Shown here: one piece after another, positions 1 through 64,000 of the stretch
How the letters are laid out: each line of letters starts with the position of its first letter
Numbering within the stretch: the stretch's first letter is position 1
DNA from: Variovorax sp. EL159
Lineage (GTDB): Bacteria > Pseudomonadota > Gammaproteobacteria > Burkholderiales > Burkholderiaceae_C
Direction: 5' to 3'
Assembly: GCF_900100965.1 (NCBI RefSeq)
Contig: NZ_FMUJ01000001.1
Span: 110,272-174,271, forward strand
DNA length: 64,000 nt
Position numbers and translations under genes: made by a program
Notes under the pieces: model-generated
What the model was told of the DNA's origin: nothing
The model's database searches: none
Seen by the model: the letters and a program-made list of their open reading frames with translations, nothing else

Positions 1-3000
1 TGTCGACCTCGACCTCCACCGGGATCAGCAGTCTCTCGACTTCGACGTCCACCGGCCTGAGCACGGCGACGAGCAACATCGGTAGCCTGTCTACGTCCAC
101 CTCGACCGGCCTGAGCACGGCAACCAGCAGCATCAGCAGCCTGTCGACTGCGACTTCCACCGGCATCAGCAGCCTGTCGACCTCGACCTCCACCGGCCTG
201 AGCACCGCGACGAGCGGCATCAACAGCCTGTCCACGGGCCTGAGCACTGCCAACAGCAACATCGGCAGCCTGTCGACCGGACTGGCCAACTCGGTGCAGT
301 ACGACGACGCAACCCATTCGAAGGTGACCCTGGGCGGCGTCGGGGCGACCACGCCGGTGGTCCTCACGAATGTCGCGCCAGGCGTGAACCCCACCGATGC
401 GGTGAACTACAGCCAGTTGACCTCGCTGTCGACGACGTTCTCCAATGGCATCACGAGCCTGTCCACCGGCCTGAGCACCACCAACAGCAGCGTTGCCAGC
501 CTGTCGACGTCGAGTTCGACGGGCCTGAGCACGGCGACGAGCAGCATCAGCAGCTTGTCGACCTCGACTTCCACCGGGATCAGCAGCCTGTCGACTTCGA
601 CGTCTACGGGCCTGAGCACCGCGACCAGCAGCATCGACAGCCTGTCGACCTCGACCTCTACGGGCCTGAGCACGGCGACGAGCAGCATCGGCAGCTTGTC
701 GACTTCGACCTCCACCGGAATCAGCAGCCTGTCGACTTCGACGTCTACTGGCCTGAGCACGGCAACGAGCAGCATCAGCAGCTTGTCGACCTCGACGTCG
801 ACCGGCATCAGCAGCCTGTCGACTTCGACCTCGACCGGCTTGAGCACGGCGACCAGCAGCATCGGCAGCCTGTCGACCTCGACGTCCACCGGTCTGAGCA
901 CGGCAACGAGCAGCATCAGTAGTTTGTCGACCTCGACGTCGACCGGGATCAGCAGCCTGTCGACCTCGACCTCGACGGGTCTGAGCACGGCGACCAGCAG
1001 CATCAGCAGCCTGTCGACATCGACCTCCACCGGGATCAGCAGTCTGTCGACCTCGACCTCGACGGGTTTGAGCACGGCGACCAGCAGCATCAGCAGCTTG
1101 TCGACTTCGACCTCTACGGGCCTGAGCACCGCGACGAGCAGCATCGGCAGCCTGTCGACCTCCACCTCGACGGGTCTGAGCACAGCGACGAGCAGCATCA
1201 GCAGCCTGTCGACCTCGACTTCTACGGGGATCAGCAGCCTGTCGACGTCGACTTCGACCGGCCTGAGCACGGCGACGAGCAGTATCAGCAGCTTGTCGAC
1301 CTCGACGTCCACCGGGATCAGCAGCCTGTCGACTTCGACCTCCACGGGTCTGAGTACCGCGACGAGCAGCATCGGCAGCCTGTCGACCTCGACCTCCACG
1401 GGCCTGAGCACGGCGACCAGCAGCATCAGCAGCTTGTCGACCTCGACGTCGACCGGCATCAGCAGCCTGTCGACTTCGACGTCTACAGGTCTGAGCACGG
1501 CGACCAGCAGCATCAGCAGCCTGTCGACCTCGACCTCGACGGGCCTGAGCACCGCGACCAGCAGCATCGACAGCCTGTCGACCTCGACGTCCACTGGCCT
1601 GAGCACGGCGACGAGCAGCATCAGCAGCCTGTCGACATCGACATCCACCGGCCTGAGCACGGCAACGAGCAGCATCAGCAGCTTGTCGACCTCGACGTCG
1701 ACCGGAATCAGCAGCCTGTCGACGTCGACCTCGACGGGTCTGAGCACGGCAACGAGCAGCATCAACAGCCTGTCGACCTCGACTTCGACGGGCCTGAGCA
1801 CGGCGACCAGCAGCATCGGCAGCCTGTCCACGGCCCTGAGCACGACGACGAGCAGCATCGACAGCCTGTCGACGTCGGCCTCGACCGGTCTGAGCACGGC
1901 GACCAGCAGCATCAGCAGCCTGTCGACATCGACCTCTACGGGCTTGAGCACGGCGACGAGCAGTATCAGCAGCCTGTCGACCTCGACCTCGACGGGCCTG
2001 AGCACGGCGACGAGCAGCATCAGCAGCTTGTCGACCTCGACATCGACCGGGATCAGCAGCCTGTCGACTTCAACCTCGACCGGCTTGAGCACGGCGACGA
2101 GCAGCATCGGTAGCCTGTCGACGTCGACGTCTACCGGCTTGAGCACGGCGACCAGCAGTATCAGCAGCCTGTCGACTTCGACGTCTACCGGCCTGAGCAC
2201 CGCGACCAGCAGCATCGACAGCCTGTCGACCTCGACCTCCACCGGCTTGAGCACGGCGACCAGCAGCATCAGCAGCCTGTCGACTTCGACCTCCACCGGG
2301 ATCAGCAGCCTGTCGACCTCGACCTCGACGGGTCTGAGCACGGCGACCAGCAGCATCAGCAGCTTGTCGACCTCGACATCGACGGGCCTGAGCACGGCGA
2401 CGAGCAGCATCGACAGCCTGTCGACCTCGACGTCTACCGGCTTGAGCACTGCGACGAGCAGCATCAGCAGCTTGTCGACATCGACGTCTACCGGCCTGAG
2501 CACGGCGACCAGCAGCATCAGCAGCCTGTCGACGTCGACCTCCACCGGTCTGAGTACCGCGACGAGCAGCATCGACAGCCTGTCGACCTCGACGTCTACC
2601 GGCCTGAGCACGGCGACGAGCAGCATCAGCAGCTTGTCGACCTCGACCTCGACCGGCATCAGCAGCCTGTCGACTTCGACGTCGACCGGTTTGAGCACGG
2701 CGACGAGCAGCATCGGCAGCCTGTCGACCTCGACTTCGACGGGTCTGAGCACTGCGACCAGCAGCATCAGCAGCCTGTCGACTTCGACCTCGACCGGCCT
2801 GAGCACCGCAACCAGCAGCATCGACAGCCTCTCAACGTCGACATCCACCGGCCTGAGCACGGCAACGAGCAGCATCGGCAGCCTGTCCACCGCGCTGAGC
2901 ACGACGACGAGCGGCATCGCCAGCCTGTCGACCTCGACCTCGACGGGCCTGAGCACGGCGACCAGCAGCATCAGCAGCCTGTCGACCTCGACTTCCACGG

Positions 3001-4283
3001 GGATCAGCAGCCTGTCGACGTCGACCTCGACGGGTCTGAGCACGGCGACGAGCAGCATCAGCAGCTTGTCGACCTCGACTTCGACCGGCCTGAGCACTGC
3101 AACGAGCAGCATCAACAGCCTGTCGACGTCGACTTCGTCCGGCCTGAGCACCGCGACCAGCAGCATCGGCAGCCTGTCCACCGGCCTGAGCACGGCCACC
3201 AGCAACGTCAGCAGCCTGAGCACGGCGGTCAACGACATCAACACCAAGGGTGCGAAGTACTTCCACGCCAACTCGACGGCTCCGGACTCCAGCGCCACTG
3301 GGCAGGATTCGGTGGCGATCGGACCGCAGTCGGTGGCCAGCGGTGCCAACTCCTTCGCCGCAGGCAACGGCGCGAAGGCCACGGCCGACGGCGCGGTGGC
3401 GATCGGCTTCGGCGCCCAGGCGACGGGGGCCAATGCCATCGCGATCGGTTCGGGCGCACTTGCGACCGGCTCGCAGGCCATCGGTGTCAACTCGCGTGCG
3501 GGTGGCGGTGGCGTGGCGCTGGGCGACAACGCCGATGCGGGCGGCACAGTGCTGAGCCAGGCGCAGAACATCTCCAAGGGCACGGCCATCGGCTTCGGTG
3601 CGGTGGTGCAGCAAAGTGGTGGCGTGGCACTGGGCGCGGGCTCGGTGGCTTCCAGGGCTGCGGGCGTGGCCGGCTACGTGCCGGGCAATGCGACGGCGGA
3701 GCAGCAGGCAGCCATCGCAGCGACCACCAGCACGCAGGCCGCGGTGTCGGTGGGCGATGCCAACACCAACCAGTTCCGCCAGATCACCGGCGTGGCAGCG
3801 GGCTCGGCCGACAGCGACGCGACCAACGTGGCGCAGTTGAAGGCGGCGTCTGCGGCCTCGAAGGCCAGCAGCGTGCAGTACGCGACCAACCCGGATGGGT
3901 CGGTCAACTACAACCAGATCACGCTGGGTGCAGGCCAGGCCGCGGGCGGCACGCGCATCAGCAACGTGGCGCCGGGCATCTTGCCGGGTGACGCGGTCAA
4001 CGTCGGGCAGTTGAACCAGGTGCAAGGCCAGGTGAACGAGGTGGCACGCATTGCCTACTCGGGCTCGGCCATGGCCTTTGCGATGTCGGGCACCTACCTG
4101 CCGACGCTGTACCCGGGCGAGAAGACGGTGGGCGTGGGCCTGGGCTCGTACAAGGGCTACAGCGCCGTGGCGCTGACCTTCAAGGCGCTGTCCGACGACG
4201 GCAAGATGTCCTGGGGCGCGGGTCTGTCGACCACGGGCAAGGAGTGGGGCATCAACGCCGGTATCGGCTGGAAGTGGAAGTAA
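1..4283 (+). CDS. Trimeric autotransporter adhesin (YadA-like), 5'-truncated by window edge
   Basis: The reading frame is already open at base 3, so signal peptide and N-terminal head lie outside; 1426 residues are visible. From N to C there is a Ser/Thr-rich repeat array, an insert with a TDAVNYSQL connector (nt about 290-425), a second very long array (498-3170), YadA-head type repeats with SVAIG, GAVAIG and NAIAIG strings (about 3300-3550), two neck motifs (DATNVAQLKAA near 3817, GDAVNVGQLNQV near 3990), and a C-terminal anchor of about 80 residues ending GWKWK that should form the trimeric outer-membrane barrel. Family knowledge: such proteins are type Vc secreted adhesins forming homotrimeric coiled-coil stalks. 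A GTG at 294 could be mistaken for a start, but the same repeats continue upstream of it. The ligand cannot be inferred. Confidence 0.93.
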   Translation, partial: STSTSTGISSLSTSTSTGLSTATSNIGSLSTSTSTGLSTATSSISSLSTATSTGISSLSTSTSTGLSTATSGINSLSTGLSTANSNIGSLSTGLANSVQYDDATHSKVTLGGVGATTPVVLTNVAPGVNPTDAVNYSQLTSLSTTFSNGITSLSTGLSTTNSSVASLSTSSSTGLSTATSSISSLSTSTSTGISSLSTSTSTGLSTATSSIDSLSTSTSTGLSTATSSIGSLSTSTSTGISSLSTSTSTGLSTATSSISSLSTSTSTGISSLSTSTSTGLSTATSSIGSLSTSTSTGLSTATSSISSLSTSTSTGISSLSTSTSTGLSTATSSISSLSTSTSTGISSLSTSTSTGLSTATSSISSLSTSTSTGLSTATSSIGSLSTSTSTGLSTATSSISSLSTSTSTGISSLSTSTSTGLSTATSSISSLSTSTSTGISSLSTSTSTGLSTATSSIGSLSTSTSTGLSTATSSISSLSTSTSTGISSLSTSTSTGLSTATSSISSLSTSTSTGLSTATSSIDSLSTSTSTGLSTATSSISSLSTSTSTGLSTATSSISSLSTSTSTGISSLSTSTSTGLSTATSSINSLSTSTSTGLSTATSSIGSLSTALSTTTSSIDSLSTSASTGLSTATSSISSLSTSTSTGLSTATSSISSLSTSTSTGLSTATSSISSLSTSTSTGISSLSTSTSTGLSTATSSIGSLSTSTSTGLSTATSSISSLSTSTSTGLSTATSSIDSLSTSTSTGLSTATSSISSLSTSTSTGISSLSTSTSTGLSTATSSISSLSTSTSTGLSTATSSIDSLSTSTSTGLSTATSSISSLSTSTSTGLSTATSSISSLSTSTSTGLSTATSSIDSLSTSTSTGLSTATSSISSLSTSTSTGISSLSTSTSTGLSTATSSIGSLSTSTSTGLSTATSSISSLSTSTSTGLSTATSSIDSLSTSTSTGLSTATSSIGSLSTALSTTTSGIASLSTSTSTGLSTATSSISSLSTSTSTGISSLSTSTSTGLSTATSSISSLSTSTSTGLSTATSSINSLSTSTSSGLSTATSSIGSLSTGLSTATSNVSSLSTAVNDINTKGAKYFHANSTAPDSSATGQDSVAIGPQSVASGANSFAAGNGAKATADGAVAIGFGAQATGANAIAIGSGALATGSQAIGVNSRAGGGGVALGDNADAGGTVLSQAQNISKGTAIGFGAVVQQSGGVALGAGSVASRAAGVAGYVPGNATAEQQAAIAATTSTQAAVSVGDANTNQFRQITGVAAGSADSDATNVAQLKAASAASKASSVQYATNPDGSVNYNQITLGAGQAAGGTRISNVAPGILPGDAVNVGQLNQVQGQVNEVARIAYSGSAMAFAMSGTYLPTLYPGEKTVGVGLGSYKGYSAVALTFKALSDDGKMSWGAGLSTTGKEWGINAGIGWKWK
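498..3170 (+). repeat. Coding tandem repeat array of 18- and 11-residue units in the adhesin stalk
   Basis: The array is built from three units: SLSTSTSTGLSTATSSIX (54 bp; X is S, G, D or N), SLSTSTSTGIS (33 bp) and SLSTALSTTTSXIX (42 bp). I count 40, 13 and 2 copies, which sums exactly to the 2673 bp of the interval. The protein repeat is almost invariant, but synonymous third positions vary from copy to copy (tcg/acc/act/acg/aca/acc choices), so DNA copies are rarely identical. A shorter array of the same type occupies bases 3 to about 275. Confidence 0.95.
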
Positions 4284-4301
4284 TCGGCATTTGCCGCCAC
4301 T

Positions 4302-4318
4302 GATCCGGTCACCGGATC
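4302..4318. repeat. 17-bp palindrome downstream of the adhesin
   Basis: GATCCGGT and ACCGGATC form a perfect 8-bp inverted repeat around one central C. It starts 19 bases after the adhesin stop codon. It could be a transcript hairpin or a protein-binding site; nothing decides between them. Confidence 0.6.
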
Positions 4319-4328
4319 GGGTAACCTG

Positions 4329-4369
4329 CTGGCTCCCGCGCCCTCGGACGCGGGGGCCAGTTTGCTTTT
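4329..4369 (+). terminator. Rho-independent terminator after the adhesin
   Basis: A 12-bp stem (CTGGC, one T-G wobble, CCCGCG pairing with CGCGGG and GCCAG) with an 8-base loop is followed by TTTGCTTTT. The position, 46 bases after the adhesin stop and 18 bases before the next start codon, suggests partial or full uncoupling of the adhesin from the DUF2827 genes. Confidence 0.75.
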
Positions 4370-4386
4370 CAAGACCTACATTTCAT

Positions 4387-5523
4387 ATGCGCATAGGCAT
4401 TTCCGTCATCACCCGCGCGGGACAGAGCATCTGGGAGAACGGCCTCGGGCAGAACGTCGTGTTTCTCGCGCGCCTGTTCCAGCAACTGCCCTTCGTGCAA
4501 TCGGTGGTGTTGATCGATGTGGGCGACCAGCAGGTCATGCCCGCGCAGGTCGACCTGAACGCCCTCGGAATGCGGCTGATGCGCGCGCACGAAGCCACCG
4601 ACGAAGTCGACGTGATCATCGAGATGGCCGGTGCCCTCGATCCGCAATGGCTGTCCCTGCAGCGCGCGCGCGGCAAGAAGGTCGTGTACTACTGCGCCGG
4701 GCAGCCGTATGCGGCCCTGATCGAGCCGGCCGTGTTCGACAAGCCCGGTCTTTTCTCCCGCCCCGATCGCTGCGACGAAATCTGGCTGCTGCCCGAGTAC
4801 CAGACCTTCGCGAGCTTCCAGCGCGTGCTGCATCGCTGCCCGGTGCGCGTCGTGCCGTATCTGTGGCATCCGCAGTTCCTCGAGCAGCGCATTGCCGAGG
4901 TCACGCAGCTGGGCTATCGCTTCGGCTGGCAGGCGGGCGTGGAGCGTGCCGGCCTGCGCGTGGCGATCTTCGAGCCCAACGTGTCGGTGGCCAAGACGTC
5001 GAGCATCTCGATGCTGGCCTGCGACGAGGCCTACCGCGCCGAACCGGGCAGCGTCGCGATGATGAACGTGCTCAACACGCTGCACATGAAGGACCATCCG
5101 ACGATGCTGTACTTCGCGAACCAGCTGGACCTGGTGAAGCAGCACAAGGCACTGTTCCTGGGCAGGCACGACATCGTGGGCTTCATGGTCCAGAGCGCCG
5201 ACGCGGTGGTGTCGCACCAGTGGACCAACGACCAGAACTACAGCTACCTCGATGCGCTCTACGGCGACTACCCGCTGGTGCACAACTCGCCCTGGCTGCA
5301 TGGCTTTGGCGCAGGCTATTACTACCCCGGCTTCGAAGCAGCCGAAGGTGGCAGGCAGCTTCGACTTGCGGCCAGCGAACATGACGCGCGGCTGGCCGAC
5401 TACCGGCAACGGTCGCGGCAGGTGTTCGACGCCGTCGATCCTTTCAACGCCGCGAACACCGAGGCCTATGCACGGCTCCTGCTCGATCTGCAGGCGAAAA
5501 ACCCGACGGGCGTGACGGCATGA
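4387..5523 (+). CDS. DUF2827 family protein, probable GT-B-like glycosyltransferase (copy 1)
   Basis: A 378-residue soluble protein without signal peptide. I recognise it as DUF2827-type, a family without an assigned function that I know mainly from Burkholderiales. Visible motifs are WENG at 16-19 followed by QN, FEPN, HMKDHP, VSHQW, QNYSY and then LDALYGDYPLVHNS with a later EGGR. The last stretch resembles the C-terminal acceptor/donor loop of GT-B glycosyltransferases (acidic residue, small residues, GxPxxHN). The ATG at 4387 is chosen because similarity to the next protein starts there. It lies directly downstream of the Ser/Thr-rich adhesin and overlaps the next gene by ATGA. Inference: cytoplasmic glycosylation of the adhesin or of a surface glycan; the enzymatic role is not proven. 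Confidence 0.72.
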   Translation: MRIGISVITRAGQSIWENGLGQNVVFLARLFQQLPFVQSVVLIDVGDQQVMPAQVDLNALGMRLMRAHEATDEVDVIIEMAGALDPQWLSLQRARGKKVVYYCAGQPYAALIEPAVFDKPGLFSRPDRCDEIWLLPEYQTFASFQRVLHRCPVRVVPYLWHPQFLEQRIAEVTQLGYRFGWQAGVERAGLRVAIFEPNVSVAKTSSISMLACDEAYRAEPGSVAMMNVLNTLHMKDHPTMLYFANQLDLVKQHKALFLGRHDIVGFMVQSADAVVSHQWTNDQNYSYLDALYGDYPLVHNSPWLHGFGAGYYYPGFEAAEGGRQLRLAASEHDARLADYRQRSRQVFDAVDPFNAANTEAYARLLLDLQAKNPTGVTA

Positions 5524-6647
5524 AGCAATTGAAAGTTGGCGTTTCCATCCTCGTGCGCAAGGGCGAGCAATCGCTCTGGGAAAACGGCATCTATCAGAAC
5601 TGCCTGTTCTTCGTCATGCTGCTGCTGCGCTCGCCGCTCGTGAGCCAGGCGTTCCTGGTGACGGGCGGTGGCGACGGCTCGCCTGAAGACGCGAACTTCC
5701 TGGCCGATTCGCCAGTGCCCCTGATCGACATGACGCAAGCGGCGCAAGAGCTCGACGTGATGGTCGAGATGAGCGCGCAACTGGGCCGCGACTGGATGGT
5801 GGCGTTCCGCGAGCGCGGCGGCAAGATCGTGTCGATGCGCGTGGGGAACGACTACGTGATCGACATCGAGCGCATGGTGTTCGACAAGCCGCACGGCCTC
5901 TTGCTGACTGGCGCACCCTACGACGAGATCTGGACGATTCCCGAATACGAGGCCACCTGCGTGCCTTATTTCGCGAGCGGCTTCCGGGCGCCGGTGCGCA
6001 TGGTGCCGCACCTGTGGAGCCCGCTGGTGCTGGACCGCGCCGCCGCCGGGCTGCCCGAAGGCCATCGTTTCGACTACCAGCCTGGCCGCAGGCGCTGGCG
6101 CGTCGCGATGTTCGAGCCCAACATCTGCATGGTGAAGACCAGCCACATTCCGCTGCTGTGCTGCGAGGTTGCGCACCGCGCCAACCCCGACCTGCTCGAA
6201 CACGTCTACGCGTACAACACCTTCCACATGAAGGACCACCCGGTCTTCAACGGATTTGCCAACAGCCTGGACATCGTTCGCCACGGGCTGAGCACCTTCG
6301 AGGGGCGCTTCCCCACCTGGCAGGTGATGGCGTTCAACGTCGACGCGGTGGTCAGCCACCACTGGGAGAACGGCCAGAACTACCTCTATTACGAGGCCCT
6401 CTACGGCGGCTACCCACTGATCCACAACTCTCACCTGATCGGCGATTGCGGCTACCGCTATCACGACTTCGATTGCGAAGAGGGCGGGCGCGCGCTGCAA
6501 CAGGCCTTTGCGACGCACGACGAAAACCTTGCCTCCTACCGCGAACGTGCGCGCCGCTTCATTGCCACGCTCGACCCGGAAAGCGACGAGAACGTGCGCA
6601 TCTACACCGCCGCTTTCGAAAACCTCTGCGCTCGAGATCCACGATGA
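5520..6647 (+). CDS. DUF2827 family protein, probable GT-B-like glycosyltransferase (copy 2)
   Basis: A 375-residue paralogue of the preceding protein, sharing WENG..QN near the N-terminus, FEPN, HMKDHP, VSHHWENGQNY and YEALYGGYPLIHNS followed by EEGGRAL. Here the position before ALYG is Glu, as in classical GT-B E-x7-E type motifs, whereas copy 1 has Asp. Start and stop both overlap neighbours by ATGA, so the three genes from 4387 to 7264 are translationally coupled. The two copies have diverged through most of their length while keeping the motif blocks, which suggests two different sugar or acceptor specificities rather than a recent duplication. Confidence 0.72.
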   Translation: MKQLKVGVSILVRKGEQSLWENGIYQNCLFFVMLLLRSPLVSQAFLVTGGGDGSPEDANFLADSPVPLIDMTQAAQELDVMVEMSAQLGRDWMVAFRERGGKIVSMRVGNDYVIDIERMVFDKPHGLLLTGAPYDEIWTIPEYEATCVPYFASGFRAPVRMVPHLWSPLVLDRAAAGLPEGHRFDYQPGRRRWRVAMFEPNICMVKTSHIPLLCCEVAHRANPDLLEHVYAYNTFHMKDHPVFNGFANSLDIVRHGLSTFEGRFPTWQVMAFNVDAVVSHHWENGQNYLYYEALYGGYPLIHNSHLIGDCGYRYHDFDCEEGGRALQQAFATHDENLASYRERARRFIATLDPESDENVRIYTAAFENLCARDPR

Positions 6648-7264
6648 AGACAACGACACAACGACTCGGAAGACTGTGGCTCGTTGCGGCGACCCTTGCC
6701 GCCACCGGCGCGGCATTCGCACAAGGCGTACTCGTGCCGCAGGCACCCCCCGCCGTGCCGCAGGACACGCTCACGCGCGCGGCCACCAGCGTAGGCGTCA
6801 AGCGCTGCCTGCCTGCCATCACGCGGCTGGCGACGCTCACCGTGCAGGGAAGCCGCAGCCACGACGTGCTGCTCGACTGGGACCGCAAGCGCCCCGATGC
6901 CGGACCGATGTTCTCGCTGATCGGCATGGAGTTTCCGAATGCCGGCGTGGCTGCGTCGATCACCGCCATTCCTGATGACACCGGGGCCTGTACCGTATCG
7001 GCCGAGCGCATCTCGGTCGCGCCGTTCACCTGCGCGAGCGTTGCCGAGCAGGAATTGAAGAACTACAGGATGACGCGGCTGCTGCCGATCTACGCCGTCT
7101 ACACCGACGACAAGGAGCCGACCTCGTCGGTCTCGCTGATCGATTCGCCGCCGGGCTGCCTGATCATTCGCCGGTATGTCGAGTACGGCTGGAGAGACCC
7201 CGCCGCGGTGCCGGCAGCTGCAGCACCGGCCGCGCCTGCGGGGCAGCCACCGAAGCGGCGTTAG
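6644..7264 (+). CDS. Small exported protein of unknown function
   Basis: A 206-residue protein beginning with a typical Sec signal peptide (Lys/Arg start, hydrophobic core, cleavage likely after AAFA). There is no lipobox Cys, so it should be periplasmic or secreted. The mature part contains four to five Cys (for example VKRCLP, TGACTV, FTCASV, PGCLII), possibly disulfide-bonded, and ends in an Ala/Pro-rich tail and KRR. I do not recognise the family. It overlaps the DUF2827 gene by ATGA, so it probably works with the adhesin/glycosyltransferase locus, for example as an assembly or quality-control factor; this is inference from position only. Confidence 0.7.
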   Translation: MKTTTQRLGRLWLVAATLAATGAAFAQGVLVPQAPPAVPQDTLTRAATSVGVKRCLPAITRLATLTVQGSRSHDVLLDWDRKRPDAGPMFSLIGMEFPNAGVAASITAIPDDTGACTVSAERISVAPFTCASVAEQELKNYRMTRLLPIYAVYTDDKEPTSSVSLIDSPPGCLIIRRYVEYGWRDPAAVPAAAAPAAPAGQPPKRR

Positions 7265-7305
7265 GCGAAGCCAGTCACGCTGGCCGACGGATAGCGGCGC
7301 GAACT

Positions 7306-8157
7306 TCAGCCGGCCTGCTGCGCCGCCGCCGCCAGCGCAGTCAACGCCGCCGCCGTCTGCTCATCGGCCGGAAAGAACGACTCCACCGCCAGTTCCTGCA
7401 AGGTGACGTCGACCGGCGTGCCGAAGATCGTGATGGTGCTGATGAAGCTCAGCACGCCGCTCGGCATGACCACCTGGAAGGGCACGGCCACGGCCGACAG
7501 TGCGGTGTCGATGGCGGGTGCGTCGTGGCTCACGGCGGGCGCGGGGTAAGCCGCCAGTTCGTCGTGCAGCGACTGCAGCACCGCGTCGCCGGTGGCGGCG
7601 ATCTGTTGCTGCAGCCGTTCGAGCAGATGGCTGCGCCATTGCGCGAGATTGGCGATGCGCGGTGCCACGCCGTCGGGGTGCAGGCTCAGGCGCAGTACGT
7701 TGATGGGCGCTTGCAGCAACTCGGGCGCAGCGCCTTCCATCAGCAAGGGCACCAGCGCGTTGTGCGCCACCAGGTTCCAGTGGCGGTCGACCGCCAGCGC
7801 GGGAAAAAGCTCGTGGCCTTTCAGCACCAGGTCCACCGCGCGCCGCGCCGCGGCCATCGCGGGGTCGTCGAGCGAACGCTGCCGGTACATCGGCGCAAAG
7901 CCGGCCGCCACCAGCAGCGCATTGCGTTCGCGCAGCGGCACCTCCAGGCGCTCGGCCAGCCGCAACACCATTTCCCGGCTGGGCGCGGCGCGGCCGGTTT
8001 CCACGTAGCTCAGGTGGCGCGTCGAGACTTCGGCCTCCTGCGCCAGATCGAGCTGGCTCAGGCGACGGTGGGTGCGCCAGTGCCGCAGGTGTGCGCCGAA
8101 CGGATCGCGCGCGCCGGGCTGGGTGGCCTTGGACGAGTGGGTGCGGGTGGTGTTCAT
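7306..8157 (-). CDS. XRE-family regulator with MmyB-like ligand-binding domain
   Basis: A 283-residue protein with an N-terminal helix-turn-helix (about residues 18-75, RLSQLDLAQEAEVSTRHLSY followed by ETGRAAPSREM) and a C-terminal MmyB-type PAS-like domain (LVLKGHELFPALAVDRHWN, then a region ending near residue 270). The ATG at 8157 is preferred to an in-frame site 66 bases upstream because the upstream residues are Arg-rich and not family-like. It is divergent from the membrane protein gene at 8288, its most likely target. The family commonly controls fatty-acid, short-chain reductase or membrane functions; the ligand here is unknown. Confidence 0.85.
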   Translation of the reverse strand: MNTTRTHSSKATQPGARDPFGAHLRHWRTHRRLSQLDLAQEAEVSTRHLSYVETGRAAPSREMVLRLAERLEVPLRERNALLVAAGFAPMYRQRSLDDPAMAAARRAVDLVLKGHELFPALAVDRHWNLVAHNALVPLLMEGAAPELLQAPINVLRLSLHPDGVAPRIANLAQWRSHLLERLQQQIAATGDAVLQSLHDELAAYPAPAVSHDAPAIDTALSAVAVPFQVVMPSGVLSFISTITIFGTPVDVTLQELAVESFFPADEQTAAALTALAAAAQQAG

Positions 8158-8287
8158 GGCCCGCATTCTGGCGCGGCGGCGCCGCGGCGCCATGACCTCC
8201 CAGGTCATCGACGCGATGCCCACCCGACGGAATCATTGGCTCCAACGCAGCAGGACTGGCTTGCCGCGTACCCCCAAGGAGATTCAC

Positions 8288-8701
8288 ATGTCCGTCTTTG
8301 CCTCCCCCCGTTTTCTGCCCAACGTCATGTGGGCCGACGCTGCGTCGTGCGCCGCGACCGGTGCGTTGCAGGTGGCGTTCACCGACGCCCTGGCCGCACT
8401 GACCGGGTTGCCGGCTGCGCTGCTGATGGGCACGGGTGTGTTCCTGCTGGCGTATGCGGCCGCTGCCGCCTTCATGGCCAGCCGCCGCACCCCGCCGCGC
8501 ATGCTGATCGGCCTCGTGGTCGCGGGCAACTTCGGTTGGGCCGTCGCCTGCATCGCGCTGCTGGTCAGCGGCATGTTCACGATCACGGCGCTGGGCGTGG
8601 CCTGGGCGCTGGCGCAGGTGATCTGCGTGGTGGTGCTGGCGGAATTGCAATGGACCGGCCTGCGCCGCACCCGCCACAACGCGAACATGGCAATGGCGTG
8701 A
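8288..8701 (+). CDS. Small four-helix inner-membrane protein
   Basis: A 137-residue, strongly hydrophobic protein with about four predicted transmembrane segments (near residues 20-45, 45-65, 70-92 and 95-118) and a basic C-terminus. A clear AAGGAG ribosome site lies about 7 bases upstream of the ATG. It sits head to head with the MmyB-type regulator with 130 bases between starts, a usual arrangement for regulator and target. I do not recognise a characterised family. Confidence 0.75.
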   Translation: MSVFASPRFLPNVMWADAASCAATGALQVAFTDALAALTGLPAALLMGTGVFLLAYAAAAAFMASRRTPPRMLIGLVVAGNFGWAVACIALLVSGMFTITALGVAWALAQVICVVVLAELQWTGLRRTRHNANMAMA

Positions 8702-8723
8702 AAGACCTTGCGCTCCGTTCAGG

Positions 8724-8820
8724 TAACACCGGGGAACCGGCCTGGCCGGGCCCCCGGTGCCGTCCTCGGCAGAGGGAAGAAAAGGCCCGCGCGACACGCA
8801 GTACGCGAAGACTGGGGGCA
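8724..8820 (+). repeat. Intergenic palindromic repeat element, copy A
   Basis: The element consists of a hairpin (CACCGGGG pairing with CCCCGGTG around GGAACCGGCCTGGCC) followed by a conserved tail with GCGACACGCAGTACGCG and CTGGGGGC. A second copy in the opposite orientation lies at 18213-18292. Base changes in the two arms of the stem are compensatory between copies. Both sit in short gaps directly after a stop codon. This looks like a REP- or MITE-like dispersed element of the genus. Confidence 0.8.
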
Positions 8821-8882
8821 AGCCACGGTCATTGATCCCCGCTATCCTTGAGGCGCTTCCACGAACAAACAGGAGTTCCTCT

Positions 8883-11750
<2,868 letters not shown>

Positions 11751-11768
11751 GCGCCAGTCGGTCGATCC

Positions 11769-13244
11769 TTACTTGCCGGCGGCATCGAGCCGCTGTGCAA
11801 GTCGATCGAGCAGCGGTCGGATCTTCTCGCCGACGCTGATCTGCGGATTGGAAAATCCATCGTCCTTGCCGGCCTCGATCTCGCGTTCGCGGATCAGCGG
11901 CACGGCCGCTGCAAAGGCGGTCTCGAAGGAATGGGTCTTGCGCAGTTCCTCGTTGAACATCGCGCGGCCGAAGAAGGTCAGCTCCGACAGGCGCCCGCAG
12001 CCGTACGAGGTGTGGGTGGCGTCGGCGGCTGTCATCACCAGCGTGTGGTCGTCCGCCATCGGCTCGATCCATCCACCCGAATAGCAGGCCGACACCGCCA
12101 CGACGCGGTTGCGGATGCCCGCGCCGTCGAGGGCCGTGCGCAGTTCCTCGGGCGTGAGCCAGGGCACCGACAGGGGCCAGTGCGCGGCGGCCAGCTTGTG
12201 GTCGCGCGCACCGTGCGAGGTGAGGTAGACCACCAGCAGGTCGTTGTCGCGGTCCATGCGCTGGGCCAGCGCTGCTACCGCCCGCTCCAGGTTGAGTGGC
12301 GTGGCCCAGGGCAGCGTGTCGGTCGTGGTGGCGTGGTTCATCAGGTGCAGCACATGGCCCTTGGCGTCGAAGCGGTCTTCGAGCAGTTGGGTGACCATGC
12401 GGCTCTCGCGCAGGAACACGTCTTCGGATGCATAAGGAGCGAACACCAGCGCGTAGACATTGGGCTGGCCCGCGCGGCGGCCGGCAATGCCGTTCACCGT
12501 GCGGTCCCACAGCGCCTGTTGCTGCTCGAAGACCTCCTGGGTCAGCTTCAGGCGCGGCCGTTCGGGCTCAGCGGATGCCGCACTGGCGTCGGGCGACCAC
12601 ACGCGCTCTTCGCTGTTGATCAGTTGCCAGAAGCCCAAGGCCAGCATCGCCACGAACGCTGGCACGAAGAGGGTGACCCGCCAGCGTGAGCCGACTTCGC
12701 GCGCCGTGAATCGCGCCAGCGCGATCACGATCCACGCGCAGGCGGTGCCGAAGATGATCCAGTAGCCCGTGGTGCTGGCGAGCATCGAGGGCAGCCAGCC
12801 GCGCGAATAACCCACATACAGCAAGGTGAGCAGCAGATTGCCCGGGAGCATGGCCCAGGTGGCGAGCGCGAACCAGCGCGCCAGTCCACCGCTTGCGGCC
12901 CTGCCGGAGAGCGCGCACCAGCCGAGCCATGCCAGCAGCCCCAGCGTCCAGAGCGGATTGAGGGCCGCGAGTGCATTGAGTTGCGCGGGGCCTTCCACCT
13001 GGAGGCGACTGATGCCGGCCCACAGAAGCTCGGGCAGCAGCACGAGCAACAGCAGTTGCCAGGGGGCGGGCGTGGCATCGATACCGGGTGTGCGCAGCAG
13101 GGCGGTGCGCAGGCCGCCGGCGATCCAGCGCCACAGGCTTGCGCGTGGCACGGCGGCGGGCGGAGGTGGCAGGGTCGGCATCTCTTTGGGTGTCTCGACG
13201 GCGGGCATCTGTGGGGTGGTGTCCTCGGGCATGGCGCCGATCAT
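11769..13244 (-). CDS. Membrane-anchored C13 (legumain-like) family peptidase
   Basis: A 491-residue protein. The first 210 residues contain a Pro-rich start and about five transmembrane helices (near 62-80, 97-112, 122-147, 159-177 and 190-208). The rest is a periplasmic or cytoplasmic caspase-fold domain of the C13 type: strand-ending TSHG with the candidate catalytic His344 and SACYSGG with the candidate nucleophile Cys387, then a GWIEPMADDHTLVMTAA segment. Bacterial C13 proteins are poorly studied. An alternative start is the Met at residue 5. It is convergent with acnA and divergent from the phosphoesterase at 13315. Substrate unknown. Confidence 0.8.
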   Translation of the reverse strand: MIGAMPEDTTPQMPAVETPKEMPTLPPPPAAVPRASLWRWIAGGLRTALLRTPGIDATPAPWQLLLLVLLPELLWAGISRLQVEGPAQLNALAALNPLWTLGLLAWLGWCALSGRAASGGLARWFALATWAMLPGNLLLTLLYVGYSRGWLPSMLASTTGYWIIFGTACAWIVIALARFTAREVGSRWRVTLFVPAFVAMLALGFWQLINSEERVWSPDASAASAEPERPRLKLTQEVFEQQQALWDRTVNGIAGRRAGQPNVYALVFAPYASEDVFLRESRMVTQLLEDRFDAKGHVLHLMNHATTTDTLPWATPLNLERAVAALAQRMDRDNDLLVVYLTSHGARDHKLAAAHWPLSVPWLTPEELRTALDGAGIRNRVVAVSACYSGGWIEPMADDHTLVMTAADATHTSYGCGRLSELTFFGRAMFNEELRKTHSFETAFAAAVPLIREREIEAGKDDGFSNPQISVGEKIRPLLDRLAQRLDAAGK

Positions 13245-13314
13245 GCCTTGGCCTTTGGCATGCCCGGACGGTTGAATCGGCTGCCTTGGGGTTTGCGAGA
13301 ATCACTTTCGCCTC

Positions 13315-13776
13315 ATGCTTCGCATCTGCCTCATCTCCGACACGCATGGCCTCTTGCGGCCCGAGGCGCTCGCGTTCCTGCAAGGCAGCGACTTCATCGT
13401 CCATGGTGGCGACATCGGCAACGTCGGCATCCTGCAAGCGCTCGCGGCCATCGCGCCGCTGACCGTCGTGCGTGGCAACAACGACCGCGAACCTTGGGCC
13501 GAGGGCATTGCCGAGACCGAGCTTGTCACCTTCGGCGGCGTGCAGCTCTACGCCATTCATGACCTGGCTCAACTCGACATCGACCCGCAGGCAGCCGGTG
13601 TCCGCGTGGTGGTCTCGGGCCATTCGCACAAGCCGAAGATCGAGGAGCGCGATGGCGTTCTGTACGTCAATCCGGGCAGCGCGGGCCCGCGCCGGTTCAA
13701 GCTGCCCATCGCGGTGGCCGAGCTGTTGATCGACGGCGACGCCGTCAGTGCGCGCATCGTCGAACTCGGCGCCTGA
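13315..13776 (+). CDS. YfcE/MJ0936-type metallophosphoesterase
   Basis: A 153-residue calcineurin-like phosphoesterase with the complete metal-binding set: ISDTHG at 7-12, HGGDIG, RGNND and SGHSHKP, ending in VNPGSAGPRR. Relatives hydrolyse phosphodiesters such as 2',3'-cyclic AMP in vitro and are usually manganese-dependent; the physiological substrate is not known. The gene is monocistronic, 70 bases from the divergent C13 gene. Confidence 0.9.
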   Translation: MLRICLISDTHGLLRPEALAFLQGSDFIVHGGDIGNVGILQALAAIAPLTVVRGNNDREPWAEGIAETELVTFGGVQLYAIHDLAQLDIDPQAAGVRVVVSGHSHKPKIEERDGVLYVNPGSAGPRRFKLPIAVAELLIDGDAVSARIVELGA

Positions 13777-13814
13777 GGCCGAGCAATCATTACCATTTGG
13801 CCATAAAAGCCCAC

Positions 13815-13835
13815 AAATGAGAATGGATCTTATTT
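13815..13835 (+). promoter_or_regulatory. Fur-type operator upstream of the efe operon
   Basis: AAATGAGA and TCTTATTT flank a 5-base centre; 7 of the 8 positions in the arms are complementary, and the left arm reads like the betaproteobacterial Fur half-site AATGAGAA. It lies 97 bases upstream of the efeU start in the only AT-rich stretch of the area. Iron repression of efeUOB by Fur is established in other bacteria; binding here is inferred. Confidence 0.7.
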
Positions 13836-13931
13836 GATGGGTTATGCTCGATCGCTCCTCCGTGGAGCCAGCGTCGAGCGTTGCTGACCTGCCGGCTCCG
13901 GGGGCTTTTTCTGCCCTGAATTCCGAAGCCG

Positions 13932-14768
13932 ATGCTCATCCCCTTTCTCATCATGCTGCGCGAAGGCATCGAAGCCGCGCTGATCGTCGGCATCGTTGCC
14001 AGCTACCTCAAGCAAAGCGGACGCGGCGCGCTGATGCCCGCGGTGTGGGTCGGCGTGCTGCTGGCCGCCGCGCTGTCGCTGTTCGCGGGCGCGGGCCTGC
14101 AACTGCTGGCGGCCGAGTTTCCGCAGAAGCAGCAGGAGCTGTTCGAGGGTGTGGTCGGGCTGATCGCGGTGGTCATGCTGACCTCGATGGTGTTCTGGAT
14201 GCGCAAGGCCGCACGCTCCATCAAGGGCGAACTGCAGGCCTCCATCGACAAGGCGCTCACCAAGGGCGCGGACGGGCAGGGCTGGGCGCTGATCGGCATG
14301 GTCTTCCTGGCCGTGGCGCGCGAAGGGCTGGAGTCGGTGTTCTTCCTGCTGGCCGTGTTCCAGCAGAGCAGTGGCTGGGAAGCGCCCGTGGGCGCGCTCG
14401 CCGGCATCGCGGTGTCGGTGGCGCTCGGCTGGGGCCTTTATTCGGGGGGTGTGCGGCTCGATCTGCGGCGCTTCTTCCGCTACACGGGCCTGTTCATTCT
14501 TCTGGTGGCCGCGGGCCTGCTGGCCGGTGTGCTGCGCAAGCTGCACGAAGGCGGCGTGTGGAACCACCTGCAGACGGTGGTGTTCGACATGAGCGACACG
14601 CTGCCGATGGACAGCCCCGTGGGCGCCGTGCTCTCGGGCCTGCTGGGCTACCAGGCCGCGCCGGTGGTGGGCGAGGTCATCGTCTACCTGGCCTTCCTGG
14701 CTGTCGCCCTGTTCTTCTTCCTGCGCTCGCCTCCGGCGATGACGCCTCGCGCGGCGCCTGCGCGCTGA
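13932..14768 (+). CDS. efeU: FTR1-family iron permease EfeU
   Basis: A 278-residue inner-membrane protein with about seven transmembrane segments. The two REXXE iron-binding motifs of the FTR1 family are present: REGIE at residues 10-14 and REGLE at 130-134. EfeU moves iron, delivered by periplasmic EfeO and EfeB, across the inner membrane. It is the first gene of an efeU-efeO-efeB set with only 8 bases before efeO, and a Fur-type palindrome stands upstream. Confidence 0.95.
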   Translation: MLIPFLIMLREGIEAALIVGIVASYLKQSGRGALMPAVWVGVLLAAALSLFAGAGLQLLAAEFPQKQQELFEGVVGLIAVVMLTSMVFWMRKAARSIKGELQASIDKALTKGADGQGWALIGMVFLAVAREGLESVFFLLAVFQQSSGWEAPVGALAGIAVSVALGWGLYSGGVRLDLRRFFRYTGLFILLVAAGLLAGVLRKLHEGGVWNHLQTVVFDMSDTLPMDSPVGAVLSGLLGYQAAPVVGEVIVYLAFLAVALFFFLRSPPAMTPRAAPAR

Positions 14769-14776
14769 AACCTGCA

Positions 14777-15976
14777 ATGTCCTCTTCTTCATCTCCCGAA
14801 CCGAAAACGTCGTCTTCTTCTTCCAGCCTCATGCGTGTGGCGGTGGCCGTTTCGGCGCTGCTGGTCGTCGCCGGGCTCGCGGCCTTCTGGTACGCCTCGA
14901 ACGAGGCCAAGAAGGCGCCGGCCAAGACGGCCGACAACGCCGTCACCGTCACGATCCAGGGCAACGCCTGCGAACCCAACGAGATCACCGTGCCGGCGGG
15001 GCGCACCACCTTCACCATCGTCAACAAGTCGAACCGCGCGCTCGAGTGGGAAATTCTCGACGGCGTGATGGTGGTGGAAGAGCGCGAGAACATCGCGCCG
15101 GGCTTCTCGCAGACCATGACGGTCAAGCTGTCGCCGGGCGATTTCGCCATCACCTGCGGGCTGTTGAGCAATCCGCGCGGCAAGCTGCACGTGACGCCGT
15201 CGGCGGCCTCGAAGGCCGAAGAGGCGCGGCCCTCGCTGGTCAACTATGTGGGTGCGCTGGCCGAGTACCAGGTGTTCCTGCGCCTCGAAGCCGGCACGCT
15301 GGAAGACGCGGTGCGCGGCCTGGCCGACGCCGTCAAGGCCGGTGACCTGCAACAGGCCCGCGCGCTCTATGCGCCGGCCCATCAGTCCTACAAGCGCATC
15401 GAGCCGATGGCCGAGTTGTTCGCCGATCTCGACACGCGCATCAACGCGCGCGCCGATTATTTCGAGAAGCGCGAGGCCGACCCCGGCTTCACCGGCTTCC
15501 ATCGCATCGAGTACGCGCTCTACAGCCAGAACGACGTCAAGGGCCTGGCGCCCGTGGCCGATCGGCTGGTGGCCGACATCGGCGTGCTCAAGGAACGCCT
15601 GCGCGGGCTCAACATGCCGCCCGAACGCCTGGCGGGTTCCGCGTCCAAGCTGCTGCGCCGCGTGGCAGACAACCTGCCGGCCGGCGATGAAGACCACTAC
15701 GGCCATGCCGAACTGGTGAACCTGCAGGGCACGCTCGAAGGCACCAGGAAGATTTCGGAGTTGCTGCAGCCGCTGCTGGTCAAGGCCGCGCCCGCGCTGC
15801 AAAAGAGCGTGGACGAGCGCTTCGCGGCCTTCGACGCCGCGCTGGCGCCGTACCGCGAAGGCGAGGGCTTCAAGGCCACGCCGCTCGACGAAGCACAGAG
15901 AAAGGCCATTGCAGACGCGGTGCGCGCGCTGGCCGACGAGCTCGGCAAGGTCAATGCCGCGCTCGGCCTCGAATGA
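14777..15976 (+). CDS. efeO: Periplasmic iron-binding protein EfeO (cupredoxin plus imelysin domains)
   Basis: A 399-residue protein with an N-terminal Ser-rich cytoplasmic stub, one hydrophobic segment (residues about 18-42) acting as signal or anchor, a cupredoxin domain (about 55-140, [17 protein letters not shown] to [13 protein letters not shown]) and a C-terminal imelysin/M75 domain (about 150-398) containing FHRIEYAL, the HxxE-type metal motif. EfeO is thought to bind iron and pass it to EfeU. It is followed by efeB after 19 bases. No lipobox is seen, so it is either released or anchored by the N-terminal helix. Confidence 0.93.
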
Positions 15977-15995
15977 GTTGAAGAAGAGAGCTCCC

Positions 15996-17318
15996 ATGGA
16001 AAAGCCGATCCACGAATCCGCGCCCGCATCCGGGCAACCCGCTTCGCCGCACCGCCGCCGCATGCTTGGCGCAGCAGGTGTCGCCTTTGCCGGCCTCGCG
16101 GCCTCGGCCCATGCGGCCGTCGCACCTGCGGGCTCGCCCAATGCCCCCGATGCCGGTGCGCAAGTCACCGACGCGCCGCAGAGCAGCCACACGCAAGACC
16201 GCGTGCCCTTCCGTGGCAAGCACCAGGCGGGCATCGTCACGCCGCGCCCGACGGCCGGCATGGTCGCGTCGTTCTATGTGCTGGCCGAGAACCGCGCCGA
16301 CCTGGAGCGGCTGTTCCGTACGCTCACCGACCGCATCGCCTTTCTGACGCAGGGTGGCCCGCAGACCGACCCGGACCCCAAGCTGCCGCCCGCCGGCTCC
16401 GGCATCCTCGGCCCGGTGGTGCAGCCCGATGGGCTGACGGTGACGGTGTCGGTCGGCCCTTCGCTGTTCGACGAACGCTTCGGCCTCGCGAAGAAGAAGC
16501 CCGTGCGGCTCAACCAGATGCAGCGCCACCCCAACGACGCGCTCGATGCGGCGTTGTGCCACGGCGACCTGTCGATCCAGTTCTGCGCCAACACGCCCGA
16601 CGCCAACATCCACGCGCTGCGCGACATCATCAAGAACACGCCCGACCTGCTGGTGCTGCACTGGAAGCAAGAGGGCACCGTGCCGCCGATTCCGGCGGTG
16701 CCCGGCAAGCCGGCCGAGAGCGCGCGCAACTTCCTGGGTTTTCGCGACGGTTCGGCCAACCCCGATTCGGCCGACAACAAGCTCATGGACCACATCGTGT
16801 GGGTGCAGCCGGGCGGCGACGAGCCGGCCTGGGCCGTGGGCGGCAGCTACCAGGCGGTGCGGATCATCCGCAACTTCGTCGAGCGCTGGGACCGCACGCC
16901 GCTGCAGGAGCAGGAGGCCATCATGGGCCGCCTGAAGCCCACCGGCGCGCCGATGGACAGCGGCAAGACGGAGCACGACGTGCCCGACTACACCAAGGAC
17001 CCCGAGGGCAAGGCCACGCCGATGGACGCGCACATCCGCCTGGCGAATCCGCGCACGAAGGCATCGGACGCGAACCTGATCTTGCGCCGGCCCTTCAACT
17101 ACTCGAATGGCGTTACCAAGTCGGGCCAGCTCGAAATGGGGCTGCTTTTCATCTGCTACCAGGCCGACCTTGAAAAGGGCTTCATCGCGGTGCAGACGCG
17201 CCTGGATGGCGAGCCGCTCGAGGAATACATCAAGCCCATCGGTGGCGGCTTCTTCTTCACGCTGCCGGGCGTGCAGGACGAGCGCGACTGGCTGGGGCGC
17301 AGCCTGATGGCGGCCTGA
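15996..17318 (+). CDS. efeB: Dyp-type haem peroxidase EfeB (deferrochelatase)
   Basis: A 440-residue protein with a twin-arginine signal ([10 protein letters not shown] followed by a hydrophobic core and ASAHA), as expected for a haem protein exported folded. The Dyp signature [10 protein letters not shown] (GxxDG) lies near residue 247 and the proximal haem region and a conserved Arg near RWDRTP follow. EfeB oxidises ferrous iron or takes iron from haem for the EfeUO transporter. It is placed third in the operon, 54 bases before a second imelysin gene. Confidence 0.94.
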
Positions 17319-17372
17319 AGCCGCGCCTTCAGAGACACAAGTTTTTTCACCACCGCTAGAACCAGGAGATCC

Positions 17373-18209
17373 ATGACCGTGCAGTTCCGCCGCCACTTCC
17401 TCGCCACTTTCGTTGCAGGCTTCGCCGGGCTCTATGCCATGGGCGCGCAGGCCGCCGTGTCGCCGCTCGAACTGGTCGGACCGATCTCCGACTACAAGAT
17501 CTACGTGGCCGAGAACGTGCGCAAACTGGCGACGGACACGCGCGCCTTCACCGCTGCGGTGAAGGCCGGCGACATCGAGAAGGCGAAAAAGCTGTACGCG
17601 CCGACGCGCACCAGCTACGAACGCATCGAGCCGGTGGCCGAACTGTTCAACGACCTCGACAAGTCGATCGACTCGCGAGCCGACGACCACGAGAAGGCCG
17701 AGAAAGACCCGGCCTTCGGCGGTTTCCACCGCATCGAGTACGGCCTGTGGGTGCAAAAGAGCACCAAGGAGCTGAACCCTGTGGCCGACAAGCTGCTGGC
17801 CGAGGTGCTCGAACTGCAAAAGCGCCTGGTCGCGCTGACCTTCCCGCCCGAGAAGGTGGTGGGCGGCGCCGCCGTGCTGATGGAAGAGGTGGCGGCCACC
17901 AAGATTTCGGGCGAAGAGAACCGCTACAGCCACACCGACCTGTGGGACTTCCAGTCGAACTTCGAGGGCGCCTACAAGATCGTCGAGTTGCTGCGCCCGC
18001 TGGTCGTGAAAGAAAACAAGGCCTTTTCGGACAAGACCGACGCCAACTTCAAGGTCGTGTTCGACACCCTGGCCAAGTACAAGACGGCCGACGGCGGCTT
18101 CGAGACGTACTCGAAGCTCACCGAGCGCGACCGCAAGATGCTGGCCGGCCGGGTGAACACGCTGGCCGAAGACCTGTCCAAACTGCGCGGCATGCTCGGC
18201 TTGAACTAG
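17373..18209 (+). CDS. efeM: EfeM-like imelysin (M75) protein without cupredoxin domain
   Basis: A 278-residue exported protein: signal peptide ending AQAA, then a single imelysin domain that matches the C-terminal domain of the EfeO two genes upstream (shared patterns AVKAGD, ARxLYAPxxxSYxRIEP, DxDxxIxxRADxxEK, GFHRIEYxL, LRGMLGL/NAALGL endings). EfeM is the known short form of EfeO; having both forms in one operon suggests two periplasmic iron-binding partners for EfeB and EfeU. The symbol rests on domain architecture. AGGAG precedes the ATG. Confidence 0.85.
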   Translation: MTVQFRRHFLATFVAGFAGLYAMGAQAAVSPLELVGPISDYKIYVAENVRKLATDTRAFTAAVKAGDIEKAKKLYAPTRTSYERIEPVAELFNDLDKSIDSRADDHEKAEKDPAFGGFHRIEYGLWVQKSTKELNPVADKLLAEVLELQKRLVALTFPPEKVVGGAAVLMEEVAATKISGEENRYSHTDLWDFQSNFEGAYKIVELLRPLVVKENKAFSDKTDANFKVVFDTLAKYKTADGGFETYSKLTERDRKMLAGRVNTLAEDLSKLRGMLGLN

Positions 18210-18212
18210 GCC

Positions 18213-18292
18213 CGCCCCCAGCCTGCGCGCACCGCGTGTCGCTTCGCGCCGGGGCAACACCTGCGGCCCGGCCAGGCTGGTTCCGCAGTGTT
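18213..18292 (-). repeat. Intergenic palindromic repeat element, copy B
   Basis: This is the reverse-orientation copy of the element at 8724-8820. Read on the minus strand it has AACACTGCGG pairing with CCGCAGGTGTT around AACCAGCCTGGCCGGG, then GCGACACGCGGTGCGCG and CTGGGGGC. It follows the efeM stop codon by a few bases. It is shorter than copy A between hairpin and tail. Confidence 0.8.
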
Positions 18293-18337
18293 TCCGACCT
18301 TGCAGAGCCCTTTTTGAGCCGTGGTCAGGTTTTCGCG

Positions 18338-18358
18338 AGTGAGAATTGCTAGCATTCG
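18338..18358 (+). promoter_or_regulatory. Possible weak Fur-type site upstream of feoA
   Basis: GTGAGAAT and the near-palindrome GAATTGCTAGCATTC lie 45-65 bases upstream of feoA. Only the left half resembles a Fur half-site. Regulation of feoAB by Fur is general in proteobacteria, which is the main reason to note it. Confidence 0.35.
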
Positions 18359-18403
18359 GGTATTGCTTACTTGGCGCGCCGATATACAGGGCGCACTCTC
18401 ACC

Positions 18404-18703
18404 GTGCACACCAATGACAACGGCGCAGCGCCGGCATCCGCCGTCCTGCACCTCGACCAGCTTCCCGACAACCAGTGGGCCACCGTGCTCGACGTCGCTC
18501 GCCCCGAGAGCGCCGACGACCGCGAACTCGTGCTGCGCCTGACCGAAATCGGCTTCGTGCCGGGCGAAGCGGTGCGTATCGTGGCCAGCGGCATTCCCGG
18601 ACGCGAGCCGCTGGCGGTTCGCCTGGGCCACACCACCTTCGCGCTGCGCCGCCACGAGGCCGCGCTCATCCACGTGACGCCGGGGGCCGCAAACCATGGT
18701 TGA
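18404..18703 (+). CDS. feoA: FeoA family ferrous iron transport protein
   Basis: A protein of about 99 residues with the SH3-like FeoA fold: LPDNQWATVLDV, LRLTEIGFVPGEAVRIV and PLAVRLGHTTFALRRHEA are the family blocks. FeoA is a small cytoplasmic partner of FeoB. The start is uncertain: GTG at 18404 is used here, while a TTG at 18371 would add 11 residues; neither has a strong ribosome site. The gene overlaps feoB by 8 bases, which supports coupling. Confidence 0.87.
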   Translation: MHTNDNGAAPASAVLHLDQLPDNQWATVLDVARPESADDRELVLRLTEIGFVPGEAVRIVASGIPGREPLAVRLGHTTFALRRHEAALIHVTPGAANHG

Positions 18704-20591
18704 GGCCGTCATCCAGGGCCCCGGCGGTTTTGCCGCCACCGCGCAGCCGGGCCGCATTGCGCTGCTGGGCAACCCCAACTGCGGAAAGACCGCGCTCTTC
18801 AACCTGCTCACCGGCAGCCGCCAGAAGGTCGCCAACTACGCCGGCGTGACCGTCGAGCGCAAGGAAGGCACGCTGCGCACGCCCTCCGGTCGCCGCGTCT
18901 TCGTGCTCGACCTGCCGGGCGCCTACAGCCTGAACGCGCTCAGCGCCGACGAGGCCGTCACCCGCGACATCGTCACCGGCCAGAGCCAGGAAGCCTTGCC
19001 CGACCTGCTGGTGTGCGTGACCGACGCCACCAACCTGCGCCTGAACCTGCGGCTGGTGCTCGAAGCGAAGAAGCTCGGCCTGCCGATGGTGGTGGCGCTC
19101 AACATGACCGACATGGCCCGCAAGCAGGGCATCGTGGTCGACACCGCCGTGCTGTCGCGCGAACTGGGCCTGCCGGTGGTCGAGACCGTCGGCGTGCACA
19201 CCGGTGGCGCGCAGAGCCTGCTCGTCGCACTCGACAAGCCCGTGGCCGCCGCTTCGCCGCAGCCCTGGCAGGCGCCCGGGCTCGACGACGTGCTCGCCAC
19301 GCAGCGCGAGGTGCGCCGCATCCTCGGCCTGGCGGTGACCGAGCCGGTCGGCAGCCTGGCCACCAGCGACCGCATCGACCGTGTCGTGATGCACCCGCTG
19401 TGGGGCATGCTGGTGCTGGCCGTCACCATGTTCCTCATGTTCCAGGCCGTGTTCAGCTGGGCCACCGTGCCGATGGACGCCATCAAGGCCGGCACCGAGG
19501 CGCTTGGCGGTGTGCTCAAGGCGCACATGGCCGAAGGCATGCTGCAGAGCCTGCTGGTCGACGGCGTGATCGCGGGCGTGGGCGGCGTGATCGTCTTCCT
19601 GCCGCAGATCCTGATTCTTTTCCTCTTCATCCTCGCGCTCGAAGACTCCGGCTACCTGCCGCGCGCCGCCTTCCTGCTCGACCGCGTGATGGGCACCGTG
19701 GGTCTGTCGGGCCGCTCCTTCATTCCGCTGCTGTCGAGCTTTGCCTGCGCCATTCCGGGCGTGATGGCCACGCGCACCATCAGCAACTGGCGCGACCGCA
19801 TCACGACCATCATGATCGCGCCGCTCATGACCTGTTCGGCGCGGCTGCCGGTGTATGCGCTGCTCATCGCCGCCTTCATTCCGGCGCGCACCGTGGGCGG
19901 CGTGTTCAACCTGCAGGGCGTGGTGCTGTTCGCGCTGTACGTGTTCGGCATCGTCTCGGCGATGGCCGTGGCCTGGGTGATGAAGCGCTTTCGCGACAAC
20001 GCGCAGCATTCGCCGCTGATGATGGAACTGCCGGCCTACCGCTGGCCCAACCCACGCAACCTTGCGCTGGGGCTGTACGAGCGGGCGTGGATCTTCATCC
20101 AGCGTGTGGGCACGATCATCCTCACGCTCACGATCCTGCTGTGGTTCCTGTCGACCTTCCCGTCGCCACCCGAGGGCGCGACCGGCGCGGCCATCCAGTA
20201 CAGCCTGGCCGGCATGATCGGCCGGGGCCTCGAACACATCTTCGCGCCCATCGGCTTCAACTGGCAGATCTCGATCGCGCTGGTGCCCGGCATGGCTGCA
20301 CGCGAAGTGGCAGTCGGTGCGCTGGGCACGGTGTACGCGCTCTCGGCCACCGGCGAGGACGTGGCGGGCGCGCTCGAGCCACTGATCGCCGGGAGCTGGT
20401 CGCTGGCCACCGCGCTGTCGTTGCTGGTCTGGTACGTGTTCGCGCCGCAGTGCATCTCGACGCTGGCGGCCGTCAAGCGCGAAACCGGGTCGTGGAAGTA
20501 CGTGTGGATCATGGCGGGCTACCTGTTCGCGCTGGCCTACGCGGCGTGCTTCATCACCTACCGCGTTGCACTGGCACTCGGAGCAGGTTAA
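18696..20591 (+). CDS. feoB: Ferrous iron transporter FeoB
   Basis: A 631-residue polytopic inner-membrane protein. The N-terminal G domain has GNPNCGKT (25-32), DLPG (72-75) and NMTD (136-139); the membrane domain has the conserved gate segment with FACAIPGVMATR and the C-terminal Gate motif with FAPQCISTLA. At 631 residues it is shorter than the E. coli protein (773), as is common in this order. FeoB takes up Fe(II) under low-oxygen or acid conditions, complementing the Efe system just upstream. Confidence 0.96.
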   Translation: MVEAVIQGPGGFAATAQPGRIALLGNPNCGKTALFNLLTGSRQKVANYAGVTVERKEGTLRTPSGRRVFVLDLPGAYSLNALSADEAVTRDIVTGQSQEALPDLLVCVTDATNLRLNLRLVLEAKKLGLPMVVALNMTDMARKQGIVVDTAVLSRELGLPVVETVGVHTGGAQSLLVALDKPVAAASPQPWQAPGLDDVLATQREVRRILGLAVTEPVGSLATSDRIDRVVMHPLWGMLVLAVTMFLMFQAVFSWATVPMDAIKAGTEALGGVLKAHMAEGMLQSLLVDGVIAGVGGVIVFLPQILILFLFILALEDSGYLPRAAFLLDRVMGTVGLSGRSFIPLLSSFACAIPGVMATRTISNWRDRITTIMIAPLMTCSARLPVYALLIAAFIPARTVGGVFNLQGVVLFALYVFGIVSAMAVAWVMKRFRDNAQHSPLMMELPAYRWPNPRNLALGLYERAWIFIQRVGTIILTLTILLWFLSTFPSPPEGATGAAIQYSLAGMIGRGLEHIFAPIGFNWQISIALVPGMAAREVAVGALGTVYALSATGEDVAGALEPLIAGSWSLATALSLLVWYVFAPQCISTLAAVKRETGSWKYVWIMAGYLFALAYAACFITYRVALALGAG

Positions 20592-20619
20592 AACCCGCAA
20601 CGAAAGGTTTGAAGAAGAA

Positions 20620-20916
20620 ATGGCACAGCAACTGATCGTTGGATTGATCGTCGCGGCGGCCGCGTTCTACGCGGTCTGGCGCTGGATGCCCGCAGGCTGG
20701 CGGCGCAGCGCGGCGCACAAGCTCGCGGCCGGCACGCACCGCGCCGGGCTGGTCGACCAGCAACGTGCCGACCAACTGGCGGCTTCGCTCGCCAAGACCT
20801 CGGGCTGCGGCTCCTGCGACACCTGCGGAAGCTGCGCCCCCAAGACACCCTTCAAACCGGAAGCCGACAAGGCCACCAGCCCGCACAGCACGCTGTCGTC
20901 CACGAACAGCCTCTGA
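20620..20916 (+). CDS. FeoB-associated Cys-rich single-span membrane protein
   Basis: A 98-residue protein with one N-terminal transmembrane helix (residues about 4-20) and a cluster of four Cys near residue 65 (GCGSCDTCGSC). It follows feoB by 28 bases in the place where other bacteria have feoC or a Cys-rich FeoB-associated protein. The Cys set could bind an Fe-S cluster or iron. I think it belongs to the DUF6587-type proteins of this order; the role in Feo transport is inferred from position and cysteines. Confidence 0.75.
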   Translation: MAQQLIVGLIVAAAAFYAVWRWMPAGWRRSAAHKLAAGTHRAGLVDQQRADQLAASLAKTSGCGSCDTCGSCAPKTPFKPEADKATSPHSTLSSTNSL

Positions 20917-20921
20917 GACCG

Positions 20922-22106
20922 ATGCCCGCGCACATCCTCGTCGCCGGGGGCGGCATCGGGGGGCTGGCCACGGCGCTGGCGCTTTCCCGGAACCGGCACC
21001 GGGCCGACGTGTTCGAACAGGCCGCCGCCTTCGGCGAAATCGGTGCCGGCGTGCAGCTCGGCCCCAACGCCACGCGGCGCCTCCAGCAACTCGACCTGGG
21101 CCCGGGCCTGGCCGCCATCGCCGCGCGCCCCGACGCGCTCGTGGTCCACAGCGCCAGTAACGGTGCGCAGCTGGCCCGCCTGCCGCTCGGCGATGCCATG
21201 CAGCAGCGCTACGGCGCGCCTTACTTCTGTGTTCACCGTGCCGACCTTCATGGGCTGCTGCTTGATGCGGTGCGCGCGTGCGGCGGCGGCACGCTGGTCA
21301 TCGGCGCGCACATCGGGCAGATCGAAACCAGCGACGACCTCGTGTGCGTGTCCAGCACCGACGCGCGCGCTTGGGAGGGCGAGGCGCTCGTTGGCGCCGA
21401 TGGCCTCTGGAGCATTGCGCGGCGGCAGCTCGATGCGGCCTCGGCCGCCGAGTCGCCACGCATGACCGGCCACACGGCTTGGCGGGCGCTGGTCGAGCAA
21501 TCGAAATTGCCCGCGGCATTGCGCCGCACGCAGGTCGACGTGTGGCTCGGTCCGCGCCTGCATGCGGTGGCGTACCCGGTGCGCGGCGGCGACTGGCTCA
21601 ACGTGGTGGTCATCGCCGAATCCGCACCAGCCGGCGATGCGCGCGACTGGGACCAGACCAGCAGCATCGCCGCCCTGAAGCAGGCCATGGGCCGCAGCTG
21701 CGCCGGCCTGCAGACCTTGCTCGACGCCATGCCCGGCTGGCGTGCCTGGACGCTCAGCGACCGCGCCCCCGTTGCCAGTGCTGCCGACATGGCGCACGAG
21801 CGCGTCGCGCTGGTGGGCGATGCGGCGCATCCGATGGTTCCTTACCTGGCGCAAGGCGCCGGCATGGCGATCGAAGACGCGTTGGCGCTGGCCGACGCAC
21901 TCGGCCACGGCAGCGCGGCCGAAGTGCCGGCCGCCTTTTCGCGCTATGCCGACGTGCGATGGGCGCGCAACGCGCGGGTGCAGGCGAAGGCGCGCCGCAA
22001 CGGCGAAATCTTCCACGCCACGGGCGCCGTGCGCCTGGGCCGCGACATGGCGATGCGCATGCTCGGCCCGAAGCTGCTCGACCAGCCCTGGCTGTACGGG
22101 GGCTGA
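20922..22106 (+). CDS. FAD-dependent monooxygenase (salicylate hydroxylase-like)
   Basis: A 394-residue class A flavoprotein monooxygenase. It has the FAD-binding GGGIGGL near residue 9, the EIGAGVQLGPNA block, the DG motif (LVGADGLWS) and the second FAD motif VALVGDAAHPMVPYLAQGA. Relatives hydroxylate salicylate, 3- or 6-hydroxybenzoate or related aromatics with NAD(P)H and O2. No ring-cleavage genes are adjacent, so the substrate is open. It starts 5 bases after the Cys-rich gene but is functionally distinct. Confidence 0.85.
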   Translation: MPAHILVAGGGIGGLATALALSRNRHRADVFEQAAAFGEIGAGVQLGPNATRRLQQLDLGPGLAAIAARPDALVVHSASNGAQLARLPLGDAMQQRYGAPYFCVHRADLHGLLLDAVRACGGGTLVIGAHIGQIETSDDLVCVSSTDARAWEGEALVGADGLWSIARRQLDAASAAESPRMTGHTAWRALVEQSKLPAALRRTQVDVWLGPRLHAVAYPVRGGDWLNVVVIAESAPAGDARDWDQTSSIAALKQAMGRSCAGLQTLLDAMPGWRAWTLSDRAPVASAADMAHERVALVGDAAHPMVPYLAQGAGMAIEDALALADALGHGSAAEVPAAFSRYADVRWARNARVQAKARRNGEIFHATGAVRLGRDMAMRMLGPKLLDQPWLYGG

Positions 22107-22134
22107 AGACGGCGGCAGGGTACGGCGCTTGAGT

Positions 22135-22160
22135 ACGGCGGCGCATGTAGGCGCCGCCGT
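22135..22160. terminator. GC-rich hairpin between convergent genes
   Basis: ACGGCGGCGC and GCGCCGCCGT form a perfect 10-bp stem around ATGTAG, between the convergent monooxygenase and SUKH genes. There is no T-tract, so it is at best a bidirectional attenuating hairpin. Confidence 0.45.
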
Positions 22161-22169
22161 CGGCGCGCC

Positions 22170-23420
22170 TCAGAGCCTGAAGGTCTGCAGGTGCTCGATG
22201 CGCTCGGCGAGCCCTTCTTGCCCCAGGTAGTGGCCGTGCTTGCCATCGGCCATCTTCGCGAGCGAGGTTTCCAGTTCGAGCAGCATGGCATCGCGGTCCG
22301 CCACGAAGGCCGGCGGCACATCGATGCCCGCCTGTGCGCAGGCGTCCGCGATCAGGTGCGCGCTCGCGGGTGCGCCGCAGGCGGCGCACTTCACGATGGC
22401 CGCGACATTGGGCTCGGCGCCGTTGGCCAGCAGCGCGCTGGTGAGTTCGGGGGCGATTTGTCCGTCGATGTTGCGCAGCGCATCCGCCGCCACCGGCGCG
22501 CCCGCGCGCACCAGCGCCGCGGCGGTGGCAAAGGCGCCGTGCCCGACGGCGATGTCGGTTGCGAGCGCGCTGCCATGCACCGGCCCCTCGAAACTCACGC
22601 CGGCGGCCGCGAGCTGCACGATCAGCGCCGCGTCGTCAGTGGCAATCGCATGGCGCAGCGCCACGCGCGCAAGAGCTGGTCGATGGCGCAGCGTGGCCTC
22701 GGCCAGCGGTGTGCGCCAGTCGAGCACGGCGCGGGAATAGAAGGCGACCAGCTTGTCCATCAGGTCGAGGTCCAGTCCGTGGTCCTGGTGCCGGTCGTCG
22801 AGGTATTCGAGCAAGGTCTGCCCCGAGAAGTAGTCGCCCGCCGGGGCCAGCGGATCTTCTTCGAGGTGCAGTGCCGCGAAGGCGCCGTGCAGGTCGGTCG
22901 CGACGGTGGTCACGCCGTCTTCGTGCAAGGCATGCGTCCAGGCGGGCGGCAGGCCCTTCTTCCACGCGACGATGTGGCCGTGTTCGGCGCCGGGCTCGAC
23001 CACCGCGTAGATGCGGTCGGTGTACTCGAAGCCGCCGAACGGCAGGTGCGTGAGCTTGCCGCTCCACGGCGTGCCGCTTTCGTCGGCGGCGTCTTCGGCC
23101 AGCTCCTGCTCGTGCTCGATCCAGCCCTGCAGGTCGTGGTAGCCGTCGCTGCCGTCCCAGAACAATTCCGTCCAGCTGATGGCCTCGATGTTGCCGTTCA
23201 TCTCGAGCGTCAGGTCGTAGTCGAGCCGGCCACCCGACGTCTGCTGCCACAGCGCGACCAGTGCCTCGGGCAGGGGCCCCGCGCACAGCGCCTGCACGGC
23301 CGCGATCTGCTGCGCCGGCATCGGCGGCTGCGCATCGAAGATCACGCGGTCTGCGAACAGCACGATGCCGTGCTTGCGCAGGGTGGAGAGCTCGTCGGGT
23401 GCAAACCGGATGTCGTTCAT
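22170..23420 (-). CDS. SMI1/KNR4 (SUKH)-like protein with ankyrin-like repeats
   Basis: A 416-residue cytoplasmic protein. Residues about 40-190 read like a SUKH/SMI1-KNR4 domain (LPEALVALWQQTSGGRLDYD, then ISWTELFW and a PFGGFEYTDRIYAV strand region). Residues about 250-350 contain irregular ankyrin-like helical pairs (AIATDDAALIVQLAAAGVSF, AFATAAALVRAGAP, LTSALLANGAEPN), and a helical C-terminus follows. SUKH proteins are often immunity proteins of toxin systems. No toxin is adjacent, but the retron-type RT gene ends 70 bases upstream on the same strand, so it may be a retron accessory gene. A separate sigma-70-like promoter (23446-23473) argues for at least partial independence. The ATG at 23420 follows a CGGAG. 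Confidence 0.65.
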   Translation of the reverse strand: MNDIRFAPDELSTLRKHGIVLFADRVIFDAQPPMPAQQIAAVQALCAGPLPEALVALWQQTSGGRLDYDLTLEMNGNIEAISWTELFWDGSDGYHDLQGWIEHEQELAEDAADESGTPWSGKLTHLPFGGFEYTDRIYAVVEPGAEHGHIVAWKKGLPPAWTHALHEDGVTTVATDLHGAFAALHLEEDPLAPAGDYFSGQTLLEYLDDRHQDHGLDLDLMDKLVAFYSRAVLDWRTPLAEATLRHRPALARVALRHAIATDDAALIVQLAAAGVSFEGPVHGSALATDIAVGHGAFATAAALVRAGAPVAADALRNIDGQIAPELTSALLANGAEPNVAAIVKCAACGAPASAHLIADACAQAGIDVPPAFVADRDAMLLELETSLAKMADGKHGHYLGQEGLAERIEHLQTFRL

Positions 23421-23445
23421 GGCAGTGATCTCCGTTGTTTCCAAA

Positions 23446-23473
23446 AATGTAGCGCTTTACGCAGACGGAGCAA
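23446..23473 (-). promoter_or_regulatory. Candidate sigma-70 promoter for the SUKH gene
   Basis: On the minus strand TTGCTC is followed after 16 bases by TACATT, with the start codon about 26 bases further on. It falls in the 70-base gap after the RT gene. Confidence 0.5.
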
Positions 23474-23490
23474 GCCTTGCCACCTCTATT

Positions 23491-24915
23491 TCATGAGGGT
23501 GGTTGCGTCGTGTGCGGCGTTATCTGCGTCGTCATGTGCGTCGTCACCTGCGGCCATTCGATGCGGTCGAACAGGCGCATCAGCCGGACCTTGCGGCCGT
23601 GGTTGAACTGCCCGATCCACGCGATGTGGCCCAGCAGGTGGCCGCGAAAGTCACTCACCCTTGCGCGGTTCTGGCCCGTGGGGCCGTGTAGCACGCATTG
23701 ATGCAGCACGGCTTTCAGCCGGTCGAAGTCTTCGCGCGGCGCATTCGCCTTCTGGTTGACGACCACGCCGGTCACGCGTTGCTGGCGGTGTTGCGGCATG
23801 CAGCGCACCTTGCGCGGATGGAGCGTGAAGCCTTCATCGGCCGCGATGCCGCCGACCCAGGCCCTCAACGCCGTGAACTGGCTGCGCAGCGATGCGGGTC
23901 CCGAGAACACGAGGTCGTCGGCATAGCGCGTGTAGGTGGCACCGAAGACCCACGCCAGCCCTTCGAGCCGCAGGTCGAGCCGGAAGGCGCAGAGGTTCGC
24001 GAGCGCGGGCGAACACGGCGAGCCTTGCGGCAGATGCGGTGCAGCCAGGCGCCTGGCGCCCAGCCAGTCGAGGCCACCGTCGTCACGCAGCCGTTCCACC
24101 ACCGCGCTGTCGGTGCGGTGCGTGCACAGCGCGGTGAGGGCGCGCGCCACGCCCTCGGGGTAGCCCAGCGTGCGCCACGTCGCGTGCACGCGCGAGGCGC
24201 GAACGCTAGCAAAGAAATCGCACAGGTCGAAGCCGATCACCACCTCCTTGCCGGCATGCGCGGCCGCGTGGCTGGCGACAGAGCGGCCCTGCACGAAGCC
24301 GTGCGCCGCTTCGTGCACGGGCACGTGCTGCAGCAGGTCGTCGAGGATGCGGCGCTGCACGCGCTTCAGGTCGGCCTTTGGGATCTCCAGCAGACGAAGG
24401 CCGCCGAGGCGCTTGGGCTGCAACTGGTAGCGGTAGTGGGAGGCGGGGCGCGCACCGGCCGCGTCGGGCTCGCGAAAGCCTTGTGCCGCCGATGTGAGCC
24501 ATGCCAGGCGCTCGGGATCAAGCTCAAGCCACTGCGCGAGTTCGGACAGCGTGGGAACGTGCGGCAAAGCGAAGTGGTCCAGGCCCATCGGCCGCGGCAG
24601 CATCTCCGCAGGTCGCAGGATGATTCGCCGGACGCGGGGCAGATCGTCCTGCGCGAAGGCGAGGTCCAGCTCGGGCATGTCGTGGATCGCCTTCGCCAGC
24701 GCGGGCAGATCGGTGCGCCGCCATGTGGCTTGCGAGCGATTGCCGAGCGCTTCGGCGAAGGGCTTGAGCCACGGCGGGTCGGCGCCCAGCGTCGCGGCGG
24801 CCCGCGCACGCAGCGCATCGGGCGCGGTGCCGCCGGGCTGCCTGGCGTCGGCCAGCAAGGCCCGCGCAAGGCTGCGGGCCAGCCATTCCCTGTAGCTCAA
24901 CGCGCGCGTCGTCAT
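23491..24915 (-). CDS. Retron-type reverse transcriptase
   Basis: A 474-residue RT. Residues 1-160 are an N-terminal extension that includes a helical TLSELAQWLELDPERLAWL block typical of retron RTs. The palm follows: RT1 KRLGGLRLLEIPKADLK (168-184), HGFVQGRS (205-212), motif A FDLCDFF (229-235), motif B PQGSPCSPALAN (296-307), catalytic YADD (331-334) and the retron VTG (381-383) in RVTGVVVNQK. The retron NAxxH motif appears as HAAAH (216-220), with Asn replaced. There is no maturase or endonuclease domain, which excludes a group II intron protein. The region upstream folds as an msr-msd candidate. Retrons make msDNA and act mostly in phage defence. Confidence 0.85.
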   Translation of the reverse strand: MTTRALSYREWLARSLARALLADARQPGGTAPDALRARAAATLGADPPWLKPFAEALGNRSQATWRRTDLPALAKAIHDMPELDLAFAQDDLPRVRRIILRPAEMLPRPMGLDHFALPHVPTLSELAQWLELDPERLAWLTSAAQGFREPDAAGARPASHYRYQLQPKRLGGLRLLEIPKADLKRVQRRILDDLLQHVPVHEAAHGFVQGRSVASHAAAHAGKEVVIGFDLCDFFASVRASRVHATWRTLGYPEGVARALTALCTHRTDSAVVERLRDDGGLDWLGARRLAAPHLPQGSPCSPALANLCAFRLDLRLEGLAWVFGATYTRYADDLVFSGPASLRSQFTALRAWVGGIAADEGFTLHPRKVRCMPQHRQQRVTGVVVNQKANAPREDFDRLKAVLHQCVLHGPTGQNRARVSDFRGHLLGHIAWIGQFNHGRKVRLMRLFDRIEWPQVTTHMTTQITPHTTQPPS

Positions 24916-24945
24916 GAAGGTGATGAGGCCGATCGATGAAGGTGG

Positions 24946-25117
24946 GCGGCAACCAGCCCTTCAACCAGCCGGTGATGCGCCAGCCGTGCTGCGCGTCAGC
25001 GCAGTCGGGCTTGCGCGCCGGAACGTGTAGCCATCCATCCACCGCGGGGTTTCCCCGCAGCACAAGGCAGAACGACGAATCGCATCGCCTTGTCGAGTCT
25101 TGAAGTGCTGGTGCCGC
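24946..25117 (-). ncRNA. Candidate retron msr-msd RNA
   Basis: Read on the minus strand, the 172-base interval begins and ends with an imperfect inverted repeat: a1 (25117-25100, GCGGCACCAGCACTTCAA) pairs with a2 (24964-24946) over 17 of 18 positions with one bulge. Inside are hairpin 1 (ACAAGGC/GCCTTGT, 25093-25087 with 25068-25062, a UUCG-capped ministem in its loop), hairpin 2 (GCGGGG AAA CCCCGC, 25058-25044) and a long msd-like hairpin (25021-24969) with 4-bp, 9-bp (one mismatch) and 6-bp helices and a 4-base loop. It ends 31 bases before the RT start codon, the normal retron order. The branching G and exact msDNA ends cannot be fixed. Confidence 0.75.
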
Positions 25118-25121
25118 GCGG

Positions 25122-25127
25122 ATTGTA
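25122..25127 (-). promoter_or_regulatory. Candidate -10 box of the retron RNA
   Basis: TACAAT on the minus strand lies 4 bases before the 5' end of the a1 repeat, so transcription would begin at or inside a1 as in known retrons. No good -35 hexamer is visible 16-18 bases upstream. Confidence 0.45.
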
Positions 25128-25158
25128 GGAGCCGTCGGTGCGCGCGGCCTTCAGGTTG

Positions 25159-26019
25159 CTACAGGTCGGTGCGCAGCTTCCAGATTTCGGGGAACAGCAC
25201 CACGTCGAGCATCTTGCGCAGGTAGCTCACGCCGCCGGTGCCGCCGGTACCGCGCTTGAAGCCGATCACGCGCTCGACGGTCGTCACGTGGCGGAAGCGC
25301 CAGAGTCGGAAGGCGTCTTCGAGGTCGGTGAGTTTTTCGCCGAGCTGGTACAGGTCCCAGTGGTCGTGCGGGTTTCGATAGACGATGAGCCATGCGGCCT
25401 CGACGCCATCGCTGACTTCGTAAGGCTGGGTCCAGTCGCGTTTCAGCCGGTCGATGGGCACCGGCAGGCCGTGGCGTGCCAGCAGGCGCAGCGACTCGTC
25501 GTACAGCGAAGGCGCACGGTAGGCCGCATCGACCTGCGCCAGCAGATCGGCACGGTGCGCGTGCGGCTTGAGCATGGCGGCGTTCTTGTTGCCGAGCGCG
25601 AATTCGATGCAGCGGTACTGCGCGCTCTGGAAGCCGCTGGAGTTGGCAAGGTAGGGGCGCATCGCCGTGTACTCGGGCGGCGTCATGGTCGACAGCACGG
25701 TCCATGCGCTCACCAGCTGTTCCATGATGCGGCTCACGCGGGCGAGCATCTTGAAGGCGTCGGCCAGCTTCTCTTCGGCGATGCAGGCGGTGGCGGCGTG
25801 CAGCTCGTGCAGCATCAGCTTCATCCAGAGCTCGCTGGTCTGGTGCTGCACGATGAAGAGCATCTCGTCGTGCGCGGGCGACAGCGGATGCTGGGCGTTG
25901 AGGATCTCGTCGAGGTGCAGATAGTCGCCGTAGCTCATGGACTTGCTGAAGTCCAGCTGCGCCTTTTCTTCGTGAACGATGTTCTCGAGGCTTTTCGCGG
26001 GGCTCTTGTCGGCGGTCAT
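25159..26019 (-). CDS. kynA: Tryptophan 2,3-dioxygenase
   Basis: A 286-residue haem enzyme that opens the indole ring of L-tryptophan to N-formylkynurenine. Family landmarks are [37 protein letters not shown], the [10 protein letters not shown] substrate loop and [19 protein letters not shown] with the proximal His. It overlaps kynU by ATGA and is the last gene of kynB-kynU-kynA. The next element downstream is the retron RNA region. Confidence 0.97.
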
Positions 26020-27293
26020 GTCACTGCGTTCTTGCGGTTGAATTCAGCGCGTCGCCACTCGCCGGTTTCGAGCACCTGCACGAGATGCTCGACCGAGTTC
26101 CACACGTCCTCGAAGCCGATGTACAGCGGCGTGAAGCCGAAGCGCAGGATGTCGGGCATCTGCGAATCGCCGGCGCGATAGTCGCCGATCACGCCGCGCG
26201 CGATCAGCGCCTGCACGATGGCGTAGGCGCCTTCTTCGCGGCTGAGGCACACCTGCGAGCCGCGCAGCGCGTGGTCACGCGGCGTGACGAGCGAGAGGCC
26301 CTGGCCGGCGCAGCGCTCCTCGACCAGCTGGATGAACAGATCGGTGAGCGCGAGCGACTTGGCGCGCAGCGCGGACATCGCACCGTTGCCGCCGTTGAAG
26401 GCCTCGGCTGCGAGCACCGTATCGAGGCCGCATTCGAGCCCCGCCAGCGCAATGATCGGCTGCGTGCCGCAGAGGTAACGGCCCACGCCCGGTGCGGGCC
26501 GGTAGTGCGGCGTGAACTCGAAGGGCGCCGCATGGCCCCACCAGCCCGAAAGCGGTTGCTCGAACTGGCCGGCGTGCCGCGCGTTGACCCATGCGAAGGC
26601 CGGGGCGCCCGGGCCGCCGTTCAGGTACTTGTAGCCGCAGCCGATCGCGTAGTCAGCGTTGCTGTCGTTCAGGGCCACCGGCACGGCGCCCGCGCTGTGC
26701 GCGAGATCCCACACCGCGAGGGCGCCCACGGCGTGGGCGGCGGTGGTGATGGCCTTCATGTCGTGCATGGCGCCGGTGCGGTAGTTGACGTGCGTGAGCA
26801 TCAGCACGGCCACTTCGTCGGTGAGCACACCGGGCAACTCGCTTGCTTCGATCAGCTTGAGCGTGAAGCCGCGCTCGCGGCACAGCGACTCGGCGATGTA
26901 GAGGTCGGTCGGGAAGTTGCTGCGCTCGCTGATGACCAGCTTGCGGCCGCTGTCTTTTTGCTGCGAGAGCGCCGCGAACAGCACCTTGTAGAGGTTCACC
27001 GAAGTGCTGTCGGTGCACACCACTTCGCCGGGCGCGGCACCGATCAGGCGGGCCACCTTGTCGCCCAGGCGCTGCGGCAGGTCGAACCAGCTCGCGGTGT
27101 TCCACGAGCGGATCAGGCCTTCGCCCCATTCCTTCGTCACCACTTCGGCGATGCGCGCCGGCGCGGCCTTGGGCATCACGCCGAGCGAGTTGCCGTCGAG
27201 GTACAGCACGTCCCCGGGGATGGTGAATTGGTCGCGCAAGGCGCGCAGCGGGTCTTGCGCGTCGAGCGCGCGGCAGTCTGCAAGGGTCGTCAT
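26016..27293 (-). CDS. kynU: Kynureninase
   Basis: A 425-residue PLP enzyme cleaving kynurenine to anthranilate and alanine. Visible are [21 protein letters not shown]-type phosphate loop ([13 protein letters not shown]), [13 protein letters not shown] with the PLP Asp, and [15 protein letters not shown] carrying the Schiff-base Lys. The ATG at 27293 is the canonical start; an upstream in-frame extension has no family similarity. It sits 10 bases after kynB and overlaps kynA by 4 bases. Confidence 0.97.
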
Positions 27294-27303
27294 GGTGGAG
27301 GTT

Positions 27304-27954
27304 TCAGCGAGGAAGTTCGCGCAGCACGGCGCGAACGGGGGAGGCATCGGCGCTGACCAGCTTGAGCGGCAGCGCGATGAGTTCGTAGTCGCCCTCGGGC
27401 ACGTCGTCGAGCACAAGGTTCTCGAGCACGCGCAGGTCGAGGCGGCGGATGCGTTGGTGGCTTTCCAGCGTCTTGCTGTCGGCCGGGTCGATGCTGGCGG
27501 TGTCGATGCCGATGAGCTTCACGCCCATGGCCGCGAGGCGCTCGACGGTGGCGGGTGCGTAGGCCGCGAGTTGCGGGTCCCAGCGGTCCACCGGCATGGC
27601 GGTGTAGGTGCGCACCAGCACGCGCTGCGGCAGGTCGCTGTCGACGGCGTGGGCAATGTGCTCCCACTCGATCAGCGGGCCCTTGTCGATCGCGTGGATC
27701 ACGCGGCAGGGGCCGAGGAAGGGCGTGAGGTCGACATGGCCGATGGTCTGGCCGTCGGGGTCGTAGTGCAGCGGTGCATCGGCGTGCGCGCCGACGTGGG
27801 GCGAGAGCTTGATCTCGCTGACGTTCACCGGGCAGCCTGGCGAAATGGTCGCGGCCCAGCGCTGCTGGTAGGGCGTGTCGCCGGGAAACACCGGCGCGCC
27901 TCCATGCACGGGCGGCGAAATGTCCCAGATGCGTTGCTGATGTGATGGAGCCAT
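27304..27954 (-). CDS. kynB: Kynurenine formamidase (arylformamidase)
   Basis: A 216-residue metal-dependent cyclase-family hydrolase converting N-formylkynurenine to kynurenine. It carries VFPGDTPY near residue 22 and the metal motif [14 protein letters not shown] (HxGxHxDxP) near residue 52. It leads the kynB-kynU-kynA operon, which together turns tryptophan into anthranilate. No Lrp-type kynR regulator is adjacent within this window. Confidence 0.96.
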
Positions 27955-28029
27955 GGCGCGAAGGTAGCGCCGGGCGAGGCGTCGTGGTGTCGGTTATTTC
28001 CAACACCGAACGTCACGAGATGAACCGGC

Positions 28030-28344
28030 TCAGTGCAGAGGCGACAGCGCCGGCAGCCCGTGCCGTGCCCGGGCCCGTTCGCAGGCGTCGCTGCCGGACT
28101 GCAGCTCGTGGCAGGGGTTGGGGCGCCATTCGTAGATGCCGCAGCTCACGGCCTGGCCGATCTTGCCGGTGAGGGCGGCGCAGCGCATCGGCGTGTGGTC
28201 GGTGCCGCGCATGCGGCAGATGGCGTCGTTCACCTCGACGGCGAGGCCTGAAGGCACCTTGCCGCCGTTGTCGTCGAGTTCGTGCACGCTGAAATCGACA
28301 CGGTAGGCGGCGCAGCAGGCGCCGCATTGCTGGCAATCGGACAT
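28030..28344 (-). CDS. YkgJ-family cysteine cluster protein
   Basis: A 104-residue protein with the family Cys signature at its N-terminus (CQQCGACC at 4-11) and further Cys in AICRMRG, MRCAALTG, VSCGIYEWRPNPCHEL and DAC. The pattern suggests bound zinc or an Fe-S cluster. The function of this family is not established. It lies 25 bases upstream of argF on the same strand sense but its link to arginine synthesis is not supported. Confidence 0.88.
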   Translation of the reverse strand: MSDCQQCGACCAAYRVDFSVHELDDNGGKVPSGLAVEVNDAICRMRGTDHTPMRCAALTGKIGQAVSCGIYEWRPNPCHELQSGSDACERARARHGLPALSPLH

Positions 28345-28369
28345 GCGGCTGCGCCCTTGGCCCGGAAGA

Positions 28370-29302
28370 TCAGAGCCTGCCGAGCAGGAGGAACTCCATC
28401 AGCGCCTTCTGCGCGTGCAGGCGGTTCTCGGCCTCGTCCCACACCACCGACTGCGGCCCGTCGATGACCTCGGCCTGCACTTCCTCGCCGCGGTGGGCGG
28501 GCAGGCAGTGCATGAAGAGGGCGCCGGGCTGGGCGATGCGCATCATGTCTTCATCGACGCACCAGTCGGCAAAGGCCTTGCGGCGGGCCTCGTTCTCGGC
28601 TTCGTAGCCCATGCTGGTCCACACGTCGGTGGTGACGAGGTCGGCGCCGCGGCAGGCTTCCATCGGGTCCTTGAAGACCTTGTAGCTGTCGCCCGAGCGG
28701 ATGCCGGCGATCGACTGGTCGACCTCGTAGCCGCTGGGCGTGCTCACATGCACCGTGAAGCCCAGGATCTCGGCCGCCTGCAGCCAGGTGTTGGCCATGT
28801 TGTTGCCGTCGCCCACCCAGGCCACCGTCTTGCCCTGGATCGAGCCGCGGTGCTCGATGTAGGTGAAGATGTCCGCCAGGATCTGGCAGGGGTGGAACTC
28901 GTTGGTCAGGCCGTTGATGACGGGCACGCGCGAGTGCGCGGCGAAGGCATCGATCTTGGTCTGCTCGTAGGTGCGGATCATCACGATGTCGACCATGCGG
29001 CTGATGACCTTGGCGCTGTCCTCGATGGGCTCGGCGCGGCCCAACTGGCTGTCGCCGGTGGTCAGGTGCACCACGCTGCCGCCGAGTTGGTACATGCCGG
29101 CCTCGAAGCTCACGCGGGTGCGCGTGCTGGCCTTCTCGAAGATCATGGCCAGCGTGCGGTCGACCAGCGGCTGGTGCTTTTCGTAGGTCTTGAACTTCTT
29201 CTTGATGATCGCCATGCGATCGAAGAGGTAGGCGTACTCGTCGGCGGTGAAGTCGGCGAACTGCAGGTAGTGCCGGATGGTGTTCGCGGTGGCGGTCGTC
29301 AT
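28370..29302 (-). CDS. argF: Ornithine carbamoyltransferase
   Basis: A 310-residue enzyme that makes citrulline from ornithine and carbamoyl phosphate. The carbamoyl-phosphate loop STRTR, the ornithine region and the HCLPAHRGEEV motif are all present. The ATG at 29302 overlaps the argD stop by 4 bases, so the two arginine genes are coupled. Confidence 0.97.
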   Translation of the reverse strand: MTTATANTIRHYLQFADFTADEYAYLFDRMAIIKKKFKTYEKHQPLVDRTLAMIFEKASTRTRVSFEAGMYQLGGSVVHLTTGDSQLGRAEPIEDSAKVISRMVDIVMIRTYEQTKIDAFAAHSRVPVINGLTNEFHPCQILADIFTYIEHRGSIQGKTVAWVGDGNNMANTWLQAAEILGFTVHVSTPSGYEVDQSIAGIRSGDSYKVFKDPMEACRGADLVTTDVWTSMGYEAENEARRKAFADWCVDEDMMRIAQPGALFMHCLPAHRGEEVQAEVIDGPQSVVWDEAENRLHAQKALMEFLLLGRL

Positions 29303-30507
29303 TGGGGTGCGGGCTCCGACAGGAAGGCTTTGACGATGGGCGCGAGGATGGCGACGATCTCGTCGGCCTCGGCAATGCTCAGGATGAGCGGGGGCACGAG
29401 GCGGATCACCTTGTCGGCCGTCACGCTCAGCAGCAGGCCGGCGTCGCAGGCGCGGTTCAGGATCACGCCGCAGGGCCGGTCGAGCTCGATGCCGATCATC
29501 AGGCCCTGGCCGCGGATTTCCTTCACGCCGGGCAGGCTGCCGATCTCGCGCTCCAGCGCGGCCTTCAGGTGCGCGCCCACGGTGGCGGCGTTGTCGAGCA
29601 GCTTGTGCTCTTCCATGATGCGGATGGTCTCGACACCGGCACGCATCGCGAGCGGGTTGCCGCCGAAGGTGGTGCCGTGGTTGCCCGGGCCGAAGATGTT
29701 GGCGGCCTTGGGGCCGGCCACCACGGCGCCGATCGGCACGCCCGAGCCCAGGCCCTTGGCCAGCGGCATCACGTCGGGCTTGATGCCCGCCCACTGGTGG
29801 GCGAACCACTTGCCGGTGCGGCCCATGCCGCATTGCACTTCGTCGATCATCATGAGCCAGTCGCGCTCGTCGCACAGCTGGCGCACCTGCTTGAGGTAAT
29901 CGACGCGCATCGGGTTGATGCCGCCTTCGCCCTGGATGGTCTCGAAGAACACGGCGACCACGTTCGGGTTGCCTTCGGTCGCCTTCTTGAGCGCCTCGAT
30001 GTCGTTCAGCGGCACGCGGATGAAGCCCTCGACCAGCGGGCCGAAGCCGGCCTGCACCTTGGGGTTGCCGGTGGCCGACAGGGTCGCGATGCTGCGGCCG
30101 TGGAAGGCGGCTTCGTAGACGACGATCTCGGGGCGCTCGATGCCCTTGTCATGGCCGAACTTGCGGGCCAGCTTCAGGGCCGCTTCGTTGGCTTCGAGGC
30201 CGGTGCAGCAGAAAAACGCGTTGGTCAGGCCCGAAATTTCGGTCAGCTTGGTGGCGAGCTGCTCCTGGCCGGTCACGTGGTAGTAGTTGGAGCTGTGGAT
30301 CAGCTTGGTCAGCTGGTCCTGCAGGGCGGGCACCAGCTCGGGGTGGTTGTGACCCAGCGTGTTGACGGCGATGCCGCCCAGACCGTCGATGTAGGCCTTG
30401 CCCGTGGTGTCCCAGACTCGGCAGCCCTGGCCGTGCGACAGTGCGATCGGCAGGCGACCGTAGGTGTTCATGACGTGGGGCGAGGTGGGCTGGGCGGTAG
30501 CGCTCAT
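29299..30507 (-). CDS. argD: Acetylornithine / succinyldiaminopimelate aminotransferase
   Basis: A 402-residue class III PLP aminotransferase. Key strings are LGGIAVNTLGHNHPELV, FCCTGLEANEAALKLAR, MMIDEVQCGMGRTG with the PLP Asp, and the Lys in PLAKGLGSGVPIGA. It acts in arginine synthesis and possibly lysine synthesis. The start at 30507 is preferred to one 69 bases upstream, which adds an Arg-rich unlike segment. Confidence 0.96.
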   Translation of the reverse strand: MSATAQPTSPHVMNTYGRLPIALSHGQGCRVWDTTGKAYIDGLGGIAVNTLGHNHPELVPALQDQLTKLIHSSNYYHVTGQEQLATKLTEISGLTNAFFCCTGLEANEAALKLARKFGHDKGIERPEIVVYEAAFHGRSIATLSATGNPKVQAGFGPLVEGFIRVPLNDIEALKKATEGNPNVVAVFFETIQGEGGINPMRVDYLKQVRQLCDERDWLMMIDEVQCGMGRTGKWFAHQWAGIKPDVMPLAKGLGSGVPIGAVVAGPKAANIFGPGNHGTTFGGNPLAMRAGVETIRIMEEHKLLDNAATVGAHLKAALEREIGSLPGVKEIRGQGLMIGIELDRPCGVILNRACDAGLLLSVTADKVIRLVPPLILSIAEADEIVAILAPIVKAFLSEPAPQ

Positions 30508-30668
30508 TCGGGTTCTCCAGATAGGGAACGCGGATTCTAGGCGTGCGGTTTGACGGCTTCGTTGAGGATTCCGCATTACAGCAATGCCCCATGTTCAGGA
30601 TGCAAAAAGTAGCGCGGATAGAATCGCTTGCTGCACCGCAGCACCTGCTTCGGGCGCCTCATTCAACG

Positions 30669-31016
30669 ATGATTTCCCCCACTGCCAAAGAAATCTTCAT
30701 CCAGGGCATCACGCACGATGGCCGGACTTTCCGCCCCAGCGACTGGGCCGAGCGGCTTGCCGGTGTCATGAGCTCCTTCCGTCCCGGTGGTGCCTTTCCG
30801 GGCAGCTACCTGAGCTACTCGCCCTGGTGCGTGCCGACCACCATCAACAACGTGAAGTGCGTGGTGGTGAACCGTGCCCTGCGCGACGCCGAGCCCATGG
30901 CCTGGGACTTCTGCGTGAACTTCGCCCGGGACAACGATCTCCAGGTGGCCGAGGCCTGCCTCGTGCCCGACACGCCGCCTCCACCCAACGCTGCGCTCCC
31001 ACCCAAAAAGGCCTGA
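30669..31016 (+). CDS. DUF3579 domain protein
   Basis: A 115-residue cytoplasmic protein that I recognise as DUF3579-type from FIQGITHDGRTFRPSDWAERL and the SYSPWCVPTTINNVKCVVVN segment. The family is widespread in betaproteobacteria and has no assigned role. It is transcribed alone, between the divergent argD and the convergent rpsT, and its stop codon lies inside a terminator stem. The C-terminal tail is Pro-rich. Confidence 0.85.
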   Translation: MISPTAKEIFIQGITHDGRTFRPSDWAERLAGVMSSFRPGGAFPGSYLSYSPWCVPTTINNVKCVVVNRALRDAEPMAWDFCVNFARDNDLQVAEACLVPDTPPPPNAALPPKKA

Positions 31017-31031
31017 CTGACAGGCCTTTTT
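31005..31031 (+). terminator. Terminator overlapping the DUF3579 stop codon
   Basis: AAAAAGGCCT and AGGCCTTTTT form a 10-bp stem around GACTGAC, so stem and stop codon share bases. A 15-base near-duplicate of the 3' arm with its T-run (GAGGCCTTTTTCTTTG) follows at 31035. Confidence 0.85.
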
Positions 31032-31083
31032 CTTTGAGGCCTTTTTCTTTGGCCGAATCCGGCGCAGGAATCGAACGGGCATG

Positions 31084-31109
31084 AAAAAACCGCCCGAAGG
31101 CGGTTTTTT
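31084..31109. terminator. Bidirectional terminator between DUF3579 and rpsT
   Basis: AAAAAACCGCC and GGCGGTTTTTT pair perfectly over 11 bp with a CGAA loop. The A- and T-runs allow use in both directions; it lies 72 bases past the rpsT stop. Confidence 0.88.
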
Positions 31110-31180
31110 GCACTTTGCTGCAGCGCACCCCGATCAAACGGCGGACCGGAGGATTCCGGTCCGGGCTTGCCTGACAGGTG

Positions 31181-31495
31181 TCAGGCGGCGGCCTTTTCAG
31201 GCGCGAGGGCGAGGGCCTTGACCTTGGCCGACAGGCGGCTCTTGTCGCGGGCTGCCTTGTTCTTGTGGAAGATGCCCTTGTCGGCGACGGTGTCGACGAT
31301 GCTCTGGGCCTTCGCGAACAGTTCGCTTGCCTTGGTCTTGTCGCCAGCCAGAACAGCCTTTTCGACGTTCTTGACAGCGGTACGGTATTTGGAGCGCAGC
31401 GAGGTGTTCGCAGCGTTGAGCTTGGTGTCCTGGCGGACGCGCTTACGGCCGGAGGCGAGGCGCGGGTTCTTTTTCTTGGGCTTGGCGGATGCCAT
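31181..31495 (-). CDS. rpsT: 30S ribosomal protein S20
   Basis: A 104-residue, Lys/Arg-rich helical protein with the family pattern [33 protein letters not shown] and [13 protein letters not shown]. It binds 16S rRNA early in 30S assembly. It is somewhat longer than the E. coli protein (87) through an Ala-rich C-terminus. It is monocistronic and divergent from murJ, as usual in this order. Confidence 0.97.
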
Positions 31496-31612
31496 GATTT
31501 AGTTCCTTAGGTGTCTGAGGATGATGCAGCAAAGCCCTCCATTATAGGCCGGGTTGCCAATTCCTCCGAATTGCCCCATTTGGCGGCCTTTGCGGGCCCT
31601 ACACTCGCCCCC

Positions 31613-33166
31613 GTGTCCCTGCTCAAATCCGCCTCCACCGTCTCCCTGCTGACTCTCGCATCGCGGATCACGGGCCTTGTACGCGACGTGCTGTTTGCCT
31701 CGGTTTTCGGCGTCAGCGCGCTGACCGATGCCTTCAACGTCGCATTCCGCATCCCGAACCTGTTCCGCCGGGTCTTCGGCGAAGGCGCCTTCAGCCAGGC
31801 TTTCGTGCCGGTGCTGGCCGGGCGCAAGACCGAAGCGGGCGACGAGGGCGCCCGGCAGCTGATCGACCACGTCGCCACGCTGCTGACCTGGACGCTGGTG
31901 GTGGTCTGCGTGGTGGGCGTGGCGGCCGCGCCGCTGATGGTCTGGGCCATGGCCAGCGGGCTGGCCGGCTTCGATTCGGCGGTCGTCATGACGCGCTGGA
32001 TGTTTCCGTACATCGGCTTCATGTCGCTGGTGGCGCTGGCGGGCGGCATTCTCAATACGTGGCGCAAGTTCGCGGTGCCGGCGGCGTCGCCGGTGCTGCT
32101 GAACATCGCGCTCATCCTGTCGATCGTGATTGGCGCGCCGCTGTTCCGCAGGTATGGCATCGAGCCGATCTATGCGCAATGCGTGGGCGTGATGCTCGGC
32201 GGCGTGCTGCAGCTGGGCCTGCAGATTCCGGCGCTGCGCGCGCTGGGCCTGATGCCGCGCATCGGCACCAGCTTCAAGGCGCTGGGCACCGCCTGGAAAG
32301 ATCCCACCACGCGCAAGGTGATGAAGCTCATGCTGCCCGCCTTGCTGGGCGTGAGCGTGGCGCAGATATCGCTGCTCATCAACACGCAGATCGCGTCGCA
32401 CCTTGCCACGGGCAGCGTGACCTGGGTGACCAACGCCGACCGCCTGATGGAGTTCCCGACCGCCATGCTGGGCGTGGCGCTGGGCGTGGTGCTGATGCCG
32501 CAACTGGCCGGTGCCCGCGCCGCCAAGGACGACGCGCGCTATTCGTCGCTGCTCGACTGGGGCCTGCGCCTCGTGGTGCTGCTCTCGGCGCCGTGCGCCG
32601 TTGCGCTGCTGCTTTTCGCGCAGCCGCTGGTGGCCGTGCTGTTCCACAACGGCGCCTACCCCGACGACGCCGTGCGACGCACCGCGCTGGCGCTGACGGG
32701 CTACGGCGTCGGGCTGATCGGCCTCGTGGCCGTGAAGGTGCTGGCGCCCGGCTACTACGCCAAGCAGGACACGCGCACACCCATGCTGATCGCCGTGGGC
32801 GTGCTCGTCTTCACCCAGGTCCTCAATTTCTTCCTCGTGCCGGTGCTGCAGCACGCGGCGCTGACCCTGACCATCGCCATCGGTGCGCTGGTCAACGCGA
32901 CGTGGCTGCTGGTCGGCCTGATCCGCCGCGGCAGCTACAAGCCCGAGCCGGGCTGGGGCAAGTTTGCGCTGCAGGTGCTGGCGGGTGCGCTGGCGCTGGC
33001 GGCCTTGCTGGCGTGGGGCACGCACCACTTCGACTGGATCGGCCTGCGCGGCCAGCCGCTGTACCGCATCGGCCTGCTCGCCGCGCTGATCGCCGGCTCG
33101 GCGTTGCTCTATTTCGCGGTGCTCACGGCCGTTGGCGTGCGCCCCCGCAGTTTCCTGCGTCGCTGA
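31613..33166 (+). CDS. murJ: Lipid II flippase MurJ
   Basis: A 517-residue MOP-superfamily membrane protein with about 14 transmembrane helices. The N-terminal block SLLTLASRITGLVRDVLFAS and FRIPNLFRRVFGEGAFSQAF are MurJ hallmarks, including the Arg residues essential for lipid II transport. The GTG at 31613 fits the family N-terminus; an in-frame extension upstream does not. It moves lipid II across the inner membrane for peptidoglycan synthesis. The gene is divergent from rpsT. Confidence 0.96.
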   Translation: MSLLKSASTVSLLTLASRITGLVRDVLFASVFGVSALTDAFNVAFRIPNLFRRVFGEGAFSQAFVPVLAGRKTEAGDEGARQLIDHVATLLTWTLVVVCVVGVAAAPLMVWAMASGLAGFDSAVVMTRWMFPYIGFMSLVALAGGILNTWRKFAVPAASPVLLNIALILSIVIGAPLFRRYGIEPIYAQCVGVMLGGVLQLGLQIPALRALGLMPRIGTSFKALGTAWKDPTTRKVMKLMLPALLGVSVAQISLLINTQIASHLATGSVTWVTNADRLMEFPTAMLGVALGVVLMPQLAGARAAKDDARYSSLLDWGLRLVVLLSAPCAVALLLFAQPLVAVLFHNGAYPDDAVRRTALALTGYGVGLIGLVAVKVLAPGYYAKQDTRTPMLIAVGVLVFTQVLNFFLVPVLQHAALTLTIAIGALVNATWLLVGLIRRGSYKPEPGWGKFALQVLAGALALAALLAWGTHHFDWIGLRGQPLYRIGLLAALIAGSALLYFAVLTAVGVRPRSFLRR

Positions 33167-33228
33167 GGCTTCGCGCGAGCCGGAAAACACTGCCTTGACG
33201 CTCCCGGCGGGCTCCTCTACAAAGACAC

Positions 33229-34080
33229 ATGACGTTCAGCTTTCAGGTTCCTACCGCACTGGAATATTTCGAGTCGCTCGTCCGCAGCGACGAGCAGTTT
33301 CCATTGCTCGAAGCCGCCGCCAGCCTCGCGCAGGACGAGTACCCCGAGCTCGACGTGCAACAGGTGCTCGGCGATGTCGACCAGTTGCTGGCCCGCCTCA
33401 AGCGCCGCCTGCCGGCCGACGCCGCACCGCTGGCCCGGCTGCGCGCGCTCAACCAGTTCTTCTTCAATGACCTGAACTTCGGCGGCAACGTCAACGACTA
33501 CTACGACCCCGACAACAGCTACCTGAACGCCGTGCTGCGCACCCGCCGCGGCATTCCGATCTCGCTGGCGGTGCTGTGGATGGAGCTGGCGCAGGGCCTG
33601 GGCCTGCAGGCGCGGGGCATCGGTTTTCCGGGCCACTTCATGCTCAAGGTGACCTTGCCCAAGGGGCAGGTCGTGATCGACCCCTTCACCGGCAAGTCGC
33701 TCTCGCGCGAGGAACTGGGCGAGCGGCTGGAACCCTACAAGCGCAGCAATGGCCTCGTCGGCGATTTCGACGTGCCGCTGGGCCTGTACCTGCAGCCCGC
33801 CAGTTCGCGCGAGATCATCGCCCGCATGCTGCGCAACCTGAAGGAAGTGCACCACGCGCAAGAAGACTGGCCGCGCGTCATTGCCGTGCAAGACCGCCTG
33901 ATCGCGCTGCTGCCCAACGCCTGGGGCGAGTACCGCGACCGCGGCGTGGCGCATGCGGAGCAGGGCAACACGGTGTTTGCGGTGCGCGACCTCGAAACCT
34001 ACCTGTCGAATGCCGAAGACGCCCTCGACATCGACGCGATCGCCGAGCGCGTCGCCACCCTGCGCCGAATGGCCAGCTGA
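33229..34080 (+). CDS. SirB1-type transglutaminase-like protein with TPR tail
   Basis: A 283-residue cytoplasmic protein. The middle (about 85-150) carries LNQFFFNDLNFGGNVNDYYD and SYLNAVLRTRRGIPISLAVLW and GIGFPGHFMLKV, the SirB1/transglutaminase-like core with a likely His. The C-terminal 80 residues form two TPR-like helix pairs. The biochemical role of SirB1 proteins is unknown. It overlaps the next gene by TGATG. Confidence 0.85.
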   Translation: MTFSFQVPTALEYFESLVRSDEQFPLLEAAASLAQDEYPELDVQQVLGDVDQLLARLKRRLPADAAPLARLRALNQFFFNDLNFGGNVNDYYDPDNSYLNAVLRTRRGIPISLAVLWMELAQGLGLQARGIGFPGHFMLKVTLPKGQVVIDPFTGKSLSREELGERLEPYKRSNGLVGDFDVPLGLYLQPASSREIIARMLRNLKEVHHAQEDWPRVIAVQDRLIALLPNAWGEYRDRGVAHAEQGNTVFAVRDLETYLSNAEDALDIDAIAERVATLRRMAS

Positions 34081-34508
34081 TGGACACCAAGGCCGGCGTC
34101 ATTCCGGCACCCGACCTGGGCACCCTGCATGAATTCCATGGTGTGCAGCCGGTGCTGCCGGTGTCGGACGTCTCGCGCGCCGCGCGCTGGTTTCGTGACG
34201 TGCTGGGCTTCGAGCTCGATTTCATCGCCGGCGAACCGCCCAGCTACGCCCGCGTGAAGAAGGGCGACCGCAGCTACGGCGACCCGGTCTACCTGCGCCT
34301 TTGGCAATGCAACACCCGCGAAGCCCGGCCCTGGCGCGGCGAAATCGTGATCCACGTGGGCAAGGACATCGACGGCCTGCACGCCGCCTACGTGAAGCGC
34401 GGCGTGACCGTGATCGAGCGACCGGTTTCCCAGCCCTGGGGGCTGCGCGAATTCGCGATCCGCGAGCCCGACGGGCACGTGCTGCGCTTCTGCGGCTACC
34501 TGCCCTGA
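34080..34508 (+). CDS. VOC-family (glyoxalase/bleomycin-resistance-like) protein
   Basis: A 142-residue vicinal-oxygen-chelate protein with one VOC module pair: VQPVLPVSDVSRAARWFRDV at the start and REFAIREPDGHVLRFCGY at the end, where the metal-type Glu/His residues stand. It overlaps the preceding stop by TGATG, so it is co-translated with the SirB1-type gene. The substrate is unknown; most single-domain members act on small electrophiles or bind antibiotics. Confidence 0.83.
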   Translation: MDTKAGVIPAPDLGTLHEFHGVQPVLPVSDVSRAARWFRDVLGFELDFIAGEPPSYARVKKGDRSYGDPVYLRLWQCNTREARPWRGEIVIHVGKDIDGLHAAYVKRGVTVIERPVSQPWGLREFAIREPDGHVLRFCGYLP

Positions 34509-34558
34509 GCGCGGCCAAGTTTTTGAAACATAAGATTACAAATAGATCGGCGTGATCG

Positions 34559-34585
34559 TGTCGATCCGCCTTGCGCTCGCGCGAC
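34559..34585 (+). promoter_or_regulatory. Candidate ECF42-type promoter
   Basis: TGTCGA and CGAC are separated by 17 bases and stand about 65 bases upstream of the first DGPF gene. As I recall, ECF42 sigma factors use TGTCGA-like -35 and CGA-like -10 elements in front of their DGPF partner genes. The sigma gene of that type is three genes downstream. Confidence 0.55.
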
Positions 34586-34649
34586 GTGTGAACAGGAGCA
34601 CGCGATTTTCAGCGTCTCCCGACCCTCATCAACCTTCAGGAGAAACACC

Positions 34650-35072
34650 ATGCGATTCATGATTCTGGTCAAGGCCAACAAGGATTCCGAAGCGGGCGTC
34701 ATGCCCAGCACCGAGATCCTCACCGAGATGGGCAAGTTCAACGAAGAACTGGTCAAGGCCGGCGTGCTGCTGGCGGGCGAAGGACTGCACCCGAGTTCCA
34801 GGGGCGCCCGCGTGCGCTGCGAAGGCTTGAAGCGCACCGTCATCGACGGTCCGTTCGCCGAAACCAAGGAGCTGCTCGCCGGCTTCTGGCTGCTGCAGGT
34901 CAAGTCGAAGGAAGAAGCCATCGAGTGGATCAAGCGCAGCCCCTTCCAGGAAGGCGAGATCGAGATCCGCCAGGTGTTCGAGGCCACGGACTTCGGCGAT
35001 TCGATGACGCCCGAGCTGCTCGCGCAGGAAGAGCGCCTGCGCGCCGAGTCCGCCGCCAAGGCCGGCCGCTGA
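34650..35072 (+). CDS. DGPF/YciI-family protein (copy 1)
   Basis: A 140-residue protein starting MRFMILVKANKDSEAG, with LLAGEGLHPSSRGARV and the family-defining DGPF box (VIDGPFAETKELLAGFW). YciI-like folds may bind small molecules or act in dehalogenation-like chemistry, but most have no known reaction. It forms one transcription unit with a paralogue and an ECF42-like sigma factor. CAGGAG precedes the ATG. Confidence 0.9.
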   Translation: MRFMILVKANKDSEAGVMPSTEILTEMGKFNEELVKAGVLLAGEGLHPSSRGARVRCEGLKRTVIDGPFAETKELLAGFWLLQVKSKEEAIEWIKRSPFQEGEIEIRQVFEATDFGDSMTPELLAQEERLRAESAAKAGR

Positions 35073-35100
35073 GCCTCGCACCGCACAAGGAGACATTGCC

Positions 35101-35535
35101 ATGCGATTCATGCTGCTGATGATTCCCCACGGCTACGAAACCGCCGCGCCCGGCACCATGCCCGAAGACCTCGACGCAATGACCGCGATGATGGCCTACA
35201 ACGAATCCCTGCAGAAAGCGGGCGTGCTGATCAGCTGCGACGGCCTGCACCCACCTTCGATGGGCGCGCGCGTGAGCTTCAAGGGCCGCAAGCCGAAGAT
35301 CGTCGACGGGCCATTCGCCGAAGCCAAGGAAGTGCTTGGCGGCTTCTGGATCATCGACGTGGCCTCCCGCGCCGAAGCCATCGAATGGGCCGCACGCTGC
35401 CCCGGTGGCGAGAACGAAGTCATCGAGGTGCGCCAGGTGCAGGAGCTCGAAGACTTCTCGCCCGACCTGCAGGCTGTGGCCGGCACCTTCCCTTCGATGC
35501 AGACCGTGTCCGAGGACCAGAAAAAGAAGGGTTGA
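35101..35535 (+). CDS. DGPF/YciI-family protein (copy 2)
   Basis: A 144-residue paralogue of the preceding protein: MRFMLLMIPHGYETAAPG, VLISCDGLHPPSMGARVSF and VDGPFAEAKEVLGGFW. The two copies differ in the N-terminal loop and C-terminus, suggesting distinct ligands. It ends 2 bases before the GTG start of the sigma factor gene, with AAGG in the intervening coding end. Confidence 0.9.
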   Translation: MRFMLLMIPHGYETAAPGTMPEDLDAMTAMMAYNESLQKAGVLISCDGLHPPSMGARVSFKGRKPKIVDGPFAEAKEVLGGFWIIDVASRAEAIEWAARCPGGENEVIEVRQVQELEDFSPDLQAVAGTFPSMQTVSEDQKKKG

Positions 35536-35537
35536 GC

Positions 35538-36824
35538 GTGGCGACCCGCGACGCCGGCGCCATCCATCGCGCGATCGAGGCGGTCTGGCGGATCGAGTCC
35601 GCGAAGATCATCGCCACGGTCGCGCGCATGGTGCGCGACGTCGGCCTGGCCGAAGAGCTTGCGCAAGACGCGCTCGTTTCGGCCCTCGAGCAATGGCCCG
35701 AAGAAGGCGTGCCCGACAACCCCGCCGCCTGGCTCACGCAAGTGGCCAAGCACCGCGCCCTCGACCGCCTGCGCCGCGGCCAGCTGGCCGAGCGCAAGGC
35801 GCCCGAGATCGGCCGCGAACTCGACGCGCAGCACGAGATGGCGCAAGCCGACTTCGCCGAAGCGGTCGATGCCGCGCTCGACGACGACATCGGCGACGAC
35901 CTGCTGCGGCTGGTCTTCACCGCCTGCCACCCGGTGCTGTCGACCGAGGCGCGCGTGGCGCTCACGCTGCGGCTGATGGGCGGCCTGACCACCGACGAAA
36001 TCGCCCGCGCCTTCCTCGTGCCCGAAGCCACGGTGGCGCAGCGCATCGTGCGTGCCAAGCGCACGCTGGCCGAAGCGCGCGTGCCCTTCGAGGTGCCGCG
36101 CCGGCATGAACTCGAAGCGCGGCTCGCATCGGTGCTCGAAGTGCTCTACCTGATCTTCAACGAAGGCTACGCCGCCACCGCCGGCGACGACTGGATGCGC
36201 CCCGCGCTGTGCGACGAAGCCCTGCGCCTGGGGCGCATCGTGGCCGAGTTGGTGCCCGGCGAGGCCGAGGTGCACGGACTGGTGGCGCTGATGGAAATCC
36301 AGGCCTCCCGCATGGCCGCGCGCGTGGGCGCCTCGGGCGAGCCGGTGCTGCTGCTCGAACAGAACCGGGCGCGCTGGGACCAGATGCTGATCCGCCGTGG
36401 CTTTGCCGCACTCGCGCGCGCCGAATCGCTCGGTGGCGCCTTCGGTCCCTATGCGCTGCAGGCCGCCATTGCCGCCTGCCACGGTCGCGCACGCACCGCC
36501 GGCGAAACCGACTGGCCGCGCATCGCCGCGCTCTACGACGCGCTGGCCGAGCTGTCGCCGTCGCCCATCGTCGAGCTCAACCGCGCGGTTGCGCTGTCGA
36601 TGGCCTTCGGGCCCGCCGCCGGGCTGGAGGTGGTGGACGCGCTGATGGGCGAGACCGCGCTGCAGGGCTACCACCTGCTGCCGACCGTGCGCGGCGACCT
36701 GCTTTTCAAGCTCGGCCGCCTCGACGAGGCGCGCAAGGAATTCGACCGCGCCGCCTCGCTCACCCGCAACACGCGCGAACGGGCGCTGCTGCTGGCGCGC
36801 GCACGGGCATGCACCCCGAACTGA
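35538..36824 (+). CDS. ECF42-type RNA polymerase sigma factor with C-terminal TPR-like extension
   Basis: A 428-residue protein. Residues about 1-170 hold sigma region 2 (LAEELAQDALVSALEQWP, NPAAWLTQVAKHRALDRLRR) and region 4 (ARVALTLRLMGGLTTDEIARAF, ATVAQRIVRAKRTL). The remaining 250 residues (RRHELEARLASVLEVLYLIF onwards) are the DUF6596/TPR-like extension typical of ECF42, with repeated helical pairs to the end. ECF42 has no classical anti-sigma factor; the extension is thought to control activity. Genes for DGPF proteins next to it fit the group. The start is GTG because the preceding gene ends there. Confidence 0.9.
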   Translation: MATRDAGAIHRAIEAVWRIESAKIIATVARMVRDVGLAEELAQDALVSALEQWPEEGVPDNPAAWLTQVAKHRALDRLRRGQLAERKAPEIGRELDAQHEMAQADFAEAVDAALDDDIGDDLLRLVFTACHPVLSTEARVALTLRLMGGLTTDEIARAFLVPEATVAQRIVRAKRTLAEARVPFEVPRRHELEARLASVLEVLYLIFNEGYAATAGDDWMRPALCDEALRLGRIVAELVPGEAEVHGLVALMEIQASRMAARVGASGEPVLLLEQNRARWDQMLIRRGFAALARAESLGGAFGPYALQAAIAACHGRARTAGETDWPRIAALYDALAELSPSPIVELNRAVALSMAFGPAAGLEVVDALMGETALQGYHLLPTVRGDLLFKLGRLDEARKEFDRAASLTRNTRERALLLARARACTPN

Positions 36825-36862
36825 ACGCCTGCTGAAGCCGCGGCAGCCTGGGCGAGAGGAAA

Positions 36863-38479
36863 ATGCGCGCCATGCGCCGCATCCTTCCCTTCCGCTTCCT
36901 GTGCATCCTTGGCCTGACCTCGCTGTCGGCCGCATCGGCTTCGGCCCAGTTCGACCCTGCCAAGGTGTGGGTCGAGCCGCCGGCCATCGCGGCGCGCTTT
37001 CCCGATCCGCCCGTGAGCTACGCCACGCCGGGCTTTCGCGCCGGCCGCACCGATTTCGCTTCGCATGCCGAGGTGCTGGCCTTTCTCGATGAGCTGGCGC
37101 GCCAGTCGCCGAACGTGCGCGTCGAGCGCCTGGGCGTGTCGCAGCAGGGGCGCGAGATGCCGCTGGTGCTGCTTGCCGACCAGGGCCGCATCGATCCCGC
37201 GCGGCCCACTGTCATGGTGATCGGCCAGCAGCACGGCAACGAGCCGGCCGGCGGCGAAGCGGTGCTGGCCCTGGCGCAGCAGTTCGCCAGCGGGCCGGGC
37301 GCGGCGCTGCTGCAGAAGGTGAACCTCGTGCTGCTGCCGCGCGGCAACCCTGACGGCGCGGAGCATTTCACCCGCGTCACCGCCAACGGCATCGATGTGA
37401 ACCGCGACCACCTGCTGCTTCGCACGCCCGAAGCCCGCCTGATCGCGGCGGCCACGCTGCGCTTTCGGCCGCAGGTGGTGCTCGACCTGCACGAGTTCAC
37501 CGTCGGCGGCCGCTGGATCGACAAGTTCGGCGCGGTCATGAAGTACGACGGCCTGCTGCAGCCCGCCACCGTGGGCAACCTCGATGCCGCCATTGCCGCG
37601 AGCGCGCAGCGCGACTACATCGACGCCATCCAGGCCGCCTTCACACAGGCGGGGCTGCAGGGCTTCAAGTACCACACCACGTCGGGCGGCAAGAGCGCCG
37701 ACCGCACTGTCTCGATGGGCGGCGTGCAGCCCGACACCGGCCGCAATGTGAGCGGCCTGCACCAGGCCGTGAGCCTGCTGCTGGAGGTGCGGGGCGTGGG
37801 GTTGGGCCGCGCGCATTTCGCCCGTCGCGTGTACACGCAGGTGCTGGCCGCCACCACCGTCATCGAGACGGCGGCGCGCCAGGGGCCGACGCTGATGCAG
37901 CTCACCGCGCAGGCCGGCCAGCGCGCCAAGGCCGACGCCTGCCACGGAGACCTCGTGGTCGAGGCCTGGCAGACGACGACGCGCCAGCGGCTGGACTTCC
38001 TCGATGCGAAGAGCGGGGAAGAAAAGGCGGTCGATGTCGAGTGGCGCGCTGCCGAGCCGCTGAAGATCGCCAATGCGCGCCCGCGCCCGTGCGGCTACCT
38101 GTTGGCGGCCAGTGAAACGGTGGCCGTGCAGCGGCTGCAGTTGCTGGGCGTGCGTGTCGAGCGCATCGACAGCGCCGCGCCTTGGCAGATCGAGCGCTAC
38201 GAGATCCTGTCGCAGAGCGACGGCCAGCGGCAGGACGCGCGCGGCGCCATCGAGGATGGCGAGGCGATCCGCGCCTTCCGCGTGCGGCCAAGAATGGGCC
38301 GGGCCGTGATGCCGCCGGGCAGTTTCTATGTGTCGCTGGCGCAGCCGCTGTCCCCATTGATCAGCGCCGCGCTGGAGCCCGATTCGCAGAACAGCTATGC
38401 GGCCAACCGCCTGCTGGAGATCGGCGACGACAAGCTGCTGCGCGTACCCGGTCCCGCGCCCGCGGGCGTCTGGCACTGA
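36863..38479 (+). CDS. Exported M14-family zinc carboxypeptidase
   Basis: A 538-residue protein with a signal peptide ending ASASAQ. The zinc motif QQHGNEPAG (HxxE) is near residue 125, NPDGAEHFTR and DVNRDH follow, and DLHEF supplies the third ligand region; LLLEVRG near 310 carries the probable catalytic Glu. The last 200 residues are an additional domain of beta character. Substrate could be a peptide or peptidoglycan stem; the periplasmic location favours either. AGAGGA stands before the ATG. Confidence 0.87.
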   Translation: MRAMRRILPFRFLCILGLTSLSAASASAQFDPAKVWVEPPAIAARFPDPPVSYATPGFRAGRTDFASHAEVLAFLDELARQSPNVRVERLGVSQQGREMPLVLLADQGRIDPARPTVMVIGQQHGNEPAGGEAVLALAQQFASGPGAALLQKVNLVLLPRGNPDGAEHFTRVTANGIDVNRDHLLLRTPEARLIAAATLRFRPQVVLDLHEFTVGGRWIDKFGAVMKYDGLLQPATVGNLDAAIAASAQRDYIDAIQAAFTQAGLQGFKYHTTSGGKSADRTVSMGGVQPDTGRNVSGLHQAVSLLLEVRGVGLGRAHFARRVYTQVLAATTVIETAARQGPTLMQLTAQAGQRAKADACHGDLVVEAWQTTTRQRLDFLDAKSGEEKAVDVEWRAAEPLKIANARPRPCGYLLAASETVAVQRLQLLGVRVERIDSAAPWQIERYEILSQSDGQRQDARGAIEDGEAIRAFRVRPRMGRAVMPPGSFYVSLAQPLSPLISAALEPDSQNSYAANRLLEIGDDKLLRVPGPAPAGVWH

Positions 38480-38495
38480 GCGCCCTGGGCGCGTC

Positions 38496-38515
38496 CCTGA
38501 CACCCGTCAGGTTTT
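38496..38515 (+). terminator. Terminator after the M14 peptidase gene
   Basis: CCTGAC and GTCAGG pair around ACCC and are followed by TTTT. The 3' half overlaps the end of the convergent GlxA-type gene. Confidence 0.65.
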
Positions 38516-39514
38516 CAGCGGCGAATTCGCCTCGGACGGCGACCCCGGCAAGCCGAACTGGTGCCACGCGCGACGCAACTGTGTGTCGGAGCCGAAGCCC
38601 GACAGCTCCGCCGCCCGCGTGACGTTCGCGCCCGAGGCCAGCGCCAGTTGCGCGGCCGCCAGCCGCAGCCGACGCAGGTATGCCAGCGGCGCCACGCCCG
38701 CATGCTCGACGAACAGGCGCGTGAGATGCCGCGCCGAGGTGTGCGCCACCTCCGCCATGCGCGGCACGCTCCACTCGGCCTGGGGCTGTTCGCTGACCGC
38801 GTCCTGCACCCGGTGCAGCGCGGCATGCAAGTGGTTGCGGTAGGCGAGAAAGGGCGACAGCTCCGGGTCTTGCGGGCCGCGCCGCAACGCCACCACCATG
38901 GTCTGCGCCACCTGGGCCGCGAGGGCTTCGCCGCAAATCTCGCCGATGCGGTGCAGCACGAGGTCGATGCCGGTCGTGACGCCCGCGCTGCTGTAGAGCG
39001 GCGGGTCGATCACGAAGACGCGGTTGGCCACCACGTCGCAGCGCGGCTCCACCGTGCGCAGTTCGTCCAGGTGATGGTGGTGCGTGGTGGCGCGCCGGCC
39101 CGCAAGCGCGCCGGCATGGGCCGCGAGCACGGCACCGGCGCAGATCGTCACCAGCTCCAGCCGATGGCGTTCGAAGCGCAGGCCGCGCAGCCAGTGCAAC
39201 AGGTCTTGTGCTTCGGGGTTGTCGATGGCGATGCTGTTCCCGGGCAGGCCGACCAGCACCACCCAGGCGGGGCCGTCCCACTGCGTGGGCAGCGACGCCA
39301 GCCCGGCGAGCGCGACGCCGACCGAGCTGAGTGAATCGGGCCGGGGGCTCGCAAACTCGATCGCGAAGCGCTCGGGCTGGCCCACGGCGCGCAGCCGCTG
39401 GTTGGCGATGCGCAGCGCCTCGGCTGGCCCGGCCCAGTCGAGCACCAGGCTGCCGGGTAGGAGCGCGAAGACTACGCGGATGGGCTGTTGTTGCTGTTGT
39501 TGTTGCGGGTCCAT
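38507..39514 (-). CDS. GlxA-family transcription regulator (DJ-1/PfpI plus AraC domains)
   Basis: A 335-residue regulator. It opens with MDP and seven Gln, followed by a DJ-1/PfpI-like domain (about 12-190, VVFALLPGSLVLDWAGPAEAL, TICAGAVLAAHAGAL with the nucleophile-elbow Cys) and an AraC-type double helix-turn-helix at the end (SVPRMAEVAHTSARHLTRLF, ANVTRAAELSGFGSDTQLRR). The start overlaps the upstream DJ-1 gene by 43 bases, with the Gln tract inside the overlap. It probably controls this small cluster; inducer unknown. Confidence 0.9.
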   Translation of the reverse strand: MDPQQQQQQQPIRVVFALLPGSLVLDWAGPAEALRIANQRLRAVGQPERFAIEFASPRPDSLSSVGVALAGLASLPTQWDGPAWVVLVGLPGNSIAIDNPEAQDLLHWLRGLRFERHRLELVTICAGAVLAAHAGALAGRRATTHHHHLDELRTVEPRCDVVANRVFVIDPPLYSSAGVTTGIDLVLHRIGEICGEALAAQVAQTMVVALRRGPQDPELSPFLAYRNHLHAALHRVQDAVSEQPQAEWSVPRMAEVAHTSARHLTRLFVEHAGVAPLAYLRRLRLAAAQLALASGANVTRAAELSGFGSDTQLRRAWHQFGLPGSPSEANSPLKT

Positions 39515-40098
39515 GCGTAGTCCATCTGGCGTGCGGTGCGCTCGGCCAGTTCGCGCCCGGCAAGGCGTTCGACCAGGTGCAGGCTCATGTCGATGCCCGC
39601 GCTGATGCCGGCCGAGCTGACGACGCGGCCGCTGTCGACCCAGCGCACGCCTTCGCGCACGTCGAGCCGTGGAAACTGCGCGCGCAGGTCGGCGATGTCT
39701 TCCCAGTGCGTGGTGACCGCTTCGCGGGTGACCACGCCGCTTTTCGCGAGCAGGAAGGCGCCGGTGCAGACCGATGCCACGAGCTGTGCGCCGGCTGCGC
39801 TCTTCGCGATCCAGCGCAAGGTGTCGGGGCAGGCCATCGGCACGTCGACCACGCCACCGGGAACGATCAGCACGTCGGCTTTCGGGCTGTCTTCGAGTGT
39901 GTGGTCGGCCAGCAGGCGAAGGCCGGCGCGCGCCTGCACGGGCGATGCCTGTGCGACCGAGGCCACCTCGAACGGTGCGGCCGTGCCGGGTTGCATCCGC
40001 TGGCTGACGCGGCTGGCGGTGGTGAACACCTCGAAGGGACCGGCAAAGTCGAGCGCCTCGACGCCGTCGTAGGCCAGGATCAGCACGCGCAGGCTCAT
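39472..40098 (-). CDS. DJ-1/PfpI-family protein
   Basis: A 208-residue single-domain protein: LRVLILAYDGVEALDFAGPF at the start, DVLIVPGGVVDVP, and SVCTGAFLLAKSG with the conserved Cys of the DJ-1 elbow. Such proteins include isonitrile hydratases and glyoxalase-like enzymes; the reaction here is unknown. Its last ten codons (NNNSNNSPSA) are read from the same CAA/CAG repeats that encode the Gln tract of the next gene in another frame. It overlaps the isochorismatase-type gene by 4 bases. Confidence 0.86.
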   Translation of the reverse strand: MSLRVLILAYDGVEALDFAGPFEVFTTASRVSQRMQPGTAAPFEVASVAQASPVQARAGLRLLADHTLEDSPKADVLIVPGGVVDVPMACPDTLRWIAKSAAGAQLVASVCTGAFLLAKSGVVTREAVTTHWEDIADLRAQFPRLDVREGVRWVDSGRVVSSAGISAGIDMSLHLVERLAGRELAERTARQMDYAWTRNNNSNNSPSA

Positions 40099-40667
40099 GC
40101 GCTGGCCCTCGCGCCGGCGCGTTCCAGCGCCTGCGCCACGCTGCAGACCGTCGCGAACCGGCCATGCAGCACGGCGGCGGTGCGCGCCTTGATGTCGGCG
40201 GCGGCCAGCGGCTGGCCATCGGGCTGGGTCATGTCGAAGGTGAGGGTGGCGTCGGTCACGTAGTCGACCTCCCAACCCAGGTCCGAGGCATGGCGCGTGG
40301 TGGTTTCACAGCACTGCTCGGTGCGGATGCCGCTCACGATCAGCCGGCCGATGCCGTTCTGCGTGAGCCAGATGTCGAGCCCGCTGTTGACCAGCGCGCT
40401 GTGCCGGTGCTTGGTGAAGGTGGCCGTGGCCTCGAAATCGGCCAGGCCCTCGATGGGCCGGATGTGGCCCGATTCGACCGCGAAGGGATTGCTCGCGTCG
40501 GCTGGTTCGTCGACATGGAAGATCCGCACGATCGGCGTGCCGGCGGCGACGCAGCCTGTGATGAGCGCGTTCTGCGCGGCGAGGTAGGGGGCGGCCTGGC
40601 GTTCGTCCCAATAGGGGCGCTGGCGAAACGACGCCTGGGCGTCAATCACAATCAGACAGGTTTTCAT
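40095..40667 (-). CDS. Isochorismatase-family cysteine hydrolase
   Basis: A 190-residue enzyme with the family catalytic triad in place: Asp in LIVIDAQASF, Lys in ATFTKHRHSAL and Cys in GIRTEQCCETTTRHA. Members hydrolyse isochorismate, nicotinamide or ureido compounds; the substrate here is open. It is the first gene of a three-gene unit with the DJ-1 and GlxA genes, joined by a 4-base overlap. ATG at 40667 is chosen over one 15 bases upstream. Confidence 0.88.
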   Translation of the reverse strand: MKTCLIVIDAQASFRQRPYWDERQAAPYLAAQNALITGCVAAGTPIVRIFHVDEPADASNPFAVESGHIRPIEGLADFEATATFTKHRHSALVNSGLDIWLTQNGIGRLIVSGIRTEQCCETTTRHASDLGWEVDYVTDATLTFDMTQPDGQPLAAADIKARTAAVLHGRFATVCSVAQALERAGARASA

Positions 40668-40817
40668 GGCGGTGGCTCGCAAGGGCGGAATGGATGATGG
40701 CGCCTATTCTTGTGCGTTGCCAGCCCGAGGGTCCGTTCGGGAGCGGACCAGAATCGATCAGATCAGGACATCGGGCCATCAAGCCATCGGGACGAAGCCC
40801 TGACGGCCGTGGCCCTT

Positions 40818-41912
40818 TCAGACCAGCGCCGCCGCCTGCAGCTCTTTCTTCAGGTACGCGTAGTACAGCGGCGCCGCCACCAGCCCGGCCGGGCCGAACA
40901 CCGCCTCGGCCACGAACATCACGGCCAGCAGCTCCCACACGCTCATCTGCGTGCGCGCGCCCACCACCTTGGCGTTGATCACGTACTCGGCCTTGTGGAT
41001 CACGATCAGGAAGATCAGGCAGGCCAGCGCCGTGACCGGCGACACCGACAGGCCCACCAGCGTGATGACCGAGTTACACACCAGGTTGCCCACGATCGGC
41101 ACCAGCCCGGCCAGGAAGGTCAGCGTGATGAGCGCCGGCGTGTACGGCAGGTGCGCGCCCCACATCGGCATGATGAAGAGCAGAAAGATGGCCGTGAGCA
41201 GCGTGTTGAAGGCCGCGATCCAGAACTGGGCTGCCACGATCTGGCCGAAGGCCTCGCCGAAGGTTTCCACGCGCTGGTGCAGTTGTTCGGCCAACGGCTT
41301 GCGGCGCAGCGGGGCTTGCGCGACGGCGGCAAGGCTGCCGACGATCAGGCCCACATAGGAAAAGAGCAGCCCGTGCAGCCAGGCCCGCCCGGCCATGGCC
41401 AGCGAACCGGCCTGCGCGCGCAGGTAGTTGGCGATCACGCGCTGGATCTCGGCCGCGCCCTCGGGCAGGTACGCCGCGATCTCGCCCGGCAGCTTGGAGC
41501 GCAATTCGAGGATGGTGCGGGCCGTGTAGTCGAGCAGTTCGCGGTACTGGTCGGGCGCATCGACGATGTATTCGCGGGCCTGCGACAGCAGCAGCGTGAC
41601 CAGCGCGATCGGGCCGAGCAGCACGAGGATGACGGCCAGCACGCCGGCCCAGCCCTCGGCGTGCTTGGCGAGCGGCGGAACGCGCTTGAGGCCGCTGGTC
41701 AGCACGCGCGCGAACCAGCGGGTGGCCAGGAAGCCGATGCAGACGCACAGCAGGCCCGGCAGCAGGTGTTCCCACATCACCAGCAGCAGCGTCCCCAGCA
41801 TCAGCAGGTAGCTTGCGATCATCACGCCGCGCGAGGCTGTCACGCGGGGGATGGGGGCCGTGGAAGCCGCGGAAACGGCCGTCGTGGAGGGTTGTTGCGG
41901 CTTCTTGGCCAT
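40818..41912 (-). CDS. AI-2E/PerM-family membrane permease
   Basis: A 364-residue inner-membrane protein with about seven to eight transmembrane helices, two near the N-terminus (30-75), one at about 90-110 and a group after residue 180. The closing PIVGNLV and VINAKVVGARTQM segments are typical of the family. Members have been linked to autoinducer-2 export and to Na+/H+ exchange; no substrate is proposed here. It is the gene 48 bases downstream of purM, as in many related genomes. Confidence 0.88.
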   Translation of the reverse strand: MAKKPQQPSTTAVSAASTAPIPRVTASRGVMIASYLLMLGTLLLVMWEHLLPGLLCVCIGFLATRWFARVLTSGLKRVPPLAKHAEGWAGVLAVILVLLGPIALVTLLLSQAREYIVDAPDQYRELLDYTARTILELRSKLPGEIAAYLPEGAAEIQRVIANYLRAQAGSLAMAGRAWLHGLLFSYVGLIVGSLAAVAQAPLRRKPLAEQLHQRVETFGEAFGQIVAAQFWIAAFNTLLTAIFLLFIMPMWGAHLPYTPALITLTFLAGLVPIVGNLVCNSVITLVGLSVSPVTALACLIFLIVIHKAEYVINAKVVGARTQMSVWELLAVMFVAEAVFGPAGLVAAPLYYAYLKKELQAAALV

Positions 41913-41960
41913 CCGGGGTGCGGGTGCTCTGCTCAGGAAAATGGACGGAGCAGCCGGCGG

Positions 41961-43001
41961 TCAGCCGACGACCACCGCGGCGCCTTCGCCGCGCGCGGCG
42001 ATCACGCCGATTTCGTGCACCGTTTCACCGGCGGCGCGCAGGGTGGCGGCGCAGGCGGCGGCTTCGGCCGCGTCAATGACCACGACCATGCCGATGCCGT
42101 TGTTGAAGGTGCGGTTCATCTCGACGTCGTCGATGCCAGCCACCTTCTGCAGCCAGGCGAACAGCTCGGTCTGCGGCCAGCTGCCCTTCTTGAGGTGGGC
42201 GGCGGTGCCTTCGGGCAGCACGCGCGGGATGTTTTCGAGCAGGCCGCCGCCGGTGATGTGGGCCAGTGCCTTGATCGGGTGCTTGGCCAGCGCTTCGAGC
42301 ACGGGCTTGACGTACAGGTGGGTGGGCTCCATCACGGCTTCGCGGAAGGGCTTGCCGTCGAGCGTGGCGGGCAGGTCGGCGCCTGCGCGCTCGATCACCT
42401 TGCGCACCAGGCTGAAGCCGTTGGAATGCACGCCGGCCGAGGCCAGGCCCAGCACCACGTCGCCGGGCTTGACGCTCTGGCCCGTGAGGATCTTCGATTT
42501 TTCGACCGCGCCGACCGCAAAGCCCGCCAGGTCGTATTCGCCGGCCGGGTACATGCCGGGCATTTCAGCGGTTTCACCGCCGATCAGCGCGCAGCCCGAA
42601 AGCTCGCAGCCGCGGGCGATGCCGCCAATGACCGCCGCGGCGGTGTCCACGTCCAGCTTGCCGCAGGCGAAGTAGTCGAGGAAGAAGAGGGGCTCGGCAC
42701 CTTGCACCAGCACGTCGTTGACGCTCATGGCCACCAGGTCGATGCCGACGGTGTCGTGCATGTTCCATTCGAAAGCCAGCTTGAGCTTGGTGCCCACGCC
42801 GTCGGTGCCGCTCACCAGCACCGGCTCCTTGTAGCGCTTGGGCACTTCGAACAGGGCGCCGAAACCGCCGATGCCGGCCAGCACGCCTTCGCGCAGGGTC
42901 TTCTTTGCAAGGGGCTTGATGCGGTCGATCAGGGCGTCGCCAGCATCGATGTCGACACCTGCATCCTTGTAGCTGAGCGGGGTGGGCGTGGAGGAAGTCA
43001 T
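41961..43001 (-). CDS. purM: Phosphoribosylformylglycinamidine cyclo-ligase
   Basis: A 346-residue AIR synthetase of the de novo purine pathway. It starts with [20 protein letters not shown] and shows [27 protein letters not shown] (ATP loop), [16 protein letters not shown] and the [15 protein letters not shown] block. It is divergent from hda with about 115-130 bases between, a conserved betaproteobacterial arrangement. Confidence 0.97.
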
Positions 43002-43130
43002 GGGCGGTCGAGGTCGAGAAGGGGGCGAACAGAGGGCGAAGGGGAGGCGCCGGTAACCGAGGCGGCCGGGCCGATAGAATTCCTCACGATTTTAAGGGCC
43101 CTCGCGGCCCCCTCCATGAACCTTCCCGGG

Positions 43131-43817
43131 ATGAAACAGCTCGCGCTCGATATCGGCATTGCGACGGGCCCCAGCTTCGACGCCTTTTTTGCCGGCCCCA
43201 ACGAGGCCGCGCTGAGCCACCTGCAACTGTGGGCGGGCAGCGCCGGCAGCCCTGTGCTGCACTCGCCGGTGCCAACCTATCTTTGGGGCGAAAGCGGCAG
43301 TGGCAAGACCCATCTGCTCGAATCGGTGCGTGTCGCACTGCGCGAGCAGGGCGCCAGCGTGGGCTGGCTCCACGCCGGCCTGCTGGAGCCGCCCGAGTTC
43401 GACGAGCGCTGGGGCGCCGTCCTGCTCGACGACGTCCACCTCTACACTGCCGTGCAGCAGCACGCGGCCTTCAACTGGTTCGTCAACGCCCAGACGCTGC
43501 AGCGCGGCGTGGTCGGCGCGGGCGCGCTGCCGCCGGCCGACCTGCCGCTGCGCGAAGACCTGCGCACCCGGCTCGGCTGGGGGCACGTCTTCCATCTGCA
43601 GGTGCTGAGCGAAAGCGAACGCCGCGCGGTGTTGCGCCAGGCCGCCGATGCGCGCGGCGTGATGCTGTCCGACGACGTGCTCGACTACATGCTGCACCGC
43701 TTCAGCCGCGACCTGGGCAGCCTGATGGAGCTGCTCACGCAGCTCGACGGCTATGCCCTGCAGACGCAACGCGCGATCACCATTCCGCTGATCCGCTCCA
43801 TGCTCGAGAACGAATAA
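43131..43817 (+). CDS. hda: DnaA regulatory inactivator Hda
   Basis: A 228-residue DnaA-like AAA+ protein: QLALDIGIATGP with a clamp-binding-type N-terminus, Walker A-like GESGSGKTHL, Walker B-like VLLDDVHLY, and sensor-type RLGWGHVFHL and RFSRDLGSLM. Hda with the beta clamp stimulates ATP hydrolysis by DnaA to prevent re-initiation. ATG at 43131 gives the family N-terminus; an in-frame ATG at 43116 would add five residues. A long upstream open frame is not part of the gene. Confidence 0.93.
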   Translation: MKQLALDIGIATGPSFDAFFAGPNEAALSHLQLWAGSAGSPVLHSPVPTYLWGESGSGKTHLLESVRVALREQGASVGWLHAGLLEPPEFDERWGAVLLDDVHLYTAVQQHAAFNWFVNAQTLQRGVVGAGALPPADLPLREDLRTRLGWGHVFHLQVLSESERRAVLRQAADARGVMLSDDVLDYMLHRFSRDLGSLMELLTQLDGYALQTQRAITIPLIRSMLENE

Positions 43818-43845
43818 AAAGAGCGAACAAGGCTTTCAACCAACA

Positions 43846-45453
43846 ATGATCAAGAAATTCATCGACAAGCTGCTCGGCAAGACCGCCGGCAGCGCACAGG
43901 GCAAGAGCCGCTTCGGCAAGCGCCAGGAGGTGCCGGCAGAGGTTCACAAGATCGATCCGGCCCTGGTCGACGAACGTGCGAAGAACGTGGTGACCACGCT
44001 GCAGCAGGCGGGCTACGAGGCCTACGTGGTCGGCGGCGCGGTGCGCGACCTGCTGCTGGGGTTGCGCCCCAAGGATTTCGACGTGGCCACCAATGCCACG
44101 CCCGAGCAGGTCAAGTCGCTGTTTCGCCGCGCCTTCATCATCGGGCGCCGTTTTCGTATCGTGCACGTGGTGTACGGCCGGGGGCGCGAGCATGAGGTGA
44201 TCGAGGTCTCGACCTTCCGCGCCTACATGGACAACGCCGCCGCCGAGCAGGTGGCGGGCAACGAGCGCACCAGCAAGGGCGAGCTGGCCAGCATGAAGCA
44301 CGCCGTGGACGCCAGCGGCCGCGTGCTGCGCGACAACGTCTGGGGCCCGCAGGAAGAAGACGCGGCGCGCCGCGACTTCACCGTCAACGCCATGTACTAC
44401 GACCCGGCCAACCAGGTCGTGGTCGACTATCACAACGGCATCAAGGACGCGCAGAAACTCACCCTGCGCATGATCGGCGACCCGGCCACGCGCTACCGCG
44501 AAGACCCGGTGCGCGTCATTCGCGCCATCCGCTTCTCGGCCAAGCTCGCGGCCCTCGGCTTCAAGATGGAAGCCAAGACGGCGGCGCCGCTGGTCGAGTC
44601 GAGCAAGCTGCTGGCCGACGTGCCGCAAAGCCGCCTGTTCGACGAAATGCTCAAGCTGCTGCAGACCGGCCATGCGATTGCCACGGTCGAGCAACTGAAC
44701 AAGCTCGGGCTGGCCAAGGGCATCTACCCGCTGCTCGACGTGGTGGTCGAGCGTGCCGACCAGCCCTTCGTGAAGGCCGCCCTGCAGGACACCGACCGCC
44801 GCGTCGGCGAAGGCAAGCCGGTGGCGCCCAGCTTCCTGTTGGCCTGCGTGCTGTGGGCCGACGTGCGCGACGGCTGGGCCCAGCGTCAGGAAGGCCAGCG
44901 CGGCCAGCGCCCGCAGGCGCCGTTCCCGGCGCTGCAGGACGCCATCGACGACGTGTTCAATGCCCGCATCGGCGACGTGTCGGGCCGCGGCAAGCTCGCC
45001 GCCGACATGCGCGAGATCTGGATGATGCAGCCGCGCTTCGACAAGCGCACCGGCTCCACGCCCTACAGCCTGGTCGAACAGGCGCGTTTTCGTGCGGCCT
45101 TCGACTTCATGCGCCTGCGCGCAGACGTGGGTGAGGTCAGCGAGGCGATTGCCGAGTGGTGGCAGGAGTTCAGCACCGCCGACGACCTGCGCCGCCAGGA
45201 CCTGCTGGAGCAGGTGCGCGAAGAGCAGAAGGTGCGCCAGCGCGTGCGGGTGCGCGAGACCCCGGCGCCGAAGCCCCGCAGCAGTGAGCCGGCCGCGCGC
45301 CGCAACGAAGAGGCCGAGTCGGACGACGAAGTCGAAGCCGTTGCCGTGCCGCCCGATGGCGAAGCTGCCGCGCCGCGCAAGCGCCGTCGCCGTCGCAAAC
45401 CGCGTTCCGCAGGTGGTGGCGGTGAGGGCGGCGGCAGCGCCGCGGGCGAATGA
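43846..45453 (+). CDS. pcnB: Poly(A) polymerase PcnB
   Basis: A 535-residue nucleotidyltransferase of the class II CCA/polyA family. AYVVGGAVRDLLLGLRPKDF with the catalytic DFD, FRRAFIIGRRFRIVHV and RRDFTVNAMYYD are present; the RIVHV form favours poly(A) polymerase over CCA transferase. It adds 3' tails that mark RNA for decay. The last 90 residues are an Arg/Ala/Glu-rich disordered tail. It overlaps folK by ATGA. Confidence 0.94.
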   Translation: MIKKFIDKLLGKTAGSAQGKSRFGKRQEVPAEVHKIDPALVDERAKNVVTTLQQAGYEAYVVGGAVRDLLLGLRPKDFDVATNATPEQVKSLFRRAFIIGRRFRIVHVVYGRGREHEVIEVSTFRAYMDNAAAEQVAGNERTSKGELASMKHAVDASGRVLRDNVWGPQEEDAARRDFTVNAMYYDPANQVVVDYHNGIKDAQKLTLRMIGDPATRYREDPVRVIRAIRFSAKLAALGFKMEAKTAAPLVESSKLLADVPQSRLFDEMLKLLQTGHAIATVEQLNKLGLAKGIYPLLDVVVERADQPFVKAALQDTDRRVGEGKPVAPSFLLACVLWADVRDGWAQRQEGQRGQRPQAPFPALQDAIDDVFNARIGDVSGRGKLAADMREIWMMQPRFDKRTGSTPYSLVEQARFRAAFDFMRLRADVGEVSEAIAEWWQEFSTADDLRRQDLLEQVREEQKVRQRVRVRETPAPKPRSSEPAARRNEEAESDDEVEAVAVPPDGEAAAPRKRRRRRKPRSAGGGGEGGGSAAGE

Positions 45454-46112
45454 GCGCGTCCGACCAGCCGAAGAGCGGCAACAAGAAGAGCCCTGCGGCC
45501 AAGACCGTCGGAGCCGGCAAGGCCAAGCCCGCACCGTCGCGCACGAGCGGCGCCAAGCCACCGTCGGCCGGTGCCAGAAGCGGTCCCCCCGCGCGCCGTG
45601 CGCCTGCCAGCGCCCCGGTGCGTCGTCCGCGCGGCCCTCGTGAGGACTACCCGACCGTGCAGGCCTTCGTGGCCATTGGCGCCAACCTGGGCGATGCCGA
45701 GGCGTCCGTGAAGGCCGCCATGGCAGCCATCGGCGCGCTGCAGCGCACGCAGGTGACGGCCCGTTCGTCGCTCTATCGCAGCGAACCGGTGGATGCCGAA
45801 GGCCCCGATTTCATCAATGCCGTGGTGGCCGTGCGCACCGGCCTGGATGCCGAGCAGTTTCTCGTGGCATTGCAGCGCCTCGAAACGCTGGCGGGCCGCG
45901 AGCGGCCTTTCCCCAATGCGCCGCGCACGCTCGACCTCGACCTGCTGATGCACGGCAATTCGGTGATCGACACCCCCACGTTGACCCTGCCGCACCCCCG
46001 CATGCGCGAGCGCGCCTTCGTGCTGAAGCCGCTCGCTGAAATCGCACCCGACAAGGTGCCGCGCGCGGCGTTGGCGCGCGTCACTGGCCAGGTGGTCAAG
46101 CGCATCGTCTAG
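45450..46112 (+). CDS. folK: HPPK (dihydropterin pyrophosphokinase) FolK with basic N-terminal extension
   Basis: A 220-residue protein whose last 150 residues are a complete FolK: FVAIGANLGDAEASV, SSLYRSEPVDAEGPDFINAV, RERPFPNAPRTLDLDLL and LPHPRMRERAFVLKPL. The enzyme pyrophosphorylates hydroxymethyldihydropterin in folate synthesis. The first about 68 residues are Lys/Arg/Pro/Ala-rich and disordered. A GTG at 45657 would give a canonical short FolK, so the extension may be optional; the ATGA coupling to pcnB supports the long form. Confidence 0.9.
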   Translation: MSASDQPKSGNKKSPAAKTVGAGKAKPAPSRTSGAKPPSAGARSGPPARRAPASAPVRRPRGPREDYPTVQAFVAIGANLGDAEASVKAAMAAIGALQRTQVTARSSLYRSEPVDAEGPDFINAVVAVRTGLDAEQFLVALQRLETLAGRERPFPNAPRTLDLDLLMHGNSVIDTPTLTLPHPRMRERAFVLKPLAEIAPDKVPRAALARVTGQVVKRIV

Positions 46113-46316
46113 CGCTGCAGGCGGCCGTCGGCGTGCCGCACATCCTGGACCTTCATGCGGTCGTGCTGCTGATCGTGACGCTTCGCATGGGCGGGATTTG
46201 CGCTGGCTGGCATCTGCCGGTGTTGCGCTTGCCCGCCTGAATTTCGGGCGCTCTGGTGGTTCCGAAAAGCCGGTCGGGCGGGGTTGGGCCCGCGCGCCCG
46301 TTAAACTTCGCCGGTT

Positions 46317-46345
46317 TTTTCATGAAGGCGTCATGAAATTGTGAT
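46317..46345 (+). promoter_or_regulatory. PhoB-type Pho box upstream of the phosphate uptake pair
   Basis: TTTTCAT, GCGTCAT and TTGTGAT are three direct repeats with the 11-base period and 4-base spacers (GAAG, GAAA) of Pho boxes; the middle copy is the best match to the CTGTCAT consensus. It ends 22 bases before the DUF47 start codon. Confidence 0.65.
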
Positions 46346-46367
46346 TGGCGCACCCCCAGGAGTTTCC

Positions 46368-47012
46368 ATGTTCGGCAAGCTGCTGCCCCGCGAGGGCAAT
46401 TTCTTCGAGATGTTCAACCAGCACGCCGAGCGCATCGTGGAGGCGGCCAGGGCGTTCGAGCAACTGGTCGCCAACTACAGCGACGTGCACCTGCGCGAGC
46501 AGTACAACCGCGACGTCGACAACGCCGAGCGCGCGGCCGATCGTGTCACGCACGACGTCAACCGGCTGATCCACAAGACCTTCATCACGCCCATCGACCG
46601 CGAGCAGATCCACAAGCTCATCAACACGATGGACGACGTGGCCGACCTGATCCAGGACTCGGCCGAGACCATGGCGCTGTACGACGTGCGCCACATGACC
46701 GACGAGATCGTGCGCCTCACGGCCCTGAGCGTGAAGTGCTGCGATCGCCTGAAGGACGCCGTCAAGTTCCTGGGCAAGATCGCCGACCCGGCGGTGGCCG
46801 AAGCCACCCTCAAGACCTGCGAGGAAATCGACCGCCTCGAATCGGATGCCGACCGCGTGATGCGAAGCGCCATGAGCAAGCTGTTCCGCGAGGAGCCCGA
46901 TGTGCGCGAGGTGATCAAGCTCAAGGCAATCTACGAATTGCTCGAAACGATCACCGACAAGTGCGAAGACGTGGCCAATGTGATCGAGGGCATCGTCCTC
47001 GAGAACTCCTGA
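46368..47012 (+). CDS. DUF47 (PhoU-like) Pit accessory protein
   Basis: A 214-residue all-helical cytoplasmic protein with the DUF47/PhoU-like pattern: EMFNQHAERIVEAARAF, DNAERAADRVTHDVNRLIHK, MDDVADLIQDSAETM and ELLETITDKCEDVANVIEGI. Such proteins accompany Pit transporters and modulate phosphate uptake. CAGGAG precedes the ATG; pit starts 14 bases after its stop, and a Pho box lies upstream. Confidence 0.9.
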   Translation: MFGKLLPREGNFFEMFNQHAERIVEAARAFEQLVANYSDVHLREQYNRDVDNAERAADRVTHDVNRLIHKTFITPIDREQIHKLINTMDDVADLIQDSAETMALYDVRHMTDEIVRLTALSVKCCDRLKDAVKFLGKIADPAVAEATLKTCEEIDRLESDADRVMRSAMSKLFREEPDVREVIKLKAIYELLETITDKCEDVANVIEGIVLENS

Positions 47013-47026
47013 GCGGGTAGCAACCG

Positions 47027-48037
47027 ATGGCAACGGTTCAGGTCGCCCTCTGGGTGGTGATAGTGCTGGTCGTGCTCGCGATCCTGTTCGACTTCATGAA
47101 CGGGTTCCACGACGCCGCCAATTCGATCGCGACGGTGGTGTCCACCGGCGTTCTCAAGCCCGGGCAGGCCGTGGTGTTCGCGGCATTCTTCAACCTGATC
47201 GCGATCTTCATCTTCCATCTGAGCGTGGCCGCCACGGTGGGCAAGGGCATCGCTCAGCCCGGTGTGGTCGATGTGCACGTGGTGTTCGGCGCGCTCATCG
47301 GCGCGATCAGCTGGAACCTCGTGACCTGGTACTACGGCATTCCGAGCAGCTCTTCGCATGCGCTGATCGGCGGCATCGTGGGGGCGGTCATCGCCAAGAC
47401 TGGCACCGGCGGCCTGGTGGCCTCGGGCATCTGGAAGACGGTGGCCTTCATCTTCGTGTCGCCGCTGCTGGGCTTCCTGCTGGGCTCGATGATGATGGTC
47501 CTGGTGGCCTGGGGCTTCCGCCGTGCCACGCCTTCGCGCGTCGACCGGTGGTTCCGGCGGCTGCAGCTGGTTTCGGCCGGCGCCTACAGCCTGGGCCACG
47601 GCGGCAACGACGCACAGAAGACCATCGGCATCATCTGGATGCTGCTGATCGCCACGGGCTATGCGTCTGCGAGCGATGCGACGCCGCCGAACTGGGTGAT
47701 CGTGAGCTGCTACACCGCGATTGCACTGGGCACCATGTTCGGTGGCTGGCGCATCGTGAAGACGATGGGGCAGAAGATCACCAAGCTGAAGCCCGTGGGC
47801 GGCTTCTGCGCGGAAACGGGCGGCGCGCTGACGCTGTTCCTGGCGACGGCGCTGGGCATTCCGGTGTCGACCACGCACACCATCACGGGCGCCATCGTCG
47901 GCGTGGGTTCCGTGCAGCGCGCCAGCGCAGTGCGTTGGGGCGTGGCGGGCAACATCGTCTGGGCGTGGATCTTCACGATTCCCGCCTCGGCCTTCGTGGC
48001 CGCGATTGCTTACTGGATCAGCATGCAGCTGTTCTGA
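47027..48037 (+). CDS. pit: PiT-family inorganic phosphate transporter
   Basis: A 336-residue membrane protein with about ten helices. It carries the two inverted PiT signatures: DFMNGFHDAANSIATVV near residue 22 and LGHGGNDAQKTIGIIW near 188. It is a low-affinity phosphate (probably metal-phosphate/proton) symporter of the inner membrane and is coupled to the DUF47 gene. Confidence 0.95.
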   Translation: MATVQVALWVVIVLVVLAILFDFMNGFHDAANSIATVVSTGVLKPGQAVVFAAFFNLIAIFIFHLSVAATVGKGIAQPGVVDVHVVFGALIGAISWNLVTWYYGIPSSSSHALIGGIVGAVIAKTGTGGLVASGIWKTVAFIFVSPLLGFLLGSMMMVLVAWGFRRATPSRVDRWFRRLQLVSAGAYSLGHGGNDAQKTIGIIWMLLIATGYASASDATPPNWVIVSCYTAIALGTMFGGWRIVKTMGQKITKLKPVGGFCAETGGALTLFLATALGIPVSTTHTITGAIVGVGSVQRASAVRWGVAGNIVWAWIFTIPASAFVAAIAYWISMQLF

Positions 48038-48066
48038 GCCGGCCCTTGCGGCAGCGACGGTGTCGC

Positions 48067-48255
48067 GTGCGTGGTGTGGAGCGCTATTCGTTCTTCCATG
48101 AGGCCGTGCACCTCGCCGGCCATGCGCTGGGAGACCAGGACGACGTGGCGAGCGTGGCGCTGATGTCCTGCGTGCCCTTTCGCAAGATCGACGAGATCAG
48201 GCTCGACTGGCTGGTCGAGATGGACGACATCGCCGAGGACGTCTACCCCTTCTGA
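48067..48255 (+). pseudogene. Short coding remnant after pit
   Basis: An open frame of 62 codons beginning at a GTG has strong GC-ending codon bias like a real gene and a normal amino-acid mix (VERYSFFHEAVHLAGHALG, then FRKIDEIRLDWLVEMDD). It lacks a ribosome site and overlaps the end of the convergent methyltransferase gene by 13 bases. It shares the string IRL-x-WLVEM with that methyltransferase (DDIRLKWLVEM), which may mean it is the broken end of a related gene. I do not recognise a family. Confidence 0.4.
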
Positions 48256-49877
48256 ACCGCCGTCCGACGCGCCAGGATCGACAGCGCAGGCCCCGCCGCG
48301 TGGCCGGGTTCCTCGTGCTGGATGTCGATGCGATCGAAGCCCAGCATGCCGAGCACGAGAAGCAGGTCTGCACGCTCCATCCACAGCGGTTCGGCGGCGG
48401 CGCTACCGCAGAAGTGGACGTCCGTGACAGGGCCGTAGGGGCGCCTGTGCAGCCGCACCGTCTCGTCGCGCCAGTGTTTCTCGAGCGTGCCGGTGATCGC
48501 GGCGCGGCGCGGGTCGTCTGCCGGCATGGCCTCGGCGTCGACGACGTGTGTCCACAGGAACAGCGTGTCGGTTCGGGCGGCCAGCAGTTCGAGCAGCCGC
48601 AACGGATCGGCCATGTGATACAGCACGCCGCTTGCCACGATCAGCGGCCACCGGCGCGCGTCGGACTCGAGAAAGGCGCAGAAATCGCCGAGCAGGAAGC
48701 GCGCGTCGCGCAGCCCCATGACTTCCTTGGCGACCAGGCAGCGCAGGTAGGCCTCCTTGTTGGCCTCGATCGCCAGCACCGATCGGGCGCCCGCGTCGAG
48801 CAGGAACCTGGTATGGCCTGCCTCGAGCGGCCCGAGCTCGAGCACGTCGAGGCCCTCCACGCCGGCCGTCATCTCCACCAGCCATTTCAGGCGGATGTCG
48901 TCGTGCAAGACCGCGCTGCCGGCCTGCAGCCTCGAATCGGCTGGAAAAGCCGAAACCCATCTTCCCTTGAACAGGTCGACGGCATGCTGCGGGTGAGGCA
49001 TCTCCTCAACATAGCCGAGCCCCACGTCGAGGGGCGTGGAAGCTGCGACGGCGGGCACTGCCGCATGCACGCCGCCGCGCGCTGCTTCGAGGAGGGCTTC
49101 GCGCGCAAGCGCACTCCGCTCGGGGACCGGCCCGGTGCCGCTGCGCGACAGCGCGATCATGAATTCGCAGCCCACGCTCTCGTGGAAGAAGGCCTCGCCC
49201 ATCGAGATCAAGCCCATGGTGCGCAGGTCGGCAAGGATCAATCGCATGCTCGCGGGCGTGAACACCCAGGCGTGGCAGTCGATGTAGTCGGCGTCCTTTT
49301 TCACGGCGTTCGCGTAGCCATCGAGCGGTGTGCTGGCGAAGGCGATGTGGCCGCCGCCGTCGTCGCCCCAGACCTGCACGCCGTCGCGCGCTGCATTGGA
49401 TGCGTAGTGGTCGTACAGCGCCCCGGCGTCGTGGCGGCGCTGTTCGCTCAGGTAGGCGCGCAGCAGCTGCCCGGTCGTGCTGACCGGGCGCAGGTAGTCG
49501 AAGGTGAACCGTCGATCGGGAATCAGCAGGACCAGCCTGCCTGTCTCGCCAAGCGCGCGTTCGCAGCGCTGCAGGAAGTGGATCGGGTCGGGCAAGTGCT
49601 CGAACACGTGGCTGGCGAGGATGAAGTCGAAGGAATCGCCTTCCTCGAGCAGCTGCGTGAACTCCCCTCCGTCGTCGATGGCGTCGACAGCTTCGATCTT
49701 GCGGGTGTCGACGCCGATGGCTTCGTACTTGGCGCGCAGCTGGTCCTGGTCGGCGTGATCGATCACGAACACGTCGTAGCCCTCCGATTTGGGAAGGATC
49801 GGCGAATAGGAGGCGCCGATCTCGATGCCCTTGTCCGTCTTGGACGTGGTCTGACGGATGTGGCTGCGGAAATCCAT
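48243..49877 (-). CDS. Two-domain SAM-dependent methyltransferase
   Basis: A 544-residue cytoplasmic protein with two class I methyltransferase domains. The N-terminal one (about 20-260) has GIEIGASYSPILPKSEGYDV, FDFILASHVFEHLPDP and GRLVLLIPDRR. The C-terminal one (about 330-530) has LDVLELGPLEAGHTRFLLDA, VLAIEANKEAYLRCLVA and LIVASGVLYHMADPLRLLEL. Similar proteins lie in surface polysaccharide clusters. It is divergent from an RgpF-like gene at 49992, so a role in modifying a surface glycan is likely but inferred. ATG at 49877 fits the first domain. Confidence 0.82.
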   Translation of the reverse strand: MDFRSHIRQTTSKTDKGIEIGASYSPILPKSEGYDVFVIDHADQDQLRAKYEAIGVDTRKIEAVDAIDDGGEFTQLLEEGDSFDFILASHVFEHLPDPIHFLQRCERALGETGRLVLLIPDRRFTFDYLRPVSTTGQLLRAYLSEQRRHDAGALYDHYASNAARDGVQVWGDDGGGHIAFASTPLDGYANAVKKDADYIDCHAWVFTPASMRLILADLRTMGLISMGEAFFHESVGCEFMIALSRSGTGPVPERSALAREALLEAARGGVHAAVPAVAASTPLDVGLGYVEEMPHPQHAVDLFKGRWVSAFPADSRLQAGSAVLHDDIRLKWLVEMTAGVEGLDVLELGPLEAGHTRFLLDAGARSVLAIEANKEAYLRCLVAKEVMGLRDARFLLGDFCAFLESDARRWPLIVASGVLYHMADPLRLLELLAARTDTLFLWTHVVDAEAMPADDPRRAAITGTLEKHWRDETVRLHRRPYGPVTDVHFCGSAAAEPLWMERADLLLVLGMLGFDRIDIQHEEPGHAAGPALSILARRTAVQKG

Positions 49878-49991
49878 GGGGTGGCGGGTCTGGAAGAGGG
49901 CGCCGGATGGGAGGCAGCGGCCGGCGCGCTGGCGACAGGGCGATAAAATGTGAAACAAATGTTAACCGACGATGACCGAAGGGGGAGCTCT

Positions 49992-51317
49992 GTGAGAGGA
50001 CTGCTCAGGATGCTCCGCGCGATGGCGACCCGCCTCGTCTATCACCTCTACTGCGTGACAGCCAAGATCCGGCAATGGCCCCTGGTCCTCCGCGAGCGTC
50101 GGCCGGTCTTTATTTCGGACGAATCGCACCGTCCGGCGCAGGGCGATGCCTATGCCATCGTCGTCAAGTACGCCAAGTTCGGCCTGACGCCTGATTTCCT
50201 CGATCTGTTGCAGTCACTGGAGGCTGGCGCGGTCAATGCCATCGTGGTTTGCAACGGCCGGCTCGACGCGGACTCGCGCGCGTTGTTGCTGCGCAGCGCG
50301 CACCGGGTGCTGGTCCGCAGGAATGTGGGGCGGGACATGGGGGCGTACAGGGCGGCCACCTTGTACCTCGGCAAGCAGGGGCTGAAGCCGGGGCGGATGC
50401 TCTACCTGAACGACAGCCTCTTCTTCCTCAAGGGCAAGGAACTTGACGACATGGTCAGCGCGCTGTGCCAGAGGCGTTTCGACGTGACCGGCACCTTCGA
50501 GAACCATGAGAAGTCCCACCATGTCGGCTCTTATGCGCTGGCGGTGTCGGGCGCGGTCTTCTCGGACCCCGATGTCGTGCGGTTCTGGCAGCGGTATCGG
50601 CCCTACGACCTGCGTCCCCATGCGATCCTGCGCGGCGAGGTGGGCTGGTCCGCCTGCATCAAGCAGCGCGGCTACAGCATCGATGTCATATACGGCGCCG
50701 AGAAGCTCGTGCACCAGCTGAATGCACTCGATCTCCGGGGGCTGATTGCCGTGACCCAGGTCATGCGGCCGGCGTTCCGGCTGCAACCGCTGGACGGGTT
50801 GATGGCGCAGTCGATGGCTGCGCTGCGGTTGGTCGAGCCTTTGTCGGTTTCCAGTCAGGCCAGGGCGGCCGTGGTTGCTGCATCGGCCGAGCCTGCCGCG
50901 CCCGTCGTCACGGCCTCGGGCACGCCGACGCTGGCGAGCTATCGGGCGAGGCGGGCGCAACTGGCCCAGCAGGCGCAGACGCCTCCTCCTTCTCCTCCAG
51001 CTCCCGCCGACGACCAGGCGTTCAAGGTGGCGGAGGCGCTGGCGCGTCGCGCGCTGGTCGACCGGATCATGATGGAGGTGACGCAGGGCAGCCAGATCCA
51101 CCTCGGATTCGGGCTCTTCCGCACGCTGATGCGCTGCCCGATCGTCAAGAAGGACCTGATCGCGCGCGACATCTACTTCGAGCACGATTGCGAAATGATC
51201 CTGCAGGACGTCGAAAGCGAGATGCGCTCGAAGATCGTGCGCGAGATGGTGAACCGGGGGCGGCCGCTGTTCGTGCAGGGGCGCCGGCGGTTCCTGCTCG
51301 ACCACGGCCTTGTGTAG
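49992..51317 (+). CDS. Rhamnan-synthesis (RgpF)-like protein
   Basis: A 441-residue protein. Residues about 40-240 resemble the RgpF family of O-antigen and rhamnan synthesis: DAYAIVVKYAKFGLTPDF, VLVRRNVGRDMGAYRAATLY, MLYLNDSLFFLKGKEL and FENHEKSHHVGSYALAVSG. A Pro/Ala-rich linker (about 290-345) leads to a separate helical C-terminal domain (EALARRALVDRIMMEVTQGS onward). The GTG at 49992 is chosen because GGGGGAG stands 4 bases before it; an in-frame GTG at 49950 is alternative. It pairs head to head with the double methyltransferase gene. Confidence 0.78.
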   Translation: MRGLLRMLRAMATRLVYHLYCVTAKIRQWPLVLRERRPVFISDESHRPAQGDAYAIVVKYAKFGLTPDFLDLLQSLEAGAVNAIVVCNGRLDADSRALLLRSAHRVLVRRNVGRDMGAYRAATLYLGKQGLKPGRMLYLNDSLFFLKGKELDDMVSALCQRRFDVTGTFENHEKSHHVGSYALAVSGAVFSDPDVVRFWQRYRPYDLRPHAILRGEVGWSACIKQRGYSIDVIYGAEKLVHQLNALDLRGLIAVTQVMRPAFRLQPLDGLMAQSMAALRLVEPLSVSSQARAAVVAASAEPAAPVVTASGTPTLASYRARRAQLAQQAQTPPPSPPAPADDQAFKVAEALARRALVDRIMMEVTQGSQIHLGFGLFRTLMRCPIVKKDLIARDIYFEHDCEMILQDVESEMRSKIVREMVNRGRPLFVQGRRRFLLDHGLV

Positions 51318-51329
51318 GCCGGCCTCGGA

Positions 51330-51776
51330 CTACTGGGAAATTTTCCGACCCTCTTCGATCTGGTGCTCGAAGTAGCGCTGGAAGCTGAACACGATGCTGG
51401 CCATCAGGATCGTGCTGCCGAAGAACAGTGCAAGCACCACGGCGCCGATCGTGAACCAGTTCGTGCGGCCGGGTTCGGCGTCGGTCGATGCGCTGGGGTT
51501 GAAGCGGGCATTCCATTTCTCGGGCGTCATGAGGCCATAGATGATGGCCATCAGCGCGCAGCCCGCGATGGTGAAACCCAGCATGGGGATCAGCGCCCAG
51601 CTCAGGCCGTCGTCCACGCCGTACATGTGCACGCGCTCGATGCCGTAGATGCCCAGCGCCGTGGGAATGGGCAGCAGCCAGCCGAGCCAGTCGCCCATGC
51701 CGCGCAGGTAGAAGCGGTGCAGCCCCAGCGGGCCGCCGAGGAAAGAGAGCCACGCGGCGGTAGTTTTGCTTTTCAT
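51330..51776 (-). CDS. TM2-domain membrane protein
   Basis: A 148-residue inner-membrane protein. The N-terminus KSKTTAAWLSFLGGPLGLHRFYLRG is the TM2 domain signature, followed by about three further hydrophobic segments. Function of bacterial TM2 proteins is not known. ATG at 51776 overlaps the GNAT stop by 4 bases, so the two genes are coupled. Confidence 0.85.
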   Translation of the reverse strand: MKSKTTAAWLSFLGGPLGLHRFYLRGMGDWLGWLLPIPTALGIYGIERVHMYGVDDGLSWALIPMLGFTIAGCALMAIIYGLMTPEKWNARFNPSASTDAEPGRTNWFTIGAVVLALFFGSTILMASIVFSFQRYFEHQIEEGRKISQ

Positions 51777-52297
51777 TCGGGTTTTGTCGTGCTGCCTTCG
51801 CCGAGCACCTTTTCCATCAGGACCACATCGCGCCATTCGCCGAACTTCCAGCCGCAGTCCTTGAGCACGCCCACATGGGTGAAGCCCTGGCTGCGGTGAA
51901 CGCCGACGGAGCCGGCGTTGGCGGAATCGCCGATCACCGCGATCAGCTTGCGAACGCCGACGGCTTCGGCCGCCTGCGAGAGCGATGCCAGCAGCTTGGC
52001 ACCCAGACCCTTGCCGCGTGCTGACTCCGACATGTAGATCGAGTCTTCGGCCGAAAAACGATAGGCCGGGCGCGGCTTGAACCAGTTGCAGTAGGCAAAC
52101 CCCAGCACTTCGCCATTTTCTTCCGCGACCAGGTAGGGCAGGTTCTTGCCGAGCACGTCGGCACGGCGCGCGGCCATGTCGGCGGCGGAGGGCGGCTCGG
52201 TCTCGAAGGTGCCCGTGCCGTGCAGCACATGGTGGGCGTAAATGGCCGTGATGGCCGCGACGTCGTCGTCACGGCTGGGGCGGATGGTGAGGGTCAT
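51773..52297 (-). CDS. GNAT N-acetyltransferase of the phosphinothricin-acetyltransferase type
   Basis: A 174-residue GNAT enzyme: IRPSRDDDVAAITAIYAHHV, GTGTFETEPPS, YRFSAEDSIYMSESARGKGL with the acetyl-CoA loop (RGKGLGAKL), and GFTHVGVLKDCGWKFGEW. This layout matches PAT/MddA-like enzymes acting on phosphinothricin or methionine sulfone. The native substrate is unknown. Confidence 0.9.
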   Translation of the reverse strand: MTLTIRPSRDDDVAAITAIYAHHVLHGTGTFETEPPSAADMAARRADVLGKNLPYLVAEENGEVLGFAYCNWFKPRPAYRFSAEDSIYMSESARGKGLGAKLLASLSQAAEAVGVRKLIAVIGDSANAGSVGVHRSQGFTHVGVLKDCGWKFGEWRDVVLMEKVLGEGSTTKPE

Positions 52298-52352
52298 GCG
52301 GTGGAAAAGAGACGGCGCGGAGCCGAAAATTCGGAGAAAACGCGGAGCGGGC

Positions 52353-52358
52353 TATAAT
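52353..52358 (+). promoter_or_regulatory. -10 box of the rpsP operon
   Basis: A perfect TATAAT lies 121 bases upstream of the rpsP start and is followed by CGCAGGCTT. The helicase leader at 61946 and the rplS region at 54071 have similar ATAATC-type boxes. No strong -35 hexamer is obvious. Confidence 0.65.
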
Positions 52359-52478
52359 CGCAGGCTTTTCAGCGTGTCGCTGGCCGGGTGGCCATGTCGC
52401 GTGTCTCGACGCTGGAAGAACATTGTGAGCGGGCCTCTTTCTCATCCAACTGGCTCGCTGACCACCCAAGGATAAATC

Positions 52479-52742
52479 ATGGTCGTCATTCGACTCTCCC
52501 GCGGCGGCTCCAAAGGCCGTCCGTTCTTCAACATCGTCGTGTCGGACAAGCGCGTTCGCCGCGATGGCCGTTTCATCGAGCGCCTGGGCTTCTACAACCC
52601 GACCGCCAAGGAAAACGAAGAAAGCATCCGCATTGCCCAGGACCGCCTGACCTACTGGAAGAGCGTTGGCGCCCAAGCCTCGCCCACGGTCCTGCGCCTG
52701 ATCAAGCAAGCTGCAGCCGCAGCACCCAAGGCGGCAGCCTAA
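52479..52742 (+). CDS. rpsP: 30S ribosomal protein S16
   Basis: An 87-residue basic protein with the S16 pattern [35 protein letters not shown] and [17 protein letters not shown]. First gene of the conserved rpsP-rimM-trmD-rplS operon. A long 121-base leader separates the -10 box from the ATG, with AAGGAT before it. Confidence 0.98.
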
Positions 52743-52757
52743 GCCGCCGGCACGGTG

Positions 52758-53312
52758 ATGTTGCCTGCACTCGAAGCCGCCGAATTGCCGGCGGATGCGA
52801 TCGAGGTGGGCCGCATTGCCGATGCATGGGGTATCAAGGGCTGGTTCAAGGTCCTGCCCCACAGCGCCCAGCCCGAGGCGCTTTTTTCTTCCAAGCGCTG
52901 GTTTCTGCAGGCTCCCGGAGCCTCTGCAAACACCGCTTTCCGGCTCGCGATCCGCGAAGCTAAAGAACATTCCGACTGCATCGTCGCCTCGTCCGAGGAC
53001 GTGCCCGACCGCAACGCGGCCGAGGCCCTGCGCGGCGCGCGCATCTTCGTGCCGCGCTCGAGTTTCCCGACGGCAAGCGACGATGAGTACTACTGGGTCG
53101 ACCTGATCGGCCTGTCGGTCGTCAACCGCGAAGGCGTGACGCTCGGTACGGTGCGTGAACTGCTCGCCACCGGCCCCCAGACCACGCTGGTGCTGACGGC
53201 CGAAGAAGACGGCAAGGCCATTGAGCGCATGGTGCCTTTCGTCTCGGTCTTCGTCGACAAGGTCGACCTGCCCGGCCGGCTCATCACGGTCGACTGGCAA
53301 CCCGATTTCTGA
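52758..53312 (+). CDS. rimM: 16S rRNA processing protein RimM
   Basis: A 184-residue protein with N-terminal RimM domain ([18 protein letters not shown]) and C-terminal PRC-barrel ([39 protein letters not shown]). It aids late 30S maturation through S19. GTG at 52755 directly precedes the ATG and either could be used. It follows rpsP by 15 bases. Confidence 0.96.
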
Positions 53313-53328
53313 TCGAGGGCTCGCGCGC

Positions 53329-54075
53329 ATGCGCTTCGACGTCCTCACGCTCTTTCCCGAACTGTTCGCGCCTTTCATGGCCAGCGGCGTGACGCGCCGT
53401 GCCTACGAATCGAAGCAGGTCGAGGTCGTGTTCTGGAATCCGCGCGATTTCGCGCAAGGCAACTACAAGCGGGTGGACGATCGTCCCTTTGGCGGCGGCC
53501 CTGGCATGGTGATGATGGCCGAGCCGCTCGCCGCCAGCCTCGATGCGGCGCTGGCCGCACGCGGGGCGGAGGCGCCGGTCGTGCTGTTCTCGCCCATCGG
53601 CGAGGCGCTGCGGCACGAAGCGGTCGAACGCTGGTCGGCCAGCGAGGGCGCGGTGCTGGTCTGCGGCCGCTACGAGGGCATCGACCAGCGCTTCATCGAC
53701 GCGCGCGTCACCCATCAGATCAGCCTCGGCGACTTCGTTCTTTCAGGCGGCGAGATCGCGGCCATGGCATTGCTCGATGCCGTCGCGCGCTTGCAGCCCG
53801 GCGTGCTGGGCGACGAGGCCAGCCATGTGCAGGACAGCTTCAACCCCGCCCTCGACGGCCTGCTCGATTGCCCGCACTACACGCGGCCCGAGCAATGGAA
53901 CGGGCAGGGCGTTCCGGCGCCGCTTCTCTCGGGGCATCACGCGCAGATCGAACGTTGGCGGCGTGACCAGCGCCTGGCCATGACGGCCGCGCGGCGCCCC
54001 GATCTGATCGATGCGGCCCGCGCTGCCGGCCGCCTGGGCAAGGCCGATGAGGCGGCGCTCAAAAAAAAGCTATAA
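53329..54075 (+). CDS. trmD: tRNA (guanine37-N1)-methyltransferase TrmD
   Basis: A 248-residue SPOUT enzyme making m1G37 in t[42 protein letters not shown], and [16 protein letters not shown] of the trefoil knot are all present. Its end (AALKKKL) is encoded by an A-run, and the stop codon TAA is part of a TATAAT that may serve rplS. Confidence 0.97.
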
Positions 54076-54076
54076 T
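54071..54076 (+). promoter_or_regulatory. TATAAT overlapping the trmD stop codon
   Basis: TATAAT occupies the last sense bases and stop codon of trmD, 111 bases upstream of rplS. A promoter here would let L19 be made independently of trmD. The -35 region is poor. Confidence 0.45.
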
Positions 54077-54186
54077 CCCGGGCTCCCCGATCCTCTGCCC
54101 GGCCGCGCCAGGCCTTTTCACCGGTCATCTGATGGAAGCCAATGGCGCCTTTTGTGTAGCCCGACACGATCGAATATCAGGAAATC

Positions 54187-54564
54187 ATGAACCTCATTGA
54201 AACCCTCGAGCAGGAAGAAATCGCCCGTCTCGGCAAGACCATCCCCGATTTCATGCCTGGTGACACGGTCATCGTCAGCGTGAACGTCGTCGAAGGCACC
54301 CGCAAGCGCGTGCAGGCCTACGAAGGCGTCGTGATCGCCAAGCGCAACCGTGGCCTCAACAGCGGCTTCACCGTGCGCAAGATCTCCAGCGGCGAAGGCG
54401 TGGAGCGTACGTTCCAGACCTACAGCCCGCTGATCGCCGGTATCGAAGTCAAGCGTCGCGGCGATGTGCGCCGCGCCAAGTTGTACTACCTGCGCGATCG
54501 CAGCGGCCGTTCGGCACGCATCAAGGAAAAGCTGCCGAGCAAGTCGACGGCTGCTGCCAAGTAA
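54187..54564 (+). CDS. rplS: 50S ribosomal protein L19
   Basis: A 125-residue protein with [40 protein letters not shown] and [20 protein letters not shown]. It lies at the 30S-50S interface. It closes the operon and is followed by a strong terminator. Confidence 0.98.
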
Positions 54565-54579
54565 GCTGCTTCCTGTCGT

Positions 54580-54610
54580 GCAAAAAGCCGCCGCTCTGGC
54601 GGCTTTTTGC
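54580..54610 (+). terminator. Terminator of the rpsP-rplS operon
   Basis: GCAAAAAGCCGCC and GGCGGCTTTTTGC form a 13-bp perfect stem around GCTCT, with the T-run inside the 3' arm. Confidence 0.9.
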
Positions 54611-54709
54611 GTTGGTGCTCCGCACAAAAAGACAGCGTCACCTTTTTACGCTCTACTTCACCTACCCCGCTACCGGCCAACGCATCTCTTGACCACCACT
54701 TCCGTTCCC

Positions 54710-55429
54710 ATGCAACCCGTGCCCCTCGAACCCGTCAATGCCGTGGTCCCGCCCACGCTGCTGCAGTTCGATCCGCGCGAGGCGCCCTTCGTGGATGGCA
54801 GCGATGGTTTGCCGGCGGTGTCGCCCGCGCAGTTGACGGCGCAGGCGTTGCGGGCGCGTTTCAGCGCCCCTCCCGCGTGGACGCCCGAGTTGCGCCGCGA
54901 ACCGCGGATGGTCGACCGCGCACCCGCGCAGGCCGCCGTGCTGGTGCCGATCGTGCAGCGCCCGCAAGGCGCGACCGTGCTGCTGACCGAGCGCACCACG
55001 CACCTGTCGAACCATTCGGGGCAGGTTGCGTTCCCTGGGGGGCGTGTCGATCCCGAAGACGCCAACATCGCAGCCGCCGCATTGCGCGAGGCCTGGGAAG
55101 AGGTGGGGCTCTCAGCCCAGTTCATCGAAGTGCTGGGGAGCCTTCCCACCTACACGACGGTGACTTCGTTCATCGTGACGCCGGTGGTCGCACTGGTGCA
55201 GCCCGACTTCGAACTCACCATCAACCCTTACGAAGTGGCGCAAGCCTTCGAGGTGCCGCTGGCCTGGTTGATGGACCCCGCCAACCACCGCCGGCATACC
55301 GTGAGCGCCGTCGATGGCCGCAAGCGCGAGTGGTATTCGATGCCTTACCAGGACGGACCTGACGAGCGTTTCGTCTGGGGCGCGACGGCCGGCATGCTGC
55401 GCAATCTCTATCGCTTCCTGGCCGCCTGA
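54710..55429 (+). CDS. Nudix hydrolase (CoA pyrophosphatase-like)
   Basis: A 239-residue protein with the Nudix box GGRVDPEDANIAAAALREAW-EEVG and an upstream VLLTERTTHLSNHSGQVAFP block of the NudL/CoA pyrophosphatase type. It would remove the ADP part of CoA derivatives. About 65 residues before the core are Pro-rich. ATG at 54710 is the first good in-frame start after the rplS terminator. Confidence 0.87.
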   Translation: MQPVPLEPVNAVVPPTLLQFDPREAPFVDGSDGLPAVSPAQLTAQALRARFSAPPAWTPELRREPRMVDRAPAQAAVLVPIVQRPQGATVLLTERTTHLSNHSGQVAFPGGRVDPEDANIAAAALREAWEEVGLSAQFIEVLGSLPTYTTVTSFIVTPVVALVQPDFELTINPYEVAQAFEVPLAWLMDPANHRRHTVSAVDGRKREWYSMPYQDGPDERFVWGATAGMLRNLYRFLAA

Positions 55430-55481
55430 GTCCGGCTTGAATTTGGCCTGAATCTTCAGGCGCTCTCGCTATCATCGACGG

Positions 55482-56483
55482 ATGAGCTTTTTTGCCATCC
55501 TGTGCGCGCTGCTGATCGAGCAGGTGCGGCCACTGGGCCCGCGCAACCCCGTGTACGGCAGCGTTCTGGCGTGGACACGCTGGACCAGCCGCAATTTCGA
55601 CGCGGGCAAGCCGCATCACGGATGGATCGCCTGGGGGCTCGCCGTGTTTTTGCCCACCCTCCTGGCGCTGGGTGTGCACTGGCTGCTGGTGCTCACATTG
55701 GGGCTGCCGTTCGCGGTGCTCTGGAGCATTGCGGTGCTTTACGTCACGCTGGGCTTCCGGCAATTCAGCCACCACTTCACCGACATCCGCGATGCACTCG
55801 ACGAAGGCGACGAGCCGCTCGCGCGTTCGCTACTGGCGCACTGGCAAGGCGTCGATGCGGCCGACCTGCCGCGCAGTGAAATCGTTCGCCACGTCATCGA
55901 GCATTCGGTGATCGCCGCGCACCGCCATGTGTTCGGGGTGCTGGCCTGGTTTTCGGTGATAGCCGCCATCGGCCTCGGGCCGGCAGGCGCGGTGTTCTAT
56001 CGCATGAGCGAGTTCGTCTCGCGTTACTGGGCGCACAAGAACGGCGCTGCGGTGCAACCTTCGAGCGTTTCCGTCCAGGAGGCTGCAGACCGCGCCTGGC
56101 ATGCTGTCGACTGGCTGCCCGCACGCATTACGGCCCTGGGCTTCGCGGTGGTCGGCAGCTTCGAGGAGGCGATCGATTGCTGGCGCAATGACGCGCGACG
56201 CTTCCCGAACGAGAACGATGGCGTGATCCTGGCCGCCACCTCCGGCGCGGTGAACGTGCGACTGGGCGGCGGCTCGCTCAGCCCCATCCCTACGCTCGAT
56301 CCGTTGTCGCGCGCGCAAGCCGGTGAATCTGTCGCGCAGGGGCGCCCGCCCGACAGCGGCAGTACGCCAGGGCGTGAGCCCGAGCCCGGCCACCTGCGCA
56401 GCGTGGTCGGCCTGGTCTGGCGATCGGTCGTGATGTGGATGGTGCTGCTGGCCTTGCTCACCCTTGCCCGCCTGCTCGGTTGA
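55482..56483 (+). CDS. CobD/CbiB-family membrane protein
   Basis: A 333-residue protein with about four to five membrane helices (start, 48-70, 72-95, 145-165 and the C-terminal end). The segments IALLLIEQ-like start, [20 protein letters not shown] and [20 protein letters not shown] fit the CobD/CbiB superfamily. No other cobalamin gene is adjacent, and members in this order outside cob clusters may be amino-acid sensing or of other function. A hisC gene follows after 17 bases. Confidence 0.82.
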
Positions 56484-56500
56484 GCGAGCAAGGGAACGCC

Positions 56501-57595
56501 ATGAGTCGCACCGCCGTGCCGGTTTTCTGGAGTCCGCGCATCGGCGCGCTCGAGCCCTACGTGCCCGGCGAGCAGCCGCGCATCGAGAACCTCGTCAAGC
56601 TCAATACCAACGAGAACCCGTATCCGCCGTCGCCGAGCGCTGTCGAAGCGATCCAGCGCGCGGCCGCGAACGGCCTGGAGCGCTATCCCGACCCCACGTC
56701 GCTCGCGCTGCGCGAAGCGGTCGCCCGGCGGCACAGCCTGCAGGTCGATCAGGTCTTCGCGGGCAATGGCTCGGACGAAGTGCTGGCGCACGCCTTCTTC
56801 GCGTTCTTCCAGCAGGCCGAGCCGGTGTTGATGCCTGACGTGAGCTACAGCTTCTACAAGGTGTATGCCCAGCTCTACGGCATTGCCTGCGAGTTGCTGC
56901 CGGTCGACGAAGGCCTGCGCATCGACGTGGAAGCCATCGCGGCGCGTGCGCGTCGTGGCTGCGCGGGCATCGTGCTCGCGAATCCGAATGCGCCCACCGG
57001 CATCGGGTTGCCGCTGTCGCGCATCGAGCAACTGCTCCAGGCTTGCCCCGATCGCGTGGTGCTGGTCGACGAGGCCTATGTCGATTTCGGCGGTGAAAGC
57101 GCGCTGCCGCTGATTGGCAAGTACCCGAACCTGCTCGTGGTGCATACCCTGTCCAAGTCGCGCGCGTTGGCCGGCCTTCGGGTCGGCTTCGCTTGCGGCC
57201 AGTCGCACCTCGTTGATGCACTGGTGCGCGTCAAGGACAGCTTCAATTCCTACCCGCTCGACCGGCTGGCCCTGGCCGGTGCCGCGGCGGCGCTCGACGA
57301 CGAGGCGTGGTTCAAGGCCACCTGCCACAAGATCGCCGACACCCGAGAAGGCCTCAGCCTCCAGCTCGAAGACCTGGGCTTCGAGGTGCTGCCTTCGCAG
57401 GCCAACTTCGTGTTTGCCCGCCACCCCCGGCGCGATGCGGCTGAGCTGGCCGCGCTGCTGCGCGAGCGCGCGGTGCTGGTGCGGCACTTCAAGCAGCCGC
57501 GCATCGCGCAGTACCTGCGCATCAGCATCGGCACGCGCGAACAGTGCGGCGTGCTTGTGCAGCGGCTGCAGGAAATTCTGGCCGAAAACACATAG
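56501..57595 (+). CDS. hisC: Histidinol-phosphate aminotransferase
   Basis: A 364-residue class II PLP aminotransferase: [35 protein letters not shown] and [15 protein letters not shown] with the Schiff-base Lys. The TLSKS-AL-GLR form is that of HisC rather than the related cobalamin decarboxylase CobD/CobC. It is not in a his operon; if another hisC exists elsewhere this is a second copy, possibly acting on aromatic amino acids. ATG at 56501 with AAGGGA upstream. Confidence 0.92.
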
Positions 57596-57607
57596 GAAGA
57601 ACTGTCG

Positions 57608-58633
57608 ATGTCGACCGTCAACACCGATCCGCGCGCAGCCGCACGCACCGCCTTCTGGCAGGCCTTGAGCGAGCGGCTCGACAGCCTGCGCGCCATGTCC
57701 GGCCATGAACTGGTGAACGCACTGAACGAGCTGCTGCAGCCGCTCTTTCCGAATCTCGCCGCCGAGGTGCTGGGTGATCCGCCGGCTTTCAAGCTCGTGC
57801 TCACGGCGCATGGCGCCGAAGAAGATTTCGAGGAGCTCATGGCGCTGGTGCAGAGCGCGCCCGCGTTGCCACAGCTCGAGGTGGAGGCTTTCCGTCAGCG
57901 CATGCGCGAAGGCTTCAGCATGCGCATGAACGATTTCGAGCTGGCCACCACGGACGTCCTCGTGAAGCACGAGCCCTATCGCGGGCTCGTGGCGCTGGAG
58001 ATCGGCTTCGCCAAGCCCATCCCGATGGACATGCAGGACCACGCGCGCCACATGAGCATGATCATGCTCGACCACATCCTGGGCGAGTACGACTTCGCAG
58101 TGAAGGTCGGGCCGGTCGACCATGTCGAGGCCGATGCGCACGCGGATTTCGATGGCGTGCCGCTCGACGATTTCGTGCGCCTGTTCGATGCATGCTGGCG
58201 CGACGATCTTGGCCACACCGGCGTGTTCCCGGTCGGCGAGCATGCCTGGTCCGGCCTGACCGCCACGCGCGAAGCCGAGGACGGCAGCGAGATCGAGATG
58301 GTCGTGATGCGCAACGACGCCGCGAATGCGCTGCTCGGCCGCGCGGACCTGGGGCATCGGCTGTCGGCCGCCATTTCCGTCGACTCGGGCGAGGAACTGG
58401 ACGAGGCGCGCGTCTACGAAGACCGGCTCACGGCGCTGTTGCAGACGCATGAAAATGGTTGCTGCACGCACGTCGTGCTGGAAGAGGGCGTTCGCACCAT
58501 CCACTTCCATATCGCGCATCCGGAGGCGGCGATTGCCCACGCGCAATCGCTTCAGGCCGAATCGGAATTGCCCGTGACGCTCGACCTTGCCTTCGACCCG
58601 ACCTGGAAGTCGTACCGCATCTGGCTGGCCTGA
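57608..58633 (+). CDS. Conserved hypothetical protein
   Basis: A 341-residue acidic cytoplasmic protein without signal or membrane segment. Residues about 10-125 and 160-250 form two alpha/beta regions (LVNALNELLQPLFPNLAAEV, FVRLFDACWRDDLGHTGVF), and the last 50 residues (VRTIHFHIAHPEAAIAHAQS onward) resemble regions of DUF695-like proteins, but I am not sure of this. It follows hisC by 12 bases and probably is co-transcribed. Function unknown. Confidence 0.6.
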   Translation: MSTVNTDPRAAARTAFWQALSERLDSLRAMSGHELVNALNELLQPLFPNLAAEVLGDPPAFKLVLTAHGAEEDFEELMALVQSAPALPQLEVEAFRQRMREGFSMRMNDFELATTDVLVKHEPYRGLVALEIGFAKPIPMDMQDHARHMSMIMLDHILGEYDFAVKVGPVDHVEADAHADFDGVPLDDFVRLFDACWRDDLGHTGVFPVGEHAWSGLTATREAEDGSEIEMVVMRNDAANALLGRADLGHRLSAAISVDSGEELDEARVYEDRLTALLQTHENGCCTHVVLEEGVRTIHFHIAHPEAAIAHAQSLQAESELPVTLDLAFDPTWKSYRIWLA

Positions 58634-58643
58634 AGCGCCTGCT

Positions 58644-59597
58644 TCAGTACCGCTTCTGGCTCAACTCGGCGAACAACTCGCCGTAGATTTTGTAGCGGCT
58701 CGCGCTGATGGGGCCCGGCGCCGTGGCCGACGACACATTCGCGATCACGCCGCAGCCCGGCTCGTGCAGGTGGGTGCAGTTGTAGAACTTGCAGTCCCCC
58801 GTGTGCTCGGCGATGTCGGGCATCAGCCCGGCAAGCTGCATCGGCTCGATGTGGTTCAGGCCGAACTCCTGGAAGCCCGGCGAGTCGATCAGGCCGGTGG
58901 TGCGGGCTTCGTCGATCCAGTACCAGGTGGTGCTGGTGGTCGTGTGCTTGCCTGAATTCAGCGCCTGCGAAATTTCCTGGGTCAGCACGGTCGCGCCTGG
59001 CACCAGCAGGTTGGTCAGCGTGCTCTTGCCAGAGCCGGAGGGGCCGAGCACGAGGGTGGACTTGCCGGCAAGAAGCTTCATCAGCGATGCGTAGTCCGCC
59101 TCGCCCGAGGCCTTCAGCGAGAGCGGCAGCACGCCGTGGTGCATGCGGCGATAGGGCGCCAGCTTGTTCCATGCGCGCTCGAAAGGCTCGACCAGATCGC
59201 TCTTGTTGAGGGCGATGATCGGCGTGATGCGCTCGGCCTCCGCGGCAATCAGCGCGCGCGCCAACTGGTGCTCGGAAAACTCCGGCTCGGCCGCGATCAG
59301 TATCAGCACATGGTCGAGGTTGGCCGCAAACGACTTGGTGCGGATCTCGTCCTGCCGATAGAAGAGGTTGCGGCGCGGCAGCACTTCTTCGATGGTGCCT
59401 TCGTCTTCGGTGGCCTGCCAGCGTACGCGGTCGCCGACCACGGCCTGGCTTTTCTTGCCGCGCGGGTGGCAGATCAGCCGCTCGCCGGCGGGTGTTTCGA
59501 CAAGGCAATGACGTCCATGGCTGGCAACGACGAGACCCTCGTGGAGTGTCTTCGCAGCGGTGGCTGCAAAGGCAGCGGCGCGGGCCGGCTTAGCCAC
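58644..59597 (-). CDS. rsgA: Ribosome small-subunit GTPase RsgA
   Basis: A 317-residue circularly permuted GTPase: OB-fold N-terminus (GRHCLVETPAGERLICHPRG), NKSDLVEPF (G4), GPSGSGKSTLTNLLVP (G1), SPGFQEFGLNHI (G3), and a zinc finger with CKFYNCTHLHEPGC. It checks and releases late 30S particles. Start is GTG at 59597. Confidence 0.96.
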   Translation of the reverse strand: MAKPARAAAFAATAAKTLHEGLVVASHGRHCLVETPAGERLICHPRGKKSQAVVGDRVRWQATEDEGTIEEVLPRRNLFYRQDEIRTKSFAANLDHVLILIAAEPEFSEHQLARALIAAEAERITPIIALNKSDLVEPFERAWNKLAPYRRMHHGVLPLSLKASGEADYASLMKLLAGKSTLVLGPSGSGKSTLTNLLVPGATVLTQEISQALNSGKHTTTSTTWYWIDEARTTGLIDSPGFQEFGLNHIEPMQLAGLMPDIAEHTGDCKFYNCTHLHEPGCGVIANVSSATAPGPISASRYKIYGELFAELSQKRY

Positions 59598-59609
59598 GGG
59601 CGCGTTCCG

Positions 59610-59963
59610 TCATGCGGCGGAACTAGTGGCGACCAGCGCGTCGGCTTGCCGCGCGCAATCGAAGTCGGTGACCGACAGGCCGCCCACGTCGTGCGTGTTG
59701 AAGCGCACCACGCAGCGGTTGTAGTGCACCGACAGATCGGGGTGATGGTCTTGCGTGTGGGCCACGAAGGCCAGGGCGTTCACGAAGGCGATGGTCTCGA
59801 AGTAATTGGCGAAGGTGAAGGTCTTCTCGATGGCGACGTTGGTGCCGTCGCCGTTGAGTTTCCAGCCATCGAGCTTGGCGAGGCCGGAGACGATCTCGGT
59901 GGCGCTCAGGGCCTTGCGGGCAGGAAGGCTCTTCCAGTCTTTGGGCGTGAACATGCTGCTCAT
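59610..59963 (-). CDS. phhB: Pterin-4a-carbinolamine dehydratase
   Basis: A 117-residue PCD/DCoH protein with LDGWKLNGD, ETIAFVNALAFVAHTQDHHP and NRCVVRFNTHDVGGLS, including the catalytic His-rich loop. It recycles pterin cofactor. It lies between rsgA and the M48 gene on the same strand; this PCD is often found in this position with orn and the M48 protease in betaproteobacteria. Confidence 0.93.
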   Translation of the reverse strand: MSSMFTPKDWKSLPARKALSATEIVSGLAKLDGWKLNGDGTNVAIEKTFTFANYFETIAFVNALAFVAHTQDHHPDLSVHYNRCVVRFNTHDVGGLSVTDFDCARQADALVATSSAA

Positions 59964-59998
59964 GGTGGGCTTCTTCAAAACAGGGTTGATGCGATCAC

Positions 59999-61258
59999 TC
60001 ACGCCGCCGTCATGCGCGCAAGGCGCTCGGAGGCGGGCGGATGGGAGTAGTAGAACTTGACGAACACCGGATCGGGCGTGAGCGTCGATGCGTTGTCCTG
60101 GTAGAGCTTGAGCAGGGCGGCCGAAAGGTCGGCGCCGCTGGTCTGCGCCACCGCATAGGCGTCGGCCTCGAACTCGTGCTTGCGCGACAGGCGTGCCGGC
60201 AGTGGCGCAATGAAGAAGCCGAACACGGGAACGGCCAGCATGAACAGCAGCAGCGCGAGCGCGCTGTTGGGCGCGGCCATGTTGGGCTGCACGCCCAGGC
60301 CGGTGTAGAACCACACCTGGGTCGAGACCCAGCCCAGCAGTGCGAAGCCGGCGAGGCTCAGCGCGAACATCGCAATCAGCCGCTTCACGATGTGGCGATG
60401 CTTGAAGTGGCCGAGCTCGTGCGCGAGCACGGCTTCCACTTCGCCTGCGTTGAGCTGGCGCAGCAACGTGTCGTAGAACACCACGCGCTTGCTGGCACCG
60501 AAGCCGGTGAAGTAGGCATTGGCATGCGCGCTGCGCGTGCTGCCGTCCATCACGAACAGGCCCTTGGCAGCAAAGCCGCAACGCTTCATCAGGGCCGTCA
60601 CGCGCGCCTTCAGCGTCGGGTCGTCGAGCGGCTTGAACTTGTTGAAGAGCGGGGCGATGAAGGTCGGGTAGATCAGCATCAACAGCAGGTTGAAGCCCAT
60701 CCACGCCCCCCAGGCCCACAGCCACCAGAGCGTTCCGGCCGCACCCATGAGCCACAAGATCAGCGCCGCGATCGGCAGCCCGATCAGCGCGCCGAGCAGC
60801 GTCGACTTGACGGTGTCGGCCAGCCAGAGCTTCCAGGTCATCTTGTTGAAGCCGAAGCGTTCTTCGAGCCTGAAGGTCTGCCAGAGCGTGAAGGGGAGTT
60901 CGAGCAAGCCGCCGATGGCCGCGAAAGCCGCCAGCAGCGCCAGTTGCTGCAGCATGCCGCCACCCATCCACACCAGCAGCAGCTTGTTGAGCAGGTCGAG
61001 GCCGCCGAGCAGCGTCCACCCCAGCAGCAGCGCGGCGCTCCAGGCCATCTCGACGAGGCCGAAGCGCGCCTTCGCAATGGTGTAGTCGGCCGCCTTCTGG
61101 TGGGCGGCGAGCGTGATGGTCTGGGCGAAAGCCTCTGGCACGGCGCCGCGGTGCCGCGCCACGTGGCGCACCTGCCGCGAAGCCAGCCAGAACTTCACGA
61201 GCAGGCCCGCAACCAGCGCAACCGCAAAGGCAATGGTGAAGATGAGCGAATAGGACAT
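59999..61258 (-). CDS. M48-family (Ste24-like) membrane zinc metalloprotease
   Basis: A 419-residue protein with about six membrane helices and the zinc motif [13 protein letters not shown] near residue 275, plus a downstream Glu in [13 protein letters not shown]. It resembles CAAX protease Ste24/HtpX-type quality-control proteases of the inner membrane. It is head to head with orn with 59 bases between. Confidence 0.93.
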
Positions 61259-61317
61259 GGAGCGCGGAGTTTAGCCCTCGGTATCTGGGGCCGCGGGCCG
61301 TCGGCGACAATCCTGCG

Positions 61318-61914
61318 ATGCCCGAATCCCTTGCCCCGACACCCCCCGCAGCCCCGCCCACCCTGAAGAAAAGCGACCAGAACCTGGTCTGGCTGGACTG
61401 CGAAATGAGCGGCCTCGACCCCGAGAAAGAGCGCCTGCTCGAAATTGCCGTGGTCGTCACCGGCCCCGACCTCACGCCCCGCATCGACGGCCCCGTGCTG
61501 GTCATTCACCAGAGCGACGCCGTGCTCGACGGCATGGATGCCTGGAACAAGGGCACCCATGGCCGCAGCGGGCTGATCGACAAGGTCAAGGCTTCCACCA
61601 TCGACGAAGCCGCCGCCGAGCAGCAACTGCTCGAATTCATCGCCAAGTACATCCCCCGCAGCGGCTCGCCCATGTGCGGCAATACCATCGGCCAGGACCG
61701 GCGCTTCCTGGTCAAGTTCATGCCCAAGCTGGAGGCGTACTTCCACTACCGCAACCTGGACGTCAGCACGCTCAAGGAACTGGCCAAGCGCTGGAAACCC
61801 ACGGCCTACAGCGCCTTCAAGAAGCAGCAGGCGCACACCGCGCTGGCGGACGTGCACGAGTCCATCGAAGAGCTTGCCCATTACCGCGAAACCTTCCTGC
61901 GCCTGACTGATTGA
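61318..61914 (+). CDS. orn: Oligoribonuclease
   Basis: A 198-residue DEDDh 3'-5' exonuclease: [40 protein letters not shown] and [20 protein letters not shown]. It degrades 2-5-nt RNAs, including pGpG, to mononucleotides. The N-terminal Pro-rich 18 residues are additional. Confidence 0.97.
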
Positions 61915-61921
61915 CAGGGGA

Positions 61922-61951
61922 TTAGGTAAAAACCCGAAGCCGTGCCATAAT
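61922..61951 (+). promoter_or_regulatory. Promoter of the DEAD-box helicase gene
   Basis: TTAGGT and CATAAT are spaced by 18 bases. The following CGCAGGCTT is identical to the sequence after the TATAAT of the rpsP operon, suggesting a shared strong-promoter discriminator. It lies more than 200 bases upstream of the helicase start. Confidence 0.6.
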
Positions 61952-62090
61952 CGCAGGCTTCGCTGATCGGTGCATGTTTCGAACACCCGGCCAGCGTCTC
62001 TCGCATCTCCCTATCTTGCACACCGCGCCCGATCGCATTCGCTGATCAAAAAGGGCCACAGCCTCAGGCGTTAGCCAGAAGCTGAATGTC

Positions 62091-62142
62091 GTTGGATGGT
62101 TGATGTTTTTAACCACCAACGGGGCGCCGCCTACGGCAGCGC
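62091..62142 (+). promoter_or_regulatory. Structured leader just upstream of the helicase start
   Basis: GTTGG and TGGTT (split by one bulged A) pair with AACCACCAAC in a 10-bp hairpin (62091-62120), and a GC-rich hairpin (CGCCG with CGGCAGCG, 62125-62142) follows. The loop of the first contains an in-frame ATG at 62103. Long structured leaders are common for cold-induced helicase genes. Confidence 0.5.
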
Positions 62143-62165
62143 TCGCGTTTGAGATTGATATCTAC

Positions 62166-64000
62166 ATGACCGACGCTTTTGAAGCGCAGGGCGAGTTCGC
62201 GCCTGTGCAATCCGCTACCAACAACGAATTCACCGCCGCCGTGGACACTGTGTCCGAAGCGCCGATCCTCGAGGTGCTCGACGCAGCCGCCCCCGAGATC
62301 GCTGCGGTCGAAGAAGAACCCGCTCAGCCCAACGGCTTCGTCAAGCTCGGCCTTGCGCCCGAACTGATCGCTGCCGTGGCCGACATGGGCTTCACCCAGC
62401 CGACCACCGTGCAAGAGAAGGTGATCCCGATCGCCATGGGCGGTGACGCCGGCCAGGACGGCAAGGCCCGTTTTGTCGACCTGATGGTCTCCAGCCAGAC
62501 CGGTTCGGGCAAGACCGCTGCCTTCCTGCTGCCCGTGCTGCACACGCTCCTGAAGCGCCAGGCCGAAGCCGACGCCGCAGCCAAGGCTGAATTCCAGCGC
62601 CTGGCCGCCGAAGCCGCTGCCCGCGGCGAAGCCGCACCGAAGAAGCCGAAGCGCAAGGACCCGACCAACGCCCGTCACTTCAAGGCCGCCACCCCCGGCG
62701 CCCTGATCCTGTGCCCGACGCGCGAACTCGCGCAGCAAGTCGCGCACGACGCCATCGAACTGGTCCGCCATTGCCGCGGCCTGCGCATCGCCAACGTGGT
62801 GGGTGGCATGCCTTACCAACTGCAGATCGCCAAGCTGCAGAACGCCGACCTCGTGGTTGCCACGCCCGGCCGCCTGCTCGACCTGCAACGCTCGCAACAG
62901 CTCAAGCTCGACCAGGTCAAGTTCCTGGTGGTCGACGAAGCCGACCGCATGCTCGACCTCGGCTTTGCCGACGATCTGGCTGAAGTCAACCAGCTCACCA
63001 TCGAGCGCCAGCAGACGATGATGTTCAGCGCCACCTTCGCGCCGCGCATCCAGCAACTGGCCCAGCGCGTCATGCGCGAGCCGCAGCGCATCACCATCGA
63101 CAGCCCGCAAGAAAAGCACGCCAACATCAAGCAATCGCTGTACTGGGCCGACAACAGCCAGCACAAGCGCAAGCTGCTCGACCACTGGCTGCGCGACACC
63201 AGCATCAACCAGGCGATCGTGTTCGCCAGCACGCAAGTCGAGTGCGACGGCCTTGCCAACGACCTGCAGCAAGAAGGCTTCAGCGCTGTGGCGCTGCACG
63301 GCGCCCTGAGCCAGGGCCTGCGCAACCGCCGCCTGATGGCGCTGCGCCAAGGCCAGGTGCAGATCCTGGTGGCGACCGACGTTGCCGCCCGCGGCATCGA
63401 CGTGCCGACCATCACCCACGTCTTCAACTTCGGCCTGCCGATGAAGGCCGAGGACTACACCCACCGCATCGGCCGCACCGGCCGTGCAGGCCGCGACGGC
63501 CTGGCCATCACCTTTGCCGAGTTCCGCGATCGCCGCAAGATCATGGACATCGAGCACTACAGCCGCCAGCAGTTCAAGGCTGAAGTGGTTGCCGGCCTGG
63601 AGCCGCAACAGCGCATGCCGCAATCGCGTCCCCCGATGGGCGAGTACCGCGGTGGCGGTCGTGACAACCAGTCGCGCGACCGCAAGTTCGGTGGTGGCGG
63701 CCATCGTGGTGGCAATGCCGGCGGCTTCGGCGGCGGCAACAGCGGCTACGCAGGTGCCAGCGGCTTCAATGACCGTGGCTCGCGTGGCCCCGGTGCACCG
63801 GCCGGCCCGCGTGGCTTCGGTGGCGGTCACGGCCATGGCGGCGGTCACAACGCCGGCTTCGGCGGTGGTCGCGACGAAGGCGGCGGCGGTTACGGCCGCA
63901 AGCCGGGCTGGGGTGACAACGCCCCGCGCAGCGGCGGTCGCGGCGACTTCGCTCCCCGCGAAGGTTTCGCACCGCGTGAAGGCTTCGCGCCCCGCGGCAA
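62166..64000 (+). CDS. DEAD-box ATP-dependent RNA helicase, 3'-truncated by window edge
   Basis: 611 codons are visible without a stop. The core has the complete motif set: QTGSGKT (I), PTRELAQQ (Ia), TPGRLLDL (Ib), VDEADRML (II), SATFAPRI (III), IVFASTQVECDGLA (IV), DVAARGID (V) and HRIGRTGRAGR (VI). A 55-residue acidic N-terminus precedes it and an insertion rich in Ala/Lys (about residues 135-175) separates motifs I and Ia. After residue 490 a long Gly/Arg-rich (RGG-like) tail runs out of the window, with FAPREG repeats. It resembles RhlE-type helicases in RNA decay and ribosome assembly. ATG at 62103 is an alternative start. Confidence 0.92.
   Translation, partial: MTDAFEAQGEFAPVQSATNNEFTAAVDTVSEAPILEVLDAAAPEIAAVEEEPAQPNGFVKLGLAPELIAAVADMGFTQPTTVQEKVIPIAMGGDAGQDGKARFVDLMVSSQTGSGKTAAFLLPVLHTLLKRQAEADAAAKAEFQRLAAEAAARGEAAPKKPKRKDPTNARHFKAATPGALILCPTRELAQQVAHDAIELVRHCRGLRIANVVGGMPYQLQIAKLQNADLVVATPGRLLDLQRSQQLKLDQVKFLVVDEADRMLDLGFADDLAEVNQLTIERQQTMMFSATFAPRIQQLAQRVMREPQRITIDSPQEKHANIKQSLYWADNSQHKRKLLDHWLRDTSINQAIVFASTQVECDGLANDLQQEGFSAVALHGALSQGLRNRRLMALRQGQVQILVATDVAARGIDVPTITHVFNFGLPMKAEDYTHRIGRTGRAGRDGLAITFAEFRDRRKIMDIEHYSRQQFKAEVVAGLEPQQRMPQSRPPMGEYRGGGRDNQSRDRKFGGGGHRGGNAGGFGGGNSGYAGASGFNDRGSRGPGAPAGPRGFGGGHGHGGGHNAGFGGGRDEGGGGYGRKPGWGDNAPRSGGRGDFAPREGFAPREGFAPRG

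Follow-up and report, generated by a model that had tools for sequence, protein, structure and literature searches.

A candidate two-part retron in Variovorax and related bacteria: a covarying msr-msd RNA and a reverse transcriptase with a conserved N-terminal domain

The locus and its reverse transcriptase

The window, the whole stretch of 64,000 nucleotides analysed here, comes from the 7.0 Mb genome of Variovorax sp. EL159 and carries a structured RNA and a reverse transcriptase (RT) gene, both on the minus strand, between kynA (tryptophan 2,3-dioxygenase) and an SMI1/KNR4-like gene (22173-23420, minus strand). In the window, kynA lies directly upstream of the RNA hairpins and is separated from the SMI1-like gene by 1741 bp. 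The RNA, 172 nt in length, is matched at 24943-25121 (minus strand) by a covariance model, R1, and its a2 end lies 30 nt from the ATG of the RT gene (23491-24915, minus strand), which encodes a retron-type enzyme of 474 amino acids. A reading made from the sequence alone had proposed an undescribed retron composed of an msr-msd RNA and an RT. Covariation and RT profiles support a retron of this makeup, whereas 'undescribed' was an overstatement: the RT family is present in PADLOC-DB as RT_other and RT_outgroup, and it is the upstream RNA that no Rfam family matches. That the element is a genuine retron, an RNA-plus-enzyme pair common to many related bacteria, is well supported by the comparisons of homologous sequences set out below.

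The YADD, HGF..GRS, VTG and HAAAH motifs originally read from the translation are all in place. Against the PADLOC-DB profiles, the RT scores 467 bits with RT_other, 442 with RT_outgroup and 307 with RT_XIII, and the NCBIfam profiles give 165 bits for retron_St85 (below its cut-off of 235), 38 for group II and 31 for Drt2. The 14 best solved chains are all retron RTs, with Ec86 first (E = 1.3e-28). In a tree of 43 rows, the RT falls in a starred 22-row clade (96/94) together with other RTs possessing a long N-terminus and an RT from a Dietzia plasmid, and the clade excludes the St85, Ec67 and type XIII rows as well as the only group II row; several long branches and one open deep fork make the outer placements of this tree unsure. 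The RT is also distinct from the RT_XIII family by score (467 bits for RT_other versus 307 for RT_XIII), and its clade is separate from the type XIII RT of the same genome (L020). Derivation from a group II intron, a DGR or an Abi/DRT system is highly improbable: the group II and Drt2 scores are weak and reflect a shared domain, the former (37.9 bits) standing against an NCBIfam cut-off of 300, and the PADLOC and NCBIfam profiles, the solved chains, the tree and the upstream RNA all argue against such an origin. Assignment to the retron type, rather than to the group II, DGR or Abi enzymes (the latter two within the coverage of the profile libraries), is well supported by these comparisons and agrees with the initial placement of the enzyme; neither of the two outcomes that would have spoken against the initial reading, stems free of covariation or an RT of one of those other classes, was observed.

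Among 32 aligned RTs, a set that includes a few partial or broken sequences, YADD is present in every one, the first residue of region X is H in 29 and N in one, and region Y starts with VTG, ITG or LTG in 21 and with VCG, VCN or VCH in nine, the remaining two being different. In the window RT itself, region Y opens with VTG, and HAAAH stands in place of the region X motif NAxxH; according to a 2019 review (PMC6868368, cited here and below from excerpts), NAxxH and VTG are each found in 14 of 16 validated retron RTs. As two of these 16, Mx65 and Ec48, also lack the region X Asn (PMC6868368), NAxxH is not strictly defining. HAAAH had been taken as a mark of divergence; it does characterise the clade, but in view of these two validated retrons its weight as evidence of divergence was overstated. 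A structure prediction of the whole RT from 15 sequences was poor (mean pLDDT 55.0) and was discarded.

A structured RNA upstream of the reverse transcriptase

The RNA was compared across upstream regions of loci with an RT at least 41% identical and a GGGG..CCC pattern within 400 nt. Removal of near-duplicates gave 45 regions, from which L034 was left out by choice, resulting in an alignment of 44 rows. This selection makes the invariance of the hairpin 2 core partly circular and leaves the other helices unaffected; the pattern was present for every RT with the N-terminus, none being lost for want of it.

Read along the minus strand, the RNA is preceded by a -10-like box, TACAAT (25122-25127), located just 5' of the first arm, as initially noticed. 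In the box of the first row, A2, A5 and T6 reach a conservation of 90% or more, and a box is found in 39 of the 44 rows by a loose pattern, a few of whose matches lie inside a1. The a1 arm, which forms the 5' end of the msr (25100-25117), pairs with the a2 arm at the 3' end of the RNA (24946-24964) through 17 pairs with one mismatch and one single-base bulge, bearing out the inverted repeat proposed before; a2 is defined by both fold pairing and covariation. A guanosine directly follows a1 at the sequence level, as in retrons. This base, at 25099, is the last of a CAAG and its column is invariant in the 44 rows, where the bases ending at this G read CAAG in 37, CGAG in four, GAGG in two and CCCG in one (L071 and L072 appear to be misaligned here). 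By analogy with characterised retrons, it would act as the priming G. The base that follows it is A in 17 rows, C in 14, T in 12 and G in one; C occupies this position in four of the five contexts listed in excerpts of PMC6868368.

Two small hairpins follow within the msr. Hairpin 1 (25062-25093), seen in the RNA fold, is variable in sequence and length and lies outside the consensus structure, whilst hairpin 2 (25041-25061) is a GGGGnnnCCCC stem-loop with nine pairs and 99.0% of cells paired; both had been recognised earlier, the second as a slightly shorter element at 25044-25058. The long hairpin of the msd (24969-25021), the template of the expected msDNA, comprises 13 consensus pairs in two helices. 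It forms in the cDNA strand when this is folded as DNA, with an unremarkable energy (z = -1.55; matched or bettered by 13 of 200 shuffles), and the minimum-energy RNA fold draws the region slightly differently. Support for the long hairpin, as originally proposed, therefore comes from covariation and not from its own fold energy. Just 5' of a2 lies a conserved ACCGGCTGG (24965-24973), in which the first A, the first C and one G are invariant in the 44 rows, and where reverse transcription would be expected to start. The RNA fold of 24944-25120 as a whole reaches -92.6 kcal/mol compared with -76.46 (sd 4.1) for shuffled sequences (z = -3.94; none of 200 as good). The claim that the arrangement exceeds chance is upheld by the comparison of homologues, although it is not carried by the fold of a single sequence.

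RNAalifold, applied to an alignment made from sequence only, returned 27 pairs across the 44 homologues, 21 of which show two-sided changes. Standard pairing at these 27 pairs occurs in 94.0% of cells, versus 78.5% in shuffled alignments and 37.6-45.5% when the structure is slid along the alignment, and there are 171 two-sided cells versus 44.8 and 21-44, respectively. None of 500 shuffles reaches either the observed share of paired cells or the two-sided count. The shuffle control ignores the kinship of the rows, which the slid control keeps; because the scored structure was obtained from this alignment, it has an advantage over its slid versions. All five consensus pairs of a1/a2, the innermost ones (the outer pairs fall outside the count), show two-sided changes, as do 13 of 13 pairs of the long hairpin, the two helices of which are paired in 94.5% and 93.4% of cells; the covariation sought in these two elements is thus found in every pair counted. 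This column-based count replaced an a1/a2 cross-pairing control, a loose test in GC-rich sequence, in which the arms of one locus frequently paired no better with each other than with foreign arms (41 of 43 foreign partners were as good for L064 and two of 43 for the window copy, L019) and which therefore spoke neither for nor against the pairing. The RNA next to the RT therefore has paired a1/a2 ends enclosing an msr and an msd, and the comparison across homologues establishes the upstream 172 nt as a real structured RNA belonging with the RT.

Distribution, unit boundaries and possible effectors

Model R1 was built from 28 of the aligned RNA sequences and searched over 399 genomes of the family, 30 of which gave a match. 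All 28 genomes with the RT (E <= 1e-80) have an RNA match, which in every case precedes the RT on its own contig and strand; the count is not independent, as no fewer than 21 of these genomes contributed their own sequence to R1. The model also matches loci outside its training set (L014, L070, L056, L068, L032, L071, L072, L033, L136 and L137), the first four of which have close kin within it, and gives a partial match to L138 from Dietzia (27.5 bits), likewise outside the training set, and a weak one to L034 (20.1 bits). In G381 a match has RT fragments downstream, the RT being broken, and a match of 37.4 bits in G134 was taken as spurious, no RT being found in the 12 kb around it. Over 398 genomes drawn from the phylum, two matched, the source genome itself and G067. 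The filters in both genome searches were stricter, at the cost of weak matches. R1 is silent upstream of RTs without the N-terminus (L020, L035-L038, L048 and L049). Several weak matches were rejected as msr-msd candidates, namely antisense ones in the window, L136, L137, L070 and L032, two of 12 bits elsewhere in the window, and one of 15.4 bits in L049 that does not lie on the upstream side of the RT.

An RT orthologue with at least 76% identity is found in 12 of 61 Variovorax genomes, that of EL159 included, and two of these copies are broken (G029 and G045). Broken RT copies occur at L015/L030, L016/L031, L170 (G381) and L117, which indicates that the element is dispensable. At L170, L015/L030 and L016/L031 the RNA is still in place, and at L117 (G497) a 35-residue C-terminal remnant of the RT lies beside the SMI1-like gene, as though the retron had been lost by deletion. 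Mobile copies are few. Four relatives on viral contigs, from a scan with two short patterns, are 29-34% identical, and a coverage of 80% of the RT is reached by none of the phage records and by five plasmid or chromid records, each at less than 60% identity; carriage by phage was rejected, there being no close relative in the viral contigs or phage records. Plasmid pII of Dietzia sp. (L138) bears a family RT in an actinobacterium, downstream of merA and with the partial RNA match just upstream.

The retron site in Variovorax, in loci with enough sequence, lies between kynA and the SMI1-like gene; at L005/L022 kynA was not found upstream and at L008 it is farther away. The SMI1-like gene is present in 67 of 81 Variovorax genomes (E <= 1e-50) and is widespread in the genus independently of the retron. 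Among the best 30 of these 67 loci, 14 carry the RT (two in pieces), one a remnant, and the other 15 neither, kynA and the next gene being 40-192 bp apart at these empty sites. Because the hairpins directly follow kynA in the window, they could be read as terminating or attenuating the kynA operon and as having nothing to do with the RT. This reading has next to no probability and is refuted by the empty sites, where only that short interval follows kynA, and by the RNA accompanying the RT even where kynA is not upstream.

The same loci bear on whether the downstream gene is the effector of a tripartite retron. In the window, as in Variovorax loci with enough sequence, the SMI1-like gene comes after the RT in the same orientation, as an effector might, but it is carried by most Variovorax genomes and present in 15 RT-less loci among the best 30, was not found beside the RT in other genera, and matches SUKH-1 below the Pfam cut-off (21.9 versus 25.4 bits). 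This role is very improbable and was ruled out on account of the RT-less loci and the wide presence in the genus. The sequence-only reading described an effector as a frequent part of retrons; none was found next to the window RT, nor was a linked effector gene of at least 80 residues identified for the family. Within three genes of the RT, no neighbour family recurs in more than five of 32 distinct loci (35 minus L081, in which the RT was not called, and two duplicates). Genes were called here by a simple method down to a length of 80 residues, so that a very small effector could be missed, as could a fast-changing one. The two families that reach five loci contain release factor RF3 and a sensor kinase, respectively. 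Nine neighbours compared with Pfam comprise ShlB, AHCY, CoA-transferase, UbiA, porin, GST and sensor kinase proteins, a protein that matched no family and a Phd-type antitoxin. The last, a Phd/YefM-type gene at L086:8333-8659 (plus strand), begins 3 bp after the RT and is the only one of its kind among the nine. Given the empty sites, the occurrence of the downstream gene without the retron and the lack of a recurrent neighbour, the unit, as delimited by comparing loci, appears to consist of the RNA plus the RT only. The locus is very probably a complete two-part retron made up of one msr-msd RNA and one RT; no linked effector was found.

Two accounts of how such a unit could be used without an adjacent effector have to be weighed. 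Defence genes typically show a patchy distribution and broken copies; both are seen here, which would fit an anti-phage retron working through a trans-acting effector encoded at another site in the chromosome. This account is somewhat unlikely; characterised retrons typically defend through an effector (PMC12548924, in excerpt), whilst the absence of any neighbour family from more than five of the 32 loci and the mostly ordinary families among the nine Pfam-checked neighbours, the single antitoxin at L086 apart, speak against it. Rather unlikely is the alternative that the element makes msDNA as a housekeeping or neutral component with no role in defence. The single fixed site in the Variovorax loci read (L005/L022 and L008 excepted) and the scarcity of copies in viral, phage and plasmid records are in keeping with this, but dN/dS values of 0.11-0.45 against eight Variovorax copies denote purifying selection, and repeated loss speaks against an essential role.

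The N-terminal domain, a proposed mechanism and known retrons

The N-terminal extension of the RT noted from the sequence is real. It includes a domain of approximately 95 residues (24631-24915, minus strand) that is recognisable across the RT clade (22 sequences) and is predicted by AlphaFold2, from residues 1-125 of the window RT, to form six helices (mean pLDDT 70.3; block values of 73-88 over residues 11-90). Against the eight Variovorax copies, residues 1-95 have dN/dS values of 0.12-0.45 and the RT domain values of 0.11-0.17, so the N-terminal domain is under constraint, somewhat weaker than that on the RT domain. The window's domain has no Pfam match, and a Pfam scan of the 22 N-termini returned 13 families, each in a single member (best E = 0.0055), which were taken as chance. 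A sequence profile search of the PDB gave a circular repeat protein (E = 2.2e-05) with no stretch passing alone, likewise attributed to chance. With the predicted model, neither Foldseek (best E = 5.7) nor VIA over 46 chains (best Z = 2.7, rmsd 4.4 over 75 residues) found a usable match. The domain thus has no recognised relative beyond this group of RTs; weak or absent matches do not make the fold new.

A sequence of events can be proposed for the element, its first four steps resting on comparative evidence and on analogy with characterised retrons. To judge from the conserved box and the gene order, the RNA would start just after TACAAT, the RT being read further along that strand. The a1 and a2 ends, the pairing of which is demonstrated by covariation, would then anneal, leaving G25099 unpaired beside the duplex. 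The RT would bind this RNA, prime from the 2'-OH of G25099 and copy the msd in reverse, starting immediately inside a2 and passing through the long hairpin, to give a predicted branched msDNA whose DNA part would be roughly 60-80 nt long. In a fifth step, the RT-msDNA complex would act alone or through a partner encoded elsewhere. The confidence placed in the retron covers its two-part makeup and does not extend to this last step. Here, the conserved helical domain fused to the RT may, tentatively, do the job of an effector or of an effector's partner, and such a built-in effector or adaptor is the preferred, though unproven, reading, with an effector in trans close behind. A broader version, in which the N-terminal domain has replaced a separate effector to give a self-sufficient family of one RNA and one protein, is possible but doubtful; such a family would span genera of the Burkholderiales and possibly, judging by the Dietzia plasmid, reach the Actinomycetota. 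To our knowledge, the retron Mx162 has no linked effector.

Among known systems, Ec86 (Eco1, type II-A) is the best solved relative and shares the order msr, msd, RT with the window; it differs in having approximately 330 residues in the solved chains, an NAxxH motif and an operon that includes an effector. A closer comparison within the genome is provided by L020, a type XIII retron with a retron RT and a long N-terminus, as in the window, which differs in scoring 634 bits against RT_XIII, retaining NAAPH, carrying a C-terminal extension, belonging to another clade and giving no R1 match. This second retron RT (L020:904-3048, minus strand; G000:C5, approximately 1095608-1096438) is 715 residues long and ends in an Ala-rich linker and hydrophobic segments; the gene upstream of it shows, by eye, a SWIM-like CxC..CxH pattern, and the intervening stretch is strongly conserved. 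A Variovorax strain has been reported by PADLOC to carry a type XIII retron, and the element described here is absent from that mention (PMC11953036, as excerpted).

The window RT shares an extended N-terminus with the myxobacterial retrons Mx162, Mx65, Sa163 and Ne144, the likeness being one of description only, and the lack of the region X Asn with Mx65, whereas the priming context is CAGC or GAGC in the myxobacterial retrons and CAAGN in the window family (PMC6868368). The presence of such extensions in myxobacteria, and the reach of both PADLOC profiles, RT_other and RT_outgroup, into the N-terminal region, make the extension less distinctive than was first thought. Excerpts of the same review argue for vertical inheritance of Mx162 and Sa163 and place cyanobacterial RTs in one group with those of myxobacteria; in the present tree, a single Nostoc plasmid RT falls near the Ec67 rows and may be of another kind than the cyanobacterial RTs of the review. 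A figure legend there names Betaproteobacteria as one of the groups for which no retron had been validated experimentally (PMC6868368), which makes the family a candidate for the first validated betaproteobacterial retron, unless later work has filled this gap.

The retron is a known kind of element, and the RT family is already catalogued in PADLOC-DB. The RNA of the family was not found described in the literature retrieved, which included the accessible parts of PMC6868368, PMC9252829, PMC11953036, PMC8934634 and PMC12548924, and an earlier description may exist. New here are the RNA family with its covariation, its tight link to an RT clade, the empty sites and the finding of no linked effector. 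Covarying RNA and empty sites together delimit the retron closely, so that the role of retrons lacking a linked effector becomes testable with two short parts, and a short RNA with a single RT would be convenient for producing DNA in cells. RT_other (PDLC02949) and RT_outgroup (PDLC03740) are the top two PADLOC-DB profiles for the window RT and also for a relative from Burkholderia pyrrocinia and one from Dietzia; these profiles cover the protein only.
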